In this document: piece by piece, positions 1-64,000 of the stretch
Position numbering within the stretch: position 1 is the stretch's first letter
Layout: every line of letters starts with the position of its first letter
Assembly: GCF_003217475.1 (NCBI RefSeq)
Contig: NZ_QJSP01000001.1
Coordinates: 248,001 to 312,000, forward strand
DNA: 64,000 bases
Direction: 5' to 3'
DNA from: Williamsia limnetica
Lineage (GTDB): Bacteria; Actinomycetota; Actinomycetes; Mycobacteriales; Mycobacteriaceae
Program-made: the position numbers and the translations under genes
Notes under the pieces: model-generated
Seen by the model: the letters and a program-made list of their open reading frames with translations, nothing else
The model's database searches: none
What the model was told of the DNA's origin: nothing

Positions 1-319
1 GACTGGGGTCAGTGATGGATCCGACGATTTCGGTGGGGTCCAGAGCTGAACCGAGATACAGAGGCAACGTGTCTGCAGAACCGGCCTGGGCTGCGCCGAC
101 GGGGGAGAACCCCAACGAGACCGCTGTATCGATCGGGAGACTGTCCAACGTCACGACCCGCTTGGGATTGATGACCACCTCGGACGTGCCCATTGCATGC
201 GAGATCGACCGAGTCTTGCCCCCGTCGGTTGACTCACTTGAACTTCCACAGCCGACGACCACCGCACCGAGCGCCGCTGCACCGATGCCGAAACCGAATT
301 GGCGTCGGGTCAGAGCCAT
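1..319 (-). CDS. Iron-siderophore ABC transporter substrate-binding lipoprotein (5' part only)
   Basis: About 106 N-terminal codons are inside the window; the gene runs off the left edge. The protein starts with a twin-arginine signal (TRRQFGFG), a hydrophobic stretch and a lipobox ending VVVGC, so it should be exported by Tat and lipid-anchored outside the membrane. After the anchor comes the opening of a periplasmic-binding fold typical of ferric-siderophore receptors (VVINPKRVVTLDSLPIDTAVSLG, here shortened: key pieces are RVVTLD and DTAVSLG). The ATG at 317-319 is the first start in this frame that gives the intact Tat signal; an upstream ATG is out of frame. An IdeR/DtxR-like iron box lies about 100 bp upstream, which fits iron-repressed siderophore uptake. 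The substrate cannot be told from this fragment. Confidence 0.82.
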   Translation of the reverse strand, partial: MALTRRQFGFGIGAAALGAVVVGCGSSSESTDGGKTRSISHAMGTSEVVINPKRVVTLDSLPIDTAVSLGFSPVGAAQAGSADTLPLYLGSALDPTEIVGSITDPS

Positions 320-415
320 GACCAACGACTCCCATGAGGCAGGGTCTATATCCCTGTCGTTCGTACGAATGCTCGTGCGGTCCATCACTGAGGTCACCAT
401 GACAATCACCTTAAC

Positions 416-434
416 GCAGGTGAGCCTTGCCTAA
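416..434 (-). promoter_or_regulatory. IdeR/DtxR-type iron box
   Basis: Read on the minus strand this is TTAGGCAAGGCTCACCTGC, which matches the 19-bp actinobacterial iron-box consensus (TTAGGTTAGSCTAACCTAA) at 14 positions, including the TTAGG and ACCT ends. It sits about 97 bp upstream of the siderophore-binding lipoprotein start, so it probably overlaps that gene's promoter and mediates repression when iron is plentiful. Confidence 0.75.
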
Positions 435-716
435 TGACATTGAGTAGTGTCCGCTCGATGAGGCTTCGCAGCGTGCAGATGTAGAACCGCGCGTCGCCGT
501 TCGACACTTGGGCGCGGGCGCGGGCGCCGGGCATCATCATTCGATATGTCTGACGCGCTGTAGCGGCCACTCAAGGCGGATACTCGAAAAGATCCACTTT
601 ATCGGCGCCCTGAAAGGGCTGGGGGAAAAGTTCTTTCAGCGACGGCTTGAGACATGTTGCCCCCTCATTGGAGTGAGTCTCATTCTCTGCAAAGAGTTTT
701 GACGATGGCAGTGGGG
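435..716. other. Gene-poor stretch
   Basis: Between the iron box and the next gene no reading frame looks coding. The GC-alternating run near 510-530 (GGGCGCGGGCGCGGGCGCC) is only a short repeat. No RNA gene or clear terminator was recognised. Confidence 0.5.
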
Positions 717-1055
717 TCAGTGGTCCTTATGGATATTCGTTCGGGAGTACATGCTGTTCGAGGTCGATGCTCGTGCGATGGTCGCCAGGCTGATGGCGAT
801 GAGAACTATTCCGCCGATCCAAATCCCGGTGGCGTCGGAGTTCAGTGGGATTGCTGACGAGGCGAGGACGATCGCTGCGACTCCGGCTGCGAGTGCTCGT
901 ACTCGGCGGGTGAGGACGTCGCTGCTGTTGTCGCGGTTGCTGATGTCGCTACTGTTGGTGCGGTTGCTTCTGGCGTGCAATTTGTACGACGAGAACGCTG
1001 CGACGGCCAAGAGGATGCCCGCGATGATGAGGAGGATGTTTGCGGCGGTTTCCAT
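717..1055 (-). CDS. Small membrane protein of unknown function
   Basis: A 112-aa protein with three hydrophobic segments, roughly residues 4-24, 51-68 and 77-95, separated by a polar Ser/Asn/Asp/Arg-rich loop (about residues 29-48). The ATG at 1053-1055 is preceded by AGGGA at a good distance. No recognised domain. The opposite-strand reading frame over the same bases is Leu/Arg-rich and looks like a shadow. It lies 3' of the serine hydrolase gene's end on the same strand, with 168 bp between them, so it is probably its own unit. Function not assigned. Confidence 0.6.
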   Translation of the reverse strand: METAANILLIIAGILLAVAAFSSYKLHARSNRTNSSDISNRDNSSDVLTRRVRALAAGVAAIVLASSAIPLNSDATGIWIGGIVLIAISLATIARASTSNSMYSRTNIHKDH

Positions 1056-1223
1056 AATGTTCCCTGTGCTCGTTGATGGTGCTTGTTCGTCAGTGATCGC
1101 TACTGCGCTGGGTGAGATTGATGAGCATTGCGTTTCACCGATTGAGGTGAGGCCCGAATGTGCTGGAGAAGATCTTCCCCCGCTCTCGGTTACATTGCGT
1201 CTGCGAGTGTGTTTGGTGCGGTT

Positions 1224-2516
1224 TCACCTGGGTGCTTCCGAGGTGGCAGTTGATGTGGTGGGGGCTGGGTCGCCGGGTACGTTGGTTGGTCCGTAGAGCG
1301 TGCTGATGATCGACTTCGCCACCACTACGGCGGCGTTCTCTCCATCGACCGGGGAGGCCGAGAGATTCGTGCCGACAATGATGGTGTCACCGGTGTTGAG
1401 GTTGTAGGCCATAAACGACGAGAACCCGGGTAGCTGACCGTCGTGACCGAGGATGCCGGGGGCGAACTGTGCGATCCCGAGGCCATAGCCGACGCCGCTC
1501 GTTGAGCCTGGGGTCATAGGCTGCACACTGTCGAGTCGCAGCTTCTGGGTTGTGTCGTCGAGCAAACCGCCGCGGACGAGGGCTTTCACGTATATAGCAA
1601 GGTCAGCGGGGGTGGAAATGGCGCCGCCCGCCGTCCACGCCCATGATGGGTTCGCATCGGTCTGATCGATCGGCTTGAGGGTTCCATCGAGCGCATCGGG
1701 CAGTTGCGCGGCGGGTACTGCGTACGAGTCGATCGTTTCGACGTTCGTGCCGAACTGGTAGCCCTGCGGATGGGTGTCGGGAATCGATGAATCGTCCGGC
1801 GCCGGCAGGTGGGTGTGGGTAAGGCCGAGCGGTTCGAAGATTCGCTTGTCGAACGCTTCCGAGGCCGACATGCCGGTGAGCTGTTCGATCACCACCCCGA
1901 GCAGCACGATGTTGGTATTGCTGTATTCGAAGACCTGATCGGGAGCGGCATTGGCCGGATGTGAGAAGGCGATCGCGAGCAGTTCATCGGCCGTCCACGC
2001 TTTTTGTGGCTCTGCATCGAGCGTGGCATTGAAAGTGGGGTCGAAGGTGTAACTGTAAAGCCCGCTGCGCATCTCGGAAAGATTGGCAATGGTGATGTCG
2101 TCGCCGCCAGGTACATCGGGCCGAAACTTCGAGATCGGGTCCTCGAGGGACAGTCTGCCCTCTTGGACGAGCTGCAGGATGACGGTCGAGGTCATGGTCT
2201 TGGTGTTGCTGCCGATGCGCAGGTAGTCATCGATGGCTATCGGCACATCTGCGCCGAGCTCAGCGGTGCCGAATGTCGATGTCCAGTCTCCCCGGGAGGG
2301 CGACTGCACCATGACGACGACGCCCGGGATGGCGTTGTCTGCCATGACTGTAGGGACGGCACTCTGCAGCTGGGTCGAGTAGGCGGGTTGGGCTGACGTT
2401 GTCGATGTGTCGGCGGTGGGGGCGGCGCCGGTCGGTGACTGCGATGTGCACGCGCTCAGGGCTAGCACTGCGACCGCGGCGATCGTCGCCAGGGCGGTTC
2501 GGTTGCTCGATGTCAT
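1224..2516 (-). CDS. Penicillin-binding-type serine hydrolase lipoprotein (class C beta-lactamase fold)
   Basis: A 430-aa secreted lipoprotein. The signal peptide ends in the lipobox LALSAC with Cys23 as the lipidated residue. The three landmarks of the beta-lactamase/D-Ala-D-Ala carboxypeptidase family are present: SNTK (nucleophile Ser103 and Lys106), Tyr-Ser-Asn at 198-200, and a C-terminal GHDGQLPG in place of KTG. It likely hydrolyses an amide or ester at the cell surface; the true substrate (peptidoglycan stem, beta-lactam or ester) cannot be read from sequence. An upstream in-frame start at 2534 overlaps the preceding gene by 4 nt, but the ATG at 2514-2516 has GAAGGA six bases before it and begins the signal peptide, so it was chosen. 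It is likely the last gene of the TetR-led minus-strand group. Confidence 0.85.
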   Translation of the reverse strand: MTSSNRTALATIAAVAVLALSACTSQSPTGAAPTADTSTTSAQPAYSTQLQSAVPTVMADNAIPGVVVMVQSPSRGDWTSTFGTAELGADVPIAIDDYLRIGSNTKTMTSTVILQLVQEGRLSLEDPISKFRPDVPGGDDITIANLSEMRSGLYSYTFDPTFNATLDAEPQKAWTADELLAIAFSHPANAAPDQVFEYSNTNIVLLGVVIEQLTGMSASEAFDKRIFEPLGLTHTHLPAPDDSSIPDTHPQGYQFGTNVETIDSYAVPAAQLPDALDGTLKPIDQTDANPSWAWTAGGAISTPADLAIYVKALVRGGLLDDTTQKLRLDSVQPMTPGSTSGVGYGLGIAQFAPGILGHDGQLPGFSSFMAYNLNTGDTIIVGTNLSASPVDGENAAVVVAKSIISTLYGPTNVPGDPAPTTSTATSEAPR

Positions 2517-2530
2517 TGCGTGTCCTTCGA

Positions 2531-3292
2531 TCACAGTGGCAGTGGGTGGTTGAGTAGCCCGGTCGCCTCGCCGCGCCCGGACAAGATCGAACAGAACTCG
2601 ATGGCATCGATCTCGATGGCCTCACCACCGTCGCCGGCGCGGTACGAGCCACCAGCAGGGCCGGTCAGCGTCAGGTTGAACGGCAGACCGTGAGTGCCCG
2701 CCCATTCGGCGACGATGTCGGCGATGAGGCGGCCGTCGTGCTCGGCGTCGACGTCGAGTTCGGTCCCCGCAGCACGCGCGATGTCCACCCGGTGCATCCA
2801 GACATCTCGGGTGAACCCGACATCAAACAAGTACCCGACCGGCTGACGCCCCACTGGGGCCGGCAGATTGAGTAGCGGCAACTTGGCGATCAGGCGAGGC
2901 AGCGTCGTGCGGGACTTGAGTGCCTTCGGAACTATCGCGTCCCACTCAGCGATCAACTCCTCAGGCGAGCTGGTCGCCCGCTCGCGGACATGCACCTCGT
3001 TCATGCCGTCCCACCAATACTGCCCACCGACCTCGGCAACCAGCGGCTTGCCTTTACGGACCTGCCGGACGAACTCACGCGGCGATGCCTGGCCGGCGGC
3101 CGATCCGACAATGTGGGCAGCGACGGCGTGCACGTCCCACAGCTGACAGGCCGTAGGCTTGCCCCAGTCGCTCGTCCGGAGGGCACGTAGCGCGGCGGCG
3201 AACTTGCCGTTCTCGACAGCGGTGATCTGCATCGCCTCGTGGTGCTTGATCCGCGGGATCGCGGCGACGTCGGTGTTCGTGGGACTGGTCAT
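2531..3292 (-). CDS. Maleylpyruvate isomerase-family (DinB-like, mycothiol-dependent type) protein
   Basis: A 253-aa protein of the mycothiol-dependent maleylpyruvate isomerase/DinB fold. Visible family features are the N-terminal four-helix portion (LWDVHAVAAHIVGSA, a metal-binding His context), the WDGMNEVHVRERA segment and the middle FTRDVWMHRVDIARA with the second His/Asp set. Members bind divalent metal and often use mycothiol as cofactor, but most are of unknown substrate. The start at 3290-3292 is preceded by GAAAGGCAG; the longer upstream frame is Arg/Pro-rich and runs over the TetR gene. It lies 44 bp downstream of the TetR gene and just upstream of the serine hydrolase, so the three probably form one operon. 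Confidence 0.8.
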   Translation of the reverse strand: MTSPTNTDVAAIPRIKHHEAMQITAVENGKFAAALRALRTSDWGKPTACQLWDVHAVAAHIVGSAAGQASPREFVRQVRKGKPLVAEVGGQYWWDGMNEVHVRERATSSPEELIAEWDAIVPKALKSRTTLPRLIAKLPLLNLPAPVGRQPVGYLFDVGFTRDVWMHRVDIARAAGTELDVDAEHDGRLIADIVAEWAGTHGLPFNLTLTGPAGGSYRAGDGGEAIEIDAIEFCSILSGRGEATGLLNHPLPL

Positions 3293-3336
3293 GATCTGCC
3301 TTTCGGGTGAACGGGCGCGAACTGGAGTGTGGTCGA

Positions 3337-3927
3337 TCAGGTGGCCGGACGGACTGCGCCGGCGAGGAACATGGCGACGACGCGGGGCACATGCTCGACC
3401 CACCGGTCGCCGCCTGGGTCGTTGGCCATCTGCTGGTCGCACAGACCTGCGACCAGCGCGCTGAAGATGTCAACGTCGTCCTGGTGCTCGACTCCTGCGT
3501 CGGCAAGGACCCCTCGGGCCCGGTGGTAGAAGTCCAGGGCCACCTCCCAGGACGCGGTCGACGGGGCGAACCCTGGGATCACGCGCTGGAAGAGCAGCTG
3601 GTGAACCACCGGCTCGGCACTCGCGAAACGCACGAGCTCGACCACGAAGTGCTCGACCGCGGCTCGCGGCTCGCCCGGCAGTGGCCGCTCATCCAAATAC
3701 GTTGCGAGACGGCGGTACCCGTCGGCGAACATGGCGTCATACAAGTCGAGCTTGGAGGCGAAGTACACGTATAGCGACGGCTGACGCAGATTGACCCGGG
3801 CGGCCAAGTCGCGCAGCGAGATCAGCGCCAACCCGTCGCGCTCAGCCAACAGCCAAGCCTCGGCAAGGATCCCAGCGATCTTGGCCTCTCGCCTCGCTTG
3901 GCGGGGGTCGGTCTGCGTGCCTGACAT
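3337..3927 (-). CDS. TetR-family transcriptional regulator
   Basis: A 196-aa TetR regulator. The N-terminal HTH occupies about residues 13-60 (GLALISLRDLAARVNLRQPSLY is the recognition region; key residues RQPSLYVYF). The C-terminal ligand domain is of the WHG type with the segment EVALDFYHRARGVL. It is first in a minus-strand group with the maleylpyruvate-isomerase-like and serine hydrolase genes. Two overlapping inverted repeats directly upstream (3935-3958) are the likely autoregulatory operator. Ligand unknown. Confidence 0.9.
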   Translation of the reverse strand: MSGTQTDPRQARREAKIAGILAEAWLLAERDGLALISLRDLAARVNLRQPSLYVYFASKLDLYDAMFADGYRRLATYLDERPLPGEPRAAVEHFVVELVRFASAEPVVHQLLFQRVIPGFAPSTASWEVALDFYHRARGVLADAGVEHQDDVDIFSALVAGLCDQQMANDPGGDRWVEHVPRVVAMFLAGAVRPAT

Positions 3928-3934
3928 CTACACT

Positions 3935-3958
3935 CCTATCGGCGATAGGAAAACTATC
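3935..3958. promoter_or_regulatory. Probable TetR operator (overlapping inverted repeats)
   Basis: CCTATC-GGC-GATAGG (3935-3949) is a perfect 6-bp-arm inverted repeat; its right arm is re-used in GATAG-GAAAA-CTATC (3944-3958). The pair starts eight bases upstream of the TetR start codon, the usual place for an autoregulatory TetR operator. Confidence 0.7.
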
Positions 3959-4453
3959 ACTGAAAGGTAAAGGTGTTGTCAAGCTTTCTGCGCGATTGGC
4001 CGAAGATGTAGCGAACGTGGAGGAGGGCCACCGCGGAACCACTGAACTTCCGAATAGCTCCTGGGTACGACCCACCTAAGCCGCGTGCCGGCCATCGTTT
4101 TGTCTGCCGTCACGAGCCACCCGCGCCGCCGAGATCGGCTGGCTCTGATCGAACAGGACTACCCGGGAGCGATCGCCGAAGAACGCGCACCGACGCGACG
4201 GCTACTACGACACCACCATCGTCAACTGATCCGCCGACTCACACGGGCGAAGAGCCGCCGAGATCCGTGGGTCTTCGGCCCGCGATCGTGGTCGTCGATC
4301 TCCGGCCCGAACAGCCGAAACCATCTAAACTGCTGTCTGATCGAACAAACACCGGGGTCACCCGCTCGTGGTCGCCGCCGCGAGCCGTCCGCGAGGAGAG
4401 ACGACTTGCCCGCTCGCCGCCAGGGGAGAACGCGTCCTTTCCGCTCGACGAGT
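3959..4453. other. Gene-poor stretch between divergent genes
   Basis: Promoters for the TetR gene (leftward) and the BPL_N lipoprotein (rightward) should lie here. The long reading frames crossing it have Arg/Pro-rich, shadow-like composition and no recognisable domain. No repeat or RNA was seen. Confidence 0.45.
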
Positions 4454-5200
4454 ATGCGAGCGCTGGTCGCGACGGCTCTGGCCGCACTGGTGATGGTGAT
4501 GGGTTGCGCTCCTGCGACCAGTGCGCCGGACCCCCAACTTCCCCTCGCGCTGATCTACAACGGTCCTCAAGGGTGCGACGACTGCGCGCCCTCCATCGCG
4601 ACGCTCCTGCGCAACGCGCCGCAACCGTTCCGGACCAAATATGTGGGTCCCGGCACCGGCACCCCTCTCACCGCGGCCACTCTGGCCACCGCGTCGCTGT
4701 ACGTGCAACCCGGGGGAGGCCAGGATCTCGAGTCCAGTTGGGACGACCTCAAGGGAGTGGCCGGCGACCTGCGCGCGTGGATCAGCGGCGGAGGTAGCTA
4801 TCTCGGCGTTTGTTTCGGAGGCTACCTGGCGGGAGCCGATCCCGGTTTCGACCTGCTGCCTGCCGCAGTGGGCGGGTACACGGACACCGCCGGCGCCACT
4901 GTGCACAACGACAGGGACACCGTCGTCGATGTCACCTACCGCGGACAGAAGCGGCACATGTACTTCCAGGACGGTCCCGCGTTCACCGTCAAGCCGAACT
5001 CGAATGCCGAAGTCCTGGCGACCTACCCCAACGGAATCGCCGCAGTCATGGTCGCGCCCTATGGGAAAGGCAAGGTCGGGGTCAGCGGCCCACACCCCGA
5101 AGCTGACCAGTCGTGGTACGACGAAGCCGATCTCGAGAATCCGGACGGAGTACGGACCGATATCGCCTACGAGCTCATCGAGAAGACCACCGGCCGGTAG
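4454..5200 (+). CDS. Secreted lipoprotein with BPL_N / class-I glutamine amidotransferase-like domain
   Basis: A 248-aa lipoprotein: signal peptide MRALVATALAALVMVMGC with Cys18 in the lipobox. The rest matches the biotin-protein-ligase N-terminal-like (BPL_N) fold, a relative of class-I glutamine amidotransferases: an early LIYNGPQGCDDC region, the nucleophile elbow GVCFGGYLAG (the Cys corresponds to the catalytic position), the strand FQDGPAF and the C-terminal GPHPEAD carrying the His. It may act on a cell-envelope amide or bind a small ligand; enzymatic activity is not shown. The frame stays open upstream to 4085, but that part is Arg-rich and would bury the signal peptide. It stands alone, with no partner genes. 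Confidence 0.75.
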   Translation: MRALVATALAALVMVMGCAPATSAPDPQLPLALIYNGPQGCDDCAPSIATLLRNAPQPFRTKYVGPGTGTPLTAATLATASLYVQPGGGQDLESSWDDLKGVAGDLRAWISGGGSYLGVCFGGYLAGADPGFDLLPAAVGGYTDTAGATVHNDRDTVVDVTYRGQKRHMYFQDGPAFTVKPNSNAEVLATYPNGIAAVMVAPYGKGKVGVSGPHPEADQSWYDEADLENPDGVRTDIAYELIEKTTGR

Positions 5201-5634
5201 GTGGACTCGCGAAAGGACGCCGCAGCAGACTGATCGGCGGAACGGTGTTCGCGCCGCAGACCGACCGTGAGCACTTGGGCGAGCTTGGTTCGGACCGCGG
5301 TGGTGCCTGCGTCGGTGGGTCCGCTTCGGGGCGTTAGAACTGCACTTCGAACCTCTCGCGTCCGGCATCACCCGCACCGGCGCTCACCCCGACGACTACC
5401 TCCAGGACATGAGCGAGGCTGGCCTCGACCTCACCCATTCGCGCGATGTTCGAGATGTTCCAGTCAACGCAGCCACCCTCGCCCTCGCCGAGCGAGCCAC
5501 CGAAACTCCATTGCATCCGGAAGTGTTTCACAGCAACACTTTCACACTGGGACTCGTCCAAGCGTCCAGGTCACCTGCCAGTCGCCCCGCATAGCCAGAG
5601 CGAGACCTGCACTCGCGGGGGTCCGTGGAACAGG
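5201..5634. other. Non-coding or decayed stretch
   Basis: No intact gene. One plus-strand frame through about 5310-5594 reads RFGALELHFEPL then TRTGAHPDDYL and AEAGLDL-like pieces, which resemble an ordinary enzyme C-terminus, but it has no start, its upstream part is in another frame, and it opposes the end of the TetR gene. It may be a decayed gene tail; I could not name the family. Confidence 0.3.
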
Positions 5635-6231
5635 TCAGGGGCGGGCCGCGCGCCATCCGTCAATGACGGCCATGGCGGACGCACCCGGATCGGCCCCTTC
5701 CGGAAAGTGACCGGCAAGCATCAACGTGGTTAGCCCATGAACCTGCGACCACAGCGAAGCCACCACGGTATCTACCTCAGCCGACCGAAAGATGCCGGCG
5801 GCGATGGCCCGCCGCACACCGTCCCTCAGCGGCGCGATCGCGCGGGCCGAGGCAGCTTTGGTCTCAGGACTTTCCGCGATACCAACAACTGATTGCCCGA
5901 ACATCAGCTCATACAGCCGCGGATTCTCCAGCGCCCACGCCACATACATCACACCCATGCCCGCGAGATCAGTAGACGCCTCGCCGGACTGGGTGCCGGA
6001 CACCTGCGCCTGGGTGAAAGATTCGAACGCCCGGACCAGGACGCTTCGCGCCAAACCGTCCTTGCTGCCAAACAGGGAATAGACCGCGGAGGTCGAGGTG
6101 CCGGCAGCGCTCGCGGCCTCGCGGACAGACAATGCCGCTATGCCGCGGTCCGCGACGATCCTCATCGCCTCGTCCACCAGCCGGTCACCCACCGCGTCCG
6201 TGTGCATTTTTGGTCTTGCCACAACTCCCAT
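5635..6231 (-). CDS. TetR-family transcriptional regulator
   Basis: A 198-aa TetR regulator with HTH at about residues 20-60 (ALSVREAASAAGTSTSAVY, recognition helix TSTSAVYSLFGSK) and a WHG-type C-terminal domain (ENPRLYELMFGQ near residue 105, then VHGLTTLMLAGHF). It is divergent from the DUF4188 gene with 51 bp between the two start codons, and palindromic elements lie in that gap, so it probably controls both itself and the DUF4188 gene. A second in-frame ATG (residue 9) is possible. Inducer unknown. Confidence 0.9.
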   Translation of the reverse strand: MGVVARPKMHTDAVGDRLVDEAMRIVADRGIAALSVREAASAAGTSTSAVYSLFGSKDGLARSVLVRAFESFTQAQVSGTQSGEASTDLAGMGVMYVAWALENPRLYELMFGQSVVGIAESPETKAASARAIAPLRDGVRRAIAAGIFRSAEVDTVVASLWSQVHGLTTLMLAGHFPEGADPGASAMAVIDGWRAARP

Positions 6232-6244
6232 AGTTGCATAACAT

Positions 6245-6268
6245 CGTTTCGTAACAACGTTTCGAAAC
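6245..6268. promoter_or_regulatory. Probable TetR operator between divergent genes
   Basis: The heptamer CGTTTCG occurs at 6245-6251 and 6258-6264, 13 bp apart, and the second copy is part of the perfect 10-bp palindrome GTTTCGAAAC (6259-6268). The element fills the short gap between the TetR start (6231) and the DUF4188 start (6283). Confidence 0.65.
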
Positions 6269-6282
6269 CAGGGGTAGGCGCT

Positions 6283-6792
6283 ATGGTCCAGACCGAGGCG
6301 ACACGGATGACCGCCGAATCTCCCTCACAGGGAACAACCTTGTTCCTGATCGGCATGCGCGTGACACGGCCGTGGCGCCCGCTCTCGTGGCTATCGGTGA
6401 TGATCGAGATGCCGCCGATGCTGTGGCATCTTCGAAGGCATCGCGACGCCGGAATGCTCGCCAGTCGCATGTATTTCGGCGGTTCGATACTGGTGGTGTC
6501 GTACTGGCGTTCCGGTGAAGACCTGCGCCGCTTCGCGGCCGACACCTCCGCACCGCATCTGCCCGCCTGGCGCCGCTACTCCAAGCGCCTGGCCGATCGC
6601 AACCGTGTTGGTATCTGGCACGAAACGTACGTCATCGGCGAACACGAGACGATCTACGCCGGAATGCCACCCTGGGGGCTTGCCGAGGCAGTCGGACACA
6701 GACCGATCGGACCCACCCAAGCCACTGCACAGAGGCGTCTCGCCGCATCTCGCACGACGCCAGCACAGGCCGACGCCCATCAGGCTCTGTGA
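6283..6792 (+). CDS. DUF4188 family protein
   Basis: A 169-aa protein with the DUF4188 hallmarks: the N-terminal LFLIGMRVTRPWRP, a middle FGGSILVVSYWRSGEDL, the stretch HLPAWRRY and the signature GIWHETYVI, then YAGMPPWGLAEAVG. The fold is expected to be a ferredoxin-like monooxygenase-related (ABM-like) dimer; no reaction is established. The start at 6283 was chosen because everything upstream in this frame overlaps the TetR gene. Divergent from, and probably regulated by, the adjacent TetR protein; such DUF4188-TetR pairs are a common arrangement in actinomycetes (general knowledge). Confidence 0.85.
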   Translation: MVQTEATRMTAESPSQGTTLFLIGMRVTRPWRPLSWLSVMIEMPPMLWHLRRHRDAGMLASRMYFGGSILVVSYWRSGEDLRRFAADTSAPHLPAWRRYSKRLADRNRVGIWHETYVIGEHETIYAGMPPWGLAEAVGHRPIGPTQATAQRRLAASRTTPAQADAHQAL

Positions 6793-7249
6793 GGGTTACT
6801 GCGCCCTGTCACCCGAACGGCACTGTGTTCGAAGGCGGCGCGTCCGAATAGGGCTGTGAGTGTGTAGTCGATTTGTCGAAAGTCGCACTCCCGCCGCGCG
6901 GCATCCCGAGCGCGGCTCCAAGGATCCACGCAAAGAGGAACCCTGGCATAGCTGTGATCGAGAGCCCTTGCAGGGAGAGCGGTCCATCTTTGACGATGAA
7001 AGCCCCCTTGCCTCAATTCGCACTCCAGTACGCGGCATGGCGCAATGCCCTGCCAGCCGTTGGTCAGCTTTACTTGACAAAATCTAAATATCCCGGCGTA
7101 TCGCTCTGTGGTGCAATGTGTTCCGTTACCTGTGACGAAACGAAGCCCGATCTAGGATGAGCACGGTCCCACGAGGTCGCTCCGCCATCCAGCGCTCGCC
7201 AACTATAGTTGTGTTAGTCCAACATTAGTTAATAACAGGGGTGCGGACC
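6793..7249. other. Gene-poor stretch
   Basis: No reading frame here looks like a real protein on either strand. It holds the first copy of a 19-bp imperfect direct repeat (7067-7085) and, just before the degraded regulator, an AT-richer stretch (about 7201-7238) that could carry that gene's former promoter. Confidence 0.45.
7067..7085 (+). repeat. Direct repeat, copy 1 (core TTACTTGACA)
   Basis: GCTTTACTTGACAAAATCT matches the segment at 8102-8120 in 16 of 19 positions, with an identical 10-bp core (7070-7079). The two copies bracket about 1 kb holding the degraded regulator and a small membrane gene. Confidence 0.45.
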
Positions 7250-7540
7250 ATGCAGCTCAACAAGCCATTCGCTACGGCGACGCCAACCCTGGACGGTGAC
7301 GTGCTCGCCGTCCTGGCGAGTTCGGACGTTACACACGATCGGCCAGGTCCAGCGCATCCTCACCACCGTGTCGGGGGAGGGCATCCGCAAGGTCCTCAAC
7401 CGGCTCACCACTCAGGGCGTAGTGCTGCACGACGAAGTGGTCGGACCCACACCTACCGCCTTAACACCGAGCACCTCGCGACCGAGCCGATCATGGCGCT
7501 CGCGCGGCTGCACTCCACATTCCTGCGCCGCCTCGAGTGA
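7250..7540 (+). pseudogene. Degraded HTH-nucleotidyltransferase gene (N-terminal remnant)
   Basis: The open frame has real-looking ends but a scrambled middle. It opens as LDGDVLAVLASSD; then from about 7330 to 7438 the sensible protein is in the +1 frame (TIGQVQRILT, GEGIRKVLNRL, TQGVVLHDEV), a winged-helix motif; then the original frame resumes as GRTHTYRLNTEHLATEPI and ARLHSTFLRRLE before a TGA. Intact relatives in actinomycetes combine such an HTH with a nucleotidyltransferase domain (family knowledge); that second domain is absent here. Two compensating indels destroy the HTH in the 96-codon frame and the 3' part is lost. Sequencing error could explain the indels but not the missing domain. 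Confidence 0.6.
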
Positions 7541-7623
7541 CACGCCACCGCGAGCACTTGGACCCGATCGTCGAGGTGTCCGTATCGCGGAGGACTGCAG
7601 TGAGGACAATTCACGGGGCTCGC

Positions 7624-7953
7624 TCAGAAGCAGAACTCGCCGGGGTTGGCGAGAGTTGTAGCAACAACTCCCGCCGCCACGATCGCCGCGACCACGACGA
7701 GCACAACCGCCGCAACTGACCGGGTTCGGATGGCCAGCGCCATGAACGGAACCATCCACACCGAAGCCACGACAATGAGATACACAACACCGAGCGTGGA
7801 CGGCCGCAACTTGCCTCCGTCGCAGCTGGTGTCGGACACCGCGAACCTACTAAACGTCGCATAGATGCCGACGAAGGCGGTCCACCCGGCGAGTGCGAGG
7901 CCGATGGCCAGCGCCGTCACTACCTGCCGCCTGCCCATCTGCCGCCTGCGCAT
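7624..7953 (-). CDS. Small membrane protein of unknown function
   Basis: About 109 aa with three predicted membrane helices: TALAIGLALAGWTAFVG, TLGVVYLIVVASVWMV with the adjacent FMALAI, and a third Val/Ala-rich helix before the C-terminal ANPGEFCF. A Cys in the extracytoplasmic-looking loop (DTSCDGG) and the C-terminal Cys could pair. Starts at 7989 and 7938 are also possible; none has a strong ribosome site. It opposes the degraded regulator gene. Function not assigned. Confidence 0.6.
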   Translation of the reverse strand: MRRRQMGRRQVVTALAIGLALAGWTAFVGIYATFSRFAVSDTSCDGGKLRPSTLGVVYLIVVASVWMVPFMALAIRTRSVAAVVLVVVAAIVAAGVVATTLANPGEFCF

Positions 7954-8473
7954 ATCCGCGCAGTCTAGCGTCCGGCGGCACCGCCACATGATGGAGTCGG
8001 GTCATCGGTGCCAGATTCGTAGTAGTAGGCGAGCCCGCGGAGTTGTTGTTTTGCCTGATCATCGACACGCTCGGTCCGTGATTCATCGGATGAAACTGAG
8101 TGCATTACTTGACATAATGTTTCTTATCGGCGCGGAACTAATACCAGGCCAGGGGCCTAGGGCCGGCTGCAGCCCGAGTCGCTTTGTTGCGAGCCTCTGC
8201 GGTCGATGCCGACGCAACGACCGCGTCACAACCCAAATACTCGGTGAGCGCTGAGCCGCCCCGCGGCGACTACGGGCAAGTTGACACTGGATGCGAACCC
8301 CCGAGTCGGCTGCGGTCATCCTTCGGTGACATTCTTCGGCGACGGCCCTCAGTATGGATGGGCTGCACAGAGCCCGCTGTTAGGCACCAAAACGTCACAC
8401 GTGACGAAACCTGGTGATCAGCTGTTACTAATTCACCTGCGGCTCACGCCCTTTGGACCCGCTCCGCTCATGA
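7954..8473. other. Gene-poor stretch
   Basis: No convincing gene on either strand. It contains the second copy of the 19-bp direct repeat (8102-8120) and a 14-bp imperfect palindrome CGTCAC-AC-GTGACG at 8393-8406, which lies about 70 bp beyond the 3' end of the next TetR gene. Confidence 0.45.
8102..8120 (+). repeat. Direct repeat, copy 2 (core TTACTTGACA)
   Basis: GCATTACTTGACATAATGT; 16 of 19 positions identical to 7067-7085, core at 8105-8114. Same orientation as copy 1. Confidence 0.45.
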
Positions 8474-9094
8474 CTACTTGCTGGCGAGGCCGGCGACCGC
8501 AGTGGCGCCGATATCGATCAGGCGTAAGACGAACTCGTCGCGCTCCATCGGTAGTGCACCGCGAAGCCACATCGCCACGACATGTGTCGAGCCGGACACG
8601 AGCAGGTGCGCCACCAATTTGGCGTCGGCGTCGTTGACTGGGTCTGCGACCATCAGCCCCAAGAGCTGGTCGACGTAGCCATCGACAGCAGCATCGCGCG
8701 TGGCGAGCAACGCCGGACTGGCGGCCGACTCCAGGTACAGTCGTGCCGCGCGCGGGTCGTCCATAGCCGTCAAGACGGCGTCGATTGCAACCTCGAGGAT
8801 CTGTTCGGGTGTGACGTCGCCGGGGCTTCGTACCGACTCGATGGCTTCTGCGATGCGGTCAAAAACACCTTGTAGTGCGGTCGATAGCAGTTCGTCGAGT
8901 GATGTGAAGCTCTCGTAAAAATATCGCTTGGCCAAGCCCGCCCTGGTGCACACGGCGCCAATGGTGAGCTCGCCGACGCCACCCTCATGCACCAGATCGA
9001 GTGCGGCGCTGAGCAGACGCTCGCGACGATCAACGAGACGTTCCGCCTGCGACACACCACCGTACGTGCGTCCGAAACCATCGGCTGTGTTCAT
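8474..9094 (-). CDS. TetR-family regulator of the linalool-dehydratase-like operon
   Basis: A 206-aa TetR protein with HTH at about residues 20-65 (ELTIGAVCTRAGLAKRYFYESF; recognition part AGLAKRYFYESF). The C-terminal part is all-helical with no named ligand domain. The ATG at 9092-9094 (MNTADGFGR) is preferred over an upstream start at 9133. It is divergent from the 52-aa peptide/LDI-like operon, and a perfect 26-bp palindrome fills the gap, so it is almost certainly that operon's and its own repressor. The ligand may be the terpenoid-type substrate of the operon (inference). Confidence 0.9.
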   Translation of the reverse strand: MNTADGFGRTYGGVSQAERLVDRRERLLSAALDLVHEGGVGELTIGAVCTRAGLAKRYFYESFTSLDELLSTALQGVFDRIAEAIESVRSPGDVTPEQILEVAIDAVLTAMDDPRAARLYLESAASPALLATRDAAVDGYVDQLLGLMVADPVNDADAKLVAHLLVSGSTHVVAMWLRGALPMERDEFVLRLIDIGATAVAGLASK

Positions 9095-9134
9095 GAAGAC
9101 ATCTTGACAGTGATCGGCGACGCATGCGAGCATT

Positions 9135-9160
9135 CAGGAACTGCTACGTAGCAGTTCCTG
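9135..9160. promoter_or_regulatory. Perfect 26-bp palindrome, probable TetR operator
   Basis: The left arm CAGGAACTGCTAC is followed directly by its exact reverse complement, giving 13-bp arms with no spacer. It is 41 bp from the TetR start and 12 bp before the start of the divergent 52-aa gene, so a bound repressor would block both promoters. Confidence 0.85.
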
Positions 9161-9172
9161 ATTGGAGTCTTC

Positions 9173-9331
9173 ATGGTGTGCTGCATCGCCGCCGTCGCTG
9201 TCCTTGCCGTCCTGACGCGGTTCGTCGTTGCACCGCTGTCCTGGATTCGTGGCACGACGCAGGACAGCTGCACGTTGCCCACAGCTCAATACACGGCTCA
9301 GCATGCCGAGAAGTCGGGAGCACTACAGTGA
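9173..9331 (+). CDS. 52-aa membrane peptide, first gene of the LDI-like operon
   Basis: A short gene: ATG at 9173, TGA at 9329-9331. GGAG lies five bases before the ATG, a strong ribosome site. The peptide has one N-terminal hydrophobic helix (MVCCIAAVAVLAVL, continuing FVVAPL), a Cys pair at residues 3-4, and a polar tail ending EKSGALQ. Its stop overlaps the GTG start of the LDI-like gene (GTGA), so the two are translationally coupled. No family recognised; it could be a small subunit or membrane partner of the next protein, or a leader peptide. Its position straight after the operator argues that it is real. Confidence 0.7.
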   Translation: MVCCIAAVAVLAVLTRFVVAPLSWIRGTTQDSCTLPTAQYTAQHAEKSGALQ

Positions 9332-11259
9332 CGCACGACCACTCTCCTACCCTTCTGACCCGGCCGATGGTCATGCCGCTCCTCGACGAACATGCCCGCC
9401 TCCTTCCGCCCGTCACGCGCAGAATCATCGCGAGATCCGCACTCTCCTATGCAATCCTCTGGCTTGTCGGCATCATTCTCATTCTTTCTGGCACCGGCCG
9501 TATACAGATGCTGGGCGCGGGCTTGCTCGTGCCGGGCGGGGCCCACTTCGCACACGGTCACATTGCTTTCGGAGTCGTCGCCCTCGCCGCAGTGGCTGTG
9601 GCCGTGCTGCTGTGGTGGATGGTGGGTGCATTCGTCGCGCCGTTCATCGTGTGGGGAATCGACCTCGCGTGGTCGGTTGCAATGGCCAGTGGACACCACC
9701 ACGACGACACCGCACTGGCCGTCCTGCCCACCGTCGTGCCCGCGGTCGTCGCGCTGGCTGCGATTGCCCACGGGTTACGTCACCGGCGGCGGCTCGAGAC
9801 CGCCGCCCGCACCAATCACGTCCTCAGTGCCCGCCCCGTAGAGGTGACGCGAGTGCCCTCCCGAGCCGTGCTACCCGTCGGCGAAGCCACACCCGAGGAT
9901 CTGGCTCGGCTTCGGCTTGCCTTCGACCTTGCCCTGCAACCCATCGATCGATTTGATGGCTTCGACCGACGCGATCAGTTTCGCGAGGCTGCGCTGCGAT
10001 ACCAGCTCAGCATCCTCGGATATACGCTCTCGACCTACCGTTACAACTACGCGCCAGCATTCTCGGGGTACCTTGCCGAAGCAGGAGCCCGCTCGATCCA
10101 GAAAATGAGTGACCGACGAGTGTGGGGATACTGGGCTCTGGAAAACGCATGGGGTCGAATGAAACCGGGCCGCGACCCGGTCGACAACACCGACAACATC
10201 ATGCTCACCGGGTGGCAGGGCGTCTCCGTAGGAATGTTCGAAAGCCTGGAGGACGACCGCTTCTCCCAGCCCGGGGCAATCACATACCGGTGGTCCGATA
10301 CCGAGTCGTACGCCAACGACTTCCACTCTCTCGCAGTCTCCATTGAAGGGAACATGCGCAGATCGCCGTACACGCTGTACTCCTGCGAACCTCGCTGGAT
10401 CTACCCGGTGTGCAACACCTTTGGCGTCAATACCCTTGTGCTGCACGACCGTCTTCACGGGACCAACATGTTCGCGGGCCTCGAGGAGGCCATCAGACGG
10501 GCGTACCTCGAGGAGTTCCACCGTCCCGACGGGAGGATCATCGGCGTGAGATCGGAGACATTGGGAATTTCCTGGAGCCCGTGGTCAGGCGACGGAGTAT
10601 GGTTGCCCACCACCTACTGGATGCACGCCGCCCTGCCCGACCTTGCGCATCGTTCCTGGCAGCTGATGCGCGAGAACGTACTTCGCCACGACGGTGAACG
10701 GTTCCACCTACCGCGCACCCTGGCCAATCGTTGCGATGCCGGTTCTTACTCGTTCGGTCGTGACACCTTCGGCCAGATAATGCTGGCCATGGCAGCGCGT
10801 GAGATCGGCGACGAGGAAGTCGCGTCCAACGTCTTGGACCACCTCGATCACCACGAACCCATCCAAACCATCAACGAAGCAACAACATTCACCCAGACCT
10901 CCACGCAAGGAAACTTGTACTCACTGATGGCGCGATTCGGCCGGCACTCCGGTCTCCGCGATCTCATCGGCCACGGAGCGCAATCCACCTGGCATGGAGG
11001 GCCGCGCCTCGGGGATGCGTCGTATCCGGACGTGCTCGTGGCCCGCGCCGTCAACGACGGAGCAGCACTCGAGTGTGTTCTGTACCCCGGCGCAGGTGCC
11101 AGGCGAGTGAAACTCACCATCGACCGCGCGCAGCCCCACCGAACCTACCGAGTACGAGGTGCCCACGAATCTCAAGCATGCGCGGACACCGACGGAACGT
11201 TTCTCCTGACAATCGATCTCGGTGGTCGGACCGAACTGAAAGTGGAACCGCAGCTGTGA
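9328..11259 (+). CDS. Membrane-anchored linalool dehydratase/isomerase-like protein
   Basis: A 643-aa protein. Residues 1-165 contain a soluble leader (PLLDEHARLLPPVTRR) and four or five membrane helices (ILWLVGIILILSG, IAFGVVALAAVAVAV, APFIVWGIDLAWSV, VVPAVVALAAIA). Residues about 195-640 form a soluble (alpha/alpha)6-type domain resembling linalool dehydratase/isomerase. The best signature is CEPRWIYPVCN, with Cys353 and Cys362 nine residues apart, the same spacing as the catalytic Cys171/Cys180 of the Castellaniella enzyme; WALENAWGR, DNTDNIMLTGW and YANDFHS fit other active-site stretches. It may hydrate, dehydrate or isomerise an allylic terpenoid alcohol; the substrate is not shown. GTG start chosen from GGGAG seven bases upstream and the GTGA overlap. 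It is coupled to the next gene by another GTGA. Confidence 0.78.
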   Translation: MTHDHSPTLLTRPMVMPLLDEHARLLPPVTRRIIARSALSYAILWLVGIILILSGTGRIQMLGAGLLVPGGAHFAHGHIAFGVVALAAVAVAVLLWWMVGAFVAPFIVWGIDLAWSVAMASGHHHDDTALAVLPTVVPAVVALAAIAHGLRHRRRLETAARTNHVLSARPVEVTRVPSRAVLPVGEATPEDLARLRLAFDLALQPIDRFDGFDRRDQFREAALRYQLSILGYTLSTYRYNYAPAFSGYLAEAGARSIQKMSDRRVWGYWALENAWGRMKPGRDPVDNTDNIMLTGWQGVSVGMFESLEDDRFSQPGAITYRWSDTESYANDFHSLAVSIEGNMRRSPYTLYSCEPRWIYPVCNTFGVNTLVLHDRLHGTNMFAGLEEAIRRAYLEEFHRPDGRIIGVRSETLGISWSPWSGDGVWLPTTYWMHAALPDLAHRSWQLMRENVLRHDGERFHLPRTLANRCDAGSYSFGRDTFGQIMLAMAAREIGDEEVASNVLDHLDHHEPIQTINEATTFTQTSTQGNLYSLMARFGRHSGLRDLIGHGAQSTWHGGPRLGDASYPDVLVARAVNDGAALECVLYPGAGARRVKLTIDRAQPHRTYRVRGAHESQACADTDGTFLLTIDLGGRTELKVEPQL

Positions 11260-12125
11260 AACGGACCTTGGGCTGGAACGTCCGGCGGAAGATGCGAGCA
11301 CTTGATCCGACCTGCGATGCGGACGAGATCGCGAGATTGTCGCTGGTCACGCTCAACGGAAAGAGTCGCCTCGTCTACACACTCTTCACCGTGGCGTTCA
11401 TCAAACAGGTTGCCGTGCCTGCCATGGCACGCACACTCTATCGCCGCGGCACAGGCGATATCGTCGAGCAAACCATCAAACGCAACGACGACACAATCGT
11501 GTTCTTTGGGCAGCTGCTCGACCACGGACCGAGTTCACCGACCGGCCGTGACTGGATCGAACGACTCAATCAGATACATGCGCATTTCCCCCTCCGCAAC
11601 TCCGACTCCCTGTACACCCTGTCGACGCTCGCGCTCGATCCACACGACCTGACCGCTGCACTCGGACACTCACCGTTCACCCCGGCCGAACTCGGATCAC
11701 ACTGGCTGTTCTGGCGGCAAGTGGCCGAGCGGCAACACCTCTACGGAATACCCGAGACACGCGCCGAACTGCGCACCTGGGCACAGCAGTACGAGGAAAC
11801 CGAATATGCTCCCAGCGACGACGGCCGCCAGATCGTGGCAGCGCTCGTGCGAGCATTCGGACAACGCTGCCTGCCGGCTCCGCTCCGCCGTTGGGATGCC
11901 CACATCATCGGCGCCTTCTGTCCCCCGCGACTCCGTGACGTCCACGGCCTACCGGTCCCCGGACCCATCATCCACACCATCATCCGGCTCGGACTCGCGG
12001 TGTATGTTCACACCCTCGCCCTGCATCTTGTACCCACCGACCGCTCTCTGGCAGAAGATTTCGGCGACAAACGCTACGGTTCGCGGCCGCCGGCCGACGT
12101 CGGCTATCAGCGGACGCGCGGATGA
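11256..12125 (+). CDS. DUF2236 / MpaB-like oxygenase family protein
   Basis: A 289-aa protein of the DUF2236 (ER-bound oxygenase MpaB-like, latex-clearing-protein-related) family, expected to bind a single b-type heme and, where studied, to cleave terpenoid or polyisoprenoid C=C bonds. Visible family features: the early DADEIARLS and RLVYTLFTVAF, the heme-region motif NQIHAHFPLRNSDSLYTL (His and Asn-Ser-Asp), HWLFWRQVAERQHLYGIPET, and a C-terminal hydrophobic helix (IIHTIIRLGLAVY). GTG start overlaps the LDI-like stop (GTGA). With the LDI-like enzyme it suggests successive steps on an isoprenoid substrate (inference from operon and families). Confidence 0.78.
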   Translation: MKRTLGWNVRRKMRALDPTCDADEIARLSLVTLNGKSRLVYTLFTVAFIKQVAVPAMARTLYRRGTGDIVEQTIKRNDDTIVFFGQLLDHGPSSPTGRDWIERLNQIHAHFPLRNSDSLYTLSTLALDPHDLTAALGHSPFTPAELGSHWLFWRQVAERQHLYGIPETRAELRTWAQQYEETEYAPSDDGRQIVAALVRAFGQRCLPAPLRRWDAHIIGAFCPPRLRDVHGLPVPGPIIHTIIRLGLAVYVHTLALHLVPTDRSLAEDFGDKRYGSRPPADVGYQRTRG

Positions 12126-12178
12126 CCGGCTTGGCGGGTGGCACGATGGACCGTATTAGAGCTCAGCGAAAGGTGGAC

Positions 12179-12865
12179 ATGGTCAAAGTCTTGGCGTTCG
12201 ACACGTTCGGCACCGTCACGGACTGGCACAGTGGCGTCAGTGCGGCGCTCTACAGATTGTTCCCCGACATCGACGGGTCTGAACTCGCGCTCGACTGGCG
12301 ACGCACCTACGGCCCTGCGCTTGCTGAAGTGGAAGCCGGCGCTCGACCCTGGACGTTGCTCGACGACCTGCACCGCGAAGCACTCGAGCGACTACTCCAC
12401 GACCGTGGCGTTGTGAACGCCACTGCCGATCAGATCAATTCGGCTGTGCACGCGTGGCACACGATCCCTGGCTGGCCCGAGGCCGCTGAAGGTCTGCGCC
12501 GACTCAAACGGCGATATACCGTGTGCGCGCTCAGCAATGGCAACGTTGCGCTGCTCACCGAGATGGCCAAGCTCAACGATTTCGCCTGGGACTTCATCGG
12601 TGGCGCCGATCTTTGGCGTCACTACAAGCCGGCCTCCGAGGTGTATCTCGGAATTGCCGATCTCATGCGCGTCGAACCACATGAGGTGCTGATGGTAGCC
12701 ACCCACGCATCTGACCTCGAGGCGGCCAGATCTTGCGGTCTACGCACCGCGTACGTCGAACGACCTCGCGAGTGGGGAACGCAGCACAAAGATGAGCCCG
12801 TCAACCCACTCGATGACTACCACGTCACCGGAATGGACGATCTGGCCACACAACTGGGCTGCTGA
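12179..12865 (+). CDS. Haloacid dehalogenase type II-like hydrolase
   Basis: A 228-aa HAD-superfamily protein with the type II haloacid dehalogenase layout: motif I FDTFGTVTDW (nucleophile Asp), helical cap about residues 15-95, motif II ALSNGN (Ser), motif III with HYKPASEVY (Lys), and motif IV VATHASDLEAARSCG (Asp). It would hydrolyse a C-halogen or phosphate bond; many members are not true dehalogenases. GAAAGGTGG precedes the ATG at 12179. An ATG at 12122 overlapping the previous stop (ATGA) is the alternative and would add 19 poorly conserved residues. It ends the TetR-controlled operon. Confidence 0.82.
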   Translation: MVKVLAFDTFGTVTDWHSGVSAALYRLFPDIDGSELALDWRRTYGPALAEVEAGARPWTLLDDLHREALERLLHDRGVVNATADQINSAVHAWHTIPGWPEAAEGLRRLKRRYTVCALSNGNVALLTEMAKLNDFAWDFIGGADLWRHYKPASEVYLGIADLMRVEPHEVLMVATHASDLEAARSCGLRTAYVERPREWGTQHKDEPVNPLDDYHVTGMDDLATQLGC

Positions 12866-12875
12866 CCTCTGCCGG

Positions 12876-13484
12876 CTAAGTGCGGCGCACGAGTAGGTTG
12901 GCCATCGGGAATCTGTAACTACTGTCCCGGTAGATGATTCGCCAATCTTCGGCGAAACCGTGACTCCTCAGTAGTCGGCTGAACTCGTCGGGGTGCCATC
13001 GCCACGCGGGCGCAACCACGTGGTCGAACGGAACAGGCGGCCCGGGGTCGTCGCATGCCTGAAACGCAATCAGGACCGGCGTGCCCTCGGTCAGCCTGTC
13101 AGACCAGATGCGAACAACCTCGACAACCTGATCGGGCTCGACGTGGATCAGACTGAATCGGGCTATGACCGCGGCGATCCGGGTGTTCTCGGACAACACC
13201 GTCAAAGTCGCATCGCCCGCGATGAAGCGCAGGTCGGGGTATGTGCGCCACGCATGGTCGAGCATTCCCGTGCTGGGGTCGCAGCCGATCGCATCGAGCC
13301 CGCGATCAATCAAATCCGCTGTCACATGGCCGAGCCCACATCCAACGTCGACCGTCACGCCATCGCGGTCCTTGGCCACCTCTGCGAACGCGGCCACCGC
13401 ATGCGCTTCGATGGGAAATTGATAGGCCGTCGGGATGGTCGCTGCGTACAGATCGGCCATGGCGTCGTAACCATCCTGAGTCAT
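12876..13484 (-). CDS. Class I SAM-dependent methyltransferase
   Basis: A 202-aa methyltransferase. Motif I is VTVDVGCGLGHVTADL (SAM-binding glycines) at about residues 43-58, followed by IGCDPSTGMLDHA (motif II acid), FIAGDATLTVL and the IARFSLIHVEPD region. It resembles the UbiE/Methyltransf_11/25 group. Acceptor unknown. The ATG at 13482-13484 removes an Arg-rich upstream extension that would overlap the next gene. It lies 16 bp downstream of the DUF6319-like gene and is probably co-transcribed with it. Confidence 0.82.
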   Translation of the reverse strand: MTQDGYDAMADLYAATIPTAYQFPIEAHAVAAFAEVAKDRDGVTVDVGCGLGHVTADLIDRGLDAIGCDPSTGMLDHAWRTYPDLRFIAGDATLTVLSENTRIAAVIARFSLIHVEPDQVVEVVRIWSDRLTEGTPVLIAFQACDDPGPPVPFDHVVAPAWRWHPDEFSRLLRSHGFAEDWRIIYRDSSYRFPMANLLVRRT

Positions 13485-13500
13485 AGGATCGCCGCCGCCG

Positions 13501-14211
13501 TCAGCTGTCAGCTGCCTGTTCGTCAAGGTGCGCCAGCACCGCGCGTGCAGCCTCGAGCTCCTGACTGAGTTCGTCAATTCTCTTTTGGGTAGCGGCACGC
13601 GCCGACTCGATCACTGCCTCGACAGCAGTGATCGCCGCGTCGTCACCGAGCGCGTGCATCGCTCGTGCGACCCGGTCTGACGTGACCTCGGCGGGCTTGC
13701 CCTGCCGCTTGTTACCGTGCGCCACCGACACTGTCCAGGTGCTCTCGCCCACCGACGTGATGGTGACACTGACTGCTGCGGTCGGCGATTTGGTACGTCG
13801 CGCTGTTTTGGGCGGGGCGGGTTTCACATCTGTCGGAACCGTATTCGCAGGTTCTGGCTCGCGCTTCGGCATCGCCGAGACGGTTTTCAGAGGCCGAGTG
13901 GGAGCCGGCGGTGCAGGCGTCGTCTTGAGCGGGCGCTGACGCGCAGGAGCCGGGGCGGGTACCGGGGTCCGGGACTTCTGGAGTTCGTCGGCCTCGAACG
14001 GAAGCTGATCGTCGACACCTTTCGGGCTCACCATCACCGTCGACCCGTCGATGGCGATCACGCGTGCCGACGCTCCGGCTGCGAGATCGAGCGATGGCAT
14101 CGGATCACGGAGGTAGACGGTGACCCGCTTGCCCGCGGCGAGTGCCGCGGACAGCGATTCCAATTCTTCGGGGGTCAATCCGGTCGGTTTACGCGAGTTC
14201 ACGGTGACCAT
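13501..14211 (-). CDS. DUF6319-like protein with Pro/Lys-rich linker
   Basis: A 236-aa protein in three parts: residues 1-75 a small beta-rich domain (LTPEELESLSAALAAGKRV, VTVYLRDPMPSLDLAAGASA); residues about 78-148 a low-complexity Pro/Ala/Thr/Lys linker; and residues about 150-236 a conserved tail (VSVTITSVGESTWTVSVAHG, then a coiled coil TQKRIDELSQELEAARAV). It resembles actinobacterial DUF6319 proteins as I recall them; no function is known. The start codon lies inside a 24-bp inverted repeat, which suggests tight control at this gene's start. It may act in the nucleoid or envelope; nothing in the sequence decides. Confidence 0.65.
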   Translation of the reverse strand: MVTVNSRKPTGLTPEELESLSAALAAGKRVTVYLRDPMPSLDLAAGASARVIAIDGSTVMVSPKGVDDQLPFEADELQKSRTPVPAPAPARQRPLKTTPAPPAPTRPLKTVSAMPKREPEPANTVPTDVKPAPPKTARRTKSPTAAVSVTITSVGESTWTVSVAHGNKRQGKPAEVTSDRVARAMHALGDDAAITAVEAVIESARAATQKRIDELSQELEAARAVLAHLDEQAADS

Positions 14212-14233
14212 ATTCGCACATGCGTGCGAATAT
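14210..14233. promoter_or_regulatory. Inverted repeat covering a start codon
   Basis: ATATTCGCAC-ATGC-GTGCGAATAT: perfect 10-bp arms around four bases. The left arm contains two bases of the start codon (minus strand) of the DUF6319-like gene. It lies between this gene and the divergent SRPBCC gene and could be an operator for one or both, or a hairpin in the leader. Confidence 0.6.
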
Positions 14234-14313
14234 TTTGCGATCGGCACGCGCTGTTTCCCGGCGCGCCACCAGGCAACATTGCCGAGCCGAGAATCTTTGT
14301 GCAGTGTGGAGCG

Positions 14314-14778
14314 ATGAGCGAAAACACAAAAGTCACTGTCGAACGCACCATCGAGGCGCCCGTCGACGCGGTTTTCGACGTCCTCTCCAATCCTGAGCGC
14401 CACGTGGAGCTGGACGGGTCGGGATTCATCCGCAGCGTGGACCACGCCGATCGAATCCAAAAAGTCGGTGAAGTGTTCACCATGAACATGGAAGGCGACC
14501 ACGTAGGCGGCGAGTACAAAACCGACAACCACGTGACGGGGTACGCCAAGGACAAGCTCCTGGCCTGGAAGACCGCACCCGCCGGCACGGAGCCCCCCGG
14601 GTGGGAATGGTTGTGGGAGCTCGAATCACAGGGGCCCAACGAGACCCTGGTTCGGCACACCTATGACTGGTCGAAGGTCACCGACAAGAAGCTGCTCGAA
14701 CAGTTGAAGTTCCCGCTCGTCACCGAGACCCAGCTGACAGACACGCTCGGTCGTCTGGCTGCCGCAGCTACGTCCTGA
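14314..14778 (+). CDS. SRPBCC (START/Bet v1-like) family protein
   Basis: A 154-aa single-domain SRPBCC protein: VTVERTIEAPVDAVFDVLSNPERHVELDGSG at the N-terminus (shown by the key AVFDVLSNPERH), the middle VGEVFTMNM and LAWKTAPAG, and the C-terminal helix LLEQLKFPLVTETQL. The family binds small hydrophobic ligands in a deep pocket and sometimes acts as cyclase or co-chaperone. The ATG at 14314 follows GGAG closely. Divergent from the DUF6319-like gene. Ligand unknown. Confidence 0.85.
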   Translation: MSENTKVTVERTIEAPVDAVFDVLSNPERHVELDGSGFIRSVDHADRIQKVGEVFTMNMEGDHVGGEYKTDNHVTGYAKDKLLAWKTAPAGTEPPGWEWLWELESQGPNETLVRHTYDWSKVTDKKLLEQLKFPLVTETQLTDTLGRLAAAATS

Positions 14779-14972
14779 TCACGAACCTGGCCGTCACGAA
14801 CGTGGCCGACCTCGATCGCTGCCGCAGCCACGTGTGCGTCGGCGATCGAGACGGCGAGCAGTGCCGTCGAGGGCTGCGTTGGTCAACCTCCGCAGAGCTG
14901 TCATGCCCGGCGGCACGCTGTATGTCGACACCGGGTCACCGTTGACTCCCATTGCTCTCGATTGAGGACGTG

Positions 14973-16334
14973 TCAGAGCCGAGCGTCGAAACGTCTGGCG
15001 TGTTCCAAGATTACTTCGACGGCGCGCGCTGCGCTTTGACACGCACCTTCCATTGTTGTGGTCCAGTCGGTCCGGGTCCAGTCGCCTGCCAATGCGAGCC
15101 CCTGGACAGAGGTGCGCTGATCTGGGCGAATACCAGCGGTTCCTGGTCGTTGGGCAAAGGTGGACTTCGGCATCCTGACGACATGACTGTGGACCACCTC
15201 GGCATGCGCGGCGCCGGGGAAGTACCTGCGCAGCTGATTCATCTGGATGTCGGTGATCTCGGTGTTCGTCTTGTTGGTCAGTTCATAGGCCGCCGACACA
15301 GTGGTGGAGTAAAGGTGATGCCGAGATGCGTCCCGTCCGTGCATGCGCTGACGATCCCAGACCTGCTCGAGGGTCCCTTCTCCACCCAAGAGAATCTCTC
15401 CCCAGTCGGCCATACCGATCGAGCGATCGAGGTACAAGTTGACACTCACTATGGGTACCGGCGTCAGTTGCTCGATTGCCGCATAGATTCGTTCGTGTTC
15501 GGGAACCTGATCGAGCAGTCCTCTCACGCTCCACACCGGCACGGCACAGATGACTGCGTCGGCCGAGACCCGTTCACCGTCGACGAGAGTGACCCCCACG
15601 ACGGCGCCGCCGGCGACGTCGACCGCCGAAACAACTGCCCGATAACGGATATCGACGCCGGCGTCGGCGAACAGTTTCTCTGCGCCGTCGACGAACAGGG
15701 TGTTGAGGTCGACGGTCGGATACCCAATTGAGATCGGTGTCTTGGTCTCGCGCGCTCGTCGTATGCCGGTCACCAGCAAGTCGGCCGGGACCTTCGCCGA
15801 CGTGATGTCGGGTTTGTCGCCAGTCAGTCCGATCACGATCCCGTCCCACAGCGCGTCGCGGGCCGACTGTGGCATCTTGATGCGCCGGAACCAGTCGTCT
15901 GCAGTAATGTCGTCGAGCCAGGCGGGCTGACGAATGGCCTGCCGGATCAGCGTGATCTGCGCCCGTGCCGTGCGCAATCGGTCGAGACCGGTGACGCCGG
16001 GAAGATCTCCGAACGCGGCCCGCAACCCGGCCACACCTCCGAACGCCGACACGCGGGTGCCGCCACCGGGCAGCCGAATGGTCATGTGCCCGGGAAACTC
16101 GACATATTTCCGGGTGCCGACGCTGTCCAGATACCGCATCAGGTGCTGATATCCGCTCGCGAAGACGTGCTGTCCATTGTCGGGCACGTCGTCGACTGCG
16201 GCGACCGGCATTGCGATGGTTCGGCCGCCCAACGACCCCCGTCGTTCCAGGAGCGTCACCCGATGGCCGGCTTCCGACAGCCATACCGCCGAGGCGAGTC
16301 CGGCCAGTCCCCCACCAACGACTACGCAATGCAT
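14973..16334 (-). CDS. HpnE-like (hydroxysqualene dehydroxylase family) FAD oxidoreductase
   Basis: A 453-aa flavoprotein of the phytoene-desaturase/amine-oxidase group closest to hydroxysqualene dehydroxylase HpnE. The N-terminal Rossmann motif is VVVGGGLAGLASAVWL (residues 4-19) with LLERRGSLGGRT; the FAD-capping C-terminal motif is LALAGDWTRTDWTTTMEGA. Inside are NGQHVFASGYQHL and DDWFRRI, typical for HpnE. HpnE reduces hydroxysqualene to squalene, but the partners HpnC/HpnD are not in this window, so another polyprenoid may be the substrate. It overlaps no neighbour and is 16 bp downstream of the DUF3995 gene, so probably in one transcript with it. Confidence 0.78.
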   Translation of the reverse strand: MHCVVVGGGLAGLASAVWLSEAGHRVTLLERRGSLGGRTIAMPVAAVDDVPDNGQHVFASGYQHLMRYLDSVGTRKYVEFPGHMTIRLPGGGTRVSAFGGVAGLRAAFGDLPGVTGLDRLRTARAQITLIRQAIRQPAWLDDITADDWFRRIKMPQSARDALWDGIVIGLTGDKPDITSAKVPADLLVTGIRRARETKTPISIGYPTVDLNTLFVDGAEKLFADAGVDIRYRAVVSAVDVAGGAVVGVTLVDGERVSADAVICAVPVWSVRGLLDQVPEHERIYAAIEQLTPVPIVSVNLYLDRSIGMADWGEILLGGEGTLEQVWDRQRMHGRDASRHHLYSTTVSAAYELTNKTNTEITDIQMNQLRRYFPGAAHAEVVHSHVVRMPKSTFAQRPGTAGIRPDQRTSVQGLALAGDWTRTDWTTTMEGACQSAARAVEVILEHARRFDARL

Positions 16335-16350
16335 GTGGCCACAGTAACGG

Positions 16351-16866
16351 TCAGTGCTGACCGAAGAGGCGGTTCGTTGGGGTCCTTCTGCGACTCGTCC
16401 ATAGAGCGATCAACAAAGCGCCGCCCCAGATCAGGAACAGTGGGTCCCACGCGACGGCGTGACCGACCATCGTGGCGCGGTCATACCCTCCGTCAGGCGT
16501 GATCACCCCCGCCAGAACCGCCCAGGCCGACATCGTCGATAACCCGCCCCAGGCCACGAGAAGCACACCACCGGCCCAGCTGCACAACCGAATCGCCCGG
16601 TAACCGGAGCCTTTTTGCCTCTCGTTGAGAGCCGGGACGATCGCGGCAAAAGCTTTGAGAACGGCGAGCAGACCAAGCCCGACACCTGACCAGACCGGAT
16701 GGTCGTCAACCAATTCTACTGCCCAGTCGCCAACCGACTCGAGTTGCCAGCGCCCGCCGATCGCCCAGTAGAGGCTCGCGGTGCCATGAAGTAGTCCCGC
16801 CACGGCAGCGGCGGCGAACCCAAGTGATGCAATCGGAATGTGCTGGCCCACTGGCTGACTCTGCAT
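16351..16866 (-). CDS. DUF3995 membrane protein
   Basis: About 171 aa with four hydrophobic helices: ASLGFAAAAVAGLLHG, a second around VGLGLLAVLKAFAAIV, a third LCSWAGGVLLVAWGG, and a fourth DPLFLIWGGALLIAL. The motif LLHGTASLYWAIGGRW and the late VAWDPLFLIWG match DUF3995. Function unknown. Start at 16864-16866 (MQSQPVG) chosen; an upstream start at 16902 would add 12 residues. The HpnE-like gene follows 16 bp downstream, which suggests co-transcription. Confidence 0.75.
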   Translation of the reverse strand: MQSQPVGQHIPIASLGFAAAAVAGLLHGTASLYWAIGGRWQLESVGDWAVELVDDHPVWSGVGLGLLAVLKAFAAIVPALNERQKGSGYRAIRLCSWAGGVLLVAWGGLSTMSAWAVLAGVITPDGGYDRATMVGHAVAWDPLFLIWGGALLIALWTSRRRTPTNRLFGQH

Positions 16867-16973
16867 GACTATGACGGTACGAACAACGCCCGGCCTGCGC
16901 ATCCAGGATATCCCTGAACGGGACCCTGACCTAGGTGGGAGCCGCTGGATCGATCCGTCCTGCGCTGAACGAG

Positions 16974-18458
16974 TCAGAATCGGTCGCGATCACGCTCTTG
17001 CTCGATCACCGCGTCGAGATCGCTGAGCCTGTTCATGTTGGACACCTGTCGGCGCGTTCGAACATTGTCTCCCAACAGCTTTTGGTGTTTGTGCGTGAAG
17101 AACCAGTACCCGGCGGTGAACGGACAGGCATCGTCGCCGAGACGTTTCTTGGGGTCGAACTCGCAGTCGCCACAGTGATCCGACATCTTGTTGATGTATG
17201 CGCCGCCGGATGTATACGGTTTCGACGCCATCAACCCGCCGTCTGCGTGCTGGCTCATCCCGACGACATTGACGGGCATCACCCATTCATACCCGTCGAC
17301 GAAGTTGGCGGTGAACCAGGCTGTGAGCTCGGCTGGGTCATAACCTCGTTGCAGCGCATGGCTTCCCAGCACCATCAACCGTGGGATGTGATGGACCCAT
17401 CCCCGGTCCCGAACACCGGACAGTGCATCGGAGAGGCACCGCGCGGTCACCGCATCGGCGTCCAAGTGTCGAAACCAGTCCGGAAGCGGCTCGGTCGCAT
17501 CGAGCTCGTTGCTGGCGGTGTAGTCCGCGCCGAAATGCCAGTAGAGATGCCAGATGAACTCGCGCCAGCCGAGTATCTGGCGGATGAACCCTTCGGCGCT
17601 GGCCAGAGACACCCCGTCCTCCCGCGTTGCACGCTCCGCGGCGTGGACGACGTCGAGTGGGTCAAGGAGGGACAGGTTCAACGGGACGGACAGCAGCGAA
17701 TGTGACATCGTCCAGTCGTCGCCCATGATGGCGTCCTCGTATGGGCCGAATGTCTCGAGGCGGTGGTCGATGAAGGTCCGCAGCGCCGCCTGGGCCTCTT
17801 CCGCTGTCACCGCGAACAGCCGCGGCCCATCGACGCCGGACCAGTCGGCGTTCAGAGCATCGAGATCCGTCCGAACCTGTTCGTCGATGGCGTCCTCGAT
17901 CGGCCACCATGGCTTGTCCACTCCGAGCGTGCGTCGTTTGGGTGGGGGTTTGCGGTTCTCGTGGTCGTAGTTCCAGGTGCCACCGGTGGGCTGGTCACCG
18001 TCCATGAGTACGTCGAAACGTGTCCGCTGCTGCCGATAGAACGTCTCCATGCGGAAGGACGTGTGGGCTCCGGCCCACTGCTCGAAGTCCTCGCGAGGCA
18101 GCGCGAACGATGGATTGGGGAGGATTTCACTCACCAAGCCTTCGTTTGCGAGACGGTGGACGAAGGCGTGGGCGGCCCGAGACGTCGGCTCATGGACTGC
18201 GACCGGCCCAGGCAGTTCGCGGAGCACATCTCGGTAGCCCACGCCTCTGATGTACTGGGCGCGATCACCGAGTTCATCTGCCAAATGGCGCATCCCGGAC
18301 AGCAGAAGGTGGGCCTTCTGCCGGTGACCATTTCGACGATGGATGGCGGCGGACGACTCGATGAGAACTACATCCCGCCCGGCGTTGTCCTCGGAGGAAT
18401 GGATGTGCGGACCGAGCTGATCGGCGAAGAGCCACAACGGTGCTGGACTACGAGTCAC
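16974..18458 (-). CDS. [4Fe-4S] bacterial (6-4) photolyase/cryptochrome (FeS-BCP, PhrB type)
   Basis: A 494-aa photolyase/cryptochrome. The N-terminal alpha/beta domain starts LWLFADQLGPH (residues about 8-18); the FAD-binding helical domain carries FIRQILGWREF and GYEWVMPVNVVGMSQHADGG (key residues MPVNVVGM). Four cysteines, Cys341, Cys429, Cys432 and Cys445, have exactly the spacing (88, 3, 13) of the cluster ligands Cys350/438/441/454 in Agrobacterium PhrB, so it should carry a [4Fe-4S] cluster, FAD and probably a lumazine antenna. It likely repairs (6-4) photoproducts with blue light. It is divergent from a conserved hypothetical gene and lies next to DUF3995 and the HpnE-like gene. Confidence 0.92.
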   Translation of the reverse strand: MTRSPAPLWLFADQLGPHIHSSEDNAGRDVVLIESSAAIHRRNGHRQKAHLLLSGMRHLADELGDRAQYIRGVGYRDVLRELPGPVAVHEPTSRAAHAFVHRLANEGLVSEILPNPSFALPREDFEQWAGAHTSFRMETFYRQQRTRFDVLMDGDQPTGGTWNYDHENRKPPPKRRTLGVDKPWWPIEDAIDEQVRTDLDALNADWSGVDGPRLFAVTAEEAQAALRTFIDHRLETFGPYEDAIMGDDWTMSHSLLSVPLNLSLLDPLDVVHAAERATREDGVSLASAEGFIRQILGWREFIWHLYWHFGADYTASNELDATEPLPDWFRHLDADAVTARCLSDALSGVRDRGWVHHIPRLMVLGSHALQRGYDPAELTAWFTANFVDGYEWVMPVNVVGMSQHADGGLMASKPYTSGGAYINKMSDHCGDCEFDPKKRLGDDACPFTAGYWFFTHKHQKLLGDNVRTRRQVSNMNRLSDLDAVIEQERDRDRF

Positions 18459-18543
18459 CGTTCCAGGCTACGCACGTCACCCGATGACCACACCGCCCTC
18501 GACCGGGTGCATAGAGTTGCGTGCGGCTGGGTATTCCTGGCGA

Positions 18544-18996
18544 GTGTCAGATTTTCGTGAAGCCGAAGAACATGAGTCCGCATCGCTCGAGAAGCGACGT
18601 CCCGAGGGCGTCTCCGACGACACCGTGACCGCGGTCGGGAAACTGTCCGAAGCGCTGGAGTGTCTGGAGCGCGCACGCGGCCACCTCTACTCGTTCCATC
18701 AGATGATGGGTCACACCGACCTTCTCCTCGGGGACGCTGTGGACGAACTGCGGGAGGCGGGTCACGGCGAGGTCGCCGACGAACTGGAGAAGGAATTGGT
18801 CGGCCGCAACGTCCTCGAAGGACGTTGGACGTTTCAGATCGTCGAAGATTTCGACGACAACTACTGGGCGCCGTTCCGCGACCACGAGCGGCGTACCCGG
18901 GACAAGCTCCAAGGCGGAGTCAGGCATGTGTTCGAAGCCGAGATGAAGGAACGTCGGCGCACCGCTGGTAAGCGCCACCATGAAGCACGGCCCTGA
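18544..18996 (+). CDS. Conserved actinobacterial protein of unknown function
   Basis: About 150 aa, acidic and helical. It opens SDFREAEEHESASLEKRR and contains ALECLERARGHLYSFH, LVGRNVLEGRWTFQ and a C-terminal RHVFEAEMKERRRT. I recall this pattern as a conserved hypothetical in many actinomycetes but know no function. The GTG at 18544 (VSDFREAEE) is the likely start; an in-frame ATG at 18484 lies only 26 bp from the divergent photolyase start and would add a weak segment. The His/Asp/Glu-rich helices suggest a metal-binding four-helix fold (inference). Confidence 0.72.
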   Translation: MSDFREAEEHESASLEKRRPEGVSDDTVTAVGKLSEALECLERARGHLYSFHQMMGHTDLLLGDAVDELREAGHGEVADELEKELVGRNVLEGRWTFQIVEDFDDNYWAPFRDHERRTRDKLQGGVRHVFEAEMKERRRTAGKRHHEARP

Positions 18997-19046
18997 CGCC
19001 CGCGACGCGTGAGCAACCTGTTTAGAGCTCGTTCACCGCGGAGTCC

Positions 19047-21257
19047 TCATAGACCATCTTGATCGGCCACTGGCCGGCCGCCAACGGGGTTCGGGCGGAG
19101 GGCTTGCACCAACCTCGAGAACCTGGCGTTGTCGATGAGGTCTTCGACGGCGACCACTCTGCCCTCGCCGTCGGCCAGCGGAATGGACCAGTTCGAGTAC
19201 TGGGTTTCGTCGGTTCCCGGCTGATTCTGTATCCGCCGCTCTCCCACGGCATCGGCCAGCGCAACCGACAACAAGATCGACGGACTGCGGGCGATGAGCG
19301 CATGCAGCGCATCAACGGTCTGTTCCTCGTCCGCGTCGTCCCCGAGTAACCGACGGTCGCGGGCCAATTGGAGGATCGCTTCGCGGTCGCGGGCATCATC
19401 TGCGCGTTCGATGGCTTCGTCTTGCTCGAGCAATCCGAGTTCTGCTCGCAACCGGATGTGTTCACCGGCCAGGTACCCGGCGGTCGGCGGTAGATCGTGC
19501 GTATTCACCGAGGTCAGACACAGGGTCCGGTATTCCTCCGGCGGGATCGGTGCGGACTCGCCGTGTTCGAACCAGAGAATCGATGTCCCCAGAACCCCAC
19601 GCGCACTGAGGTAATCCTGAACGATGGGCTCGAAGACACCGAGATCTTCGCCGATGACGACGGCGCCGGCGCGTTGCGCCTCCAGTACCAAGATGCCGAT
19701 CAGGGCTTCGTGATCAAACCGAACATAGGTGCCGGCGGCCGCAGATTCCCCCTCTGGAATCCACCACAGGCGGAAAAAGCCCAGAATGTGATCGATCCGT
19801 AGCCCACCTGCCCGGCGCAGGACCGTTCTGAGCATATCCCGGAACGGGACGTAACCCTGCTCCTCCAAACGCCATGGGTGCCAAGGCGGTTGATTCCACA
19901 CCTGACCCTGCTGATTGAACGCATCGGGCGGAGCCCCCACCGACACACCGGTGGTGAGAGCATCGCCGAGCACCCATGCGTCGGCCCCACCTTGCTGCAC
20001 CCCGACCGCGAGATCGTGAATGATCCCGATGCTCATACCCGCGTCGAGAGCGGCCTGCTGTGCGGACGCGAGCTGCTCGTCGCAGACCCACTGCAACCAA
20101 CTGTAGAACGCGATCCGGTCTGCAAGCTTTATCTTCGATTCGGCGAGGCCACTGGGATCGCGTAGAGATTTACGCCATTTCGGGCTTGCTGCGCCGTACT
20201 TCTCGATCAGCGCGCACCATGTCGCGAACTCCTGCAGGCCGTTGCCTTGAGCGGTGAGGTACCGATCGAGGCTGCCGCGCCGGTGCGGGCTCAACGGGAC
20301 GCGGAAGATGGTTTCGAGGACCTGAAGTTTCGCGCGGTACACGGAGTTTCGGCGAATTCGATTGGGGTCGGCGTTGTTCTTCGCGTATTTGGCCGCGTAG
20401 TCGTGCATCTGCCGGTGCGCGGTCTCCGGCAGCAGTGCCGCCTCGGGGATGTCCTCGACCCGGATGTAGAGCGGATTGACGAAGCGCCGGGTCGTCGGTA
20501 GGTACGGAGACCGCTCCAGTGGTGGTTGTGGCTGGGCGGCGTGCAGGGGATTCACCAACACGAAGTCGGCGCCGTGCACCGACCCCGCGATGTGGGCGAT
20601 GTCTGACAGGTCGGCCAAGTCCCCGATCCCCCACGAACGGCGGGAGCGGATCGAATACAGCTGAGCAGCCAATCCCCAGCGCTGATCGGAAGCGAACTTG
20701 TCGGCGGTTGTCAGTCTCTTCGGTGTCACGACAAGCGAACAGAGCGCCGGTGTCGCGCCCTCGGGTTCGGCGTGTACTGAGTGCCATCCTGTGGGCAACG
20801 TCGGGGGCACCGCAAAGGTCGCCCGCCCGATCAGCACGCCGTCGAGCTCGCGTGGCTCCGTCCACACGTCCATTTGGTCCACTTCGACGCGGTCGCCCTG
20901 CTCCGTGGTGACCCACACTCGGACCTGTGTGTCGTGGACAACGTGTACCGGTATCTGGTGGTCCGACCCTTCGACGACGACCAGGACCGGCGGCAGCGTC
21001 CTGCGCCAGGGTTTTTCGTCCATGTCTTGCAAGGACTGCGCGATGCTGTCGGCGGTGTCGCACGGCACTCCCAGCGCGCCGAGAATGTGCTGCAAACTGG
21101 CCTCGGACACCTGTTTGCGCTCTTTGTCCCAGCCCTCGTATGACGTGGCGACACCACATCGGTCGGCAAGGATTTTCAGCTGCTCGGCGTATCCCACCAC
21201 AGCGATGCTGCCAGGTTTGTCGGCGTTGTGCTCGCCCCGCTCCTCACTCGGCGTCAT
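19047..21257 (-). CDS. malQ: 4-alpha-glucanotransferase (amylomaltase)
   Basis: A 736-aa GH77 enzyme in the long actinobacterial form, with an N-terminal beta-sandwich (about residues 1-160; LPTGWHSVHAEP) before the catalytic barrel. The barrel shows RSRRSWGIGDLADL, the nucleophile region GLRIDHILGFFR (Asp), the acid/base GEDLG (Glu), and the third acid in NTHDLPPTAGYLAGEH (Asp). It transfers alpha-1,4-glucan segments between maltodextrins in glycogen/maltose metabolism. Its ATG overlaps the stop of the molybdopterin subunit gene (ATGA), so it is translationally coupled to an unrelated operon. Confidence 0.95.
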   Translation of the reverse strand: MTPSEERGEHNADKPGSIAVVGYAEQLKILADRCGVATSYEGWDKERKQVSEASLQHILGALGVPCDTADSIAQSLQDMDEKPWRRTLPPVLVVVEGSDHQIPVHVVHDTQVRVWVTTEQGDRVEVDQMDVWTEPRELDGVLIGRATFAVPPTLPTGWHSVHAEPEGATPALCSLVVTPKRLTTADKFASDQRWGLAAQLYSIRSRRSWGIGDLADLSDIAHIAGSVHGADFVLVNPLHAAQPQPPLERSPYLPTTRRFVNPLYIRVEDIPEAALLPETAHRQMHDYAAKYAKNNADPNRIRRNSVYRAKLQVLETIFRVPLSPHRRGSLDRYLTAQGNGLQEFATWCALIEKYGAASPKWRKSLRDPSGLAESKIKLADRIAFYSWLQWVCDEQLASAQQAALDAGMSIGIIHDLAVGVQQGGADAWVLGDALTTGVSVGAPPDAFNQQGQVWNQPPWHPWRLEEQGYVPFRDMLRTVLRRAGGLRIDHILGFFRLWWIPEGESAAAGTYVRFDHEALIGILVLEAQRAGAVVIGEDLGVFEPIVQDYLSARGVLGTSILWFEHGESAPIPPEEYRTLCLTSVNTHDLPPTAGYLAGEHIRLRAELGLLEQDEAIERADDARDREAILQLARDRRLLGDDADEEQTVDALHALIARSPSILLSVALADAVGERRIQNQPGTDETQYSNWSIPLADGEGRVVAVEDLIDNARFSRLVQALRPNPVGGRPVADQDGL

Positions 21258-23369
21258 TCGCGTAGCGCTGGATCTATGAGAGTCTGCAATTTGTCTGGAC
21301 GCACCGGCAGATCTCTGACTCTCACCCCACTTGCGTGGAACACCGCGTTGACGATCGCGGCCGCGGAACCGACATTCCCGATTTCGCCGATCCCCTTGCT
21401 ACCCATCGGGTTCAGCTCGTTGTCTTCTTCGTCGATCCAAATCGCGTCGATGTTCCTGACGTCCGCATGCGCGGGCACGTGATAGTCGGCCATGTTCTCG
21501 TTCGCGAATCCGCCGTACTCGTGGTCGGGTACCCCCTCTTCGAGCAGCGCCATCCCGAGTCCGAAGGTCATGCCGCCGATGAACTGAGACCGGGCCAGTC
21601 GCGGGTTCAGTACCCGTCCGACTGCGAACACCCCGAGCATCTCGTCCACGGCCACTTCTCCGGTGTCGACGTCGACGCTCACCCGCGCGAATTGTGCGCC
21701 GAAGGCTTCACGCGGCATCTGCGATCGGGCCGCGAGTTCGTCTTCGGTGTCGGCAGTCACTTCGAGGACGGTCGTCGCTACACCGATTTGCTCGAGCTGG
21801 ATGCGCAGTTCCCGGCACGCCTTGTCCACGGCAAAACCCCACGACGATGTGCCAGCTGAGCCGCCCGCGCCGGGAGCCGTCGGCAATGAACTGTCGCCGA
21901 GGTGTAGGCGAACCGTCGAGTACGGTGCCTCGAGCGCATCAGCGGCTATCTGCGCGAGGACCGTGCGCGCGCCGGTACCGATGTCCGATGCGGCTATCGA
22001 CACGTCGAAGCTGCCATCGCTGTTCGCACGGGCCCGCGCTGTACTGGGCGAGGTGAGGGTGGGATACGAGGCGAGAGCGACGCCGGTGCCCCACAGCTTC
22101 CGTCCGATCCGGGTTGCCGCGGGCTTCGGGTTGCGCTTATGCCAACCGAACTTCTCCGCCCCCACCCGGAGCGCCCGTACCACGTTGCGCGAACTGAACG
22201 GCGTGCCTGTCGCGGGGTCCGCGTCGGGTTCGTTGATCAGACGAAGTTCGATCGGATCCATCCCGAGCTCGTAGGCGAGCTCGTCCATGGCGCATTCGAG
22301 CGCGTGGATACCCGGCGACTCACCAGGTGCACGCATCCACCTCGGGGTCGAAACATCTAGCGCGGCAACCTGATGCGTGGTTCTACTGTGGTCCGACCGG
22401 TAGATGTGTCGGGTTCCCTCGGCCGTCTGCTCGACGAACTCGACGATCTTGGAGGTCTGTTGCACGGTGTCGTGGCAGACGACCGACAGTCGCCCCTGCG
22501 AATCGGCGCCCAGTGCCAGACGTGAAAAGGTCGGGGTTCGGTAACCGACAAAAGTAAACGTGGCCGACCGTGGGAGGACGACGCGGACCGTACCCTGCAG
22601 GTGCTTGGCCGCCATCACAGCCAGTACTGCGTTCGGCCGGGTGCTCCCCTTCCCCCCCGAAACCGCCGCCAACGTGTTCGGCGATCACTCGAACCCGTTC
22701 GGGTTTCAGACCGAAGAGCGTCGCGAGGTCCCCCTGTACCCCGGAAGGTGCCTGGGTGGAGTCCCAGACCGTCACCTCGGCACCGCCGTCGTTGCGATGC
22801 CATCGGGCGACGGACGCGTGCGGCTCCATCGCATTGTTGTGCATGGCCGGAGTGGAATACCAGTGGTCGACAACGTGTGTGGCGTCGGACAGTGCCTGCT
22901 CGGGATCACCGCGTTTGGCGTCGGCCGGAAAGCCGGCATTGACCTCGTCGGGCGTGTAGTTGTTCGGATGATCTCGCTGCAGTGCGTTGTCGAAGTCGGG
23001 TGCGCGCTCATAGCTGATGTCGAGCCCCGCTGCGGCCGCCTGAGCGGTCTCGGCGGAAGTGGCGATGACCGCGGCGACGATCTGACCACGGTAGTGCACC
23101 TCGGCTGACTGCAAGATCAGCAATTCGGCGTCGTCGATCTGCTCCAGCGTCGGCGCGTTCTGATGCCACAACACCGCGAGGACGCCGGGCCGCGACAGTG
23201 CCGACTCGACGTCGACGGCGACGACGCGACCGCGGTTGATCTGTGCGCCGACGTGGTGACAATGGGCAACGCCGTCTTCTGCCGGCCGTTGATCTGCGGC
23301 GTAGGCGGCTGCTCCCCGGACCTTGTCGTCGCTCTCGAGTCGACGATGCGGCACGCCGAGGGCGGTCAT
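21254..23369 (-). pseudogene. Molybdopterin-binding (large) subunit of an aldehyde/xanthine oxidoreductase, frameshifted
   Basis: Two overlapping frames make one PaoC/YagR-like subunit of about 705 codons. The upstream frame (23369 to about 22655) covers MTALGVPHRRLESDDKVRG to EHVGGGFGG; the downstream frame continues KGSTRPNAVLAVMAAKHL and runs to the end (GSKGIGEIGNVGS, the terminal active-site motif). The break falls in a run of seven C on the plus strand (22652-22658): removing one base restores GGFGGKGSTRPN. It may be a sequencing error, a real null mutation or a phase-variable tract. It would bind molybdopterin cytosine dinucleotide and oxidise aldehydes or purines. Overlaps the FAD subunit gene by 4 nt upstream and malQ downstream. 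Confidence 0.85.
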
Positions 23370-24364
23370 CGCTTCGCCTCTTCATCATCTGCGAGCTCGA
23401 CCAGGGTCTGCGTCACGAGCGAACGGACCATCGGGATCTTGAACCCGTTGTCTGACAGCGCCTGAGCAGTTTGCAGTTCCAGGTCGATGGCGGCAGCGAA
23501 TTCCGAACGGTTGGCTGTTCGGCCGATCAGCCGCTCCTCCGCGGCGCGCGCTCGCCACGGTTTGTGGGCGACACCGCCGAGCGCGATACGAACTGCTGAG
23601 ACCGCACCGTTCTGGACCTCGAGGACTGCTGCCACCGAGACCAGAGCAAATGCGAAAGACGCACGATCGCGGACTTTTCGATAGGTCGACGACCTGGCTG
23701 CCGGCAGCTGGGGCACGGTGACCGAGACGACGAGATCGTCGCGCTCGAGGATGGTGTCCAATTCAGGGTGATCACCGGGGAGTCGGTACAGGGCGTCGAA
23801 TGGGACGAATCGCTGCCCCGCCGGTCCGAGCACTTCGAGTTGCGGTTCGAGGACGGCCAGCGCTACCGCCATGTCAGAGGGATGGGTCGCAACACACTGC
23901 GGTGAAGCGCCGAGTATCGCCATATCCCTGTTGACCCCGGTGACGGCAGAACAACCCGATCCGGGCTCGCGCTTGTTGCACGCCTTGCCGGTGTCCATGA
24001 AGTACGGGCACCGTGTGCGCTGGAAAAGGTTGCCGCCGGTTGTCGCCATGTTCCGCAACTGTCCGGAGGCTCCGGCGAGTAGTGCTTGCGACAGCACCGG
24101 ATACCGCGTCCGTACGACCGGGTTGGCGGCGAGATCGCTGTTGCGGACATTTGCGCCGATCTGCAATTCACCAGACTCGGCGAGTTGCACCTGATCAAGG
24201 GGCAGAGCACCGATATCGATCAGGGTGTCGGGGGTGCACACGCCGAGCTTCATCAGGTCGACGAGGTTGGTGCCGCCCGCCAGGATTGTCGAGTCAGGGT
24301 CTGCGCCGAGGCGCTCGACCGCGGTATCCACGCTGTCCGGAGCCACATAGTCGAAGGTCTTCAT
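23366..24364 (-). CDS. FAD-binding subunit of the molybdenum oxidoreductase (PaoB/YagS-like)
   Basis: A 332-aa FAD subunit. The N-terminal PCMH-type FAD region contains STILAGGTNLVDLMKLGV and RNMATTGGNLFQRTRCPYFMD (key TTGGN), with the CO-dehydrogenase flavoprotein C-terminal domain after about residue 220. Cysteines in TRCPYF, KACNKR, GSGCSA and PQCVATH match the extra cysteines that bind a [4Fe-4S] cluster in PaoB-type subunits, so the complex is probably of the aldehyde-oxidoreductase PaoABC kind rather than classic xanthine dehydrogenase. It overlaps both neighbours by 4 nt (ATGA), showing tight coupling. Confidence 0.9.
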   Translation of the reverse strand: MKTFDYVAPDSVDTAVERLGADPDSTILAGGTNLVDLMKLGVCTPDTLIDIGALPLDQVQLAESGELQIGANVRNSDLAANPVVRTRYPVLSQALLAGASGQLRNMATTGGNLFQRTRCPYFMDTGKACNKREPGSGCSAVTGVNRDMAILGASPQCVATHPSDMAVALAVLEPQLEVLGPAGQRFVPFDALYRLPGDHPELDTILERDDLVVSVTVPQLPAARSSTYRKVRDRASFAFALVSVAAVLEVQNGAVSAVRIALGGVAHKPWRARAAEERLIGRTANRSEFAAAIDLELQTAQALSDNGFKIPMVRSLVTQTLVELADDEEAKR

Positions 24365-24942
24365 GACTTTTCCTCACCGGCTGCGACATCGCCTGCAACA
24401 CTGCGAACCGCTGCCAGGATGTTCACGTACGCACCGCATCGACAAATATTGCCGCTCAAGCGCTCCCGTATCTCGTCGTCGTCGAGTACGCCGTTGTGCG
24501 GCTCGCTGACGTCTGCGGTTGCGGAGCTCGGCCATCCATGTTTGGCCTCGTCGAGCATGCCCACCGCCGAGCAGATCTGTCCGGGAGTGCAGAAGCCGCA
24601 CTGGAACCCGTCATGATCGACGAACGCCTGCTGCATCGTCGCCCCGGAAGGGACTTCATCGATTCCCTCGATCGTCGTGATCCGGCGATTCTGAGCAGAC
24701 ACGGCCAACATCAGGCAGCTGACCACCCGACGGTCATCGACGAGCACGGTGCAGGCACCACACTGCCCGCGATCACAACCCTTTTTCGATCCCGTCAGCC
24801 CCAGATGGTCCCTCAGGGCGTCCAATAGCGTTGTCCGGGGATCACATTCGATATCGAAGTGATCTCCGTTGACCTGCAATCCGATCGCTCGAACAGGGGC
24901 GGAGCGCACAGCGACAGGTCTCGATGAGGGCTGGTCATCCAT
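24361..24942 (-). CDS. [2Fe-2S] subunit of the molybdenum oxidoreductase (PaoA/YagT-like)
   Basis: A 193-aa iron-sulfur subunit. The plant-type [2Fe-2S] motif is KKGCDRGQCGACTVLV with a fourth Cys in VVSCLML; the second, helical cluster domain shows FQCGFCTPGQI and GNICRCGAYVNI. Together these pass electrons between molybdenum and FAD. No Tat signal is visible, so it may be cytoplasmic. ATG at 24940-24942 (MDDQPSS) is chosen; a TTG at 24975 and an ATG 9 codons further in are alternatives. First gene of the paoABC-like group, 42 bp downstream of the VOC gene. Confidence 0.9.
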   Translation of the reverse strand: MDDQPSSRPVAVRSAPVRAIGLQVNGDHFDIECDPRTTLLDALRDHLGLTGSKKGCDRGQCGACTVLVDDRRVVSCLMLAVSAQNRRITTIEGIDEVPSGATMQQAFVDHDGFQCGFCTPGQICSAVGMLDEAKHGWPSSATADVSEPHNGVLDDDEIRERLSGNICRCGAYVNILAAVRSVAGDVAAGEEKS

Positions 24943-24984
24943 ACGTCCGAAATACCCAACCGGCATCAGCGGCAAACCAGAGGG

Positions 24985-25374
24985 TCAGGCAGGTGTCCTA
25001 CCATCACGACGCAGAGGATGATCGTCTGGAATCTCTACGAAGATGATCTCGGTACCGTCGGGATCTGCCGTGTGCATTTCGATGAGCCCCCAGGGTTCGG
25101 TCCTCGCCCCGCGCGTGATCGTGACCCCTGCTGTGCCTAGTTCCCGTTCGGTCAGGGCGATGTCTCGCACCTGCAGCCATAGGACGCTGGTACTCGGTGG
25201 TGATCCATCGGTACCCATGTGCGCGGCGACCTCGATCAGCGCTGCGCCGGCGAAGAAGACGGTTCCACCGGGATACTCGCGTGCGACTGCCAACCCGAGT
25301 TGATCGCGATAGAAGCGAGTCGTCGCCTCCGGATCTGATGGACGCAGAATTATCCGACCGCTGAGAACCTCCAT
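24985..25374 (-). CDS. VOC (glyoxalase/bleomycin-resistance) family protein
   Basis: A 129-aa single-domain vicinal-oxygen-chelate protein: IILRPSDPEATTRFYRDQLGL at the start (key FYRDQLGL), middle LWLQVRDIALTERELG, and the C-terminal WGLIEMHTADPDGTEIIFVE with the metal-ligand Glu. The fold supports isomerase, dioxygenase or resistance roles; no substrate is indicated. It is 42 bp upstream of the iron-sulfur subunit gene on the same strand and may share its transcript, hinting at a role with the aldehyde/xanthine oxidoreductase. Confidence 0.88.
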   Translation of the reverse strand: MEVLSGRIILRPSDPEATTRFYRDQLGLAVAREYPGGTVFFAGAALIEVAAHMGTDGSPPSTSVLWLQVRDIALTERELGTAGVTITRGARTEPWGLIEMHTADPDGTEIIFVEIPDDHPLRRDGRTPA

Positions 25375-25552
25375 ACGTCTTGTCTACCCGACATGCCGGC
25401 TCGAAACGGACACTGGCCAACTGTGTCGCGGACGTATCTGCGCCTGATCGCGCGTCAACCGAGGCCCAGCCCTGGTAAGCATGAAGCAGAGCGCCCGATG
25501 CAGACCGCTGTCCGCGCTCCACGCAGTCACCCTGAAGGTGAGGAGATCGATC

Positions 25553-25759
25553 ATGGGACAACCGATTCCGGCCCCAGAACGCCCAGAACCACCGGGCACC
25601 GAGCCCACCATTCCGCCCGTGCCCGAGCCTGAACCGGTTCCGTCACCCCATCCGACGCCGGAGCCCCCACCCGCACCGGGGCCTGAGCATCCGACACCCG
25701 ACCCGGCGTTTCCGGAGCCGTCGCCGCCGGAGCCCAGTCCCGGGCCGACGGTCATCTGA
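25553..25759 (+). CDS. Short proline/glutamate-rich protein
   Basis: A 68-aa protein that is almost entirely Pro with Glu, Thr, Ser and Val (PEPEPVPSPHPTPEPP-type repeats). GAGGAG lies seven bases before the ATG, a strong ribosome site that supports translation. No signal peptide or domain. Such repeats form extended, acidic, disordered chains. It is divergent from the VOC gene and converges on the PAP2-kinase gene with six bases between them. The upstream frame from 25481 was rejected because it lacks a ribosome site. Function unknown. Confidence 0.55.
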   Translation: MGQPIPAPERPEPPGTEPTIPPVPEPEPVPSPHPTPEPPPAPGPEHPTPDPAFPEPSPPEPSPGPTVI

Positions 25760-25765
25760 AGCTGT

Positions 25766-27154
25766 TCAGCGATAGACCGTCAGCCGCTGCTCATCGACCT
25801 CGAGTACGACACTGTCCACAGGTCCGGTGACTTCGCCATCGTGTGCGGTGAGCAGCGGCCCGGATGCGCTGGCGATCTCCAGCCGAGCGGCTTGCACTGA
25901 ACCGAGGACCCTGGATCGCTCGACGGTGCCGAACAGCGACGCGATGATTGCCGTGGTGCGGCCCAGTCTCCTGTCGGCGCGTAGGTATTGCAGGTCCAGG
26001 ACGCCGTCGGCCAGGTCGGAGCGTCGCGCCGGGCTCAACCCGCGGGGACGGTACACGCCGTTGCCGACGAATACTGCCCAGACCGAACGGTGCTGTCCGT
26101 TGATGACGAGGTCCACCGGCTTGCGACCCTTGACCGCCCGATACAGCGCAAACGCTGCGGCGGGCCATTTTCCGATGCGATGCTCGAGTCGGTCACGCAG
26201 CCGAACCATCTCCGGGTAGCCACCGAGACCTGCAGTGTTGAGAAATACCCGGCCATCGATCCGGCCGACGTCGACAGTGCCCGCCGTGCCCGTGGTCACG
26301 GCTCGTGCGGTGTCTGCGTAGGTTTCCAAGTTGAGCGATCGGGCGAAGTGGTTGAGGGTCCCCGCCGGGAACACGGCCAACGGCACTCCCCTGTCGAGCG
26401 CGAGCTGCGCGACCGTTGCGACAGTGCCGTCTCCGCCTGCGACACCCAACGCGCGAAATCGGTCGGGTACTTGTTCCGCCAGTGGCCGGTCCACATCCCA
26501 CTGCACGATGGTCGCACCGGGCAGCGCAGTGGCGATGGCCGCAGGAGCGTCGGCGGCTGACCCGGACTGCGCGTTGACGACAACCACGAGACCTTCGCCG
26601 TATGTGAGGGCCGGAGCAGAACCGGGGGCGGTTTCAGCCGCGCGAAGCGGCGTTGCCGGCCACAGGAAGTGGCCTGCGAGGGCCACCGCCGTGCCGACGG
26701 CTGCTCCGGCCACAACGTCCGTTCGGTAGTGCACGCCGACGTACACCCGGGAATACGCGACGGCGGCAGCTAGGGGGGCGAGTGCTATCGCGGTGCGCGG
26801 TCGCTCCATCGCAGCCCCCACTGCGAATGCGGCGGCCGAGGCACTGTGGCCGCTGGGAAAAGACGATGTCCAGGGCATCCTCGGCAGCTGTCGATGGGGA
26901 TGCAACAGGTCTGCGGGAGGACGGCTGCGTCCGACCAACGGCTTGATCACGGAATTGGACAGCAGGCTGGCGCCGGCGAGCGACCCCAACCCGCGGGCGG
27001 CTGCGCGACGGTGCCTTTTGCCCGACACTGCCAGGACACCTGCGACCGCGAACCACAATTTCCCGTGGTTGGCCGACAGTGTCAGATTGCGCATCACCGG
27101 CTCGGTCCAACCTCGGTTGCCGGAAAGACGACGCGGTAACTCGGGAGAGTGCAC
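25766..27154 (-). CDS. Bifunctional PAP2 phosphatase / diacylglycerol kinase-family protein
   Basis: A 462-aa fusion. Residues about 20-165 are a membrane PAP2 phosphatase: KPLVGRSRPP, PSGHSAS and SRVYVGVHYRTD, the three catalytic motifs, within four or so hydrophobic helices. Residues about 180-462 are a lipid-kinase domain: VVVVNAQSGS, GVAGGDGTVATVA (nucleotide-binding GGDGT), PAGTLNHFAR and the later FVGNGVYRPRG. It probably handles phosphatidic acid/diacylglycerol or a related prenyl-phospholipid at the membrane; the two halves could act in opposite directions. This fusion is a known actinobacterial architecture. It sits 11 bp downstream of the thioesterase. Confidence 0.9.
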   Translation of the reverse strand: MHSPELPRRLSGNRGWTEPVMRNLTLSANHGKLWFAVAGVLAVSGKRHRRAAARGLGSLAGASLLSNSVIKPLVGRSRPPADLLHPHRQLPRMPWTSSFPSGHSASAAAFAVGAAMERPRTAIALAPLAAAVAYSRVYVGVHYRTDVVAGAAVGTAVALAGHFLWPATPLRAAETAPGSAPALTYGEGLVVVVNAQSGSAADAPAAIATALPGATIVQWDVDRPLAEQVPDRFRALGVAGGDGTVATVAQLALDRGVPLAVFPAGTLNHFARSLNLETYADTARAVTTGTAGTVDVGRIDGRVFLNTAGLGGYPEMVRLRDRLEHRIGKWPAAAFALYRAVKGRKPVDLVINGQHRSVWAVFVGNGVYRPRGLSPARRSDLADGVLDLQYLRADRRLGRTTAIIASLFGTVERSRVLGSVQAARLEIASASGPLLTAHDGEVTGPVDSVVLEVDEQRLTVYR

Positions 27155-27164
27155 CTTACGAAGT

Positions 27165-27698
27165 CTAGGGTCTCTCGCGGACCGGGCGCCCTTGACCGGC
27201 AGGGTCGACTCGACCGGGCTGATGGATGATGCAGGTGGTGGTGCCGTGCGCGATCAACTTGTCCTGTTCGTCCCGGATCTCGCCCTCGGCGGTCGCTGTC
27301 CGACGTCCCACGTGAATGGTTCTGCCGGAACCGATGATTCGGCGCCCGTCGGTCGGGACGGAACGAATGTAGTTGACTTTGAGTTCAAGTGTCCCGTAGC
27401 CGACGCCGGCACCGAGGGTCGTGTGCACAGCGCAACCCATCACCGAATCGAGCAGCGTTGCACAGATGCCGCCGTGCAGTGACCCGATCGGATTGGTCAT
27501 GTCCGGCCGCGCACGCAGGCTGAAGACGACGTGGCCCTCATCCAGCGAGTCGACGTCCATGCCCACGAGCTGCGCGATGTTCGGTGGCCGTTCCGCTAGC
27601 CCTGTCATGTACCGCAGGACTTCCAAGCCGGTCATGTCGCCGATCGAGATCTGATCCGGCGAGTCGGCTGTGCCCTGTTCGGTGAGTGGCCCCGTCAT
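27165..27698 (-). CDS. PaaI-family (hot-dog fold) acyl-CoA thioesterase
   Basis: A 177-aa hot-dog thioesterase. The family core NPIGSLHGGICATLLDSVMG contains the GSLHGG motif with the catalytic-region His and Asp; the second half shows VNYIRSVPTDG and TATAEGEIRDEQDKLIAHGTT (key AHGTT). It hydrolyses acyl- or aryl-CoA esters. AAGGAG lies seven bases before the ATG at 27696-27698. It is divergent from a TetR gene, and two similar operators lie between them, so it is probably repressed by that protein. The PAP2-kinase follows 11 bp downstream. Confidence 0.88.
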   Translation of the reverse strand: MTGPLTEQGTADSPDQISIGDMTGLEVLRYMTGLAERPPNIAQLVGMDVDSLDEGHVVFSLRARPDMTNPIGSLHGGICATLLDSVMGCAVHTTLGAGVGYGTLELKVNYIRSVPTDGRRIIGSGRTIHVGRRTATAEGEIRDEQDKLIAHGTTTCIIHQPGRVDPAGQGRPVRERP

Positions 27699-27721
27699 GA
27701 GGCTCCTTCCTGGTAGCGTTG

Positions 27722-27776
27722 TGGACCAAATGGTCCATGAGCGGGAGCGTAACACGGCGATGGACCGATTGGTCTA
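27722..27776. promoter_or_regulatory. Twin TetR operators in a divergent promoter region
   Basis: Two inverted repeats of the same kind: TGGACC-AAAT-GGTCCA (27722-27737, perfect arms) and TGGACC-GATT-GGTCTA (27761-27776, one mismatch), 39 bp apart start to start. They lie between the thioesterase start (27698) and the TetR start (27801), the expected place for an autoregulated divergon. Confidence 0.82.
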
Positions 27777-27800
27777 CACAGCGCGCGAAAAGAGGGGCAC

Positions 27801-28433
27801 GTGACAGCTGACAAATCGAATGAGGAGTTGCCGAATCAGGAGTTGCCGTTACAGGAGTTCGACGCATCAGCGGGACCTCGTGACCGTCTGATCTCGACCG
27901 CAATAGATCTGGTGCGGCGGCGCGGTGTCTTCGCGACGAGTGTCGCCGACCTACTTGGTCGAAGTGGTGCGGCGCGAAATTCGATCTATCAGCACTTCCC
28001 CAACGGAAAGTCCGGACTGATCGCAACAGCCACCGCCGAATCCGGCGACCAGATGACTGCGTTCATAGAGCATCTGACGACCACCAGAGCGCCACTGGAC
28101 GCCGTTGACGCTCTGGTGAAGTGGTGGAAGCGCGAGCTCGAGAACAGCAATTTTGCTCTCGGTTGCCCGGTGGCGGCGGCCGCCATGGCCGGACCCGACG
28201 AGCCGGAGATCGCGGCTACCGCCAACGTCGCTTTCGATGCTTGGCGCCGATTGGTCTCCGATGCCGCACGCAGTGGCGGACTGTCCACGCCCGACGCGGA
28301 GAGCTTCGCTCTGTTCGTCGTGAATGCGGTAGAGGGCGCGATCATCCAATGCCGTAGCCAACGTGACGTCGAGTCACTCGATGTTGCCGCCGCGCAGCTC
28401 AAGATCCTCTATAGGGCGTTGCAGCAGCCCTGA
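27801..28433 (+). CDS. TetR-family regulator (LfrR-like C-terminal domain)
   Basis: A 210-aa TetR protein starting at GTG. HTH about residues 30-75: VFATSVADLLGRSGAARNSIYQHF (recognition GAARNSIYQHFPNGK). The C-terminal part contains GCPVAAAAMAGPDEPEI, seen in the TetR_C-33 (LfrR/YxaF-type) domain. GAGGGG lies a few bases before the GTG. Divergent from the thioesterase with twin operators between. It likely represses the thioesterase-PAP2/kinase group and itself; the ligand may be a lipid or acyl compound (inference). Confidence 0.9.
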   Translation: MTADKSNEELPNQELPLQEFDASAGPRDRLISTAIDLVRRRGVFATSVADLLGRSGAARNSIYQHFPNGKSGLIATATAESGDQMTAFIEHLTTTRAPLDAVDALVKWWKRELENSNFALGCPVAAAAMAGPDEPEIAATANVAFDAWRRLVSDAARSGGLSTPDAESFALFVVNAVEGAIIQCRSQRDVESLDVAAAQLKILYRALQQP

Positions 28434-28434
28434 G

Positions 28435-29289
28435 TCACACTGTCGGCTGATCGAGCTCGCCAGGTGCGCCGTCATAGCGCGGCAACACCGCGAACACAAC
28501 AAGATCCTTGGGAGTGCCTTTTGCTCGAAACCGTCTGCGGCGCTTTATGTATTTGGTCTCGTCCGTCGCCGCCAAGGTCGCCTCGGTCACCAGCACCTCC
28601 CCCGCCGACGCCGCGTCGGCGACTCTGGCGGCGATGTTGACATCGACCCCGAGATAGTCGTCGCCGACCTGCCGTGGCTCCCCGGTGTGCAAGCCGGCCC
28701 GCAGGGCGGGGCGATAGCCGTCGATGGTGATGGCCGACACCGCCACACCAGCTTCATGCGCGGCCTCGATGGCGACTGCGCCGTCCCGGAAGACCGCCAT
28801 CAGTCCATCACCCAGGTGCTTGGTCACCGAGCCACCACGCCTGTTGATGATCTCGGTGCTCGACTCGTTGACCTGCCGAAGGAGCTCGAGCACGGCGTCG
28901 TCCCCGGCTCCCAAGGCCCAGGTGGAGAAGCCGACCAGATCGGTGAACAGGATGGTCACGGGTCCGCCGACCTCGGGAACGTCGCTGCGCCGGCGGGTCA
29001 CCAGCGCTTGCCACGACTCGACTGCGGCGAGCGCCAGTTCCCGCACTGCACTGGGCCTTTCACCGCGGGCCTGCGCGATCAGGCCCGCGATGCGTTCGGA
29101 GTGTCGCAGGCGATCGGGATCGATGTCGGGGCGAGCCCCGGGAGCCACTCGGCGGGCTGCGCGCGCTACGCGAACCAGCCCCTCGCTGCCATCCGCGCGA
29201 ACCAGGAAATCACCGATCCTGCCGGCGCCCCGGCGGACCTGTTCTGATCCCCTGGAGAGATCGCTGTCGCCATCGTTGATCTTGCTCAT
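28435..29289 (-). CDS. Class III adenylate/guanylate cyclase
   Basis: A 284-aa cytoplasmic cyclase. An N-terminal helical region (about residues 1-105, DIDPDRLRHSERIAGLIAQA) precedes the CHD domain: TILFTDLVGFSTW (first metal Asp), GGSVTKHLGDGLMAVF (second metal Asp) and GVDVNIAARVADAAS (transition-state Asn/Arg), with a substrate-specifying Lys in VTKHLGDG. It should make cAMP; guanylate specificity cannot be excluded. No membrane anchor. It converges end to end on the TetR gene with one base between stops. Confidence 0.88.
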   Translation of the reverse strand: MSKINDGDSDLSRGSEQVRRGAGRIGDFLVRADGSEGLVRVARAARRVAPGARPDIDPDRLRHSERIAGLIAQARGERPSAVRELALAAVESWQALVTRRRSDVPEVGGPVTILFTDLVGFSTWALGAGDDAVLELLRQVNESSTEIINRRGGSVTKHLGDGLMAVFRDGAVAIEAAHEAGVAVSAITIDGYRPALRAGLHTGEPRQVGDDYLGVDVNIAARVADAASAGEVLVTEATLAATDETKYIKRRRRFRAKGTPKDLVVFAVLPRYDGAPGELDQPTV

Positions 29290-29347
29290 CGGTGAAAGTC
29301 TATGCGGACCGTCTTGATCAGAACGACGAGATCCATGCGTGATGAAC

Positions 29348-30586
29348 TCAGGCCGCCTTCACCTTCGAGTCGCGGAGCTCCTTCAGTGCCGTGCGCAGAC
29401 CTCGCCGTTTACCGGACTCCGGATCCGCACCGAAACTCGACTGCACACCATCTCGAATGTTGAACCGAAGTTCGGATGCCGTCTCAGGTGCATCGTCGCT
29501 GCTCGCCGAGAGAAGTGCGTTCGGCAGGGCCAATTTCGCGATCGTCCGGAAGGTCAGCATGTACTGATGCCAGATCGTGCCGGTGGTGTACGGGAGGTCA
29601 TACTTCTCGCACAGCTCACGGACACGGACACCGATCTCCTCGTACCGGTTGCTCGGCAGATCCGGGAACAGGTGGTGTTCGATCTGGTGGCTGAGGTTGC
29701 CCGACATGAAACGCATCAGCCTGCCGGCGCGGAAGTTTGCCGAACCCAGCATCTGCCGCAGGTACCAGCGAGCCTGATCCTCGGTCTCGTACTCTTCTTT
29801 CGTGAACTTCTCGGCCCCGTCCGGGAAGTGACCACAGAAGATCACCGCATACGTCCAGTAGTTGCGGATGAAGTTCGCCGTGACATTGGCCGTCAGGGTG
29901 TGCTTCCAGTTGGGGCCGGACAGCGCGGGGAAGATCAGATAGTCCTTCGCGGCCTGCTTACCCACCTTGCGACCGATGATGCGGAGGTCCTTGGCGACCT
30001 CTCCGAGGCTCTTCTCCCCTTTGCGGACCTTTTCGGTCTCGACGTGGTGCAGCGCGACCCCGTACTCGAAGAACGTGCCCAGGGTGAGATTGAAGATCGG
30101 GTTTCCGAGGTTCCACCATTCCCACGGCTGGTCGCGCGTCACCCGGAGGATTCCGTAGCCCACGTCGTCGTCCATTCCGACGATGTTCGTGTACTTGTGA
30201 TGAATGAAGTTGTGGGAGTGCTTCCACTGACTGCTCGGGCAGGTGGTGTCCCACTCCCATGACGACGAGTGGATCTCGGGGTCATTCATCCAGTCCCACT
30301 GCCCGTGCATCACGTTGTGCCCGAGTTCCATGTTCTCGATGATCTTCGCCAGACCGAGCATCACCGTTCCGGCGACCCACGCGGGCTTCTTGTGGCTCGC
30401 GAACAACACCGCACGACCACCCGCGGCGAGACTGCGCTGAATCGTGATCGCCCGGCGGATGTAGCGGGCATCCTCTTCGCCCCGCGATTCTTCGATATCA
30501 CGCCGGATGGCGTCGAACTCTTTGCCGAGCGCTTCGACGTCGGCTTCGGTCAGGTGTGCGTACAGGTCTATATCAGTGATCGCCAC
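29348..30586 (-). CDS. desA3: Stearoyl-CoA delta-9 desaturase, DesA3 type
   Basis: A 412-aa membrane di-iron desaturase. The three histidine boxes are HNVMHGQW, HSHNFIHHKY and HQIEHHLFPDLP, which bind two irons. Hydrophobic stretches surround them (GRAVLFASH, AVIFCGHF). Mycobacterial DesA3 converts stearoyl-CoA to oleoyl-CoA, supplying oleic acid for phospholipids and triacylglycerol. The ferredoxin-reductase-like partner is immediately upstream with 12 bp between, matching the M. tuberculosis Rv3229c-Rv3230c pair. A palindrome upstream of the pair is a likely control site. Confidence 0.92.
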   Translation of the reverse strand: MAITDIDLYAHLTEADVEALGKEFDAIRRDIEESRGEEDARYIRRAITIQRSLAAGGRAVLFASHKKPAWVAGTVMLGLAKIIENMELGHNVMHGQWDWMNDPEIHSSSWEWDTTCPSSQWKHSHNFIHHKYTNIVGMDDDVGYGILRVTRDQPWEWWNLGNPIFNLTLGTFFEYGVALHHVETEKVRKGEKSLGEVAKDLRIIGRKVGKQAAKDYLIFPALSGPNWKHTLTANVTANFIRNYWTYAVIFCGHFPDGAEKFTKEEYETEDQARWYLRQMLGSANFRAGRLMRFMSGNLSHQIEHHLFPDLPSNRYEEIGVRVRELCEKYDLPYTTGTIWHQYMLTFRTIAKLALPNALLSASSDDAPETASELRFNIRDGVQSSFGADPESGKRRGLRTALKELRDSKVKAA

Positions 30587-30598
30587 TATGTGTTCCTC

Positions 30599-31714
30599 CT
30601 AGAGGTCGAGTGTGCATTCGCCAGACACGGTGCTGATACACGTCTGGATTCGATCTCCTTCTCGGCGCTCGTCCCCCGAGCGCAGGTCTCGAACGTAGCC
30701 CGCGGACAGCGGTACGACGCACGATTGACAAATGCCCATTCGGCAGCCGAACGGCATCTGGATGCCCAAGTCCTCGCCGGCTTCCAAGAGCGTTGTCGCA
30801 CCGTCGATCTCTGCCGACTTACCCGTCTTGCTGAACGTGACGGTGCCGCCTTCGCCGCCCTTGTCGGTGCGGGCGATCGCAAACCGCTCGATGTGCAAGC
30901 TCTCATGCAGCCCGGCCTTTTCCCAGACCTGTTCGGCTACGTCGAGCATCTCGACCGGCCCGCAGGCCCAGCACTCCCGTTCCTGCCAGTCCGGTACGAC
31001 AGACCCCAGATCGTGGAGGTCGATCTTGCCGTCCTCCCTGGTGAACTGCATCTCCAGATGGTACGAGGGCGACTCCTCCTGTAGCGCAACCAGTTCGTCG
31101 TGAAAAATGACGGATTCGCGGTTCGGCGCCGAGTGCAGATGCACCACATCTGGCATATCGCCGCGAGAACGCAGACCGCGCAACATCGCCATCACGGGCG
31201 TGACGCCGGAACCGGCGGTCACGAACAGCACTTTTTTCGGAGGCGGACTGGGCAGTGAGAAGTCGCCTTTGGGCGCCGCCAGACGGATGACCGTTCCCGG
31301 CAGCACACCGTCTACGAGGTGACTGGACAAGAACCCGTCCGGATTCGCCTTCACGGTCACCGAGATGACTTTGTCGTCACCCGCGATTGACGTCAGTGAG
31401 TACGACCGCCAGTGCCATCGGCCCTCCACCTGCAAGCCGATCCCGACGTACTGCCCAGGACGATAGCGATGGCTGAAACCCCAGCCGGTCTCGATGTCCA
31501 CGGTGGCCGTGTCATCGGTTTCCTTGCGCACTGCCACGATGCGTCCACGTAGCTCGCGGGCGGACCACAGCGGGTTGAGCAGGTGGAGATAGTCGTCGGG
31601 CAGCAGTGGGGTCGTAGCGCGCGCCACCAGCCCTCTGAGCACATTGATCTGAGGTTTGGTCGCTTCCACCCCGGCGGCGGGGCGCTTACTCCACTTCAGC
31701 AGGTCCACAAACAC
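30599..31714 (-). CDS. Ferredoxin reductase partner of the desaturase (Rv3230c type)
   Basis: A 371-aa oxidoreductase with three modules: FAD domain (about residues 50-160; YRPGQYVGIGLQ, HWRSYSLTS), NAD(P)H domain (about 165-270; LFVTAGSGVTPVMAMLRGL) and a C-terminal plant-type [2Fe-2S] domain (CRMGICQSCVVPL with a last Cys in IQTCIS). It passes electrons from NADPH to the di-iron desaturase encoded next door. Start at 31712-31714 (MFVDLLKWSK). It is first in the two-gene operon; the 16-bp palindrome at 31783-31798 lies upstream. Confidence 0.92.
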   Translation of the reverse strand: MFVDLLKWSKRPAAGVEATKPQINVLRGLVARATTPLLPDDYLHLLNPLWSARELRGRIVAVRKETDDTATVDIETGWGFSHRYRPGQYVGIGLQVEGRWHWRSYSLTSIAGDDKVISVTVKANPDGFLSSHLVDGVLPGTVIRLAAPKGDFSLPSPPPKKVLFVTAGSGVTPVMAMLRGLRSRGDMPDVVHLHSAPNRESVIFHDELVALQEESPSYHLEMQFTREDGKIDLHDLGSVVPDWQERECWACGPVEMLDVAEQVWEKAGLHESLHIERFAIARTDKGGEGGTVTFSKTGKSAEIDGATTLLEAGEDLGIQMPFGCRMGICQSCVVPLSAGYVRDLRSGDERREGDRIQTCISTVSGECTLDL

Positions 31715-31782
31715 TCCGCTCCTTGTTCACCGCTGTGATGACGCCCAGAGGGGCGCCACCACAGCCGTGCATGTGGATTCGA

Positions 31783-31798
31783 GTGTACACATGTACAC
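31783..31798. promoter_or_regulatory. 16-bp palindrome upstream of the desaturase operon
   Basis: GTGTACA-CA-TGTACAC: perfect 7-bp arms around two bases, 69 bp before the reductase start on the minus strand. The shape suits a TetR-family fatty-acid regulator (fatty-acid desaturase operons are often controlled this way); the regulator is not encoded beside it. Confidence 0.7.
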
Positions 31799-31842
31799 CG
31801 CAGCGTCAGTGGAGTTCGCCGGGTGCGATCTTGGCGGGCGAA

Positions 31843-32958
31843 CTACTTCGCGGGGAGCGAGTCCTTCTCGGACGAAGCGCTGCCTGCTGCGGCAGCTTCC
31901 CTGCGATTGGCCACGATGCTCGAGAGTGCGGCCGCACCGATGAACGCCACGCCGACGAGACCGGTGATGATCTCGTTGATGTGCCACTTGATCGAGAAGA
32001 ACAAGATGGCCGCCAGAGCGCCGATTGCCCAGTGTGCGCCGTGCTCGAGATACCGGTATTCGTTGAGCGTCCCGGCTCGCACCAGGTAGACCGTGATGGA
32101 CCGGACGAACATGGCGCCGATGAACCCGAGACCCAGAGCGATGATGATCGGGTCCGCTGTGATCGCGAAGGCACCGATGACACCGTCGAACGAGAACGAC
32201 GCGTCGAGCACCTCGAGGTAGAGAAACAGGAAGAACCCGGCCTTGCCGGTCGCTTTCGCCAAGGTGGACGGGCCGCCCGACTTGACCGCTTCCTCGTGCT
32301 CCGCGGTGAGTTCTTCGGTGTGGAAAAGCTGTCCGAGACCATTGACCGTGATGTAGGTGATGATGCCGAGCACACCGGCGACCATGACGGTCGAGATGTG
32401 GTCGTCGTCGGCGAGGAACTCGGCGATCAGTACCAGGCTGCCGCCGGCGATGACAACAGCGAGCTGGTCGAGCTTTCCGATGACGGCAAGTGGCTTCTCC
32501 AGCCACGTCAACCACTTGATCTCGTTGTCTTCCAAGATGAAGTTGAGGAAGAGCATGAAGAGGAACATCCCGCCGAATGCGGCGATCTGCGGGTGCGCAG
32601 CAGTGAGGATTTCTTCATACGACTGCTGCCCGGAACCCTCTTCTGGCACATTCATCGCGAGGTCGAAGGCCTCCACCGGATTGAGTCCGGCCGTGACCCA
32701 CACGATGAGGAGTGGGAACAGCAGCCGCATTCCGAAGACGGCGATGAGGATACCGATGGTGAGGAAGATCTTCTGCCAGAACTCACTCATCTTCTCGAGG
32801 ACGGTCGCGTTGATGACCGCGTTGTCGAACGAGAGTGACACCTCGAGGATGCCGAGGATGGCGCACAGAGCAAGCGCAGTCCACCCGCCATACAGGTACG
32901 CAACGCCCAGCGAGACGATCGTTACAGCGATCGAAATGCCGAATACGCGGATGACCAC
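31843..32958 (-). CDS. DUF475 integral membrane protein (TerC-like)
   Basis: A 371-aa polytopic membrane protein with about nine helices. The N-terminal part contains ILEVSLSFDNAVINATVL and the second half LEVLDASFSFDGVIGAFAI: two SFD(N/G) motifs whose Asp residues mark the TerC/DUF475 family, thought to bind or export metals such as manganese. A Glu-rich loop (HTEELTAEHEEAVKSG) lies between. The tail is a short cytoplasmic Ser/Glu segment. It follows terD on the same strand, so it is part of the Ter stress locus; a 15-bp perfect hairpin separates them. ATG 32956-32958. Confidence 0.88.
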   Translation of the reverse strand: MVIRVFGISIAVTIVSLGVAYLYGGWTALALCAILGILEVSLSFDNAVINATVLEKMSEFWQKIFLTIGILIAVFGMRLLFPLLIVWVTAGLNPVEAFDLAMNVPEEGSGQQSYEEILTAAHPQIAAFGGMFLFMLFLNFILEDNEIKWLTWLEKPLAVIGKLDQLAVVIAGGSLVLIAEFLADDDHISTVMVAGVLGIITYITVNGLGQLFHTEELTAEHEEAVKSGGPSTLAKATGKAGFFLFLYLEVLDASFSFDGVIGAFAITADPIIIALGLGFIGAMFVRSITVYLVRAGTLNEYRYLEHGAHWAIGALAAILFFSIKWHINEIITGLVGVAFIGAAALSSIVANRREAAAAGSASSEKDSLPAK

Positions 32959-32989
32959 TCGTGCTCCTTAGTTTTCGGGCCAGTGACAG

Positions 32990-33025
32990 CACTATCGCGG
33001 AACCGGGGATGGTTCCGCGATAGTG
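32990..33025 (-). terminator. Perfect 15-bp hairpin between terD and the DUF475 gene
   Basis: CACTATCGCGGAACC pairs perfectly with GGTTCCGCGATAGTG around the loop GGGGAT. It starts 44 bp beyond the terD stop and ends 32 bp before the DUF475 start. No U-tract follows on either strand, so it may be a U-less actinobacterial terminator, an mRNA-stabilising hairpin, or an attenuator that sets DUF475 below TerD. Confidence 0.6.
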
Positions 33026-33068
33026 CGCAAGTGTACTTCTATGCAGTTGGCTTGCGTCGCCGGAAGGG

Positions 33069-33644
33069 CTAGACGTTCACGCCGAAGTCACGCGCGATGC
33101 CCGCGAGACCCGAGGCGTAGCCCTGACCGATCGCCCGGAACTTCCACTCGGCGCCGTTGCGGTAGAGCTCTCCGAAGACCATCGCGGTCTCGGTGGATGC
33201 ATCCTCCGAGAGGTCGTAGCGAGCCAGTTCGTTGCCGTTGGAGCGGTCGGTGACACGGATGTATGCGTTACGGACCTGGCCGAACGACTGCGAACGCGCG
33301 TCGGCGTCGTAGATCGACACGGGGAAGACGACCGACTCGATGTTCGGCGGAACGGCTGCGAGGTCGACGTTGATGACCTCGTCGTCACCCTCACCTTCGC
33401 CCGTGGTGTTGTCGCCGGTGTGCTCGATGGAGCCATCCGGGGAGCGCAGGTTGTTGAAGAAGATGAAGTGCTGGTCGGAGACGACCTTCTTGTCGGCTCC
33501 GGCGCCGATCGCGCTCGCATCCAGGTCGAAGTCCGTGCCCGTGGTGGAACGCACGTCCCAGCCGAGACCGACCGCCACTGCGGTCAGGTTCGGAGCCTCC
33601 TTGGTCAACGAAACGTTTCCGCCCTTGCTCAAGCTGACGCCCAT
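33069..33644 (-). CDS. terD: TerD-family calcium-binding stress protein
   Basis: A 191-aa TerD domain protein. Hallmarks are MGVSLSKGGNVSLTKEAP at the start, AVAVGLGWDVR, FDLDASAIG, FFNNLRSPDGSIEHTGDNTTGEGEGDDE (acidic Ca2+-binding loop, key TGDNTTGEGEGDDE) and the end EWKFRAIGQGYASGLAGIARDFGV. TerD proteins bind calcium and take part in tellurite, phage and envelope-stress protection. GGAAGGG precedes the ATG at 33642-33644. It is divergent from the long Ter biosynthetic operon with 242 bp between, so both may share a regulated promoter region. Confidence 0.95.
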   Translation of the reverse strand: MGVSLSKGGNVSLTKEAPNLTAVAVGLGWDVRSTTGTDFDLDASAIGAGADKKVVSDQHFIFFNNLRSPDGSIEHTGDNTTGEGEGDDEVINVDLAAVPPNIESVVFPVSIYDADARSQSFGQVRNAYIRVTDRSNGNELARYDLSEDASTETAMVFGELYRNGAEWKFRAIGQGYASGLAGIARDFGVNV

Positions 33645-33886
33645 GTCAGTACCCTTCCTGAGTTTGTCTTCGTGAGTAGATGAGGCCCAGAGGTCGGAGC
33701 AATTTCTGCTCAGAACCAGTCCTTGGATGTAACCGTACGTGAAAGTGGACATCGACGGGGGCGACAACTCCGAACGCTGAACCGATTGAATGACTCCCGT
33801 TTCGGCGGTGCGTCGCCACGCCGGTCACCCGGACCCCCGAGTCCACCGGCGAAGCCGGTCGCCCGAACCCCAGTAGGATGCGCGGT

Positions 33887-35098
33887 GTGGCCAGGGGCTG
33901 GTTTCGACGAGATGACCGCAGCGCCGGTGGCGGGTCCACTGGCGCCGTCGAACATGCCAGAAACGACATGGTCACTGCGTTTCTCCAGCTGGATCAGCGA
34001 TTGTCCATCATCAGCGATTCCGTGGCAGCTGCCGAGGTACTCGGCACGGGTGGCGAACTGGTCCGTGCATTCGGACCCATCCGGGACTCCTGTTACGAGA
34101 CGATCAACCAGTACCTGACCCTGAGCGGAACGGATGGGCCGCCTGCACCCCTGGCCGACTATCAGCGCACGATGTCGCTGATCACCGATTCGATCCGCGC
34201 GCTCGACCAATTCTACGAACGCCACTCGACCCAGCTCGAGCACGCCAGGGTCTCGTATGCAGCAGTACCTGACGAAGCGGCTCGCGTGCGTTCCGATTCT
34301 GATCGCCTCGCTGATCGGCTTGCTTCGCTACCTGCCGATCAACTGGCGTACACCTCCGTGAAAACTGCTGTTCAACAACATGATCAATATCTCACTGAAC
34401 TCGAGTCCGCCCAGCTGGCAGTCTCCCAGGGAGGCGGCGACCGGGCGGACCTCCGGGCCAAGACCGCAGCGCTCGGCGAGGCCGTCAAGAAGCTGGAACA
34501 GGCCATCGCTGCAGCTCCGGGCAAGGCCGAGGACGCGCGCGCGGCGCTTGCGTCGGTCCGAACCCGCTTGTCGGCGGTCCAGAACAGGAGCGCCAGGATG
34601 CCGCAGGCGTACTCCGCGCTGCTCCGCGAATTCAGTGCCCAGTGCTCTCGCGACCTCGTCGGTCATGAACGCCGCAGTGCACAGGATCTCGAACTCGCCT
34701 CCAGCGAGATCGACTCGGCCGCAAGCGCACTGGGATCAGATCCCGAAGCTGCGCTCGCGGCCGTCACCCGGGCTCGAGCACACCTGTCGGAAGCCGAGGA
34801 ATTGGTGGACGGGGTCACTGATCGTTTGAATGAACTTCGGGTTGTTCAGCGGGATCCACCGGCAGCTGCCGGTAGGGTTCGGTTTCAGATCCGGGACGCA
34901 CAGCTGCTGGCCGTCAACCTCGGAGTGGTCAAGCAATGGGGGTCGGTCCTGGACGCGCAAGTCCTGAGAGTGGATCGAGCCGTTGCAGCACTGACCGGTC
35001 GGCATCCTGACTATTGGGGGTATCTGGTGGACCTGCGTGCCATCTCCGACTTCGTGTCCGGTGTCGTGAGCAAAATGAAGGACGAGGCGAGACGGTGA
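33887..35098 (+). CDS. Helical Ter-operon protein of unknown function
   Basis: About 403 aa, almost all helical. It opens VARGWFRRD and then MVTAFLQLDQRLSI, has repeated heptad-like stretches (LADRLASLPADQLAYTSVK, RADLRAKTAALGEAVKKLEQAIAAAP, ARVRSDSDRLADRL) and ends YLVDLRAISDFVSG. It is probably a coiled-coil scaffold. I do not recognise a named domain, but it sits first in the Ter biosynthetic operon and similar helical proteins accompany it in other actinomycetes (recollection). GTG at 33887 has GTAGGA eight bases before it; an ATG three codons earlier is the alternative. Its stop overlaps the next start (GTGA). Confidence 0.75.
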   Translation: MARGWFRRDDRSAGGGSTGAVEHARNDMVTAFLQLDQRLSIISDSVAAAEVLGTGGELVRAFGPIRDSCYETINQYLTLSGTDGPPAPLADYQRTMSLITDSIRALDQFYERHSTQLEHARVSYAAVPDEAARVRSDSDRLADRLASLPADQLAYTSVKTAVQQHDQYLTELESAQLAVSQGGGDRADLRAKTAALGEAVKKLEQAIAAAPGKAEDARAALASVRTRLSAVQNRSARMPQAYSALLREFSAQCSRDLVGHERRSAQDLELASSEIDSAASALGSDPEAALAAVTRARAHLSEAEELVDGVTDRLNELRVVQRDPPAAAGRVRFQIRDAQLLAVNLGVVKQWGSVLDAQVLRVDRAVAALTGRHPDYWGYLVDLRAISDFVSGVVSKMKDEARR

Positions 35099-36300
35099 CG
35101 ATCAACTCGAGCGCTGCGAATGCCGCGGGAACAATGCAGCTACAACATTTCACTGCGCTGGACGACGCCGAACGTGAACGCATGTTCTTCCGCGTTCCCG
35201 AACCGATCGGGATCGACGCCCCGCCAGAGCTGCTCAGCGTCGCGTTGGGCGCCACGTTGTACATCCCGGCCAGCCGTGACCGTCTTGCCGAACTGATCCT
35301 GAGGCAGCGCCGCGGTGGTTCGACGTCGATGGTCATCGACCTCGAGGATGCTATCGCCGACGGTGACGTCGACGCGGCGATCACCAATCTCGCCAATGCA
35401 CTCCGTGAGCTGTCAGCGGGCCGTCAGGCCGCACCGCTGCTCTTTGTCAGAGTCCGGCGTCCCCAGCAGATCGACGAATTGCTCGCCCGGATCGGCGAGG
35501 GCGTCGACAGCCTCGCCGGGTTCGTGCTCCCCAAGTTCACCGGGGTGGACGGCGACGATTACCTCGGTCGGATCGATGCCGCGCAGGCACACATCGGGCG
35601 AGCGTTGTACGCGATGCCCATCATCGAATCGACGTCTGTGCTCCATCTCGAGACCCGCGCCTCTGCGCTGGAGTCGATCAGGCAGGTCCTCGGGAAGCAC
35701 CGGGACAAGATCCTGGCCGTCAGAATCGGCGGCACCGACATGTGCGGAGCGCTCGGCATCCGGCGGGATCCCGACCTGACCATCTACGACGTCCACCCCG
35801 TCGCAGAGGTCATCGGCGCCATCGTCAATGTGCTCGGCAGGGCCGACGGCACCGGCTTCACGATCACCGGACCGGTGTGGGAGTACTACAACACCCATGA
35901 CCGGATGTTCCGGCCGTTGCTACGCAACACTCCATTCGAAGAGATCGATGCGGTCCGGTTTCGGACGCATCTGGTCAGTCGCGACCTCGACGGCCTACTG
36001 CGCGAATTGGTTCTCGACCGCGCGAACGGGTTGCAGGGCAAGACAGTCATCCACCCATCACACGTCAACGTCGTGAACGCGATGAGCGCTGTTCCGCACG
36101 AGGAGTACGACGACGCCGTTGCGGTCCTGGGGGTCGACGACACCGGCGGTGTGCTGGCATCGACGTACCGGAACAAGATGAACGAGCGCCGCCCGCATCG
36201 GAATTGGGCCATCAAGACGCTGATCCGGTCCCAGGCGTTCGGAGTGCTGCGACCGGACATCGGTGTGGTCGATCTGCTGACGGCCGTGGTGGTTCGATGA
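35095..36300 (+). CDS. HpcH/HpaI aldolase / citrate lyase beta (CitE)-like enzyme of the Ter module
   Basis: A 401-aa TIM-barrel lyase. It shows ALGATLYIPASRDRLAELIL, MVIDLEDAIADGDVD (metal-binding Asp/Glu), FVLPKF, YAMPIIESTSVLHLETRA (metal Glu) and KTVIHPSHVNVVNA. CitE-type enzymes cleave or join acyl-CoA/keto-acid bonds; in Ter loci they are predicted to help make a nucleoside-like metabolite (Anantharaman/Aravind comparative genomics). GTG start overlaps the preceding stop (GTGA). The PRTase gene follows by ATGA. Confidence 0.85.
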   Translation: MTINSSAANAAGTMQLQHFTALDDAERERMFFRVPEPIGIDAPPELLSVALGATLYIPASRDRLAELILRQRRGGSTSMVIDLEDAIADGDVDAAITNLANALRELSAGRQAAPLLFVRVRRPQQIDELLARIGEGVDSLAGFVLPKFTGVDGDDYLGRIDAAQAHIGRALYAMPIIESTSVLHLETRASALESIRQVLGKHRDKILAVRIGGTDMCGALGIRRDPDLTIYDVHPVAEVIGAIVNVLGRADGTGFTITGPVWEYYNTHDRMFRPLLRNTPFEEIDAVRFRTHLVSRDLDGLLRELVLDRANGLQGKTVIHPSHVNVVNAMSAVPHEEYDDAVAVLGVDDTGGVLASTYRNKMNERRPHRNWAIKTLIRSQAFGVLRPDIGVVDLLTAVVVR

Positions 36301-37589
36301 TCGTCGACAATCGAGAGGCATCGGGTATCGAGCCCTATGCACAAGAACGATTCGGGCTCGGCGCCGAGCACATATCCGGTGTCGACGACTGGCGTGTCGA
36401 AGACCTGGTTCGACCGGGTCTTCGACGCAATCCGAAACGGGCTCACCTCTGGGTGTCCACCGTGCTCGGGAAACACATTCCTGTACCGCCTGCTGTCATC
36501 TTCGCCGCGGCAGCCGATCTCGGCGTGCTGTCGACCACCGCCCTGCGTGCACGCGGTCTCACCGACTCCCTCGTTTTCGGGTTCGCAGAGACCGCGACGG
36601 GCCTCGGGCATGCGGTCGCGCACCAGATGGACGCCGGGCACTACCTGCAATCGACTCGGCGCGAGAACATCGCAGTGCCGGTGATCGCCCGGTTCGAAGA
36701 GGGTCACTCGCACGCCACCGACCACCTGATCGTGCCCACCGACCCGGACACCCTGCTCACAGATTTGCCCGTTGTGCTCGTCGATGACGAGATCTCGACG
36801 GGCGCGACCGCCCTGGACGCCATCGCTTCCATGCAACGCATTCACCGGCGACCGCTGTACCTGGTGTCATCGCTGGTCGACATGCGTACAGAAGACGACA
36901 TCAGCCGATGCCGTCAGCGCGCCGAGGAACTGGGCACCGAGGTCGAGTTCATCAGCCTTGCCCGGGGGTGCACCCATATCCCCGAGGGACTGCCCGCGCA
37001 GGTCGTCGATCTACCGCCTGCAACGCCCCCGCCGTCGGTCGCGCAAGCAGGTTCGATCGAACGGCTGGAGGTTCCGTGGCCGGCGTCGGTCCCCGACGGC
37101 GGTCGACACGGTTTCCGGCGTGAAGATTGGCCGGACTTCGACGAGGCGATCTCCGAGGTCGCCAGGGTCGTGGCCGGACGGTTGGATCCGGGTCGATCCA
37201 TTGTCGTGGTCGGGCACGAAGAGTTGATGTATCTGCCGCAACGGGTCGCAGCGAGTCTTGCCGAATTCGTCGAGGCCCCGATCTTGAGTCAGACCACCAC
37301 CCGCTCCCCCGCACACGTGATCGATCGTGAGGGTTACCCACTTCGGCGTGGATATCACTTCAACGCTCCCGAACCAGATGAGGCACGAGATCGGTATCTG
37401 TACAACGCAGTTCATGACGATCCCGACGCGCGCGTGGTGATGATCGTAGATTCGCCTGCTGATACCGAATCACTGGCAGGTTCCGGCGGACTCGTCGACA
37501 CTCTCAGCGGTGCAGGCGTCGATGTCTTGCTCGTGGTTGTGCCGGGGACCGATTTCGGGGCCCTCCGAGCAGCAAGGGAGACGCTGTGA
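36297..37589 (+). CDS. Phosphoribosyltransferase-TRSP protein of the Ter module
   Basis: A 430-aa protein. Residues about 35-215 form a phosphoribosyltransferase (PRTase_2): GFAETATGLGHAVAHQ, and the PRPP motif VVLVDDEISTGATALDAI. Residues about 280-430 are the TRSP domain (GHEELMYLPQRVAASL, QTTTRSPAHVID, YHFNAPE). Together they are predicted to transfer phosphoribose to a base-like acceptor in the Ter module. ATG overlaps the preceding stop (ATGA), and its own stop overlaps the StiP gene. The long upstream frame from 36204 was rejected because of this overlap. Confidence 0.88.
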   Translation: MIVDNREASGIEPYAQERFGLGAEHISGVDDWRVEDLVRPGLRRNPKRAHLWVSTVLGKHIPVPPAVIFAAAADLGVLSTTALRARGLTDSLVFGFAETATGLGHAVAHQMDAGHYLQSTRRENIAVPVIARFEEGHSHATDHLIVPTDPDTLLTDLPVVLVDDEISTGATALDAIASMQRIHRRPLYLVSSLVDMRTEDDISRCRQRAEELGTEVEFISLARGCTHIPEGLPAQVVDLPPATPPPSVAQAGSIERLEVPWPASVPDGGRHGFRREDWPDFDEAISEVARVVAGRLDPGRSIVVVGHEELMYLPQRVAASLAEFVEAPILSQTTTRSPAHVIDREGYPLRRGYHFNAPEPDEARDRYLYNAVHDDPDARVVMIVDSPADTESLAGSGGLVDTLSGAGVDVLLVVVPGTDFGALRAARETL

Positions 37590-38722
37590 ATCCCGGTCAC
37601 GTCACGAGGGTGTTCCCCGGGCCACTCACAGGACCCGACTTCGGCAGCTACGGCCCCGACGAGGTGAAGTGGCTCCTCAAGGACCTCTCCGCGCTGGCGC
37701 TCGAAGGCGACCTCGCCGCGCGGGAGCAGCGGATCCAGGCCGGACTGGCCCACTACGCGGAATCATTGCCCGTCGAGTTCCAGCCGGATGCCGCCTACCA
37801 GGAATTGTTCAGACGAGTACTGGCGAGCAGTGCGCACCGCCTGGCTGTCGCGGTGGGCGCGGTCACCGATCTCGTGCTGGCAGAGCGCGGCACCGACATC
37901 GTATTGGCTTCTCTGGCCAGGGCGGGCACGCCTGTCGGGGTACTGATGCGCCGCTGGGCCCAGCACCACCACGGACTTGACCTGCCGCACTATGCCGTAT
38001 CGATCGTCCGAGACCGCGGCATCGATGCGAACGCCATGAAGTACCTTGCTGCTCATCATGATCCGGAGAAGGTGGTTTTCGTCGATGGATGGACCGGCAA
38101 AGGCGCCATCACCAGGGAACTCACCGAAGCCCTCGCAGCGTTGGCGGTCGATGACGGTCCTGTGTTCAACCCTGACCTGGCGGTGCTCGCCGACCCCGGC
38201 TCGTGCGTACGCACCTTCGGCACCCGCGACGATTTCCTGATCGCATCGGCGTGCCTGAACTCGACTGTGTCCGGACTGGTCTCGCGAACCGTTCTGAATG
38301 CCGACTTCATCGGTCCCGACGACTTCCACGGCGCCAAGTTCTATGCAGAGCTCGCCGATCAGGACATGTCGGCCGTTCTTCTCGATGCGGTCACTGCCCA
38401 GTTCGATTCAGCAGCAGCAGAAGCGAGAACTCGCCGAGAACAGATTCAACGCACCGACCGCATCCCGACCTGGTCCGGATGGCGGTCGGTTGAGGAGGTC
38501 CGCATCAGTCACGGCATCTCGTCGGTCAATTTCGTGAAGCCCGGGGTCGGCGAGACCACCCGTGTCCTGTTGCGCAGAGTCCCCTGGATGATTCTGGTAC
38601 GGAGTGCGAATGACCCGGAACACGAGCACATCCGCGCGCTGGCAACCGCCCGCGGCGTTCCCGTCGAGGTGGTCCCGGACCTCGCATACAGCTGCATGGG
38701 CTTGGTGAAAGAGATCTCGTGA
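37586..38722 (+). CDS. StiP-family protein with C-terminal PELOTA-like domain
   Basis: A 378-aa protein starting at GTG (GTGA overlap). The N-terminal StiP/PRTase-related domain covers about residues 10-280, with LASLARAGTPVGVLMRR, HYAVSIVRDRGID and VFVDGWTGKGAITREL (P-loop-like PRTase motif). The C-terminal about 90 residues (RISHGISSVNFVKPGVGETT, RRVPWMILVRS) match the PELOTA RNA-binding-type domain. The family was named a cysteine protease, but comparative work places it with phosphoribosyltransferases in the Ter module. Its stop overlaps the HAD gene (GTGA). Confidence 0.85.
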   Translation: MNPGHVTRVFPGPLTGPDFGSYGPDEVKWLLKDLSALALEGDLAAREQRIQAGLAHYAESLPVEFQPDAAYQELFRRVLASSAHRLAVAVGAVTDLVLAERGTDIVLASLARAGTPVGVLMRRWAQHHHGLDLPHYAVSIVRDRGIDANAMKYLAAHHDPEKVVFVDGWTGKGAITRELTEALAALAVDDGPVFNPDLAVLADPGSCVRTFGTRDDFLIASACLNSTVSGLVSRTVLNADFIGPDDFHGAKFYAELADQDMSAVLLDAVTAQFDSAAAEARTRREQIQRTDRIPTWSGWRSVEEVRISHGISSVNFVKPGVGETTRVLLRRVPWMILVRSANDPEHEHIRALATARGVPVEVVPDLAYSCMGLVKEIS

Positions 38723-39702
38723 ACGCACTCGACGCCGTGGCGACACCGCCTCGGGGACGCCCACTTGCCACAATCGACCTCGATCGCACGCTGATCTACT
38801 CTGCCGCCGCGATCGCAGAGGGGGCGCCGGACAACGCCGCTGCCGCAGCATTGTCCGCCACGGCGCGCTGCGTGGAAATCTACGATGGGCGGCCGCAGTC
38901 GTTCATGTCGCCCGCGGCGATGGCCCTGTTGTCCGAGCTCGTCGGGGTGGCCGAGGTGGTGCCGACGACCACCCGCACCATGGAGCAATACCGGCGCATC
39001 ACGCTGCCGATCGGTACCCCGCGCTTTGCGATCACCAGTAACGGAGGCAACATCCTGGTCGACGGAGTTCCCGACGTCGCTTGGTCGCGCCGGGTCGCAG
39101 ACCTTCTGGGCACCCTTGCCGTCGGCGTCGACGCGGTCTTCGAGCGCCTCGAGGCCGATGCCGCCGGTGCGCCGTGGCTGCGCACCATGCGGATTGCCGA
39201 TGGTCTCTTCTGTTACGTCGTCGTCGAACTGGACCTGCTTCCCCCACAAGTGGTTCCGGCCTGGGCGAGCTGGGCCGCCGAACGCGGCTGGAACGTCTCT
39301 CGTCAAGGCCGGAAGATCTACGTGATGCCGGATCCTGTGACCAAACAACTGGCTGTCGACGAGGTGACCACGCGACTGGTCAACCGACCGTCATCGAGTT
39401 ACGCAGCGGGCGACGGCGTCCTCGATCAGCCGATGCTTGTCGGCGCCGACGCCGCGATTCGTCCACGGCACGGTGAACTGGAGGAACTCGGGTGGCGGCA
39501 CTCCAATGTCGCGGTGACGGAGGGGCGGGGCCTGGCGGCGTCCGAAGAGATGCTGACGTGGCTCCTGACCCGGGCAGGCACAATGGTGGACGCCGACGAA
39601 CCGGACAAATCGGCCCTCGCTCCGCAGATGCTCGGAGCCGGGGACGAAGTACTACGGAGCTCGACCATTGATAGATCCATACCCAACGAAGGGCTCAGGT
39701 GA
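38719..39702 (+). CDS. HAD-family hydrolase of the Ter module
   Basis: A 327-aa haloacid-dehalogenase-superfamily protein. Motif I is ATIDLDRTLIYS (Asp-x-Asp type nucleophile), motif II TTTRTMEQY (Thr), the large cap carries FAITSNGGNILVDG, and the C-terminal part has KQLAVDEV and AAGDGVLDQPMLVGAD (motif IV Asp). It resembles sucrose-phosphatase/Cof-type HADs and could dephosphorylate the phosphoribosylated product made by the preceding enzymes (inference). GTG start overlaps the StiP stop, and its stop overlaps the tandem TerD gene. Confidence 0.85.
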   Translation: MNALDAVATPPRGRPLATIDLDRTLIYSAAAIAEGAPDNAAAAALSATARCVEIYDGRPQSFMSPAAMALLSELVGVAEVVPTTTRTMEQYRRITLPIGTPRFAITSNGGNILVDGVPDVAWSRRVADLLGTLAVGVDAVFERLEADAAGAPWLRTMRIADGLFCYVVVELDLLPPQVVPAWASWAAERGWNVSRQGRKIYVMPDPVTKQLAVDEVTTRLVNRPSSSYAAGDGVLDQPMLVGADAAIRPRHGELEELGWRHSNVAVTEGRGLAASEEMLTWLLTRAGTMVDADEPDKSALAPQMLGAGDEVLRSSTIDRSIPNEGLR

Positions 39703-41093
39703 TGACAACAACTCTGGTCAAAGGGCAAAACGGCCCGCTGAACGCGGCGACAGTCGATATCACCGTCGACCTGGCCACGGCAGGCGATCTGTCCGCGTTG
39801 CTGGTCACAGACAACGGCAAGGTGCGCACCGACGCCGATTTCGTCTTCTTCAACCAACCCAACGGGCCCGGGGTATCGCTGCAGTCCGGTGCCGGGATCG
39901 GGACACTGTCCATCTCTTTGGGAGCCGTCCCCGCCGACATCAGTCAAGTGCGGGCGGTGATCACGCTCGAGAACGGAACCTTCGGCGCGGTGGCCCCGCC
40001 GGTTGCCCGGGTAACCGGCGGCGGTCAATCGCTGTACGAATACCGGATCGACGGCCTGGCCAGTGAGTCCATCGTGATCGCGCTCGAGGTGTACCGGCGC
40101 GGCGGAGACTGGAAAGTTCGCGCCGTCGGGCAGGGCTACGCGGGCGGTTTCGCCGCACTCGTGACCGACCACGGTGTCTCGGTCGACGACGCACCGGCGC
40201 CCCCGGCTGCGCCCTCTCCTCCCCCTGTCCGGAACAGTCCGCCGCCGAGCTACTCCCGCCAACCCTCCGCGCCGGCGGCACAGCAGCCGCCTCCCCAGAA
40301 CTACCCACCACAGCAACCGCCCCAGCAAAACCATCCACCGCAGCAGCCTCCGGCCCAGAATTACCCGCCGCAGCAGCCGGCGCCTGCGGCGTATCCGGCT
40401 CCGCAGCAGCCCGCTCCCAGTCAGCAACCGACGTACAACCAGCAGCCCGGTTACGCGGCGCCGGCACCCACCGGCCGTCCCGAGGTCAGCCTCACCAAGG
40501 ACCGACCCGTGAGTCTGTCCAAGGGACAACGTGTTTCGCTGAAGAAAGACGGTGGGGTTGCGCTCACCAACATCCAGATGGGACTCGGATGGGACCCTGT
40601 CATGGTCAAGAAGATGTTCGGCAGCCGCGGCGCCGACATCGACCTCGACGCCTCAGCGGTGATGTACGCCGACACCCAGCTGGCCGATGTCGCCTACTAC
40701 GGTCAGCTCACCTCCAAGGACGGTTCGATCCGGCATCTCGGTGACAACCTGACCGGCGAGGGTGAGGGCGACGACGAGGTGGTCACGGTCGACCTCACCC
40801 GCGTTCCGATGCACGTCAACGCGATCATCTTCATCGTCACGTCCTACCAGGGACAGACATTCGAACAGGTGCAGAATGCCTTCTGCCGGCTGGTCGACCA
40901 GACGACCAACGTCGAGCTCGCGCGGTACACCCTCGCCGGCGGCATGGCCTACACCGGCGTGGTGATGGCGAAAGTGTTCCGCGAGGACGCCACCTGGAAG
41001 TTGCAGGCGATCGGTGAAGGCATCAACGCGAAGCACCCGGGTGAAGCCGTCCCGCAGCTGCAGCGGTTCTTGTCGAACGACTTCATGAAGTAG
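39699..41093 (+). CDS. TerD-family protein with two TerD domains and a Pro/Gln linker
   Basis: About 464 aa. Residues 1-165 are a divergent TerD domain (TVDITVDLATAGDLSALL, DFVFFNQPNG, GQGYAGGFAALVTDHGV). Residues about 168-258 are a Pro/Gln/Ala/Tyr linker with repeats such as PPQQPPAQNYPP. Residues about 262-464 are a canonical TerD domain (VSLKKDGGVALTNIQMGLGW, DIDLDASAVMY, GDNLTGEGEGDDE, WKLQAIGEG). GTG at 39699 overlaps the HAD stop; ATG at 39702 is the alternative. The linker should let the two Ca2+-binding heads act as a flexible tether. Confidence 0.92.
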   Translation: MMTTTLVKGQNGPLNAATVDITVDLATAGDLSALLVTDNGKVRTDADFVFFNQPNGPGVSLQSGAGIGTLSISLGAVPADISQVRAVITLENGTFGAVAPPVARVTGGGQSLYEYRIDGLASESIVIALEVYRRGGDWKVRAVGQGYAGGFAALVTDHGVSVDDAPAPPAAPSPPPVRNSPPPSYSRQPSAPAAQQPPPQNYPPQQPPQQNHPPQQPPAQNYPPQQPAPAAYPAPQQPAPSQQPTYNQQPGYAAPAPTGRPEVSLTKDRPVSLSKGQRVSLKKDGGVALTNIQMGLGWDPVMVKKMFGSRGADIDLDASAVMYADTQLADVAYYGQLTSKDGSIRHLGDNLTGEGEGDDEVVTVDLTRVPMHVNAIIFIVTSYQGQTFEQVQNAFCRLVDQTTNVELARYTLAGGMAYTGVVMAKVFREDATWKLQAIGEGINAKHPGEAVPQLQRFLSNDFMK

Positions 41094-41116
41094 CCGCAAT
41101 TGAATACATTCGCAGC

Positions 41117-42784
41117 ATGAGCGAGTTGGTTCCTGGCCAGAACCTCCCGGTGACGGCCACCACGGTCGTGTTCTCGGTCAGCGGTGTCATCGGTGAAATC
41201 GATCTGGTCGGGCTGGTGGTCGGCCCGGATCTGCGGGCAAGCGATTCAGATGGGGTCGTCTTCTACAATCAGCCCCGAGCGGCGGGAGTGCGTCTCGAGG
41301 GGAGCCGCATCATCGTCGAGTTCGGGGCGCTGGCAGCTGGTTCGACTGTGCTGTGTGCTCTGAGTGGCGATGCCGACGCAACCCTGGCGCCTGGGCTCAC
41401 AGCAGAACTCCAGGGTGCGCCGGACGACTCGCGATACACCTTCCCGTTGCGCCCGATCCATGGCGAAACAGCTTTGCTGTGCTTCGAGCTGTACCAGCGG
41501 TCGGGGCAATGGCGGGTGCGTGCACTCGGACAGGGTTACCGGGGTGGTCTCGCCGCACTGCTGACCGCCCACGGCGTCGACGTCGACGACGCGCCCGAGG
41601 TCGCGCCACCTCCGGCCGCCGACTCACCTGTCGGTTCCCAGGATCCGGCCGGGCCCCAGGCCACAGAATCACCGCAGATCGCGAAGTCCGTGCCACCGGC
41701 GACGGTCGCCCTCGGGTCCGACTACGGTGCTGCCGTTGCGCGTGCGCACGTGGTGTTCGAGGACGCGGCCCGGTCAGCCGCCGGATACGTCCAAGCGGAG
41801 GCGTTCGCGATGGATCGGCTCGACCGAGAACTCGGCGAGCTCCTGGCCGATCCTGCACAACGCAACTCGCCTGTCGCCGACCGGGCGCGGGCCGCCGCGC
41901 AGCAGCGCTGCGACGATCTCGTGGCGTCTGCCAGGAGCAGGTTCGACGCCGACTCGGCGGTGTTGATGGCAGAGCTGGCCGCGCTGGATCCGCAGTTGCC
42001 GCCGGCGATGGCGTCATGGGCGTCGCCGGTCTGGAATCGTGCCGGGTCGCCGTCCGCAGGTGGGTTGCGGCTCGGCGAGTTGTTCGCTCCCGAACGCGGC
42101 GAACTACGACTTCCCTTTTGCGTTCCGACACCGATTGCCCGGCCGCTGTGGGTGCTCGACGCCGGCGAACCCGTGCTGTCCGTTGTGACCTCGTTGGTGT
42201 TGCGTCTCGTGGTCGCTGCCCGGGTGCCTTTTCCCGGAACCCGGGCGACGTCCGACGGGGGGCGTGTGCTGATCGACGTGTTCGATCTGACCGGGTCCCT
42301 CGCTCCGATGACCGAAATGCTATTTCCGTTGCTCACCGCTCCCGCGATCACGTCACCGGAGTCCGTTGCCGACCGGCTGTCGGTGCTGGAGTCCTCGATC
42401 GACCTCACGCAGATGGCGCTGCAGGCCGGCGAAATCGACGACATCGACACGCGCGTGGTGCTCATCGCGGATTTGCCGTTCGGGTGGGACGTGGCTGCGA
42501 TGGCAAGGTTGCTGCGAATAGCAGACCGCGGGAGCGAACTCGGCTGGGCGTTCGTATTCGCGGGACCTCTCGACGACAACGACAGCGATCCCTTGGTGAG
42601 TACCATCGCGGATCGAACAATGGTGATCCCGGTCACCGAGGAGGCCCGCGCTCACGACCCGTGGGTGGGTCTGCCGTGGTCGGTGTCGGCCGAGCGCATA
42701 GATCCCGCGGGCGTGCAGGCCAGACAGATCGTTGCCACCCTGAGCAGCCATCAACCCCGTTCCGGTGTCAACCCGAACGCCTGA
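41117..42784 (+). CDS. TerD domain fused to a degenerate FtsK-like domain
   Basis: A 555-aa protein, last in the Ter operon. Residues about 1-155 are a divergent TerD domain (TTVVFSVSGVIGEIDLVGL, VVFYNQPRAAG, LGQGYRGGLAALLTAHGV). About 160-310 is a Pro-rich then helical, coiled-coil segment. Residues about 320-540 read like the FtsK/SpoIIIE-type domain found in Ter proteins: PLWVLDAGEPVLSVVTSL, RVLIDVFDLTG, and TRVVLIADLPFGWDVAAMARL, a match to the 'fDfP.gf' strand. No Walker A (GxxxxGKS) and no Walker B are visible, so it is probably not an active ATPase but a binding or scaffolding version. There are 23 bp between it and the tandem TerD gene. Confidence 0.75.
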   Translation: MSELVPGQNLPVTATTVVFSVSGVIGEIDLVGLVVGPDLRASDSDGVVFYNQPRAAGVRLEGSRIIVEFGALAAGSTVLCALSGDADATLAPGLTAELQGAPDDSRYTFPLRPIHGETALLCFELYQRSGQWRVRALGQGYRGGLAALLTAHGVDVDDAPEVAPPPAADSPVGSQDPAGPQATESPQIAKSVPPATVALGSDYGAAVARAHVVFEDAARSAAGYVQAEAFAMDRLDRELGELLADPAQRNSPVADRARAAAQQRCDDLVASARSRFDADSAVLMAELAALDPQLPPAMASWASPVWNRAGSPSAGGLRLGELFAPERGELRLPFCVPTPIARPLWVLDAGEPVLSVVTSLVLRLVVAARVPFPGTRATSDGGRVLIDVFDLTGSLAPMTEMLFPLLTAPAITSPESVADRLSVLESSIDLTQMALQAGEIDDIDTRVVLIADLPFGWDVAAMARLLRIADRGSELGWAFVFAGPLDDNDSDPLVSTIADRTMVIPVTEEARAHDPWVGLPWSVSAERIDPAGVQARQIVATLSSHQPRSGVNPNA

Positions 42785-42788
42785 TTCA

Positions 42789-43136
42789 CTAACGCCATCG
42801 TTCAGCCTCCTTGGCCAGGGCGACGAGTTCGGCACCCAAGCTTGCCAATTCGGATTTGGCGGCGTTCTCGTCGACAGCCGTGGCGATGTCCTCCGCCGCA
42901 CATCGGAGGCGAAACAACCGCTCGATCAGGTCATCGGCTTCACCAGCGCTCAACACCACTGCGTCGGCAGGTATGGACGAACCGGCGACCAGGCTCCGCT
43001 GTTCATAGGCCCGCTGGCGGCACGACTGCTTGCAGTATTTGCGGCGGCGTCCGATCTCCGATTCCACGATCTCGCGACCGCACCACGCACACGAGTTACG
43101 CGCCCGATTGCGGCGAGGGGCGGCCTCCTGCTCCAT
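42789..43136 (-). CDS. Small zinc-ribbon protein divergent from rbpA
   Basis: About 115 aa. A treble-clef/zinc-ribbon motif lies near residue 15-40: SCAWCGREIVE then KYCKQSCRQRAYEQR (Cys-x2-Cys and Cys-x3-Cys). A helical, acidic C-terminal half follows (SAGEADDLIERLFRLRCAAEDI, SLGAELVALAKEAERWR). The ATG at 43134-43136 was chosen; the upstream extension to 43310 lacks family-like composition. It is divergent from rbpA, the place of Rv2049c in M. tuberculosis (synteny recalled, homology not checked). Its stop is four bases from the Ter operon end. DNA or RNA binding is possible. Confidence 0.6.
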   Translation of the reverse strand: MEQEAAPRRNRARNSCAWCGREIVESEIGRRRKYCKQSCRQRAYEQRSLVAGSSIPADAVVLSAGEADDLIERLFRLRCAAEDIATAVDENAAKSELASLGAELVALAKEAERWR

Positions 43137-43326
43137 ATCCTGAGACGCTACTCGGCGTCCGCAGGCAACGGTGGTAACCGGGCCGAACACGGGTCGGTCG
43201 GCGCCCGTTGACCTCGCCAGACCCGCAGGCTGATCCACCACAGCCGGATGCGGTTGCGCCGCCTGCGGCCAGTAGTCTCCAGACGCGCGTAAGATGGATA
43301 GGTAATCCAACGAGAGGATAGAAGTT

Positions 43327-43671
43327 ATGGCAGATCGAGTTCTACGCGGCAGCCGCCTCGGAGCGGTGAGCTACGAGACCGATCGCGATCATGACCTCGC
43401 ACCGCGCCGCATCGTGCAGTACCGCACCGACAACGGTGAGATCTTCGACGTCCCGTTCGCGGACGACGCCGAGATCCCGTCCACGTGGCCCTGCAAGAAC
43501 GGTATGGAAGGCACGATTCTCGAGGGCGCGGAGCCCGAGGAGAAGAAGGTCAAGCCACCGCGGACGCACTGGGACATGCTGCTCGAACGGCGAAGCGAAG
43601 ACGAGCTCGAGGTCTTGCTGACCGAGCGTCTCGACCTGCTCAAGGCACGTCGCCGCGGCACCTCCAGCTAG
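43327..43671 (+). CDS. rbpA: RNA polymerase-binding protein RbpA
   Basis: A 114-aa protein with the RbpA layout: an N-terminal basic tail (MADRVLRGSRLGAVSYE), the core IVQYRTDNGEIFDVPFADDAEIP then WPCKNGMEG (residues about 27-65), a basic linker (EEKKVKPPRTHWDML), and the sigma-interacting helix SEDELEVLLTERLDLLKARR. RbpA binds the primary sigma factor and stabilises open promoter complexes; it is specific to Actinobacteria. GAGAGGA precedes the ATG. It is followed by a strong terminator. Confidence 0.97.
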   Translation: MADRVLRGSRLGAVSYETDRDHDLAPRRIVQYRTDNGEIFDVPFADDAEIPSTWPCKNGMEGTILEGAEPEEKKVKPPRTHWDMLLERRSEDELEVLLTERLDLLKARRRGTSS

Positions 43672-43701
43672 GTCGTCTCGACCCGGCGGGTCGAAACGCA
43701 A

Positions 43702-43734
43702 CGCCGTAGCACCGTCACGGTGCTGCGGCGTTTT
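43702..43734 (+). terminator. Rho-independent terminator of rbpA
   Basis: CGCCGTAGCACCG pairs with CGGTGCTGCGGCG (13-bp stem with one G:U) around a TCA loop, then TTTT. It starts 31 bp after the rbpA stop. The stem overlaps the 3' end of the convergent pirin gene, whose stop is in the loop (43715-43717). Confidence 0.9.
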
Positions 43735-44479
43735 GCTGTGTCTCGAACCCGCGGTTCATCTCCCAGATCAGCAGTTCGGTGGCAGTCCTTGCAGTGACGC
43801 GGTGGCCGCCGGTGGCTGTCATGCGGACCGCATCACCCTGACCCAGGTCGCCGATATCCTCGAAGGCCAGATCCCCTATGGCTACGAACACGTGGCCATA
43901 GGGGGCATCGGGAATCGTCACGGACTGACCTGGCTGCAGGCGGGCGACGTGGAGCGCGGCGTGACTGTTGCCGATGCCGATCGCGGTGGTGTTCCGGTCC
44001 CGCTTCATGCCGGATGCGATCGTGACCAACGACCCGTCGCGTAAGTCGGTGGCGACGTCGAGCTCTTGGTAGCTCGACTGTCCACCGGCGTTGTCGGGTG
44101 GAAGCCACATCTGCACGACGCGAAGCGGCGTGCCGTCGCGTCGTAGGGCGCCATTTTTCTCCGAGTGCATGATCCGTGACCCGGCACTCATCCGTTGCGC
44201 GAGTCCCGGGTAGATCAAACCCGAGTGTCCGAGAGAATCCTGGTGGACCAGGGTGCCCTCCAGAACCCAGGTGACTATCTCGACACTGTGGTGCTGATGG
44301 GTGTCGAAGCCCTCGCCTGCGTCCACGACATCGTCGTTGTGCACCATCAACATGCCGTGAGCGCCCGCCGCGAGGTCAAAGTTGCCGGTGGCCAGGAACG
44401 ACTGCCGAGACTCGAGCCAATCGCTACGCCAGTGCTCTCGATCGGCAGCGTGAACGACCCTGACATCTGCTTGCGTCAT
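43715..44479 (-). CDS. Pirin-family protein
   Basis: A 254-aa bicupin. Metal-binding residues of the N-terminal cupin are visible in GFDTHQHHSVEIVTWVLEG (His, His, Glu) and RIMHSEKN (His); the pocket includes GLIYPGLAQRMSAG. The C-terminal cupin (about residues 165-245) lacks metal ligands, as usual. Members act as quercetin 2,3-dioxygenases or transcription cofactors. It overlaps the rbpA terminator at its 3' end and is followed upstream by ppm1 on the same strand with 10 bp between, so the pirin gene may be the last gene of that transcript. Confidence 0.92.
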   Translation of the reverse strand: MTQADVRVVHAADREHWRSDWLESRQSFLATGNFDLAAGAHGMLMVHNDDVVDAGEGFDTHQHHSVEIVTWVLEGTLVHQDSLGHSGLIYPGLAQRMSAGSRIMHSEKNGALRRDGTPLRVVQMWLPPDNAGGQSSYQELDVATDLRDGSLVTIASGMKRDRNTTAIGIGNSHAALHVARLQPGQSVTIPDAPYGHVFVAIGDLAFEDIGDLGQGDAVRMTATGGHRVTARTATELLIWEMNRGFETQQNAAAP

Positions 44480-44489
44480 GAACGACCTG

Positions 44490-45290
44490 TCAGGCGGGCT
44501 TCTTCTTCCGCAGCTTGCTGAGGCGGTGGGTCAGTCCCCATCGCGGGACCTTGAACGCAGCCTCACGGACGATGCTGCCGCTCATCTTCGACTCGCCCAG
44601 CTCGCGTTCGGTGAAGGTGATCGGTACTTCGGCCACGTCGAATCCGGCTTGGATCACGCGCCAGCCGAGGTCGACCTGGAAGCAGTATCCGTGCGATTCG
44701 ATGGCGCTGAGGTCCAGGGTCTCGAGTACCTCACGACGGTAGGCGCGGAAGCCGCCGGTGATGTCCTTGACCGAGACGCCGAGAGCCAGTCGAGAGTAGA
44801 CGTTGCCGCCTCGGGAGAGAATCTCCCGACGACGAGGCCAATTCACCACGGTCCCGCCGGGTACATAACGGGAACCGATCACCAGATCAGCACCCTCGTT
44901 GAGACGGTCGAGTAGGCGGTGTAGCTCTTCGGGTGCGTGGCTGCCATCGGCGTCCATCTCGACCAGCACGGCGTAGTCACGTGCCAATCCCCAGTTGAAA
45001 CCTTCGATGTACGCGGCGCCGAGCCCATTCTTCACTGTGCGGTGCAGCACGTGGATACGGCCTGCGCCATCGGTGTCGGCCAGCTGATCGGCGAGCTCGC
45101 CGGTCCCATCGGGGCTGCTGTCGTCGACAACGAGGATATGGACAGCGGGCTGAGCTGCATGAACCCGCTTGACGATCAACGGAAGGTTCTCTATCTCGTT
45201 GAAAGTCGGGATGATCACCAGAGTGCCCGCCCCGTCCACACCGACCACGGCCTGTGTCCCCCGCGACTTGTCTTCAGGCCCCGTCACCAT
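44490..45290 (-). CDS. ppm1: Polyprenol monophosphomannose synthase
   Basis: A 266-aa GT2 glycosyltransferase (Ppm1 D2/Dpm1 type): [50 protein letters not shown] (DxD-like catalytic Asp), [11 protein letters not shown] and the C-terminal [13 protein letters not shown]. It transfers mannose from GDP-mannose to polyprenyl phosphate, the donor for lipomannan and lipoarabinomannan. Here it is separate from Lnt, unlike the fused M. tuberculosis Ppm1; the two genes overlap by 17 bp and are translationally coupled. A short basic C-terminus (RKKKPA) may contact the membrane. Confidence 0.95.
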
Positions 45291-46911
45291 GCTCCTCCTT
45301 CGACCATCCCCTGAACCTAACGCCTGGCGCCAGCAGGTACAAAAAAGCGCAGATTCCCAAGAGTACGGCCAATCTCTCCGGCCACGGACCGATTGTCGTG
45401 GCGATCGTCTGCTCGGTGTTGAGTGGGATTCTGTTCACCAGAGCTGCGGGCTCGAAGAACCCGCTCCGCGACATGCTGTGGCCGTCGGGGGCGATGATCG
45501 AGCTGACTCCGCTGGTCGCGGAGACAACTACGGCGCGGCCGTGTTCGACAGCGCGGAGTTGCGACATGGCCAGCTGCTGGTAGGTCATCTGTGTGCGGCC
45601 GAACGTGGCGTTGTTGGTCGGGACCGACAAGAACTCGGCACCTGACTGCACCGCCCCACGGGCCGAGCGGTCGAAAGCGATCTCCCAGCAGGTCGACACC
45701 CCAACCGTCACCTGCCGGCCGTTCGCGATGTCGACGTCGACCACACCCGGACCGGTGCCCGCCTTGAAGTTGCCCGCCTGTTCCGCGTACGACGAGAAAT
45801 GAGTGAAAAAGCTCCGCCACGGTAGATATTCGCCGAACGGCTGGATGATGTGCTTGTCGTATCTGCCGCGGATCTGCTGCCCCTCGGCCGCCAACCGCCC
45901 GTCCCACACCAACACGGTGTTGGTCGGTCGACCGTCTGGGTTCCGTACGAGGGTGCCCACCATGATCGGGGCGTCGATGGCGATCGACGCTGCGGTGATC
46001 TCGGCTGCGGCATCAGAGTTGGCGGTGGGGTCTATGTCGGAGGCGTTCTCCGGCCACAGGACGATGTCGGGCCGGGGCGAGTCCCCGGCTTTGACTGCGT
46101 CGGCGAGCCGCATCGTCTCTCGGACATGATTGTCGAGCACGGCGCGGCGCTGCGAATTGAAGTCGAGCCCGAGCCTGGGCACGTTGCCCTGGATCGCTGC
46201 GACCGTGATCGTGTTGTCCGAGGAGTCACGTCCGTTCACCGACGGCCAGAGTGCTGCTGCGAACAGCGGTGCCACCAAGACCAGCGCGGTCACGGGCGCC
46301 ACCGTCTGCCAGCGGCGTGGCGCACGCAGGAGAGCGCCTGCGAGGGCTGCGAGCGCTGCTCCGGTCAGTGCGACCCCGAACGACACCAGTGGCGCACCGC
46401 CGATGGAAGCAAGAGAAAGCATCGGGCCGTCGATCTGCCCGAATGCGGCTCTGCCCCAGGGAAAGCCGCCGAAGGGGAACGACGACCGTGCCCATTCGAC
46501 CGCAACCCACGTGACCGCGAACCACAGTGGCCCCAGCGGCAAGGTGGTCGTCCGTATCGCCAGGACCCCGAACAGACCTGTGTACAGCGACAGCACGATG
46601 GCAAGAGCCACCCACGGCAGCGGTCCCACGTAGACGCCGATCCACGGGAGCAGCGGCAGGAAGAACGCCAAGCCGTAGACGAAGCCGTACAAGAACCCTT
46701 CACGAAATCGAACGACGCCGCTGAGCGAGCCGGCGAGAAATGCCAGGGAAAGTATGCCCAGGAACCACAGATTGCGAGGCGGGAAAGCGGCCCACATCAG
46801 GATTCCGCCCGCCACGGCGGCTGCGGTCCGCACGAGGAACTCACGGGTCCCCATGAACCCGATCCTGCCGCTGAACCCGGGACTGTCCGTCGCGGTGGCC
46901 ACGGCTGTCAC
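45274..46911 (-). CDS. lnt: Apolipoprotein N-acyltransferase
   Basis: About 545 aa. The N-terminal half has about six to seven membrane helices ([42 protein letters not shown]); the C-terminal half is a nitrilase domain with the Lnt triad: Glu in ILWPENASD, Lys in [19 protein letters not shown] and Cys in [11 protein letters not shown]. It N-acylates the N-terminal Cys of lipoproteins. GTG at 46909-46911 overlaps the amidohydrolase stop (GTGA); a longer frame to 47031 was rejected. In mycobacteria it is fused or adjacent to Ppm1, as here. Confidence 0.94.
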
Positions 46912-48518
46912 AAACCTGCCCGATCGTAGATCGGCGTGCCGGCGCGCACCGTCCGGACACACTCGGGCAAGCGGGTGCCCGGTCGCAGATCCGGCAAGGC
47001 GGGTACGCGGGACCGCGGGTCGGTGGACCATCGAGCGACAGCCGGATCGGCCGACCCCGCGACCACGAGTTCATCGACCTCCCACACCGCATAGTCGGCG
47101 CGAGCGCCGGGAACCAGCGTTCCGGCGACACCGTCCCGTTCTCCCCCGGCTCGCCAAGCTCCTCGGGTCGCTGCCGCGAAGGCCGCCCGCACCGAGATCG
47201 CACTCGCGGGATTGTTGTGGTGTGCGGCGGCTGCGATCGCCTCCCACGGGCGCATCGACGTAACCGGGGCGTCCGAACTGAAGGCCAACCCGACGCCGGC
47301 CCTCGCGAGTTGCGCGAAATCGTTGAGCGAACGTCCGCGAGGTAGCCCGAGCCGCTGTTCATAGAGTTGACCAGGGCCGCCCCAGAGTGCGTCGAACAGC
47401 GGCTGCATGCTCGCGATGACGCCGCACGAGGCCAAGATGGCTGCCTGCTCGGCCGTGATCATCTCTGCGTGTTCGATGCGGTGACCCAGACGCGCGAGTG
47501 CGGGCGCTCCGAGCTCTGCTGCAACGGCCGAAAAGCCCTCGACCAGCAGATCGGTCGCACCGTCACCGATGACGTGGAATCCGCACTGGATACCGGCTTG
47601 GGTACATGCCCGGATGTGCCGAGTGATCGCGTGGCCGTCGAGATAGCAGACTCCGCTGGTGTCAGCGTCGGTGTAGGGCTCACGAAGCAACGCCGTATGG
47701 GAGCCGATCGCCCCGTCGATGAACAGGTCGCCGCCGAGCCCATGGGCGCGGGTTGCCGTGAGCAGCGACGTCGCCTGCTCTGCGTCGGCGACCGGCGCTC
47801 CCCAGTAACGCCGGATCTGCACCGCGTGATCGAGGTCCGCGAGCGAGAGGAAGTCGTCGAGTCCGCTGATGTCGGGCCCACCGTTCTCGTGGACGGCCAC
47901 GATGCCATGCGACGCGGCGTCGTCGAGCGCCGCGTGCTGCGCTCGACTGCGGCCGGACTGTGACAGCAGCAGTCGAGCGGCGCCGCGCACGCGGTGGTGG
48001 GCATCCGCCGTAAGAGGACCCTGTGCGTCGTAGCCCTGAGCGCCGACGAGACCGTCGGCACGCGAACGCAGAGCCGTCGAGGCGACAGCGCTGTGTTCAT
48101 CGATTCGAGCGAGATAGACCGGCCGGTCACCGACCACCGCATCGATCTCCGCGGTCGTCGGGCAGGTCAGGTCCGGCCAGGTCGACTCGTCCCAGCCCAG
48201 ACCCCAGATGAGATCGGTGTCGGTGTTCTCGGCCACGTATCGGTGGATCTGCTGCAGGCAATCGGCCCGGCTTACCGCCGCGCTGAGATCCAGACCGCGG
48301 ATCGCCAGGCCGGTCGAGGTCAGGTGTACATGCGAGTCGACAAAGGCCGGAGCGACGAGCGCGCCGGCGAGGTCGACGATCTGTGCTTTCGGATGCAGGG
48401 TGCGTCCGACATGGTCGGATCCGACCCACACCACCACACCGTTTTCGATCGCCATGGCGGTTGCATCGGGGGCCGACGGCGAATAGATGTGCCCGCCGAT
48501 CAGCAGTTGACTGTCCAC
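46908..48518 (-). CDS. Amidohydrolase-family protein (YtcJ/AtzF-type metal hydrolase)
   Basis: A 536-aa metal-dependent hydrolase: FVDSHVHLTSTG (HxH metal pair), LFIDGAIGSHTALL (Lys/Asp position), HVIGDGA (His), LGHRIEHAEM (His) and SSDAPVTSMRPW (Asp). It has the small N- and C-terminal beta domain of the family (LIGGHIYSP, GTLVPGARADYAVW). Members hydrolyse formamides, amides or imides; substrate unknown. It begins the co-directional chain to lnt, ppm1 and pirin. Start at 48516-48518. Confidence 0.88.
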   Translation of the reverse strand: MDSQLLIGGHIYSPSAPDATAMAIENGVVVWVGSDHVGRTLHPKAQIVDLAGALVAPAFVDSHVHLTSTGLAIRGLDLSAAVSRADCLQQIHRYVAENTDTDLIWGLGWDESTWPDLTCPTTAEIDAVVGDRPVYLARIDEHSAVASTALRSRADGLVGAQGYDAQGPLTADAHHRVRGAARLLLSQSGRSRAQHAALDDAASHGIVAVHENGGPDISGLDDFLSLADLDHAVQIRRYWGAPVADAEQATSLLTATRAHGLGGDLFIDGAIGSHTALLREPYTDADTSGVCYLDGHAITRHIRACTQAGIQCGFHVIGDGATDLLVEGFSAVAAELGAPALARLGHRIEHAEMITAEQAAILASCGVIASMQPLFDALWGGPGQLYEQRLGLPRGRSLNDFAQLARAGVGLAFSSDAPVTSMRPWEAIAAAAHHNNPASAISVRAAFAAATRGAWRAGGERDGVAGTLVPGARADYAVWEVDELVVAGSADPAVARWSTDPRSRVPALPDLRPGTRLPECVRTVRAGTPIYDRAGL

Positions 48519-48579
48519 GACGGTCCAGTCTGCCTGTCAGTCGCCGACTCGGTGTGGCCAGGGCCGCGAACCGGCGCCG

Positions 48580-49104
48580 TCAGAGCTCTGTCTGTGGCTT
48601 ACGCAACTGCGGGCGGGTGGGGTCGTATCCGGCCGGGCCGTACTCGGTGGTGTCGACCACCTGTCCCTCGACGACGGTGACGCCTGCCATGCCGCGGCCG
48701 TACCGCGCGTAGTTCTCCATCGCCCCGACGACCTTACGTGTGCCGAGCGCGATGACGACGGGACGCAGGAGCACGCGAACAGGCTTCAACAGCAACAGGA
48801 TTCCGACCGCAGTACTGACCAGCCCGGGAATGATCATGGCGATGGTCGCCGCGGCGAGTAGCGCCGTGTCGGCGACAGGTGCCGCCGATTCGGCGGGGCC
48901 GGCAGGCTGACCGTTGGCGGCCTTCTCGCCTGCTTCCCTGAGGTTGCGGAACACCTTGGCGCCCTGTCGGCGCAAGAGCCAGAAGCCGCCGATCACTGTT
49001 GCCAGGCCGAGCAACAGGGTCCAGCCGAAACCGATGGCGTAGCAGAGCCCCACGAAGGCGGCGATCTCGATTGCCACGTAGAGGAGGAAGAGCGCGAACT
49101 TCAT
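48580..49104 (-). CDS. fxsA: FxsA family membrane protein
   Basis: A 174-aa FxsA-like protein: four hydrophobic helices, two early (LFLLYVAIEIAAFVGL, WTLLLGLATVIGGFWLL), and two after residue 80 (LAAATIAMIIPGLVSTAVG, LLLKPVRVLLRP), with the conserved LIPGLVSTAVGILLLL-like core MIIPGLVS. It is membrane bound; in E. coli FxsA limits F-exclusion of phage T7. The corresponding mycobacterial gene Rv2053c lies close to ppm1, so this is conserved synteny. It is on the same strand as the amidohydrolase, 61 bp apart. Confidence 0.92.
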   Translation of the reverse strand: MKFALFLLYVAIEIAAFVGLCYAIGFGWTLLLGLATVIGGFWLLRRQGAKVFRNLREAGEKAANGQPAGPAESAAPVADTALLAAATIAMIIPGLVSTAVGILLLLKPVRVLLRPVVIALGTRKVVGAMENYARYGRGMAGVTVVEGQVVDTTEYGPAGYDPTRPQLRKPQTEL

Positions 49105-49184
49105 GAGGAACCATCCCGACTATCGGCTGTGCGTACACACCTTCAACGCACGGGACGTCCGATTTTCTCCCGCCTCCCGGAATT

Positions 49185-49233
49185 GGTGGCTTCTGGCGAC
49201 GCCCAGCTGCGGAAATGGTCGCCAGAATCCACC
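49185..49233 (-). terminator. Hairpin between cobN and fxsA
   Basis: GGTGGCTTCTGGCGAC (49185-49200) pairs with GTCGCCAGAATCCACC (49218-49233), a 16-bp stem with a single mismatch and a 17-nt loop. It is 8 bp beyond the cobN stop, so it is probably the cobN terminator; there is no U-tract. Confidence 0.65.
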
Positions 49234-49241
49234 ATGATCGG

Positions 49242-52200
49242 CTAGCCGCCCTCGATGTCGCCTTCGGTCTCGAGGAAGACGCGCCGGAGTTCGTCTAGCA
49301 TCGCCGGCGGTGGAGCCGCCCACATCTCTCGCTGCGCCGCTTCGAGAAGCCGTTCGGCGATCCCGTGGAGCGCCCACGGATTCGACTTCGTCATGAAGTC
49401 ATTGTTGGTCTGATCGAGGACGTAGGACTCCGTCAACTGCTCGTACATCCAGTCGGCCATCACGTTCGTGGTGGCGTCGTAGCCGAAGAGGTAGTCGACG
49501 GTCGCCGCCATCTCGAACGCGCCCTTGTATCCGTGCCGTTGCATGGCAGCGATCCATCGCGGATTGACCACACGGGCCCGGAAGACGCGGGTGGTCTCCT
49601 CGGACAGGGTCCTGGTGCGGACATTGTCAGGCGTGGTGCTGTCCCCGATGTACGCCTCCGGATCTCGGCCGGTCAGCGACCGGACCGTGGCGACCATACC
49701 GCCGTGGTACTGGAAGTAGTCGTCGGAGTCGGCGATGTCGTGCTCACGGGTATCGGTGTTCTTGGCCGCCACTGCGATTCGGCGATAGGCCGAACGCATG
49801 TCCTCGACGGCGGCGACGCCGTCGCGCCCCCGACCGTACGCATAACCACCCCACGCGGTGTAGACCTCCGCGAGGTCGGCATCGCTGCGCCAGTCTTTCG
49901 AATCGATCAGTTGCAACAACCCGGCCCCATAGGTTCCGGGTTTGGAACCGAAGATCCGCGTGGTCGCGCGATCGATGTCACCGTGTTCGGCGACGTCGGC
50001 CCGCGCATGTGCGGCAACGTAATTCGATTCATCGGGCTCATCGAGAGCTGCGACCATCCGGACCGCGTCGTCGAGGATGGTGACCACGTGAGGGAATGCG
50101 TCACGGAAAAAGCCCGAGATCCGGACCGTGACGTCGATACGCGGACGGCCGAGTTCGCCGAGGTCGATGAGATCGAGTTTGGTGACCCGCCGAGACGCCT
50201 CGTCCCAGATCGGCATGACGCCCAGCAGGGCAAGGACCTCGGCGATATCGTCGCCGGAGGTGCGCATCGCGCTGGTTCCCCACACCGACAGGCCCACCGA
50301 TCGCGGGTACTCCCCGTGGTCTGTGAGGTAACGCTCCAGCAGCGAATCCGCCATCGCGCGGCCGGTTTCCCACGCGAGCTTCGAGGGCACCGCCTTCGGG
50401 TCGACCGAATAGAAGTTGCGTCCGGTCGGCAAAACGTTGATGAGGCCACGCAGCGGTGATCCGCTGGGCCCGGCCGGGATGAAACCACCGTCGAGCGCGT
50501 GCAGGATCCGCGGGATCTCCTGCTCGGTCTGCCGCAGGCGGGGCACGACCTCGGTACCGGCGAACTCGAGGATCTTGTGGACGTCGACGGGATGGCCGGC
50601 CGCGACCCGAGTGATCGTGTCGGAGTCCCAGTCATCCTTGGCACAGGCGGCCACCAGCTCACGGGCGACGGTTTCGATGTCGTCGGTCGTAGTGCGTCCC
50701 GCGGTGCCGTCTTCGACGAGTCCCAGCGCTTCCCGGAGTCCCGGCAGGCTCTGCTTGCCGCCCCAGAGCTGCCGGGCGCGCAGCATCGCCAAGACCAGAT
50801 CGACCTCGACGTCGTCCTCGGGCGGTTGTCCGAGGATGTGTAGCCCGTCGCGGATCTGAACGTCCTTGATCTCGCACAGCCAGCCGTCGACGTGCAAGAG
50901 CATGTCGTCGAAGACGTCCTCCTCGGGCCGTTCCGAGAGTCCGAGGTCGTGATCCATCTTGGCGGCCTGCAGCAGCGTCCAGATCTGCTGGCGGATGGCC
51001 GGCAGTTTGCCAGGGTCGAGCGCAGAGATGTTGGCGTGCTCGTCGAGCAACTGCTCCAGGCGGGCGATGTCACCGTAGCTCTCGGCGCGAGCCATCGGCG
51101 GGATCAGATGGTCGACGAGGGTCGCATGCGCGCGGCGCTTTGCCTGGGTGCCCTCACCCGGATCATTGACGAGGAACGGATAGATCATGGGCAGATCGCC
51201 GAGCGCCGCGTCGGTGCCACAGGAGGCGGACATCCCGAGCGTCTTACCGGGCAGCCATTCGAGGTTTCCGTGTTTGCCCACGTGGACGACGGCATCGGCG
51301 TCGAAGCCGTGCTGGGCCGCGACCCAGCGGTAACACGCCAGGTAATGATGGCTCGGTGGCAGGTCCGGGTCGTGGTAGATCGCGACCGGGTTCTCGCCGA
51401 ATCCCCGAGGAGGCTGGACCATCAGTAGGGTGTTGCCGAATTGCATTGCGGCGATGACGATGTCGCCCTCTGGGTTGGCGGATCGATCGACGAACAACTC
51501 GCCGGGGGCTTCGCCCCAGTGCTTGACCATGCCCTCCCTCAGGTCGTCGGGGAGGGTGGCGAACCACTCGCGGTAGTCCGCCGCAGACAGCCGAATCGGG
51601 TTGGCTGCCAAAGACTCTTCGGTCAACCAGTCCGGGTCCTGGCCGCCCGCGGCAATCAGTGTGTGGATCAGCTTGTCCGAGTCGTTCTCCGAGAGGCCTG
51701 GAACTGATCCTTCACCAGAAACCGGCCCGATGTCGTAACCGGCCTCGCGCATCGCGTCGAGCAGTCGTAGCAGGCTCTGCGGGGTGTCGAGACCCACGGC
51801 ATTGCCGATTCGCGAGTGTTTTGTAGGGTACGCCGAGAGCATGATGGCGATACGGCGCTCCGATGGAGCGATATGCCGCAGTCTGCCGTGGCGGACGGCG
51901 ATTCCCGCTACGCGATCGCAGCGCTCGTGATCGGGCCGATACCAGGGCAGACCATCATCCCCGATCTCCTTGAACGAGAACGGCACGGTGATGATCCGGC
52001 CATCGAACTCGGGCACGGCAACCTGGGTCGCCACGTCGAGCGGGGACATCCCGTCGTCGTTGGCTGCCCACTTCTCTCGCGACGACGTCAGGCACAGTCC
52101 CTGCAAGATGGGAACATCCAGGCGGGCCAGCTGTTCGATGTTCCAGTTGTCGTCGTCGCCACCCGCCGAGGCAGTGGCGGGTGTGGCACCACCGGCCGCG

Positions 52201-52841
52201 AGCACGGTCACCACCAAAGCGTCTGCGGCACCGAGTTGTTCGAGAAGGTCATCGGGTGCCGTTCGCAGTGATGCGCAGAAGATGGGCAGTGCCCGACCGC
52301 CTTTGCGTTCGATCGCGTCGGACAGGGCATGGATGTATGCCGTGTTACCGGCCAGGTGCTGTGCACGGTAATACAGGACGGCGATGGTCGGGCCCGAGGC
52401 GGCAGCAGATTCCGGGCGTTCGAGCAGTCCCCACTGCGCTGTCGTGACGGGTCCCCCGAAACCGTGACCGGTGAGCAGGACCGTGTCGGAGAGAAACGCA
52501 TGCAGATTCGCGAGGTTCTCCGGACCGCCTTGCGCCAGGTAATTGTGGGCGTCCGCGGCGACACCGGGCGCCACCGTCGACATGGACATCAGATCCGGAT
52601 CAGGAAGCTGTTCGCCGGAGAGCACCACGGTCGGCAACCCCGCCGCCAAGACGGTCTCGAGGCCCTCTTCCCAGATCTTTCGACCGCCCAGGATCCGTAC
52701 GACCACCAGGTCGATGTCGGCGAGAAGCACCGGAAGGTCCTCACCGATCAGTAATCGGGACGGATTGGCGAGTCGATAGTCCGCGCCGCACGCCTTGGCC
52801 GTCAGCAGATCGGTGTCCGAGGTGGACAGCAGCAAGATCAC
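49242..52841 (-). CDS. cobN: Cobaltochelatase subunit CobN
   Basis: A 1199-aa large subunit of the aerobic cobalt chelatase, which inserts Co2+ into hydrogenobyrinic acid a,c-diamide with CobS/CobT (not in this window). Landmarks: VVVRILGGRK near residue 40, VVHVGKHGNLEWLPGK near residue 530, AQLDVPILQGL-like core LARLDVPILQGL, and the C-terminal NNDFMTKSNPWALHGIAERLLEA. The GTG start at 52839-52841 has GGAGG eight bases before it, so the longer frame to 53051, which would cross the riboswitch, was rejected. A cobalamin riboswitch lies upstream and a hairpin follows the stop. The gene is divergent from cobG. Confidence 0.95.
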   Translation of the reverse strand: MILLLSTSDTDLLTAKACGADYRLANPSRLLIGEDLPVLLADIDLVVVRILGGRKIWEEGLETVLAAGLPTVVLSGEQLPDPDLMSMSTVAPGVAADAHNYLAQGGPENLANLHAFLSDTVLLTGHGFGGPVTTAQWGLLERPESAAASGPTIAVLYYRAQHLAGNTAYIHALSDAIERKGGRALPIFCASLRTAPDDLLEQLGAADALVVTVLAAGGATPATASAGGDDDNWNIEQLARLDVPILQGLCLTSSREKWAANDDGMSPLDVATQVAVPEFDGRIITVPFSFKEIGDDGLPWYRPDHERCDRVAGIAVRHGRLRHIAPSERRIAIMLSAYPTKHSRIGNAVGLDTPQSLLRLLDAMREAGYDIGPVSGEGSVPGLSENDSDKLIHTLIAAGGQDPDWLTEESLAANPIRLSAADYREWFATLPDDLREGMVKHWGEAPGELFVDRSANPEGDIVIAAMQFGNTLLMVQPPRGFGENPVAIYHDPDLPPSHHYLACYRWVAAQHGFDADAVVHVGKHGNLEWLPGKTLGMSASCGTDAALGDLPMIYPFLVNDPGEGTQAKRRAHATLVDHLIPPMARAESYGDIARLEQLLDEHANISALDPGKLPAIRQQIWTLLQAAKMDHDLGLSERPEEDVFDDMLLHVDGWLCEIKDVQIRDGLHILGQPPEDDVEVDLVLAMLRARQLWGGKQSLPGLREALGLVEDGTAGRTTTDDIETVARELVAACAKDDWDSDTITRVAAGHPVDVHKILEFAGTEVVPRLRQTEQEIPRILHALDGGFIPAGPSGSPLRGLINVLPTGRNFYSVDPKAVPSKLAWETGRAMADSLLERYLTDHGEYPRSVGLSVWGTSAMRTSGDDIAEVLALLGVMPIWDEASRRVTKLDLIDLGELGRPRIDVTVRISGFFRDAFPHVVTILDDAVRMVAALDEPDESNYVAAHARADVAEHGDIDRATTRIFGSKPGTYGAGLLQLIDSKDWRSDADLAEVYTAWGGYAYGRGRDGVAAVEDMRSAYRRIAVAAKNTDTREHDIADSDDYFQYHGGMVATVRSLTGRDPEAYIGDSTTPDNVRTRTLSEETTRVFRARVVNPRWIAAMQRHGYKGAFEMAATVDYLFGYDATTNVMADWMYEQLTESYVLDQTNNDFMTKSNPWALHGIAERLLEAAQREMWAAPPPAMLDELRRVFLETEGDIEGG

Positions 52842-52892
52842 GGGTGGAACCTCCTTGCCGGGGATTCGCGCCCAGCGGGTATTGCAGCGGTG

Positions 52893-52990
52893 GAGCGGCA
52901 GGGGTCTGACTTCGGGTCTCCCCGACACAGTGGCGCGACCGCGCCGGAATCGCACCGGCTTCCCTGTCGCAGGTCTGTCGATCAGAGTAT
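52893..52990 (-). ncRNA. Cobalamin (B12) riboswitch upstream of cobN
   Basis: On the minus strand the sequence carries the cobalamin-aptamer core GGGAAGCCGGTGCGATTCCGG (here shortened to its key parts GCCGGTGCGATTCCGG and CGCGCCACTGTG), followed by the B12-box-like AGTCAGACCCCTGCC. The order and spacing fit the family. It ends about 50 bp before the cobN GTG, next to its GGAGG site, so adenosylcobalamin binding probably blocks translation of cobN. Confidence 0.88.
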
Positions 52991-53095
52991 CGTCCCCGCG
53001 ACTCGGCCGTTCCTGCGAACCCCACCTGGCCTTTCGAACGCCGAGGGGCACGGCGTCGACGGCCGAGCATTTGCGGAGCCAGTACCGTTGAACTC

Positions 53096-54220
53096 ATGAG
53101 TCGACCCGCCGACCGGTGCCCGGGGGTGTTTTCTGCACACCCCGCCGCAGACGGTCATCTCGCGCGGATCCGGCTACCCGGTGGACATGTCTCTCCCGCG
53201 CAACTCGAGGCACTGGTGGCGGTGGCCGACGATTATGGCGATGCCCACCTGGAGCTCACCTCCCGCGGCAATCTCCAGCTCAGGGGCATCTCAGACCTCC
53301 AGGGTGCCGCCGACCTGATCGTGGACGCGGGCTTGATACCGACCCCGAGCCACGAGCGGGTGCGCAATCTGCAACAGTCAGCCCTCACCGGACGCCGCGG
53401 CGGCCTGCTCGATGCGCGACCTATCCTCGACGCCCTGGATGTTGGTCTTCGTGCCGACGCCGGGCTTGCTCACCTTCCTGCCCGCTTCCTGTTCGGCATC
53501 GACGACGGCCGGGGAGACATCGTGCACGAAGCGCCTGACGCCGGTTTGGTCGCCATCGACGGTGACGCCCTGGAAGTGGTGATCGGCGGCATTCCGACCG
53601 GTCGGACAACCACCCGCGAACAGGCAGCGCAGACGCTGTTGGCGGTGGCGCACGCATTCCTGGTCGATCGAACCGACGAATGGCGCATCGAGGCGTTGGG
53701 CGAGCACCCGAAGCTCGATGAGGTGGTCGCAGCCCTCGACCCCGCGCCCCCTCACCGGGTGCCTTCCGCTCCGACCGAACCGCTGGTCGGCTGGCTCGAC
53801 CAGGACGACGGACTCGTCGCCCTCGGTGCTGTCGTGGCACATGGTCGCATGTCATCACGCATCGCCGAGTTCCTCGCGGCGATCGAACGCGACATCTACT
53901 TCACGCCGCGCAAGGAGATCGTCGTCGTCGACCTGTCGGAGGGCATGGCAGACACCGTGTTGCGGGTGCTCGCGCCCATGGGGCTGATCTTCGATGCGAA
54001 CTCACCGTGGACACGGGTCAGCGCGTGCGCCGGCTCCCCTGGCTGTGACAAGTCTCGTGCAGACGTTCGCGGCGACCTCGAGTTGCTCCTGCGCGCGCCC
54101 GACGTCGAGATCACCGATCATGAGCACTGGGTTGGCTGCGAACGCGGCTGTGGCTCACCCCGCGGCCCTCACACCCGGGTCGAGGCCACCGACGACGGGT
54201 ACGTTCGCCAGCGGATCTGA
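53096..54220 (+). CDS. cobG: Precorrin-3B synthase
   Basis: A 374-aa sirohaem/[4Fe-4S] monooxygenase of the sulfite-reductase fold. It opens CPGVFSAHPAADG, has GNLQLRG and, near the end, Cys311, Cys317 (CAGSPGCDKS), Cys348 and Cys352 (CERGCGSPRG), in the C-x5-C and C-x3-C pattern that holds the coupled cluster. It uses O2 to convert precorrin-3A to precorrin-3B, so B12 synthesis here follows the aerobic route. It begins the cobG-cobH-cobIJ operon and is divergent from cobN. I see no riboswitch on this side. Confidence 0.95.
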   Translation: MSRPADRCPGVFSAHPAADGHLARIRLPGGHVSPAQLEALVAVADDYGDAHLELTSRGNLQLRGISDLQGAADLIVDAGLIPTPSHERVRNLQQSALTGRRGGLLDARPILDALDVGLRADAGLAHLPARFLFGIDDGRGDIVHEAPDAGLVAIDGDALEVVIGGIPTGRTTTREQAAQTLLAVAHAFLVDRTDEWRIEALGEHPKLDEVVAALDPAPPHRVPSAPTEPLVGWLDQDDGLVALGAVVAHGRMSSRIAEFLAAIERDIYFTPRKEIVVVDLSEGMADTVLRVLAPMGLIFDANSPWTRVSACAGSPGCDKSRADVRGDLELLLRAPDVEITDHEHWVGCERGCGSPRGPHTRVEATDDGYVRQRI

Positions 54221-54232
54221 GCGACCTCTATC

Positions 54233-54868
54233 GTGGCAAACACCATGTACTCCTATATTCGAGACGGCGCTGAGATCTACCGTCAGTCCTTCGCCACAAT
54301 TCGCTCCGAGGCAGACCTCGGTGGGTTCGACGATGACCTGTCACCGGTGGTCGTCCGAATGATCCATGCCTGCGGCCAGGTTGATCTCACCTCGGATGTT
54401 CGTGCCAGTGATCGCGTGGTGAGTGCCGCTCGCGGGGCACTCGAGGCCGGTGCCCCGATTCTGTGCGACGCCAACATGGTCGCTTCCGGAGTCACCCGAA
54501 AGCGACTTCCTGCCGACAACGACGTCCTGTGCATGCTCCGCGATCCACGTACCCCTGCGCTCGCGACCGAGCTCGACACCACGAGAACAGCTGCAGCGAT
54601 AGAGCTTTGGCGTCCGGTATTGGACGGGGCCGTCGTCGCGATCGGTAACGCGCCCACCGCACTGTTCGCCCTCCTCGAGCTCATCGACGCGGGCGGACCT
54701 CGCCCCGCTGCGGTCATCGGCGCGCCTGTCGGGTTCATCGGAGCAGCCGAATCGTGTCAGGCCCTCGCGGACCGCAGCGACCTGGAGTACCTCACCGTGC
54801 TCGGCCGCCGCGGGGGTTCGGCCATCACCGCAGCCGCAATCAACGCGCTCGCCTCGACAGCGGAATAG
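54233..54868 (+). CDS. cobH: Precorrin-8X methylmutase
   Basis: A 211-aa CobH: YIRDGAEIYRQSF at the start, RMIHACGQVDL with the catalytic His, CDANMVASGVTRKRLP, and AVIGAPVGFIGAAES. It moves the C11 methyl to C12, giving hydrogenobyrinic acid. GTG start at 54233, 13 bp after cobG; cobIJ follows 9 bp later, so the three are one operon. Confidence 0.96.
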   Translation: MANTMYSYIRDGAEIYRQSFATIRSEADLGGFDDDLSPVVVRMIHACGQVDLTSDVRASDRVVSAARGALEAGAPILCDANMVASGVTRKRLPADNDVLCMLRDPRTPALATELDTTRTAAAIELWRPVLDGAVVAIGNAPTALFALLELIDAGGPRPAAVIGAPVGFIGAAESCQALADRSDLEYLTVLGRRGGSAITAAAINALASTAE

Positions 54869-54877
54869 AGAGAGACC

Positions 54878-56383
54878 ATGACCGGCAAATTATGGGGTGT
54901 GGGACTGGGCCCAGGAGACAGTGAACTCGTCACCGTCAAGGCCGCCAGAATCATCGGCGAGGTCGATGTGGTCGCATATCACTCGGCCCGGCACGGCAGA
55001 TCCATCGCCCGGTCGGTCGCCGCACCCTATCTTCGCAGCGGTCAGATCGAAGAGAAGCTGATCTACCCGGTCACCACCGAGAGCACCGATCACCCCGGTG
55101 GCTACCGGGGTGCACTCGCCGATTTCTACACCGCTGCGGCGCAGACTCTCGCACAACACCTTTCGGCCGGGCGCAGTGTCGCTCTACTTGCCGAGGGCGA
55201 TCCGCTCTTCTACAGCTCGTACATGCACATGCACAAACGACTGGTCGTGGATTTCGACACCGAGATCATTCCCGGAGTCACCTCGGTGAGTGCGTCAGCG
55301 GCTGCCACCGGGTTGCCGCTCGTCGAGGCCGACGAAACACTGACGGTGCTGCCCGGCACACTTTCGAAGGAGGAACTGGTCCGTCGACTGCGGGACAGCG
55401 ACGCGGTGGCCATCATGAAGCTCGGCCGCACCTTCCCGGATGTCGTTGCGGCACTCACGGAGTCGGGTCGGCTCGAGCAGGCCTGGTACGTAGAACGCGC
55501 GTCGACGGCAGCTCAGAAGGTGATACCGGTCGTGGACGTAGAGGCCGAAACCGTTCCGTACTTCTCGATGATCGTCATCCCCGGCGAACTGAACAACCCA
55601 CTCCTGTCCGAGTCGAGCGGCGGCGGTGGTCAGGTCGTCGTGGTCGGCCTCGGGCCCGGGGCAGACCGCTGGACGACTCCCGAGGTGCGCGGCGAACTCG
55701 CCCAGGCCACCGACCTCGTCGGCTACAAGACGTACCTGAATCGGGTCACCCCTCGCCCCGGTCAGCGACTGCACCCCAGCGACAACAAGGTCGAGTCCGA
55801 ACGCGCCTGCATGGCACTCGATCTCGCCAAAGCCGGAGCCCGTGTCGTGGTGGTGTCCTCCGGTGATCCGGGCGTGTTCGCCATGGCAGCGGCCGTCATC
55901 GAGGAAGCCGCAGATGAACAATGGCGTGAGGTCCCGGTTCGGGTGGTGCCCGGAGTGACGGCCGCCAACGCCGTCGCGAGTCTGGCTGGGGCTCCCCTGG
56001 GCCACGACTATGCGGTGATCTCCCTGTCTGATCGCCTCAAGAGCTGGGATGTCGTGGCCGAACGGGTGCGGGCGGCTCTGCGCGCCGACTTGGTGCTGGC
56101 GATATACAACCCAGGGTCGGCCAGCCGGACCTGGCAGGTGGCGGAGTTGAAAGACATCTTGTTGGAGCAGATAGCGGGAACAACGCCGGTGGTACTCGGG
56201 CGCGACGTCGGCGGGCCAGAGCAGTCTTTGGTGATCACGACGGTGTCGGACCTGGATCCGGCCGGCGTGGACATGCGGACGCTGCTGATCGTGGGATCCA
56301 CCACCACCACTGTTGTCGACCGCGTGGGCGGCCAGGCCGTGTTCACCAATCGTCGTTACGGAGCTAGCCCCTCTACCCACTGA
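54878..56383 (+). CDS. cobIJ: Bifunctional precorrin-2 C20-/precorrin-3B C17-methyltransferase
   Basis: A 501-aa fusion typical of Actinobacteria. Residues 1-240 are CobI (GVGLGPGDSELVTVKA, LLAEGDPLFYSSYMHMH); residues about 248-501 are CobJ (VVVGLGPGADRWTTPE, VVSSGDPGVFAMA, YNPGSASRTWQ). Each half has its own SAM site. It supplies methyl groups at C20 and C17 of the corrin. AGAGAGA precedes the ATG. Its 3' end overlaps the end of convergent cobK by 28 bp. Confidence 0.96.
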   Translation: MTGKLWGVGLGPGDSELVTVKAARIIGEVDVVAYHSARHGRSIARSVAAPYLRSGQIEEKLIYPVTTESTDHPGGYRGALADFYTAAAQTLAQHLSAGRSVALLAEGDPLFYSSYMHMHKRLVVDFDTEIIPGVTSVSASAAATGLPLVEADETLTVLPGTLSKEELVRRLRDSDAVAIMKLGRTFPDVVAALTESGRLEQAWYVERASTAAQKVIPVVDVEAETVPYFSMIVIPGELNNPLLSESSGGGGQVVVVGLGPGADRWTTPEVRGELAQATDLVGYKTYLNRVTPRPGQRLHPSDNKVESERACMALDLAKAGARVVVVSSGDPGVFAMAAAVIEEAADEQWREVPVRVVPGVTAANAVASLAGAPLGHDYAVISLSDRLKSWDVVAERVRAALRADLVLAIYNPGSASRTWQVAELKDILLEQIAGTTPVVLGRDVGGPEQSLVITTVSDLDPAGVDMRTLLIVGSTTTTVVDRVGGQAVFTNRRYGASPSTH

Positions 56384-57117
56384 GCAGCCTCGGCAGCCGT
56401 CAGGACCCGCGGCCCGGTGGCGGCGGCCTCCGGACGCCGCACCATGATCACCGGGAGCGATAGTGTGCGGGCTGCATCGAGTTTGGCCCTCACGAGGTTC
56501 CCGCCGCTGTTCTTCGTCACGACGACGTCGATGCGGTGTTCGCGCAGCAGAGCCAGTTCACCGTCGAGCGTGTACGGTCCTCGACTGCGCATGATGGTGC
56601 TCCTCCGAGGACCCTCACGCTCCGGTGGATCGACGAGACGAATCAGGAACCACGCATCGTCCACGGCACGAAAGGCATCGACGTCTTGCCGTCCCGTCGT
56701 GAGAAATACTCGCAGCCCATCTCGCGCTGCGGCCATCTCGGTCACGGCGTGTGCGGCCTCGGTCAAGTCGGCCACATCGATCCAGTTGTCGCCGGGTTGC
56801 GTCTCCCACGGCGCTCGACGCAAGGTGAGTAGCGGTATCCCGGCACAGGCTGCCGCCTGGGCCGCGTTCGCCGAGATCACACGTGCGAAGGGATGTGTGG
56901 CGTCGATGATCGCTGCGCACCCGTGCTGTCTCAGCCACGCGACGAGACCGTCGACTCCGCCGAAACCACCGACGCGCACCTGTCCGACCGGTAGTGCGGG
57001 GTTCTTCACCCGGCCTGCCAGCGAGGACACAGCGTCGACCCCGGCGTCGTGAAGCAGAACCGCAAGGGATCTGGCTTCGGCGGTACCTCCGAGTATCAGG
57101 ACCTTTCGGGCGTTCAC
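56356..57117 (-). CDS. cobK: Precorrin-6A reductase
   Basis: A 253-aa CobK with an N-terminal nucleotide-binding region (VLILGGTAEARSLA), DATHPFARVISANA, and the C-terminal VVTKNSGGN. It reduces precorrin-6A to precorrin-6B with NADPH. GTG start overlaps the cobM stop (GTGA). It is last of the cobL-cobM-cobK group on the minus strand and converges on cobIJ with a 28-bp overlap. Confidence 0.95.
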   Translation of the reverse strand: MNARKVLILGGTAEARSLAVLLHDAGVDAVSSLAGRVKNPALPVGQVRVGGFGGVDGLVAWLRQHGCAAIIDATHPFARVISANAAQAAACAGIPLLTLRRAPWETQPGDNWIDVADLTEAAHAVTEMAAARDGLRVFLTTGRQDVDAFRAVDDAWFLIRLVDPPEREGPRRSTIMRSRGPYTLDGELALLREHRIDVVVTKNSGGNLVRAKLDAARTLSLPVIMVRRPEAAATGPRVLTAAEAAQWVEGLAP

Positions 57118-57881
57118 GGCAGCTGAGAGTCGTTGCGTAATTTCGACATTCGCGCTGACGAATACAGGTAGCTGTCGGGGAACTGCTCCGCTGCGAGCAC
57201 GTTCCCGACGAAGATCACCGCAGTACGCACGATGTTGTTGGCAGACAGGTGCACGGTCAGGTCTTCAAGGCGGCAGCGCAGGACCTGTTCGTTGTCGCGA
57301 CTGGCGAACGCGACCACCGCGACAGGACAGTTCGGTCCATAGTGAGGGACGAGCGCCTCGACGATCTGCTCGCTGCGGTGGGCGGCGAGGTGAAGCGCCA
57401 TCGTGACCCCGGTGCGGGCGAGTTCTTCGAGTTGTTCGCCGTCGGGCATGTCTGTGGACAGGGTGGAGACCCGGGTGATCAGCAACGATTGCCCCACCCC
57501 GGGCACAGTAAGTTCTTGCTTGAGTGCGGCCGCGGCGGCAGCGAAGGCGGGAACCCCCGGAACGATCTCGTAGTCGATGCCCAGTTGCTGGAGATGCCGA
57601 ATCTGCTCGGCGACAGCTGAATACAAGGCCGGGTCACCTGAGTGCAGCCTCGCCACATCACTTCCTGCGCGATGTGCATCACTGATGCGATCGATGATTG
57701 TCGCCAACGGCATCTTCGCGGTGTTGACGAGAGTCGCCTCGGGTGGGCAATGTTCGAGCATCTCATCCGGAACCAGCGATCCGGCGTACAGGCAGGTGCC
57801 ACACTGTGAGAGGACGCGGGCACCACGCAGGGTGATGAGGTCTGCCGCGCCGGGTCCGGCGCCGATGAAGTAGACCGTCAC
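57114..57881 (-). CDS. cobM: Precorrin-4 C11-methyltransferase
   Basis: A 255-aa tetrapyrrole methylase: VYFIGAGPGAADLITLRG (SAM motif), LHSGDPALYSAVAEQ and FPGV-like EIVPGVPAFAAAAAA. It adds the C11 methyl that is later moved by CobH. GTG at 57879-57881 overlaps the cobL stop (GTGA), and the stop overlaps the cobK start, so the three are translationally coupled. Confidence 0.96.
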   Translation of the reverse strand: MTVYFIGAGPGAADLITLRGARVLSQCGTCLYAGSLVPDEMLEHCPPEATLVNTAKMPLATIIDRISDAHRAGSDVARLHSGDPALYSAVAEQIRHLQQLGIDYEIVPGVPAFAAAAAALKQELTVPGVGQSLLITRVSTLSTDMPDGEQLEELARTGVTMALHLAAHRSEQIVEALVPHYGPNCPVAVVAFASRDNEQVLRCRLEDLTVHLSANNIVRTAVIFVGNVLAAEQFPDSYLYSSARMSKLRNDSQLP

Positions 57882-59089
57882 GTTGTCACCGCCGGCTTGT
57901 CGGCTATCCATTGCGTGACCGGAAGGGTCGGTCGCCAGGCAGTCATCGAGCCTAGCGGTTCTGCGTGATCGATCTGGAAACGACGAAGCGTCCCACCGAC
58001 TGCGGCATGCCAGCTGATCAGCAGCGCTTCGGATTCGATGGTCACAGCGTTGACGACGATGCGGCCCCCCTCGAGCAGTGCCTCCCAGCAGCCTTCCAGA
58101 ACTCCCCCAGCACTGACGCCGCCGCCGATGAAGATCGCATCGGGATCGGGTGCCTGCCCGAACTGCGCCGGCGCGGATTCGAGCACTGTGAGCCCGTGCG
58201 CGACACCGAGTTCAGACGCGTTGTGCTCGATTCGGCGGCGTCGTGCGCTGTCGGACTCGAAGGCTATCGCGCTGCATGAGGGGTCGGTACGCAACCATTC
58301 GATCGCGACGCTTCCCGCGCCCGCGCCGACGTCCCACAACATTTGACGCGCAGCGGGACGCAGCGCGGTGACCGTCAAGGCGCGGATCGCCTGCTTGGTC
58401 ATTTGCCCGTCGTTGCTGAAGTCGGTGTCCGGTAGTCCCGCCTGCGCGCTGACCGCCGGGCCCACGCACTGGACGGCGACGAGGTTGAGCCTGTCGCCGG
58501 CGGAGTGATCCCAGGTGCGGGCAATTCCGCCGTATATGCGTTCAGCAGGCCCGCCGAGTTGCTCCAAGACCGTCAGGTGCGACCACCCGAAACCGTGCGC
58601 GGTCAACAGTTTTGCGAGCGCCTCGGGTGTCTGTTCGTCGCGGCTGAGCACCAGCAACTGGACGTTGTCACTGACGTTGGTGAGAATCGAGCTCAGCGGT
58701 CGATCGACGACACTGCAGATCCGGGTGGTGGCGAGGTCCCATCCGAGCCTGGCCGCGGCGTGGCTCACGCTGGACACGGCCGGAAAGACGCGAACATTCC
58801 TCGCTCCAACGGCTTTGACAACGCTCGCGCCGACCCCGTGGAACATCGGATCGCCGGACGCGAGGATGTGAACGGGGTGTGGTTGAGATTCGGTGAGAAC
58901 AGTCGCCAGGTGCTCCGACATGGGTGACCCCCAGGGGCGCAACGCCGCAGTGACCGATCCGAGCAGATCGAGCTGTCGCCGGGACCCGTAGATGACCTCG
59001 GCGTCTTGAAGCTCACGCCGGGAAGCAGGGGTCAATCCGTCCCAGCCATCGGCTCCCATACCGACCACGACAAATCGGGGTTCGCTCAT
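57878..59089 (-). CDS. cobL: Precorrin-6Y C5,15-methyltransferase (decarboxylating)
   Basis: A 403-aa fusion. Residues about 1-215 are the CbiE-like methylase (VVGMGADGWDGLTP, HILASGDPMFHGVG); residues about 225-400 are the CbiT-like methylase (DVGAGAGSVAIEWLRT, SVAIEWL, FIGGGVSAGGVLE). It methylates C5 and C15 and decarboxylates the C12 acetate. The ATG at 59087-59089 overlaps the SDR stop by 4 nt. In M. tuberculosis the order cobK-cobM-cobL-SDR (Rv2070c-Rv2073c) is the same. Confidence 0.95.
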   Translation of the reverse strand: MSEPRFVVVGMGADGWDGLTPASRRELQDAEVIYGSRRQLDLLGSVTAALRPWGSPMSEHLATVLTESQPHPVHILASGDPMFHGVGASVVKAVGARNVRVFPAVSSVSHAAARLGWDLATTRICSVVDRPLSSILTNVSDNVQLLVLSRDEQTPEALAKLLTAHGFGWSHLTVLEQLGGPAERIYGGIARTWDHSAGDRLNLVAVQCVGPAVSAQAGLPDTDFSNDGQMTKQAIRALTVTALRPAARQMLWDVGAGAGSVAIEWLRTDPSCSAIAFESDSARRRRIEHNASELGVAHGLTVLESAPAQFGQAPDPDAIFIGGGVSAGGVLEGCWEALLEGGRIVVNAVTIESEALLISWHAAVGGTLRRFQIDHAEPLGSMTAWRPTLPVTQWIADKPAVTT

Positions 59090-59844
59090 CGAGGCATCCG
59101 GCGCCAGATCGCCTGCGGCAGCAGTCGCATGAAGAAGAAGACGGGGCGTAGCTTCCCTGGAACCCAGACGACAGCCTTCTTCTTGTGCATCGCGGACACC
59201 ACGGCGTCCGCCACCTGCGGCGCCGTGCTCGACATCGGTGCGGGTTTCACACCGGACGCCATCATGTCCCGGGTCATGTTCCCGATCACGAATCCCGACC
59301 TGACGAGCAGCAGGTGAACCCCGCTGCCGTGAAGGGCATCGGACAGCCCGCTCGCGAATCCGTCGAGGCCCGCCTTGGTAGACCCGTAGACATAGTTGGC
59401 GCGCCGCACTCGCACCCCGGCCACGGAGGAGAAGACGATGATGTCGCCGCGCCCGGCTGCCCGCATCAGACCCGCCAAGGGTGTCAGGACACTGATCTGT
59501 GCGAGATAGTCCGTGTGAGCGATCTGGAGAGCGTGAGTCACGTCTGTCTCGGCGCGAGCCTGATCGCCGAGAATCCCGAATGCGACGATCGCGACGTCGA
59601 TGCGACCGTGCTCGGCGACGATCTGTTCGATGAGCGCGCCATGCTGCTCGGTGTTGTTGGCGTCGAACTCGACCGTGTGTACTGCGGCAGCATTCTCACT
59701 CGTCAGACGTTCGCGCTGTTCCTCGAGGTCATCAGGGCGCCGGGCAGCCAGCACAACGGTGGCACCGGCAGCGATCCGCGCAGCGACCTCGATCCCGATC
59801 TCGCTGCGTCCGCCGAACAGGACAACTACCTGACCATTGCTCAC
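59086..59844 (-). CDS. SDR-family oxidoreductase (Rv2073c type)
   Basis: A 252-aa short-chain dehydrogenase: the nucleotide motif VVLFGGRSEIGIEVAARIA, NxAG-like AIVAFGILGDQA, catalytic Ser in VFSSVAGVRV and YGSTKAG (Tyr-x3-Lys). The variant GGxSEIG glycine motif resembles the DprE2/Rv2073c group, which reduces sugar-lipid intermediates. It is first in the group with cobL, cobM and cobK, overlapping cobL by 4 nt, as in M. tuberculosis. Its link to cobalamin is unknown. Confidence 0.85.
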   Translation of the reverse strand: MSNGQVVVLFGGRSEIGIEVAARIAAGATVVLAARRPDDLEEQRERLTSENAAAVHTVEFDANNTEQHGALIEQIVAEHGRIDVAIVAFGILGDQARAETDVTHALQIAHTDYLAQISVLTPLAGLMRAAGRGDIIVFSSVAGVRVRRANYVYGSTKAGLDGFASGLSDALHGSGVHLLLVRSGFVIGNMTRDMMASGVKPAPMSSTAPQVADAVVSAMHKKKAVVWVPGKLRPVFFFMRLLPQAIWRRMPR

Positions 59845-59898
59845 CGGGTCAGTATCCCAAACGGCAAATGAGGGCTCCGGCGTGCGTCCGTCCTAGAT

Positions 59899-60330
59899 AT
59901 GGCTGACTACGCTCGGTTCATGCCCCGCAACGCAGACGACCTCACCCCCGCAGCCCTCGAGTTCCTCACCGACCGCCATCTCGGGAGCCTCAGCACGGTA
60001 CGAGCGGCCGGAACCCCGCATGTGGTTGCTGTCGGCTTCACCTACGATTCCGAAGCGCAGGTCGTCCGAGTTATCACTTTCGAGGGCAGTCAGAAGGTCA
60101 AGAACGTCGAACGAGCCGGATACGCAGCAGTATTCCAGGTCGACGGTCCTCGGTGGCTCACGCTGGAGGGCTCGGCAGCCGTCAAACGCGACGACGATTC
60201 GATCGCCGAGGGCGTGCGGCGCTATGCGCTGCGCTATCGCCAGCCGAAAGTCAACCCACGGCGAGTGGTCATCGAGATCAGCATCGCACGCATCCTCGGC
60301 TCGCAGAGTTTGCTGACCAAGCCCGAATAG
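59899..60330 (+). CDS. F420-dependent biliverdin reductase-like protein (Rv2074 type)
   Basis: A 143-aa split-barrel protein of the pyridoxamine-phosphate-oxidase-like FDOR group. The pattern AALEFLTDRHLGSLSTVRA, PHVVAVGFTYD, GSQKVKNV, QVDGPRWLTLEG, RYALRYRQPKVNPRRVVIEI and ILGSQSLL matches Rv2074 along its whole length. Rv2074 reduces biliverdin-IXalpha with F420H2. It is divergent from the SDR gene with 54 bp between and in M. tuberculosis is next to Rv2073c, so synteny is conserved. ATG at 59899 or 59920 (eight residues in) are both possible. Confidence 0.9.
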   Translation: MADYARFMPRNADDLTPAALEFLTDRHLGSLSTVRAAGTPHVVAVGFTYDSEAQVVRVITFEGSQKVKNVERAGYAAVFQVDGPRWLTLEGSAAVKRDDDSIAEGVRRYALRYRQPKVNPRRVVIEISIARILGSQSLLTKPE

Positions 60331-60366
60331 GCCACCGAAGCGGCGTGACCCGCGACGGCGCTCGCA

Positions 60367-60410
60367 GAACTTGGTCCCGCTCACTCTACGGAGCAAGCGG
60401 GACCGAGTTC
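60367..60410. terminator. Bidirectional hairpin terminator
   Basis: GAACTTGGTCCCGCT (60367-60381) pairs with AGCGGGACCGAGTTC (60396-60410), 15 bp with one G:U, 14-nt loop. It stands between the convergent Rv2074-like gene (stop 60330) and pepE (stop 60436), so it probably ends both transcripts. Confidence 0.75.
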
Positions 60411-60435
60411 TACGAGCGGGAGTGTCGTAGGGAAG

Positions 60436-61554
60436 TCAGACGACCTTCAATTCGTGTGGTTGCCTGTTGAGCGGTTCGCAACCGTCTTCGGTCACGATGA
60501 CGATGTCTTCGATGCGGGCGCCCCAGCTTCCCGGGAAGTAGATGCCGGGCTCGATGCTGAACGCCATGCCCGGCATGAGTGCAATGTCGTTACCGGAGAC
60601 GATGTACGGCTCTTCGTGCACTGACAAACCGATGCCGTGTCCGGTTCGGTGCACGAACTGCTCCCCCAATCCTGCATCGACAAGGATGTCTCGGGCTGCA
60701 GCGTCGATCTGCTCGGCGCGAACCCCGGGCCGGACTGCGGCCACCGCCGCGGCCTGCGCTTGCTGCAGGATCGCGTACTGTTCGGTGACGGTGCTCGAAG
60801 GTGTTCCGACGCAATAGGTCCGGGTGCAGTCGGAGTTGTAACCTGGTTCCACGGGTCCACCGATGTCGACCACGACGACGTCACCGTTCTCGATCACCCG
60901 ATCGGACACCTCGTGGTGGGGATCTGCACCGTTGGGACCGGAGCCCACGATGATGAACTCTGCGCCGGTGTGTCCCTCGGCGACGATGGCCGCCTCGATG
61001 TCAGCGGCAACCTCACTTTCGGTGCGCCCTGCCTTGAGCCAGTCGCCAACCCGTGCATGCACGCGGTCGATGGCTGCACCCGCTTCATGCAAAGAGTCGA
61101 TCTCGGCCTGGTCCTTGACCATTCGCAACTCGCGGAGCACCGCGGTGGCCAGCTCCGGACCGGTCCCGATTCGGGTTGCCAGCGGGACCGTGTGCAGGGC
61201 AGGCGCAGCATCCGACACGGCATATCTGCCGATGTCGCCGCCCACAGCATCGGTGGCGAGCGCATACGGATCCTCGCCGTCTACCCAATCATGGATCGGC
61301 AGACCGAGTTCGCCCACCGCCGACTCGCGCAGCGCCGCGAGCTCGAGCCGCGGCACGATCACATGCGCCTCGTGGACAGGACTGATCACGAGCGCGGTCA
61401 GCCGCTCGAACGTGGCTGCGCGTGAGCCTGTCAGGTAGCGGAGGTCGGGCCCCGGTGTGATGAAGAGCGCGGTCAGCCCCGCTTCTGCGGTCAGCTTCTG
61501 CGCCCGTTCGAGTCGCGATTTGTACACCGATGCCGGAAACCTCTGCTCAACCAT
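60436..61554 (-). CDS. pepE: Xaa-Pro dipeptidase/aminopeptidase (M24B), PepE type
   Basis: A 372-aa cytoplasmic metallopeptidase. The pita-bread domain carries the five metal ligands: Asp in VVVDIGGPV, Asp in NSDCTRTY, His in HRTGHGIGL, Glu in SIEPGIYFPG and Glu in ARIEDIVIV. It removes residues before proline. The ATG at 61552-61554 (MVEQRFPASV) is the start; the longer frame is rejected. In M. tuberculosis pepE (Rv2089c) is beside the exonuclease Rv2090, as here. Confidence 0.94.
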   Translation of the reverse strand: MVEQRFPASVYKSRLERAQKLTAEAGLTALFITPGPDLRYLTGSRAATFERLTALVISPVHEAHVIVPRLELAALRESAVGELGLPIHDWVDGEDPYALATDAVGGDIGRYAVSDAAPALHTVPLATRIGTGPELATAVLRELRMVKDQAEIDSLHEAGAAIDRVHARVGDWLKAGRTESEVAADIEAAIVAEGHTGAEFIIVGSGPNGADPHHEVSDRVIENGDVVVVDIGGPVEPGYNSDCTRTYCVGTPSSTVTEQYAILQQAQAAAVAAVRPGVRAEQIDAAARDILVDAGLGEQFVHRTGHGIGLSVHEEPYIVSGNDIALMPGMAFSIEPGIYFPGSWGARIEDIVIVTEDGCEPLNRQPHELKVV

Positions 61555-61730
61555 GCACCCAAGGTTAGTGGCTGAACAGGATGTGGCATCGTGAACACCA
61601 GATGAAGCATCGAACGCCATCGCGTCCGAGCGCGCGCGGGAAAACGGCGAAGGATCCAGTTCTCGCACTGAACAGGCGAGATCGGCCGGTTGCCCCCAAG
61701 ATAGACGCAACATACAACGAGGAGGTCACC

Positions 61731-62756
61731 GTGGACCGTGAAGGCACACCGCGACGTCTTCGCGCTGTTCCGAATGACGCCACGCAAGTGCAGTTCGCCA
61801 CGCTGCACGGGTACAAGCGCGCATATCGCAGAGCGGGTAGCGGGCCTGCAGTACTTCTCCTGCACGGGATCGGCGACAATTCGCTGGCGTGGGAACCGCT
61901 GTTCGCGCAGCTCAGCGAAGAATACACCGTCATCGCGCCCGATTTCCTGGGCCATGGATTCTCGGATCGGCCTCGTGCGGATTACTCGGTGTCGGCGTTT
62001 GCGAACGGGATGCGCGACCTGCTCACCTACCTCGACATCGAGCGGGTGACCGTGGTGGGGCACTCGCTCGGTGGCGGAGTCGCTGGGCAGTTCGCCTATC
62101 AATATCCCGAACTCGTCGAACGCCTCGTCCTGGTGGGAACCGGTGGCGTCACCAAAGACGTCAACCCCGCGCTGCGCGCGTTGTCGCTCCCGTTCTCCGA
62201 GTACATTCTCGGCCTCATGTCGATCCCAGCGGTCTTTGCGACGTTCTCCACGGCCGCCAAGTCCCTGCAGAACTTGATCCCGACCACCCTTTTCACGGAC
62301 AACAACGAAATCGTGCGGGTTCTCGAACGTATGCCGGAGAAGGGTTCGGCGGAGGTGTTCGCGCGCACCCTGCGCTCAGCGGTCGACTGGCGCGGGCAAG
62401 TCGTCACGATGCTCGACCGCTGTTACCTCAGTGCGGCTATCCCGACGCTGATCGTGTGGGGTTCGGACGATCAGGTGATCCCTGTCGCGCACGCCCACAT
62501 GCTGCACAGCGCGATGCCGGGATCTCAGCTCGAAGTCTTCGACGGAGCGGGTCACTTCCCGTTCCGGGACGATCCAGAGCGTTTCCTTGATCTGTTCTTC
62601 ACGTTCGTGGGCGCCACCAATCCGGCAGTGATCTCCCGAAACGATGTGAAAGCGGCACTGCGGCAAGGGCCTTCCGTCAAACCGCTGACCGGGGACAGCG
62701 GAACCCGGCACGCGGTACTAGATGCGCTCGGAAACGACGAGCGAAGCGCCACGTAG
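61731..62756 (+). CDS. Alpha/beta hydrolase
   Basis: A 341-aa alpha/beta hydrolase. The oxyanion motif [12 protein letters not shown], nucleophile elbow VGHSLGGG (Ser), Asp in [10 protein letters not shown] and His in GAGHFPFRD are all present. Cap region about residues 140-225. GAGGAGGT precedes the GTG at 61731 by four bases, a strong site, so the Lys/Arg-rich extension upstream was rejected. Hydrolyses an ester or amide; substrate unknown. It is divergent from pepE, and the exonuclease follows 43 bp downstream. Confidence 0.9.
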
Positions 62757-62799
62757 CGCCGCTACCGTCGGGTGGTGGCTGATCCGGCATGATGAGCCC

Positions 62800-63744
62800 A
62801 TGAGCTCTCCGGTGATGTTGCTCGACGGTGCAAGTCTGTGGTTCCGGGCGTTCCACGCCCTGCCCGAGAAGATGACGGCGCCGGATGGCCGGCCGGTCAA
62901 CGCGGTGCGCGGCTTCGTCGACATGATCGCATCGCTGGTGACCCGCGAGCACCCGCACCGATTGGTGGTATGCCTCGATTTCGATTGGCGACCGGCATTC
63001 CGCACCGACCTCATCCCGTCCTACAAGGCGCATCGAGTGGCGGAAGAAGCCACCGACGGATCTGAAGAGGTTCCCGACACCCTGACTCCTCAAGTCGACA
63101 TGATCATGAGAGTTCTTGCCGCCGCCGGCATTGCGACGGCCGGGGCAGAGGGTTGTGAGGCAGACGACGTACTGGGCACGCTGGCCGACACCGAGAGCAC
63201 CGATCCGGTCATCGTGGTCAGCGGAGACCGAGATCTACTGCAGGTGGTCGCGGATGATCCCGTACCGGTGCGGGTGCTGTACGTGGGACGTGGACTCGCC
63301 AAGGCCGAGATGTACGGCCCGGCTGAGGTCGCAGAGCGATACGACCTACCGACGACCAACCCCGGATCTGCGTACGCCGAGATGGCGATCTTACGCGGCG
63401 ATCCGTCCGATGGGTTGCCCGGAGTCGCGGGCATCGGCGAGAAGACCGCGTCGAAGTTGTTGCACCAGTTCGGCGACCTGGATGGCCTCCAGCGTGCCGC
63501 CGGGGCGGCCGACAAGCGGGTGTCGACCCGGCAACGGAAGTCACTTGCCGATGGGGCGGATTATCTGACCGCGGCCCGCACGGTCGTTTTCGTACGGACA
63601 GACGCCGACATCGTCGGATTGGGCGACGATCACCTGCCCTCCGAACCAGCAGATCCCGCTGCTCTTGCCGATCTCATCGAGGAACTGGGAATAGGTTCCT
63701 CGGTCGGCCGATTGAGCAAAGCGCTCGGCTGGCAGGTCGGCTGA
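62800..63744 (+). CDS. 5'-3' exonuclease (Rv2090 type)
   Basis: A 314-aa stand-alone exonuclease of the DNA-polymerase-I small domain/FEN family. It shows [56 protein letters not shown] and the H2TH segment [16 protein letters not shown]. The acidic residues bind two metals. It removes RNA primers and flaps. The ATG at 62800 was chosen because the longer frame overlaps the alpha/beta hydrolase. In M. tuberculosis it is divergent from pepE; here the hydrolase lies between. Confidence 0.92.
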
Positions 63745-63771
63745 CCCCCGACCGGAGCACGGTTCTCGGTA

Positions 63772-64000
63772 TCAAGCAGCGGTGGGCTGTCCTACCTCGT
63801 ACTTGCCATCGTCGTCGAGGAACGTGATCTTCACCTGCTGATTGGCGCCCGCAACGGTCGCGGTGCAGGTGAAGGTGTCGCCCTTCTTGATTTCTTTGTC
63901 CTTGGGACACTGGACGTTCTGGACATCTTTCGCCTGGTAGTCGGTCTCGAGGACCGTTTTCACACCCTCTTGTGCCGCGTCCTGGCTCAGAACCTTCGTG
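63772..64000 (-). CDS. DUF4333 domain protein (3' part only)
   Basis: The reading frame is open to the right edge; about 75 residues are visible. It reads KVLSQDAAQEGVK, VQNVQCPKDKEIKKG, TFTCTATVAGANQQV and KYEVGQPTAA, with the two cysteines typical of DUF4333 (probable disulfide). Such proteins are usually secreted lipoproteins or membrane-anchored in mycobacteria-related genera; the N-terminus is outside the window. It converges on the exonuclease gene with 27 bp between. Confidence 0.78.
   Translation of the reverse strand, partial: TKVLSQDAAQEGVKTVLETDYQAKDVQNVQCPKDKEIKKGDTFTCTATVAGANQQVKITFLDDDGKYEVGQPTAA

Follow-up and report, generated by a model that had tools for sequence, protein, structure and literature searches.

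The question raised by this locus of Williamsia limnetica is which of its genes form a unit and what reaction that unit may carry out. The window, which is the whole stretch of 64,000 nucleotides analysed here, contains a TetR-family gene divergent from an operon that begins with a very short reading frame. ORF and profile searches located all the genes and motifs listed in an earlier note on this DNA, namely the TetR gene, a palindrome, the peptide gene, a linalool dehydratase/isomerase (LDI) domain, an MpaB protein and a HAD hydrolase (Table 1). The 4-nucleotide overlaps described in that note are real between the peptide and LDI genes (9328-9331) and between the LDI and MpaB genes (11256-11259), but the HAD gene probably starts later and without an overlap. 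An alternative ATG at 12122 would give HAD a 4-nucleotide overlap with MpaB. The ATG at 12179 has a Shine-Dalgarno-like AAAGG 5 nucleotides upstream, and in the frame read from 12122 the HAD profile match opens only at residue 22, which makes it more likely that HAD begins 53 nucleotides past MpaB. The likely start of the TetR gene is 9094, the position at which homologues begin, rather than 9133.

Table 1. Features of the W. limnetica locus, with positions counted from the first nucleotide of the window.
Feature	Position	Strand	Basis
TetR-family regulator gene	8474..9094; ORF opens at 9133	-	TetR_N 9.4e-7
TTGACA, -35-like hexamer	9104..9109	+	read from sequence
28-bp perfect palindrome, probable TetR operator	9134..9161	.	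dyad scan
MxCC microprotein gene, 52 aa, begins MVCC, single hydrophobic stretch	9173..9331	+	
LDI/Lis-type protein gene, 643 aa, GTG start	9328..11259	+	Pfam Ldi
Cys353...Cys362 catalytic-type pair	codons 10384-10386, 10411-10413	+	alignment with LDI
MpaB/Lcp/TAO-fold protein gene, 289 aa, GTG start	11256..12125	+	PF09995
HAD type II hydrolase gene	12179..12865; ORF from 12122	+	TIGR01428
Hydroxysqualene dehydroxylase HpnE-like gene	14973-16334	-	283.9 vs NCBIfam cut-off 283.05 bits

The LDI-like protein matched Pfam Ldi (PF18566) with 258 bits (1.7e-76), which places the LDI domain at residues 224-525. A phmmer search of the PDB matched eight sequences, all of them LDI. Structure prediction had been proposed in the earlier note, and the AlphaFold model (pLDDT 93.9) had LDI as its best Foldseek match (E 2.9e-11, TMt up to 0.80). 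The Cys353/Cys362 pair that the note had read as LDI-type aligns with the reduced Cys170/179 of LDI, and all 53 aligned relatives have both cysteines. The pair lies in a CEP-x6-C context in which P355 is invariant. His128 of LDI (H129 in other numbering) we take to be catalytic; the window protein has Trp296 in this column, and His occurs there in 0 of the 53 rows. Asp262 occupies the column of LDI Cys101. Hydropathy and the AlphaFold model place N-terminal hydrophobic stretches and helices within residues 28-167, with the hydrophobic stretches at 33-150, and these resemble Lis.

Two solved or described enzymes were compared with the window protein. The Castellaniella defragrans LDI (5g1u, 5hlr) has the same fold by Foldseek, Cys170/179 and the CEP...C motif, but it has WGDW along with His128 where the window protein has WGYW and Trp296. 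It is also periplasmic with a signal peptide, and its Cys101 pairs with Cys48 in a disulfide, as described in the excerpted sources (PMC4791888 among them), whereas the window protein has an N-terminal hydrophobic domain. Excerpts of PMC12455561, PMC6600392 and PMC12333492 were also drawn on. Lis of Thauera linaloolentis (ENO87364) is described in the available part of PMC4791888 as an inner-membrane activity with four predicted transmembrane helices and a cytosolic domain; it needs a reductant, and reductants activate it. Lis and the window protein have in common their length, the N-terminal hydrophobic domain, the LDI domain and the Cys pair, as well as the Trp at the His128 column, WGYW and an MxCC gene (described below) within the gene array. 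The T. linaloolentis 47Lol locus (L108) matches the window protein over residues 1-641 at 31% identity, and its LDI-family gene, which encodes 644 residues as published, is the sole one found in that genome. Lis differs further in that no MpaB was found near it and in that it lies in an atu-like array and is used anaerobically, whereas the window has a two-enzyme cassette. The Lis-like length, N-terminal domain, Cys pair and Trp, with Asp262 at the Cys101 column, assign the window protein by homology to the Lis type rather than to the Castellaniella-type dehydratases, with a predicted activity, and it is probably membrane-anchored. The LDI likeness seen earlier holds for a probably membrane-anchored enzyme whose closer counterpart is the membrane-anchored Lis, not the periplasmic dehydratase LDI.

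Scanning named genomes gave 80 LDI loci of 116 confirmed stretches, and the window brings the comparison to 81 loci. LDI, MpaB, TetR and MxCC were counted by six-frame or ORF-pattern searches. Comparisons of flanking genes rest on weaker gene lists that carry shadow ORFs in GC-rich loci. The LDI frame of L062, L063 and L066 is split across two frames or by a stop, which marks either a pseudogene or a sequencing error. The LDI locus of a Fluviicoccus (Moraxellaceae) MAG (L076) groups with the actinobacterial ones, either by transfer or because the contig was misbinned.

The protein encoded after the LDI gene matched MPAB_Lcp_cat (PF09995, DUF2236) with 42.2 bits against a cut-off of 23 (1.3e-10). 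Its model (pLDDT 93.7) matched trans-anethole oxygenase best (TAO; 8s1j, TM 0.82) and Lcp less well, and phmmer and profile searches also point to 8s1j. TAO and the window protein have the fold and an R-x2-D-T...H motif in common at 21% identity, and R76, D79, T80 and H108 of this motif (R76-x2-D79-T80...H108) are invariant in 17 MpaB rows. The TAO paper, in its available part, describes TAO as a flavoprotein. Excerpts on Lcp list Arg164, Lys167 (distal), Thr168 and His198 (proximal) around the haem. The spacing of R76/T80/H108 is near that of Lcp Arg164/Thr168/His198, and if these residues are equivalent, Asp79 would stand where Lcp has its distal Lys167. These data confirm by domain and fold the DUF2236/MpaB-type protein that had been recognized beside LDI.

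The distribution of MpaB shows how far this pairing extends. In 18 of the 81 loci the MpaB gene is no more than 3 kb away from LDI, and a strong TetR profile match is found near LDI in all 18. A tree of 53 rows, with 28 of the 81 loci left out, gave a clade containing the window in which all 12 rows carry MpaB, and the MpaB label takes three changes over the tree. Aeromicrobium sp. Leaf350 (L039) is placed inside the nocardial clade, and this position suggests transfer. Among 201 relatives, the MpaB profile matched 102 genomes at E<=0.001, with LDI in 14. At E<=1e-100 it matched nine places, seven of which adjoin LDI. Two close MpaB relatives (L166:6054-6962 and L167:6043-6924) have no LDI in their 12-kb stretch.

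HAD was rejected as a member of the unit. It is a real gene (147.3 bits on the haloacid dehalogenase type II equivalog TIGR01428, cut-off 125.4), but six-frame translations of L021-L116 placed no HAD beside the 17 other MpaB-bearing loci. The only other HAD match in L021-L116 is a weak one (3.7e-5) in the Hoyosella locus L036, where about 16 kb separate it from LDI. The earlier four-gene set with HAD does not recur; as defined by profile matches, the recurring module is TetR, the MxCC peptide, the LDI-like protein and MpaB. The flanking genes vary between genera in the gene lists, and the Williamsia loci L022-L024 have some of them in common. The HpnE-like gene begins 2.8 kb past the window's MpaB gene, and no homologue of it was clustered with the cassette in L021-L036.

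The operator-like site of the earlier note lies between the TetR and peptide genes as the palindrome TCAGGAACTGCTACGTAGCAGTTCCTGA, which is perfect across 28 bp. The best dyad in 25 TetR-peptide gaps, the window included, scored at least 8 in 14 gaps and 6-7 in 7, and 4 gaps had none. A central ACG occurs in 12 of the 14 gaps with a dyad score of at least 8, in a scan run without a shuffled control. TTGACA is present in many of the 25 gaps, and a sigma-70 scan of 8300-13000 detected no full promoter. The 28-bp palindrome is a probable TetR operator.

The tiny membrane peptide is present as first described, but its conservation as a family had been missed, and this is the widest among the companions of LDI. 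In other genomes, the ORFs 5' of LDI start with M-x-C-C (hence MxCC) and have a hydrophobic stretch followed by basic residues and often FAPPARR. The 81 loci (1.56 Mb) contain 148 MxCC ORFs of at least 35 residues. Profile seeds were picked from LDI loci (11 actinobacterial rows, 13 proteobacterial rows and 47 rows for profile A5). A family match at E<=1e-3 was found in 71 of the 81 LDI loci, a count that includes the seed loci, and 67 of the matches are within 1 kb. The MxCC gene is 5' on the same strand in 51 of the 71 loci, directly 3' on the same strand in 7, convergent and 3' in 9, and farther away in 4. Fourteen MxCC gene pairs have 179, 129 and 336 differences at codon positions 1, 2 and 3, a pattern that identifies MxCC as coding DNA. 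Ten members searched against Pfam and ten against NCBIfam gave sub-threshold matches only, with no family over the cut-off in either collection; no named family was found. A search of PDB sequences with the A6 profile had no match at E<=1.

Ten of the 81 loci gave no MxCC match (L061, L062, L068, L088, L092, L098, L103, L104, L109 and L116). Contig ends truncate L068 and L088, the L103 form begins M-C-C, and L092 has an MxCC about 13 kb away. The whole genomes of L061, L062 and L092 had no match to the proteobacterial MxCC profile, and the L116 genome had a weak one (0.001). The profile match is on another contig in the L098 and L109 genomes, and beside the other LDI copy in the L104 genome. 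The family also has long forms, which keep C3, C4, H145 and H163 in 15 aligned members. The long MxCC proteins at L029:7261-7830, L033:7276-8016 and L073:2853-3509 have an added membrane domain and two invariant His in DMH- and FH-type motifs. In L071-L073, L079, L080, L083-L085 and L106, mostly mycobacterial or unclassified actinobacterial MAGs, an LDI without the N-terminal membrane domain is convergent with the MxCC gene.

Whole-genome counts were used to compare the occurrence of MxCC and LDI, and some of the genomes in both sets hold MxCC seed loci. LDI is present in 14 of the 201 relatives and MxCC (E<=1e-7) in 13, with both in 12. G072 and G149 have LDI without MxCC, and G039 has MxCC without LDI at the end of a 3-kb contig. 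Relaxing the threshold to E<=0.01 gave 41 genomes matching A5, and all those beyond the 13 strong ones score 2e-5 or weaker. The 394 genomes of the class include 15 with LDI and 12 with MxCC (E<=1e-9). All 12 have LDI, and all 13 MxCC places are on the same contig and within about 2 kb of the LDI gene (Fisher 2e-20, a test that ignores phylogeny). LDI occurs without MxCC in G221, G275 and G543, and at E<=1e-4 one weak match limited to positions 13-49 was added (G133).

Cleaner tests came from a single-sequence plasmid search, from L099, L110, L111 and L075, which are outside the proteobacterial seeds, and from the plasmid loci L168-L170. A tblastn search of 72,556 plasmids with the Thauera MxCC protein returned one record, Novosphingobium pSA1, in which the match starts 16 nucleotides past the end of the LDI match; it did not pick up the short Aureimonas and R. 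opacus MxCC ORFs that this collection contains. Twelve plasmid records with LDI were found, and MxCC is present in three of the five loci examined (L168-L170) and absent from two. The Rhodococcus opacus plasmid (L169:5065-8426) carries LDI, a Caa3_CtaG-like membrane protein and then a 36-residue MACC ORF, and the CtaG-like neighbour hints at metal or redox handling. In the Aureimonas sp. AU20 plasmid (L170:5297-8036), a cis-prenyltransferase gene overlaps LDI by 4 nucleotides and a 38-residue MACC ORF starts on the final base of LDI, so this LDI possibly lies in a biosynthetic setting. Neither MACC ORF is in the listed annotation, which comes from incomplete PLSDB tables. By these data no other companion of the LDI-like gene is as widely conserved as MxCC, which is also the most novel element of the set.

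The Thauera locus provides the comparison with a described pathway. The one LDI-family gene and the one MxCC gene of T. linaloolentis are 8 kb apart. The MGCC gene of L108 (1923-2306) has an acyl-CoA ligase gene on one side and an enoyl-CoA hydratase gene on the other. Further ORFs on the same strand match a TIGR03084 protein, a carboxyl transferase, a biotin carboxylase and another enoyl-CoA hydratase, after which comes lis. We infer that these neighbours are the geranyl-CoA (atu) enzymes; the available part of PMC4847356 states that T. linaloolentis uses the geranyl-CoA route. Among the 23 loci that are proteobacterial or unclassified, 5 have a carboxylase subunit homologue near LDI, and 2 of these 5 are from Thauera; the count is 0 for the 18 MpaB loci and 0 for 40 other actinobacterial loci. 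Mutual exclusion of carboxylase and MpaB was considered and is weakly informative, since other actinobacterial loci have neither.

We give an even chance to a cassette under TetR control in which an allylic isoprenoid alcohol is first isomerised and then oxidatively cleaved, and in which MxCC is the partner of the isomerase. TetR would repress through the palindrome, and the inducer would be a terpenoid alcohol or its product. The LDI/Lis-type enzyme would be a membrane-anchored protein with a cytosolic catalytic domain and would shift the hydroxyl of the alcohol as a 3,1-hydroxyl mutase of the linalool to geraniol type, using the Cys353/Cys362 pocket. MxCC would be a membrane partner for assembly of the isomerase or for keeping its cysteines reduced. 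The MpaB/TAO-type protein would use O2 to cleave a C=C bond in the isomerised product, giving a carbonyl pair, and it would depend on haem if it is Lcp-like. MpaB is absent near 63 of the 81 LDI loci, so the oxidative step would be clade-specific. In aerobic actinobacteria the cassette might take the place of geranyl-CoA carboxylation, the route found together with lis in Thauera; the absence of carboxylases from the 40 other actinobacterial loci makes this idea weak. For the family as a whole, the chance falls slightly short of even that LDI/Lis enzymes depend obligately on MxCC as a subunit or activator, which would render their catalytic Cys pair active or keep it so, possibly through thiol redox or the handling of metal.

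Three other roles were weighed against this cassette. The genes could confer terpenoid tolerance by inactivating toxic exogenous monoterpenols rather than by supporting growth, and such a role would need no downstream pathway. A small unit with its own regulator gene and flanking genes that vary between genera fits this role, as do the toxicity of monoterpenols and the defence role proposed for LDI in the available parts of PMC4791888 and PMC4847356. The catabolic, atu-like array around Thauera lis and the flanking genes common to Williamsia L022-L024 argue against it, and we regard tolerance as rather unlikely. A biosynthetic or modifying role on endogenous prenols, such as a membrane polyprenol or a hopanoid- or carotenoid-like compound, is less probable still. 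The overlapping cis-prenyltransferase gene of Aureimonas and the nearby HpnE-like gene of the window point in this direction, but HpnE-like homologues do not cluster with the cassette in L021-L036, and LDI is patchy, being present in 15 of the 394 genomes.

The earlier note had also raised degradation of rubber-like polyisoprenoids, with MpaB acting like Lcp. The proteins belong to a common DUF2236/MPAB_Lcp family and fold, but the nearest solved relative of MpaB is TAO with Lcp more distant, and Asp79 would replace the distal Lys of Lcp. Polyisoprenoid degradation is thus highly improbable.

The cassette itself is real and recurring, and we infer its function. The pairing of LDI with MpaB is new, the isomerase belongs to a known type, and the MxCC family is the novel element. 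Among the papers listed in searches of the open-licence PMC literature (12 of 522 entries for one of them), with subscription papers outside their scope, none dealt with an operon of LDI and MpaB or with an MxCC partner. LDI/Lis enzymes attract interest as biocatalysts for alkenes and terpenols. Lis expressed alone in E. coli was inactive, and the authors suggest incorrect folding in the available part of PMC4791888. If MxCC is obligate, this failure would be due to its absence, and a companion that tracks LDI/Lis across two phyla provides a direct test of why lone Lis is inactive. Its pairing with an oxygenase that may cleave alkenes suggests that aerobic actinobacteria could break down branched isoprenoid alcohols by a short route free of CoA.
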